From contig DOHC01000167.1 of assembly GCA_003535475.1 (NCBI GenBank), positions 1 to 7,361 of the forward strand: a DNA stretch of 7,361 bases, written 5' to 3'. Below are positions 1-7,361 of this stretch, in pieces. The translations under genes were made by a program, and so were the position numbers. The notes under the pieces are model-generated. The model ran no database searches. It had not been told where the DNA came from and was given only the letters and a program-made list of their open reading frames with translations. Numbering within the stretch: the first letter of the stretch is position 1; every line of letters begins with the position of its first letter. This stretch comes from Nitrospiraceae bacterium. GTDB taxonomy: Bacteria > Nitrospirota > Thermodesulfovibrionia > Thermodesulfovibrionales > UBA1546.

Positions 1-561
1 AGCCTTAATGCGCGTATCTCGGTGCTCTTTACAATACCATTGGGTTTTGCAACAGGGATGCTTGCCGCAACAATAGCAGTCGGAGGTTTCATAGGCGTTC
101 CTTCAATGATATATGTGCTCGGCGCGCCCAGCCTTATGGCATCTGCAACTGAACTTGTGATAGCATTTGTCATGGGACTCGGAGGTTCTTTCAAGTATGC
201 TATGAGCGGCCTTGTTGATATCCGTTTAGCAATGGTTATTCTCGCAGGCTCTTTATTCGGAATACAGCTTGGCGCAATCGGCACAACATATGTAAAGCCG
301 TTTATGATAAAGATGGTTATGGGCGTTATTATGGTCATCGTGCTTTTCAGCCGCGCGTTGATGGTACCTGTTTATCTCTCGCAGCTTGGGATTATCCAAA
401 CAATTAGTGAAGGCACTGTGAAGGTTTTGAAGACAACAAGTTTTGTCATAATGATATTGGCTCTTCTTATCGGAGCATTCATAGTATTGAAAGCCATGTG
501 GCAGGGGAGAAGGGCAGAGAAATTTCTCCATGCAGGAGGACTTGAACATGGGAAAGTATAA
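1..561 (+). CDS. TauE/SafE family membrane permease, C-terminal part (5' end outside window)
   Basis: The frame is open from base 1 and ends with TAA at 559-561, so the gene begins upstream; a GTG at 22 is only an internal codon. The visible 186 codons hold the second half of a TauE/SafE permease. A glycine-rich entry helix (GFATGMLAATIAVGG) is followed by a P-S-M...G-A-P-S-L stretch, an acidic/polar helix with TELVIAF, and an F-K-Y-A-M-S-G loop, the usual layout of the second repeat. Two more hydrophobic helices and a short basic tail (QGRRAEKF) follow. The family exports small sulfur or organic anions such as sulfite and sulfoacetate; the substrate cannot be read here. The longer C-terminus with an extra helix matches the longer members of the family. 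The last 14 nt overlap the downstream USP gene, suggesting co-transcription and coupled translation. The family call is firm and the substrate is unknown. Confidence 0.85.
   Translation, partial: SLNARISVLFTIPLGFATGMLAATIAVGGFIGVPSMIYVLGAPSLMASATELVIAFVMGLGGSFKYAMSGLVDIRLAMVILAGSLFGIQLGAIGTTYVKPFMIKMVMGVIMVIVLFSRALMVPVYLSQLGIIQTISEGTVKVLKTTSFVIMILALLIGAFIVLKAMWQGRRAEKFLHAGGLEHGKV
534..540 (+). promoter_or_regulatory. Ribosome binding site that fixes the first USP start
   Basis: AGGAGGA lies 7 nt before the ATG at 548. It lies inside the end of the TauE/SafE reading frame. It shows that translation starts at 548 rather than at the in-frame ATG at 530, which has no such site ahead of it and would put the ribosome binding site inside the gene. 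Confidence 0.85.
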
Positions 562-1402
562 AAAGATATTAGTTGCATTTGACGGCTCTGAATCAAGCAA
601 AAATGCACTTTTGCAGGCGTTCAGGCTCGCAAATGATGAGGAATGCTGGATAACCGTAGCATCTGTAATCCCTTCTTATGAAGGGGAGATGGAACTTGCG
701 GGCGTAAAGGATATAAGGGCAGCGCTCAGGAAACCATGCGATGATGCCCTTGCAGAGGCTGAGAGAATAGCAAAGGCAGAAAAGACGCTGATAAAAACTG
801 TCTGCGAAGAAGGTGAGATATACGAGAGGGTGGTGGACCTTGCGGATTCAGAAAACTGTGATGTTATTGTTATGGGGAGAAGGGGGCTGAGACGGCTTGA
901 AAGGGTTCTTGTAGGCAGTGTAACAGCGCGAGTTATAGGACACACAAAAAAAGATGTCCTTGTTGTGCCCAGAGGAACTACGGTTGGATGGAAGAATATC
1001 CTCCTTGCAACAGACGGTTCAAAACACAGCGAGATTGCGGCAAATAAAGCCATAGATTTTGCAAAATCATACGGCGGGAATCTGAAGGTCATATCTGTTG
1101 TGGATGTTCCATCTGAATTTTATGGCGAAGCCCCCGGTATTGTGGAAGACCTGATAAAAAAAGCTAAAACTTATGCTGAGAATGTGAAGAAACAGGCAGA
1201 GGCAGCAGGCATAAAGACAGAGACATTCATCAGGGAAGGAGAGGCTTATCAGGCAATAACTGACATTGCAAAAGAACAGAACATAAACACGATAGTTATG
1301 GGCTCTCACGGCAGGACAGGTCTGAAAAGGCTTCTCATGGGCAGTGTCACCGAAAAGGTCATCGGCTATTCTCCGTGCCCTGTGCTTGTTGTTAAAGCGT
1401 AA
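548..1402 (+). CDS. Tandem universal stress protein (two UspA domains)
   Basis: This is a 284-residue soluble cytoplasmic protein made of two UspA domains, roughly residues 5-141 and 148-283. Both keep the adenine-nucleotide-binding signature G-x2-G-x9-G-S: G110/G113/G123-S124 in the first domain and G252/G255/G265-S266 in the second. Both also keep the aspartate after the first strand (D12 in VAFDGSE, D156 in LATDGS). Two intact sites imply that it can bind ATP or a similar nucleotide in both halves, as ATP-type USPs do. The start at 548 is set by AGGAGGA at 534-540. The gene overlaps the TauE/SafE frame by 14 nt and is followed by a strong terminator, so the two form the end of one operon. 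A USP next to a permease is often read as a stress-linked regulator of transport, but nothing in the sequence gives a specific partner. The family call is secure. Confidence 0.95.
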   Translation: MGKYKKILVAFDGSESSKNALLQAFRLANDEECWITVASVIPSYEGEMELAGVKDIRAALRKPCDDALAEAERIAKAEKTLIKTVCEEGEIYERVVDLADSENCDVIVMGRRGLRRLERVLVGSVTARVIGHTKKDVLVVPRGTTVGWKNILLATDGSKHSEIAANKAIDFAKSYGGNLKVISVVDVPSEFYGEAPGIVEDLIKKAKTYAENVKKQAEAAGIKTETFIREGEAYQAITDIAKEQNINTIVMGSHGRTGLKRLLMGSVTEKVIGYSPCPVLVVKA

Positions 1403-1424
1403 TCTAAATACAGAGTGTTTTATT

Positions 1425-1456
1425 AAAAGCCCCTGAAAAACTTTCAGGGGCTTTTT
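1425..1456 (+). terminator. Strong intrinsic terminator after the TauE-USP operon
   Basis: A perfect 14-bp stem, AAAAGCCCCTGAAA at 1425-1438 against TTTCAGGGGCTTTT at 1442-1455, closes over a 3-nt loop and runs into a T tract (1452-1456). It begins 22 nt after the USP stop codon. The A-tract on the other side would let it act on the minus strand too. It separates the TauE-USP operon from everything downstream. Confidence 0.93.
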
Positions 1457-1496
1457 ATTTGTATTCCGGTTAAATTGTTTATACTATACACCTGAT

Positions 1497-1668
1497 ACGA
1501 GATATATTGTTACCTTTCTCATGCTTTTTTTGAACTGGATAGTATGGTCAGGCATGCTGGATGCCTTTCTTTCATCTTGCGCTTGGTGTTGTATCATGCA
1601 TGGTTGTAACTTATATGTCTCATGACATATTGTTTACCCGTGAAACTTTTTCTTATACACGGACATGA
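1497..1668 (+). pseudogene. mnhE: Mrp Na+/H+ antiporter subunit E (MnhE) remnant, frameshifted
   Basis: Two reading frames together spell the N-terminal part of an MnhE/MrpE subunit, a small membrane protein of the multisubunit Mrp cation/proton antiporter. Frame one (1497-1568) gives RYIVTFLMLFLNWIVW and then SGMLDAF. Frame two (1570-1665) resumes with FHLALGVVSCMVVTYMSHD and then ILFTRETFSYTRT before TGA at 1666-1668. The W-x-x-x-S-G-x-x-D-x-F-H-L-x-L-G core and the SHDLLF-like motif are typical of the family as I know it. The break is a tandem TTTC duplication at 1566-1573; removing one copy restores a continuous frame. The codon where a start would fit reads ACG (1497), possibly a decayed ATG. 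Family members are about 160 residues, so roughly two thirds is missing. A hint of continuation (TASISYI, frame of 1659, stop at 1728) may be a further shifted piece. The frameshift is seen directly; the family name is from memory of the motif. Confidence 0.75.
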
Positions 1669-1717
1669 CGGCATCTATAAGCTATATATCGACGGCAACT
1701 ATATATCGCCTGTATCG

Positions 1718-1726
1718 TGTTATGCT
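1718..1726 (+). promoter_or_regulatory. Candidate extended -10 promoter for the NhaD-USP cassette
   Basis: TG-T-TATGCT forms an extended -10 element about 65 nt ahead of the GTG start at 1792. I see no good -35 hexamer at the right distance. The strong terminator at 1425-1456 means the cassette needs its own promoter between 1457 and 1790, and this is one of the few candidates. A second, weak one is TATACT at 1480-1485, which might be the old promoter of the Mrp operon. The rest of 1669-1791 shows no gene I can support. Confidence 0.3.
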
Positions 1727-1791
1727 GTGATAAAGAGTCTTAGAGAGGAAATGATCCCGGATTAAAAAAACATTTAAGAGGAGATAAAAGA

Positions 1792-3225
1792 GTGAGTACG
1801 AATTTTGTGCGACTTGTACTTCTTATAATGACTACACTGTTACCTTTATCCTCTGCCTTTGCAGGCGGAGCAGACCATCCGAATATGGGAGAAACGCTGC
1901 CTTTGTATAGTGTAATACCATTTCTTGGAATGCTTTTGTCAATTGCCCTTTTCCCTTTGCTGGCTCCAAAATTCTGGCACCACCATTTTGGGAAGGTATC
2001 CGCATTCTGGGCAGTAGTTATAGTTGTCCCATTATTAATAAGTTATAAGGGACTTGCTGTCTATGAGATACTTCATATTGTGCTGGCAGACTATGTCCCT
2101 TTTATTATACTTCTTGGCTCCCTTTATACCGTATCAGGTGGTATTCTGCTTAGAGGGACATTGCGAGGCACGCCGATTGTTAACACTGCTATACTAACTA
2201 TAGGTACGCTGTTAGCCTCGTGGATGGGGACTACAGGAGCTGCTGTGCTCTTGATAAGGCCTTTTCTGAGGGCTAATGCGCACAGGAAAAACCGTACTTT
2301 TATGGTGGTATTCTTTATTTTTCTGATTGCCAATATCGGAGGCTCTCTCACTCCTTTGGGTGATCCGCCTTTGTTTTTAGGATTTCTGAGAGGTGTTCCT
2401 TTTTTCTGGACATTTAATCTCTTGCCACACATGGTAATTGCAGCAGGTATATTACTGGCAATGTATTTTGCTTTTGACACATATTTTTACAAAAAAGAAG
2501 GTATTACAGTTGCGCCTGATGATGGAACTAAAGAGCCCATAAGGCTTGAAGGCTCATATAACCTCATATTTCTGGCAGGCATAATTGGAGCTGTTCTGAT
2601 GAGCGGCATAGCAAAGTGGGGGGAGGTGTCTATTTTTGGTATTCACAGGGCAGTGCAGGATGCAGTGAGGGATGGATTGCTGATAGCAATGGCAGTGCTT
2701 TCTATGGTATTTACGCCGAAAACACTCAGGGAAGACAATGCATTTACATGGTTTCCTATTAAAGAGGTAGCAATCCTCTTTATAGGAATATTTATGGCAA
2801 TGATCCCTTGCCTGAAGATACTTCAGGCAGGTACAAAGGGAGAGCTTGCCTTTATCATAAATGCTGTAAGCGAACCTGTTCATTATTTCTGGATAACGGG
2901 AATATTGTCATCTTTTCTTGACAATGCCCCTACATACCTGACCTTTCTAAGCACGGCAATTGGTGGTTTTTATCCGGGAGTTGTTGAGTCTCAGGCAGTC
3001 TCTCTTTTAATAAAGGAAAACCCTCTTTATCTTGTTGCAATCTCGGCTGGAGCTGTATTTTTTGGGGCTGTGACTTATATCGGAAATGCGCCTAACTTTA
3101 TGGTGCGATCCATTGCTGAAGAAGCAGGCACGCCCATGCCAAGCTTTTTTGGGTATATGATAAAATATTCCTTAACTATACTGGTTCCTGTTTTTATATT
3201 AATAACGTTTGTTTTCTTTATTTAA
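1792..3225 (+). CDS. NhaD/ArsB-superfamily (CitMHS_2-like) sodium:proton antiporter or anion transporter
   Basis: A 477-residue integral membrane protein. It opens with a signal-like stretch ending SSAFA-GG near residue 24, then about 11-12 hydrophobic segments. Marker motifs are FPLLAPKFWHHHFGKVSAFW (54-73), SWMGTTGA (143-150), GGSLTPLGDPPLF (183-195), SFLDNAPTY (374-382) and YIGNAPNFMV (429-438). The paired T-x-x-G-D-P-P and D-N-A-P / G-N-A-P-N motifs in the two halves are those of the ion-transporter superfamily containing NhaD and ArsB. The opening resembles proteins usually annotated as sodium:proton antiporter or putative citrate transport (CitMHS_2). I favour cation/proton exchange because of the USP partner and the Mrp remnants around it, but sequence alone does not settle the substrate. 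The GTG start is set by AGAGGAGA at 1777-1784. The length fits a complete gene, and its stop lies 11 nt before the next gene, so the two form an operon. Confidence 0.87.
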   Translation: MSTNFVRLVLLIMTTLLPLSSAFAGGADHPNMGETLPLYSVIPFLGMLLSIALFPLLAPKFWHHHFGKVSAFWAVVIVVPLLISYKGLAVYEILHIVLADYVPFIILLGSLYTVSGGILLRGTLRGTPIVNTAILTIGTLLASWMGTTGAAVLLIRPFLRANAHRKNRTFMVVFFIFLIANIGGSLTPLGDPPLFLGFLRGVPFFWTFNLLPHMVIAAGILLAMYFAFDTYFYKKEGITVAPDDGTKEPIRLEGSYNLIFLAGIIGAVLMSGIAKWGEVSIFGIHRAVQDAVRDGLLIAMAVLSMVFTPKTLREDNAFTWFPIKEVAILFIGIFMAMIPCLKILQAGTKGELAFIINAVSEPVHYFWITGILSSFLDNAPTYLTFLSTAIGGFYPGVVESQAVSLLIKENPLYLVAISAGAVFFGAVTYIGNAPNFMVRSIAEEAGTPMPSFFGYMIKYSLTILVPVFILITFVFFI

Positions 3226-3236
3226 GGAGAAAAGAT

Positions 3237-4124
3237 ATGAAGATAGAAAAGATATTGTTTCCAACGAAATTCAGAGAGCTTGCTTTCAATTCCCTTGAAT
3301 CCCTGCTTGTGCTAAAGAAAGTTGGTCTTAAAGAGGTCGTACTTTATTATGTAATACCGAGAGAAGATGTTGGTTTTGTGCCTTACGGCGGATATCTTAA
3401 AGAGGAAGAGGAGAGACTAAGGGAAGAGGCAAGGATAAGATTTGAAGACTGGCAAAGTGCGCTATCTAAACAAGGGATTAAAAGTAAGATAATAGTGGAG
3501 GTTGGTGATCCTGTACCGAATATCCTGGCTGTTGCTGAAAAAGAACAGGTCAATCTAATCGTCGTTGGTAGAAAGAAAAGGAAGGGACCGGAATTGTCAT
3601 TTGTAGGATCGCATACGCTTCAGCTTATCGCTCGCAGTAAGTTTCCTACACTGGTCAGCAAATATATGGTCCAGTTTGAGTACAATGGTGAAAAAGTAAC
3701 GAGGGTGAATGATGACATATTCAAAAGACCCCTTTTGGCATCTGACTGGTCAGAGCCTTCTGCAAGGGCATTAGATTTGCTTAAATCCCTTAATGGTATT
3801 ATTGAAAAAGCATTTGTGTGTCATATTATTGGGGTTAAGATTTCGAAGGGATTGGACAAATCGGAGCTGTATCGTATAGAAAAAGAGAGTAAAGAAAGGC
3901 TTGAGGATTATTGCACTCGACTAAAATCAGAAGGCATTGTTGCAGAACCACATCTCGGAGCTGGGAGAACGCCTCTTGAGATCATACGTATTTCAAGGGA
4001 GATAGAAGCGAGCATGATCATTATGGGAACCACAGGAAAAGACCGTCTGCATGAGATATTTATGGGAAGCACTTCCCATCGGGTAGCTGAGATGTCAGAA
4101 TTGCCGACACTTTTAGTGCCCTAA
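3237..4124 (+). CDS. Tandem universal stress protein with a degenerate first domain
   Basis: A 295-residue cytoplasmic protein with two UspA-like domains, about residues 3-141 and 163-295. The second domain is canonical: D170 in LLASDWS, and G264-x2-G267-x9-G277-S278. The first is altered at the nucleotide site. The aspartate after strand one is replaced (FPTKF, K11), and the middle glycine of the motif is lysine (G111-R-K-K114, then G124-S125). Probably only the second half binds ATP, while the first has a structural or binding role. AAGGAGA at 3224-3230 overlaps the stop codon of the transporter and lies 7 nt before this ATG, so the gene is translated as the second member of the transporter operon. 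A USP tied to a cation transporter suggests control of transport or a stress response to ion load; this is inferred from context. Charged, Glu/Lys-rich helices such as KEEEERLREEARIRFED (55-71) are typical of long USPs. The reading frame continues without shift past its stop into the next remnant. Confidence 0.93.
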   Translation: MKIEKILFPTKFRELAFNSLESLLVLKKVGLKEVVLYYVIPREDVGFVPYGGYLKEEEERLREEARIRFEDWQSALSKQGIKSKIIVEVGDPVPNILAVAEKEQVNLIVVGRKKRKGPELSFVGSHTLQLIARSKFPTLVSKYMVQFEYNGEKVTRVNDDIFKRPLLASDWSEPSARALDLLKSLNGIIEKAFVCHIIGVKISKGLDKSELYRIEKESKERLEDYCTRLKSEGIVAEPHLGAGRTPLEIIRISREIEASMIIMGTTGKDRLHEIFMGSTSHRVAEMSELPTLLVP

Positions 4125-4658
4125 CAGAAAGCAATCGGAATAATTCCGGGCCCACTTTACAGCATCCTCCCATATCCTGTTGACTATGTGCCATACACAG
4201 CAGCCCATGTCATTGATCAACTCCAGATTCTCTTCTTCTCTGCGCTGGCATTTACTCTTCTCATGCTCTCTGGAATATATCCGGCAGAAATCAGGGCTAC
4301 AAATCTCGACACCGACTGGTTTTACAGAAAAGGCGCAAGGGCGTTTATGTGGCTTATAAACAATCCAATGGCAAGGTTAAGTGAAAGGATTAACAGGGCT
4401 GCCTTTGATATCCTTCTTTCTTCTTTGAGCCGGCTTAGCAAAAACCCTCTTTTTGTCCCGTCCTTGGCAATAACTTATGCCCGCCTGAAAATTGCAAAGG
4501 CATTCGGATTGAAAACGGCTTTTACAGGACTGGAGGCCAGACATAAGATTATAAAAGATTTGAGTGAGAGGGTTTATGACGAAGACATACAGAGAAGACC
4601 CATAGGCATCCCAGTGCTCATCTCCTTTATCTTTATATTCTTTTATGTTTTGATATAG
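4125..4658 (+). pseudogene. mnhD: C-terminal remnant of an Mrp antiporter D-type (proton-translocating) subunit
   Basis: An open frame of 177 codons plus stop starts at the codon after the USP stop (TAA 4122-4124) and stays in that same frame. It begins QKAIGIIPGPLYSILPY and continues PYTAAHVIDQLQILFF, a hydrophobic helix, then YPAEIRATNLDTDWFYRKG, a polar cytoplasmic region and a last helix (IPVLISFIFIFFYVLI). The HV-x-x-x-LQ-x-L-x-F segment and the LDTDWFYRK motif belong to the end of MnhD/MrpD-type subunits, relatives of NuoL/M/N that move protons. A whole subunit is about 500 residues or more, so the N-terminal two thirds, including most of the proton channel, is gone. The only early start (GTG 4188) has no ribosome binding site and falls inside the conserved block. 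I read it as a truncated relic, possibly still transcribed with the USP. A function as a short protein is unlikely. The MnhD label rests on recalled motifs; another member of the same antiporter-like family is possible. Confidence 0.72.
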
Positions 4659-4706
4659 ATATTGTTTTTGTCTGAGGCAGTGATTGCAATCAAAGATGCC
4701 AAATAA

Positions 4707-4865
4707 GGCACATCTGCAAACATCATTGTCGTGGGAATGTCTGAGAAAGCAGGCAAAAGGATATCGTTCATGAAGTTCATGGCATACGGAATGCCGATAA
4801 TGATCCTTACTGTTGTTATATCAACGGTGTATGTCTGGCTGAGATATTATGTGTTGAAGATATAA
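4707..4865 (+). pseudogene. C-terminal remnant of an ArsB/NhaD-type permease
   Basis: Fifty-two codons and a stop encode GTSANIIVVGMSEKAGKR, then ISFMKFMAYGMP, then a terminal helix (IMILTVVISTVYVWLRYYV) and the end LKI. The G-x-S-A-N-x-x-V-x-G-x-x-E-x-A-G block followed by a K-x-x-x-Y-G-x-P helix is the characteristic last segment of ArsB/NhaD-like permeases. It corresponds to the YIGNAPNF...AEEAG end of the transporter at 1792-3225 but belongs to another subfamily. The preceding codon in frame is TAA (4704-4706). Just before it, D-A-K could be a damaged version of the N-A-T-x-x-G run that normally leads into this block. No ribosome binding site or sensible start is seen. It is the tail of a lost gene of 400 residues or more. 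Confidence 0.72.
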
Positions 4866-4899
4866 TCCTGAGTAAAATTTTGTTTCACTGCTTTTTAAA

Positions 4900-4923
4900 A
4901 TAGGGGGCTAAAAACCTCCCTAT
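4900..4923. terminator. Probable bidirectional terminator
   Basis: ATAGGGGG at 4900-4907 pairs with CCTCCCTAT at 4915-4923 (eight pairs using one G-U, loop about 8 nt). On the plus strand it is followed by ATGTTTT, a weak T tract. On the minus strand it is followed at once by TTT and then AAAAA, so it lies correctly to end the zinc-ribbon gene (stop at 4964) as well as read-through from the left. The stem is short, so strength is uncertain. Confidence 0.55.
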
Positions 4924-4963
4924 ATGTTTTCACTGGACAAATTAATTTTTACGCTTCTCCGGC

Positions 4964-5110
4964 TTATTGCAGCACAAACTCATGTCCGCATTTCTTGCAG
5001 GTGACACTATCTCCTTTTTTCTTGTCAGTAAAATGCTGGACTTTTTTGCACCTCGGGCATTTCCTGTAAAAATTAAAGATATTCAGAAGGGCTGCTAAAT
5101 AATAAATCAT
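4964..5110 (-). CDS. Small zinc-ribbon protein (48 residues)
   Basis: Read on the minus strand, ATG at 5110-5108 opens a 48-codon frame ending in TAA (4966-4964). The protein has a hydrophobic N-terminus (MIYYLAALLNIFNFYR), then C18-P-R-C21, a basic linker (VQHFTDKKKGD), C38-K-K-C41-G-H-E-F and a short end. Two CxxC knuckles 16 residues apart make a classic zinc ribbon expected to hold one Zn2+. The G-H-E-F after the second knuckle is common in such small proteins. I do not recognise a named family, and the role (nucleic-acid binding, protein partner or metal handling) is unknown. No other in-frame start exists before an upstream stop. No ribosome binding site is visible, so the mRNA may be leaderless. 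It lies divergent from the CPA2 gene, 25 nt between start codons, with a palindrome over its start. The cysteine pattern is strong evidence that this short frame is real. Confidence 0.72.
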   Translation of the reverse strand: MIYYLAALLNIFNFYRKCPRCKKVQHFTDKKKGDSVTCKKCGHEFVLQ

Positions 5111-5120
5111 AATTTATGAT
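5106..5120. promoter_or_regulatory. Palindrome between divergent genes, possible operator or promoter core
   Basis: ATCATAA-T-TTATGAT is a perfect 7-bp inverted repeat around one base. It covers the start codon of the zinc-ribbon gene and lies 15 nt before the ATG of the CPA2 gene. It contains -10-like hexamers for both directions: TATGAT at 5115-5120 on plus and TATCAT at 5121-5116 on minus. TAAAAT at 5125-5130 is another plus-strand candidate. AT-rich palindromes can arise by chance. Confidence 0.4.
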
Positions 5121-5135
5121 AGCATAAAATTAACT

Positions 5136-7121
5136 ATGGAATCTGAATTTTTAAAATCTCTTGTTATAGTTTTAGGCGTATCTGCCTTAGTGGTATTCCT
5201 TCTTCACAGGCTGAAGATTCCGTCTATTGTCGGCTTTCTCGTTGCGGGCGCTATTATTGGCCCATATGGTATAGGAGTTTTAAAAGATGTCCATTCAATA
5301 GAGATAATGGCAGAGATTGGCGTGGTACTCCTTCTCTTTACGATTGGAATTGAGTTTTCCATGGCAAGGCTTATCAGGGTAAGAAAAGCAGTTATAGCAG
5401 GCGGTGGAATTCAGGTGTTGCTCACGATAGCTTTATCTGCTGCGGCTGCCTATCTTCTGACCGGAAATGCAAACAGGTCTGTTTTTTTTGGTTTTCTAAT
5501 AGCCTTAAGCAGCACTGCAATTGTTTTAAAGATGCTTGAAGAGAAAGGCGAAACCGACTCTCCGCATGGCCGCATAATGGTCGGCATACTGATTTTTCAG
5601 GACCTTTGTGTTGTGCCCCTTATGCTCTTAATCCCTGCTCTTTCAGGAGATGCGATAAATATGATAGATGCGCTGATAAAGATGGGAGAAGCGGCGCTGA
5701 TTATAACAATTATGCTGTTAAGTGCGAGGTGGATTGTCCCGGGATTACTGCATCAGGTTGTACGTACAAGGAGCCGTGAATTATTCATAACAACGATAAT
5801 ATTTCTCTGTTTCGGGATTGCTTTTCTAACCTCAAAATTCGGACTTTCACTTGCACTTGGCGCATTTTTAGCAGGGCTGATAATATCAGAATCAGAATAT
5901 TCGCATCAGGCAACCTCAGACATCCTGCCGTTCAAGGACAGTTTTATAGGCATGTTTTTTGTTTCAATCGGGATGTTGATGGATATAGGGTATATGTCTG
6001 ATAATTGTCTAAAGATTGCAGCTGCTGTTGCATTGATATTCGGGCTAAAGATAATTACAGGCATAATATCTGCTCTTTCAATAGGGAGCCCTCTGAGAAC
6101 CTCAATTCATGCAGGACTTGGGATTGCCCAGATTGGAGAATTTTCTTTTGTGCTTGCCATTGCAGGAAAGGCCTCAGGGCTTATAACAGAGAATTTTTAT
6201 CAGATATTTCTCTCCTCCTCAGTCGTAACAATGATAATGACACCCTTTGTCCTTAAGTCAGCGCCTTTTGTCTCAGGATGGATAGCATCAAGACATCTTT
6301 TAAAGAGGATAGTCAGCCTTAAGAGAGTTTCTGAAGGGGAGGGTTTCCCGAGGAGGAGACACGATCATGTGATAATTATCGGTTTTGGTCTTAATGGAAG
6401 AAATCTCGCAAAAGTTCTGAAGGAGGCAGATATACCCTATGTGGTGCTCGAGATGAACAGCGATACAGTGCGTGAGATGAAGAAGAGGGGAGAGCCGATA
6501 TACTACGGGGACGGCACGAGCAAGGAGATACTCCATAAGATTGGCATAGATAAGGCAAGACTGCTTGTCATTGCAATATCGGACCCTGTCTCCACAAGAA
6601 GAATAGTATCGATTGCAAGGCATGAAAATTCTGATATTTATATCATTGTAAGGACAAGATACCTTGCGGAAGTGGATGAACTCAGGGAACTCGGCGCAGA
6701 TGAGGTAATACCGGAAGAATTTGAAACATCAATAGAGCTATTCTCACGTGTGCTGCACAGGTATAATTTCCCCGGGAATATAATTGCGGACATGATAGAT
6801 AAAATCAGAAGCGGCAGTTATACGGCATTGAGAAGCATGGAATTGCCGAAGCGGCATCTTTTTGAAAAATGTGAATGGCTTCCGGATATAGAAATAGAGG
6901 GGTTTAGAGTCTCAGAAAATTTACATCTTGTGGGCAAGAGCATAGCAGAGCTTCAGGTAAGGAAAAAAACAGGGGTAACAATTATAGCTGTAAGGAGAAG
7001 CCATGAAGTTTTTACAAATCCAGCGCCTGATTTTAGATTTAGGGGAGGAGATATAATATTATTTACAGGTGAAAGAAAGAATATGATGAAGGCATTGGAT
7101 TATTTCAAAGGAGAAGCATAA
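5136..7121 (+). CDS. KefB-type CPA2 cation:proton antiporter with TrkA-N and TrkA-C domains
   Basis: A complete 661-residue inner-membrane antiporter. Residues 1-385 form the Na+/H+ exchanger domain, about 12-13 helices. It carries VGFLVAGAIIGPYGIG (32-47), ALSSTAIVLKMLEEKGE (123-139), the ion-site motif IFQD (153-156), LALGAFLAGLIIS (239-251) and the conserved GIAQIGEFSFVLA (329-341). The Q-D pair, rather than D-D or N-D, is what K+-type CPA2 antiporters such as KefB/KefC carry, so K+/H+ exchange is the best guess. Residues 410-540 are a TrkA-N (KTN) Rossmann domain with G416-F-G-L-N-G421, an acid at the end of strand two (E439) and GDGT (458-461), which binds NAD(H)-type nucleotides. Residues about 582-655 are a TrkA-C domain, a ligand-binding regulatory module absent from E. 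coli KefB and KefC. ATG 5136 fits the family start, but no ribosome binding site precedes it. The gene stands alone, divergent from the zinc-ribbon gene, and its stop lies inside a hairpin. Confidence 0.93.
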   Translation: MESEFLKSLVIVLGVSALVVFLLHRLKIPSIVGFLVAGAIIGPYGIGVLKDVHSIEIMAEIGVVLLLFTIGIEFSMARLIRVRKAVIAGGGIQVLLTIALSAAAAYLLTGNANRSVFFGFLIALSSTAIVLKMLEEKGETDSPHGRIMVGILIFQDLCVVPLMLLIPALSGDAINMIDALIKMGEAALIITIMLLSARWIVPGLLHQVVRTRSRELFITTIIFLCFGIAFLTSKFGLSLALGAFLAGLIISESEYSHQATSDILPFKDSFIGMFFVSIGMLMDIGYMSDNCLKIAAAVALIFGLKIITGIISALSIGSPLRTSIHAGLGIAQIGEFSFVLAIAGKASGLITENFYQIFLSSSVVTMIMTPFVLKSAPFVSGWIASRHLLKRIVSLKRVSEGEGFPRRRHDHVIIIGFGLNGRNLAKVLKEADIPYVVLEMNSDTVREMKKRGEPIYYGDGTSKEILHKIGIDKARLLVIAISDPVSTRRIVSIARHENSDIYIIVRTRYLAEVDELRELGADEVIPEEFETSIELFSRVLHRYNFPGNIIADMIDKIRSGSYTALRSMELPKRHLFEKCEWLPDIEIEGFRVSENLHLVGKSIAELQVRKKTGVTIIAVRRSHEVFTNPAPDFRFRGGDIILFTGERKNMMKALDYFKGEA

Positions 7122-7129
7122 TGCTTCTC
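7111..7129. repeat. Inverted repeat spanning the CPA2 stop codon
   Basis: GAGAAGCAT-A-ATGCTTCTC is a perfect 9-bp palindrome around one base. The TAA stop of the antiporter gene (7119-7121) lies in its centre. As RNA it folds to a 7-bp stem with an ATAAT loop. No T tract follows, so it is not a standard terminator; it may protect the mRNA end or be a binding site. I see no other terminator in 7122-7191. Confidence 0.6.
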
Positions 7130-7191
7130 TGGCTTAGAGTTACAGTATGATGAACATTATAAAAATATCGCCCCTTAAAATCAAAGAAGCC

Positions 7192-7221
7192 TTGTCATTA
7201 ATAAATTGCTTGTGATATATT
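7192..7221 (+). promoter_or_regulatory. Sigma-70-type promoter for the right-edge gene
   Basis: TTGTCA at 7192-7197 (one mismatch to TTGACA), an 18-nt spacer, and TG-A-TATATT at 7213-7221, an extended -10 with one mismatch in the hexamer. A transcription start near 7228 would place the 5' end of the mRNA about 3 nt before the ATG at 7231, which suggests a leaderless transcript. This is the best promoter in the window. Confidence 0.65.
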
Positions 7222-7230
7222 ACTTTTACC

Positions 7231-7361
7231 ATGATAGCTAAGTGCTTAATTCTGCGGCTGCTGTTTTTTATAGTGTTTTCTTTTTATACCATCTCACCTA
7301 TTTCTTACGTCTACGCATCAGAGAATATAGAAAAAAACATTCACAATTCTGATGAAACATA
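7231..7361 (+). CDS. Exported protein with signal peptide, 5' part only
   Basis: ATG at 7231 opens a frame that runs off the right edge after 43 codons. It begins MIAKCLILRLLFFIVFSF, continues with a polar turn and ends the hydrophobic region at SYVYA-SEN, a good signal-peptidase-I site near residue 31. The mature part begins SENIEKNIHNSDET and is polar, so export to the periplasm or beyond is expected. There is not enough to name a family. No ribosome binding site precedes the ATG, and the promoter at 7192-7221 lies so close that the mRNA is probably leaderless. The start choice fits both the promoter and the signal peptide. Because it has its own promoter, it need not belong with the antiporter gene upstream. 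Confidence 0.65.
   Translation, partial: MIAKCLILRLLFFIVFSFYTISPISYVYASENIEKNIHNSDET

Follow-up and report, generated by a model that had tools for sequence, protein, structure and literature searches.

Gene content of the locus

The window (the whole stretch of DNA analyzed, 7,361 nt) derives from an uncultured bacterium, the genome of which is available in 322 contigs and is 66% complete. At its left end lies the C-terminal part of a TauE/SafE permease (1–561, + strand; PF01925, 55.2 bits), cut by the contig start and sharing 97% and 90% of its amino acids with the proteins of the related genomes G007 and G001, respectively. It is followed by USP1, a tandem universal stress protein (530–1402, + strand; PF00582, 237.2 bits, over the cut-off), with an orthologue of at least 65% amino acid identity in six of the seven other genomes of the genus, G005 being the exception. 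Downstream of USP1 we identified a hairpin with a 14-pair stem that resembles an intrinsic terminator (1425–1455, + strand; a consensus match only), and the first ~60 nt of the spacer are common to G006, G007 and G003. The right side is formed by a small zinc-ribbon ORF (4964–5110, − strand; 56–60% amino acid identity in G001, G002, G003, G004, and G010) and a Kef-type antiporter with TrkA domains (5136–7121, + strand; PF00999, PF02254, PF02080). The Kef protein is 94% identical at the amino acid level to that of G001 and 86–87% to those of G002, G003, and G004, with the G003 gene sitting elsewhere in its genome; no orthologue was found in G006 and G007. We refer to the interval bordered by USP1 and Kef as the slot.

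An integrase or transposase gene was not found among the nine window ORFs scanned, repeats longer than 22 nt were absent within 1380–5140, and no tRNA or other RNA family scored above gathering in the window (an Rfam scan at E ≤ 1 gave three sub-gathering matches). The boundaries thus show none of the marks of a mobile element insertion (integrase or transposase, tRNA site or long flanking repeats). An Rfam scan of ten related loci returned two tRNAs 3′ of USP2 in one of them (L060) and otherwise nothing. Promoter-like sites within 1380–5140 showed no excess (10 versus a shuffle mean of 9.7). The [G + C] content of the permease (41.8%) and USP2 (41.4%) genes described below, compared with Kef (41.9%) and USP1 (45.7%), gives no clear sign of a foreign origin of this cassette.

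An intact permease and universal stress protein

The center of the slot is occupied by two intact genes on the + strand, as the sequence-only reading of this DNA had proposed. The first (1792–3225) encodes a permease of 477 amino acids that matches the CitMHS_2 family over positions 2–448 of 448 (PF16980, 600.6 bits versus a cut-off of 25.7) and, weakly, PF03600 (39.5 bits). The second (3237–4124) encodes USP2, another tandem universal stress protein (PF00582, 117.2 bits, over the cut-off). A USP2-like gene directly follows the permease gene in 45 of 95 testable loci, some of which are duplicates.

The permease had been taken for NhaD, and its relatives are indeed named sodium:proton antiporter or NhaD/arsenite permease-like in their sources. 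That name is not supported: the window permease and two homologues gave no NCBIfam match at all at E ≤ 10, and hence none to the NhaD models TIGR00775 and NF038006. PermB, a different permease found in the slot of G004, does pass NF038006 (162.8 versus 80 bits) and reaches 375 bits with TIGR00775, below the cut-off of 577. As the window permease matches neither model, its functional equivalence to an Mrp antiporter is unproven. When the profile of the permease was compared with those of PermB and of PermA, a CitMHS permease discussed below, the probabilities were 27.5% and 47.4%, values that are weak and stem from shallow alignments. A structure prediction from an 18-row alignment was too poor for a fold search (mean pLDDT 52.8), and sequence searches of the PDB returned no relevant relative of the permease.

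The permease occurs in 1 of 16 genomes of the family and in 20 of 176 of the order, with the best match (83%) in another family. Its presence in a single genome of the family suggests that it was likely acquired, and the permease-USP2 pair probably came from another lineage. The permease is predicted to carry out Na+/H+ exchange, or to move an anion together with Na+, in place of a lost Mrp complex, with USP2 as its putative nucleotide-binding regulatory partner.

Remnants of an Mrp operon flank the permease genes

Cells use Mrp antiporters, complexes encoded by several genes, to keep Na+ and pH in balance. An MnhE-like 5′ remnant to the left of the permease genes and an MnhD-like 3′ remnant to their right, both on the + strand, had been recognized in the sequence-only reading, and both were confirmed by matches that exceed those of shuffled sequences. 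For this control, each interval was shuffled 100 times and the bit scores of 11 proteins were compared with the shuffle maxima.

The left remnant (1497–1657) retains approximately 53 codons of mnhE. A tblastn search with the MnhE protein of G001 matched 1500–1583 (E = 1.8e-9) and 1570–1656 (E = 1.5e-7) in two frames, and alignment of the DNA showed ACG at position 1497, where relatives have ATG, as well as an extra CTTT near 1569, resulting in a 4-nt frameshift. The two pieces share 18 of 23 and 21 of 29 residues with the MnhE protein of G005, which itself passes the PF01899 cut-off, and the remnant scored 47 bits against a shuffle maximum of 19.2.

The right remnant (4134–4658) starts 9 nt after the USP2 stop codon and comprises 174 open codons of mrpD without its 5′ part. 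Positions 4134–4655 align to residues 433–599 of the 606-residue MrpD of G001 (E = 2e-47), with 178 bits against a shuffle maximum of 22.7. The remnant also matches the subunit D model NF009310 of NCBIfam (E = 5e-22; 78.4 bits; profile positions 429–532 of 584); as expected of a fragment, it falls short of the cut-off of 564 for full-length proteins. Identity is 75% to the protein P0003, 63% to the D protein of G005 and 56% to that of G001.

Searches with PF01899 and PF00361, proposed earlier for the two remnants, proved uninformative, as neither gave a Pfam match. The mnhE pieces are only 23 and 29 amino acids long. The Proton_antipo_M core (PF00361) is absent from the mrpD remnant; in G001 this domain ends at residue 387, and the part that is kept starts at approximately 433, beyond this core.

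The CBS protein and the F, G, B, C, and two other D proteins of the set did not score above shuffles in either interval. A working Mrp operon is therefore not present in the window: mnhE lacks its ATG and is frameshifted, and besides the D remnant no other Mrp piece exceeds shuffles in the two intervals. Elsewhere in the source genome, PF01899 had no match and no further Mrp-type D gene was found in the 66% that is represented; PF00361 was encountered only on contigs C31 (three matches) and C150 (one match), which we read, from their neighbors, as complex I and a hydrogenase-like cluster. An Mrp operon could still lie in the missing part of the genome.

Within the mrpD remnant, a 156-residue ORF begins with GTG at 4188. 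That it still works, as a membrane fragment serving the permease and USP2, appears very improbable. The frame is open and its start is kept, at 92% identity, in a truncated D protein (P0001; 8 contigs, 5 member sequences, sources lgn and ena); against this, the antiporter core domain is absent and the window ORF ends five residues before P0001. A codon-constraint test of the remnant gave dS values versus relatives that were saturated or not computable.

P0001 also bears on the suspicion that the contig is an assembly chimera, in which loci of different strains were joined and no cell carries both remnants together with permease-USP2. Fragmentation of the source genome into its many contigs, and the fact that the nearest relatives differ among the flank genes, would agree with this. 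However, P0001 shares its start residue with the truncated ORF of the window, so that the truncated form is not peculiar to this assembly, whereas in the other genomes that match the D piece the frame is open over 554–637 amino acids, and a relative of the permease with 97% identity (P0069) is located on another contig. We consider a chimera highly improbable.

Tails of two further genes

The stretch between the mnhE remnant and the permease gene (1655–1765, + strand, start approximate) apparently represents the 3′ end of a gene for an LCIB-type carbonic anhydrase; an ATA common to this tail and the mnhE remnant marks their junction. Compared with a PF18599 protein of G045, positions 1691–1753 show 57% identity over 21 amino acids (local score 71 versus a maximum of 41 in 500 shuffles); the interval control gave 32 bits against a shuffle maximum of 18.5, and six of nine LCIB proteins match at the tail with E ≤ 1 (best, 6e-5). 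The tail, only 36 amino acids long, yields no Pfam match to PF18599.

It is conceivable, if somewhat doubtful, that this tail arrived with the permease, as part of a donor LCIB-permease-USP operon of which the cassette is the distal end. The LCIB stop codon at 1765 is only 26 nt before the permease start, and in G023 an LCIB gene, a permease of another kind and a USP follow each other in this order. On the other hand, LCIB was found in none of 101 loci of the window permease, several of which have little upstream sequence, and the slot of G001 contains an LCIB fragment of its own. There it is located 5′ of mnhE, while in the window it is 3′ of the remnant; with LCIB on opposite sides of mnhE, a simple nested history fails for some layers.

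Downstream of the mrpD remnant, positions 4707–4865 (+ strand) correspond to the last 52 codons of PermA, with 83% and 90% amino acid identity to the PermA proteins of G002 and G006. The similarity is clear at the DNA level (score 201 versus a shuffle maximum of 29) and in the interval control (94 versus 23.9 bits); on Pfam, a weak CitMHS match stays below the cut-off (E = 0.0068).

The same site in related genomes

Among the seven genomes of the genus that have USP1, five types of module follow this gene: Mrp (G001), CBS with PermA (G002 and G006), a CPA2-like antiporter (G003 and G007), PermB (G004), and the CitMHS_2 permease with USP2 (the window). Other contents beside the same flanks are seen on one contig in G002 (USP1-CBS-PermA-zinc ribbon-Kef, with PermA whole), on the Kef side in G010, on the USP1 side in G003, G006, and G007, and across two contigs each in G001 and G004.

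The sequence-only reading had suggested looking for a relative with TauE and USP followed by a whole mnh operon. G001 comes close: its contig C5 reads TauE-USP1-(LCIB fragment)-mnhE-F-G-B-C-D-D-D, with the last D cut, and another contig (C2) reads B-C-D-D-D-zinc ribbon-Kef, where Kef is the orthologue of that in the window. Pfam supports the Mrp E, F, G, B, C, and D proteins of this genome. With the locus broken between two contigs that bear different Mrp copies, the complete state from USP1 to Kef is on no single contig. In G005, mnhE is at a different place, downstream of CBS and a DASS-type gene.

Scars of the PermA 3′ end were detected in G001 (33 nt after the last D; score 51 versus a shuffle maximum of 28) and in G003 (56 nt after the CPA2-like gene; 57 versus 25), and none was found in G007, G004, and G005.

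The flanks themselves differ in their affinities. A core gene, encoding a putative NuoL on C31, is 91% identical at the nucleotide level to those of G001, G006, and G007 alike. In this comparison USP1 shows 90% to G007 and 70% to G001, and Kef 93% to G001. This conflict between flank genes and the core gene makes recombination in the flanks likely.

History of the slot

The two remnants, in this order and on the same strand, enclose the intact permease-USP2 pair, and in sister genomes the same flanks are accompanied by other transporters. The remnants agree with the start and the end of an Mrp operon at this site, in support of the earlier reading. We consider it likely that, within 1497–4865, the permease and USP2 (1792–4124) replaced an Mrp operon, and that this operon had in turn probably taken the place of an older CitMHS permease. 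The replacement of Mrp by a one-protein system, as previously suggested, finds support in the Mrp genes beside the same flanks in G001, but this account is incomplete. The PermA tail downstream of the D remnant and the LCIB tail that separates mnhE from the permease indicate that Mrp probably had a predecessor here. The order of replacement would be PermA, Mrp, permease-USP2. Several observations speak against this history: the D remnant is closer to P0003 and G005 than to G001, and mnhE of G005 is not at this site; the G001 locus is divided; no PermA scar was found in G007, G004, and G005; the LCIB pieces lie on opposite sides of mnhE; and Kef is elsewhere in G003 and was not found in G006 and G007. 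The likely route of entry is homologous recombination within the flanking TauE-USP1 and Kef genes, with end-joining at short matches inside the slot.

Alternatively, a plain internal deletion from mnhE to mrpD came first and permease-USP2 was a later, unrelated insertion, with no selected replacement. The mnhE remnant, without its start codon and frameshifted, has possibly been decaying for some time, and the LCIB tail suggests that the left side was altered at least twice. This course of events nevertheless seems unlikely to us: the 174 open codons of mrpD and the distance of 9 nt to the USP2 stop codon fit a recent single join, and the four other module types that follow USP1 in sisters are hard to explain by unrelated insertions.

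In addition to the replacement of Mrp by permease-USP2, the other transporters carried by sisters at this position suggest that it is likely a site of ion-transporter swaps over evolutionary time. A stronger proposal, to which we give nearly even chances, is that the interval from TauE-USP1 to Kef is a dedicated exchange slot for cation and anion transporters, in which unrelated systems (an Mrp complex, an NhaD_1-type permease, a CBS-CitMHS permease, a CPA2-like antiporter, and a CitMHS_2 permease with USP) are swapped by recombination in the flanks, often leaving short scars. If true, this single locus would preserve, like a legible fossil archive, the ion economies that followed one another. 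Since both termini of the former operon are still recognizable and sisters have other transporters, the locus would offer a testbed for unrelated systems standing in for each other, and could show in what way strategies of ion coupling shift among closely related bacteria. It also calls for caution, as a short ORF labelled antiporter subunit D can turn out to be the scar of an operon.

Comparison with known systems

Among the matches listed from the open-licence literature, none describes another antiporter taking over the site of an Mrp operon. Decay of Mrp, as in the window, has been described for a Coxiella-like endosymbiont, in which the antiporter was lost by pseudogene formation (PMC8290121); the passage concerned mentions loss alone and no replacement at the same locus. 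As in Mrp/Mnh operons, mnhE marks one end and mrpD the other, an order seen on C5 of G001 and, by ORF reading with only E and the last D tested, in G022. Unlike such operons, the window keeps the two end fragments only, and for F, G, B, C, and the remaining D genes no signal exceeded that of shuffles. The permease resembles NhaD in the names of its relatives and differs from it in matching neither NhaD model at E ≤ 10.

In situ (xenologous or non-orthologous) displacement of genes in operons is a known concept. The locus resembles it in that a resident gene set was likely exchanged at the same place between conserved neighbors. It differs in that, in the window, the genes of a whole complex were likely exchanged for a universal stress protein and a transporter that is unrelated and encoded by one gene, and scars of former occupants were left behind.

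Both ends of an Mrp operon flank the permease

The window spans an entire contig (G000:C148, 7361 bases) from a genome that is 66% complete in 322 contigs. Its gene order is TauE (cut), USP1, a remnant of mnhE (mnhE', 1497–1657), a remnant of an LCIB-type carbonic anhydrase gene (LCIB', approximately 1655–1765), the permease (1792–3225), USP2 (3237–4124), a remnant of mrpD (mrpD', 4134–4658), a remnant of the CitMHS permease PermA (PermA', 4707–4865), a zinc-ribbon ORF on the minus strand, and Kef. The zinc-ribbon ORF (48 aa, 4964–5110) has counterparts of 56–60% identity in five other genomes, located upstream of Kef where the contig permits a view. Another TauE-like/USP cluster in the same genome (L164, G000:C241, 414–1265) includes a USP1 paralogue of 56% identity.

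The left remnant corresponds to mnhE codons 1 to approximately 53, starts with ACG and is split over two frames by an extra CTTT near 1569; its pieces are identical to MnhE of the same-genus genome G005 at 18/23 and 21/29 residues. The right remnant comprises the final 174 codons of an mrpD gene, with 75% identity to protein P0003, 63% to G005 and 56% to G001 (also same-genus), and is matched by NF009310 at profile positions 429–532 of 584. When 11 proteins were compared with shuffled intervals, E, D, PermA and LCIB scored above 100/100 shuffles of their interval, and none of the remaining seven exceeded all 100. The D piece was matched in 14 of the 61 genomes searched, including its own; outside the window the open frames measure 554–637 aa (the 554-aa frame runs to a contig end), so that among those 61 the truncated copy occurs in its own genome only. 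Protein P0001 (161 aa, 92%, 8 contigs) begins at the first residue of the truncated D ORF, which suggests that the truncation is probably common to relatives in other assemblies.

Among 61 relatives, mnhE (PF01899) was found in eight, two of them within the genus (G001 and G005). In G001, contig C5 carries TauE-USP1, LCIB gene pieces, E (PF01899), F (PF04066), G (PF03334), B (PF04039), C (PF00420), a pair of D genes (PF00361) and, at the contig end, the beginning of a third. The broken LCIB gene lies between USP1 and mnhE (L160, 6645–6943); G008 likewise has its LCIB gene in pieces, and in G013 the gene is interrupted by a contig end. On contig C2 of G001, B lies at the contig end and is followed by C, three D genes (Pfam covered C and two of these), a 33-nt PermA scar, the zinc ribbon and a Kef with 94% amino acid identity to that of the window. 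The N-terminal halves of the third D proteins are 49% identical; the copies thus differ, and G001 has two Mrp operons on separate contigs, one beside USP1 (C5) and the other beside Kef (C2). Both remnants are genuine, and G001 has Mrp genes beside the same flanks. The core of the sequence-only reading, that an Mrp operon once stood here and a permease-USP pair now lies between its ends, is upheld.

One slot, several transporter types

That reading did not include what we consider the more interesting part, namely that several transporter types, with scars, are found at one slot between USP1 and Kef, as seen in draft genomes. A USP1 orthologue (at least 65% identity) is present in six of the seven other genus genomes, and none was found at this threshold in G005. 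It is followed by CBS and PermA in G002 and G006, by a CPA2-like antiporter (PF00999) in G003 and G007, by the NhaD_1-type permease PermB in G004, by LCIB pieces and Mrp in G001, and by the remnants and CitMHS_2-USP2 in the window. On the Kef side, PermA is found in G002 and LCIB-PermB in the family member G010; in G004 the two genes are split over two contigs, with the zinc ribbon close to the end of its contig and Kef close to the start of its own. Kef of G003 has a different neighbourhood, no Kef orthologue was found in G006 and G007, and G005 retains just the two ends of Kef. Some genomes therefore show the slot clearly, and in others it is rearranged. At the G005 locus (L166, G005:C223, 4544–7534) the first ~117 and last ~90 Kef residues enclose opposite-strand open frames, which resembles a further replacement in place, with scars left behind.

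The flanks were compared with one core gene, a thin basis, encoding a 640-aa PF00361 protein on C31 that we read as NuoL. NuoL of the window's genome is 91% identical at the nucleotide level to each of G001, G006 and G007, and USP1 of the window is 90% identical to G007, 74% to G006 and 70% to G001. USP1 is 89–91% alike among G001, G002 and G004. Kef of the window is 93% identical to G001; among G002, G003 and G004 Kef is 92–93% identical, and their NuoL differs by 13–17%. The flank alleles are thus discordant with NuoL, which, for the single core gene compared, points to exchange through the flanks.

PermA tails remain in the window (52 codons), G001 (33 nt) and G003 (56 nt), and none was found in G007, G004 and G005. 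The pattern is consistent with PermA having occupied the slot early and been overwritten more than once, a direction that we infer. LCIB' joins mnhE' at a shared ATA, which is what end-joining at a short match would leave, to judge from this one junction. LCIB' follows mnhE' in the window but LCIB precedes mnhE in G001, so events on this side may have happened in more than one order. Elsewhere in the order, PermA and LCIB are part of a GntR-CBS-DASS-LCIB-(CBS)-PermA/PermB group, assigned by Pfam for one DASS and one LCIB, from sequence for GntR and by similarity for the rest. The group recurs (L203, L205, L208, L209), ending in an NhaD_1-type or CitMHS permease, and could be a Na+-linked uptake operon for inorganic carbon or anions.

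The permease-USP2 pair

The permease ORF is intact and belongs to PF16980; NCBIfam models gave no match, and the source names of its relatives are sodium:proton antiporter or NhaD/arsenite permease-like. It is present in 1/16 family and 20/176 order genomes, and its best match (83%) is in another family; acquisition is therefore likely, and repeated loss is possible. The nearest named permease is that of Nitrospira bacterium HGW-Nitrospira-1 (83%).

A USP2-like gene lies directly 3' of the permease in 45 of the 95 usable loci (those with a complete permease and 900 nt or more of downstream sequence), although independent cases are fewer, as some loci are the same genome in two collections; these 95 are from 101 loci, 80 of which are the best 80 of 571 found. 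From its family, USP2 might be guessed to be a putative regulator. Five Desulfobacteraceae-type loci (L098, L101, L109, L122, L139; Desulfobacula, Desulfospira and others) combine the same permease, a USP2-like gene (37–40%) and an mnhE-F-G-B cluster within ~10 kb.
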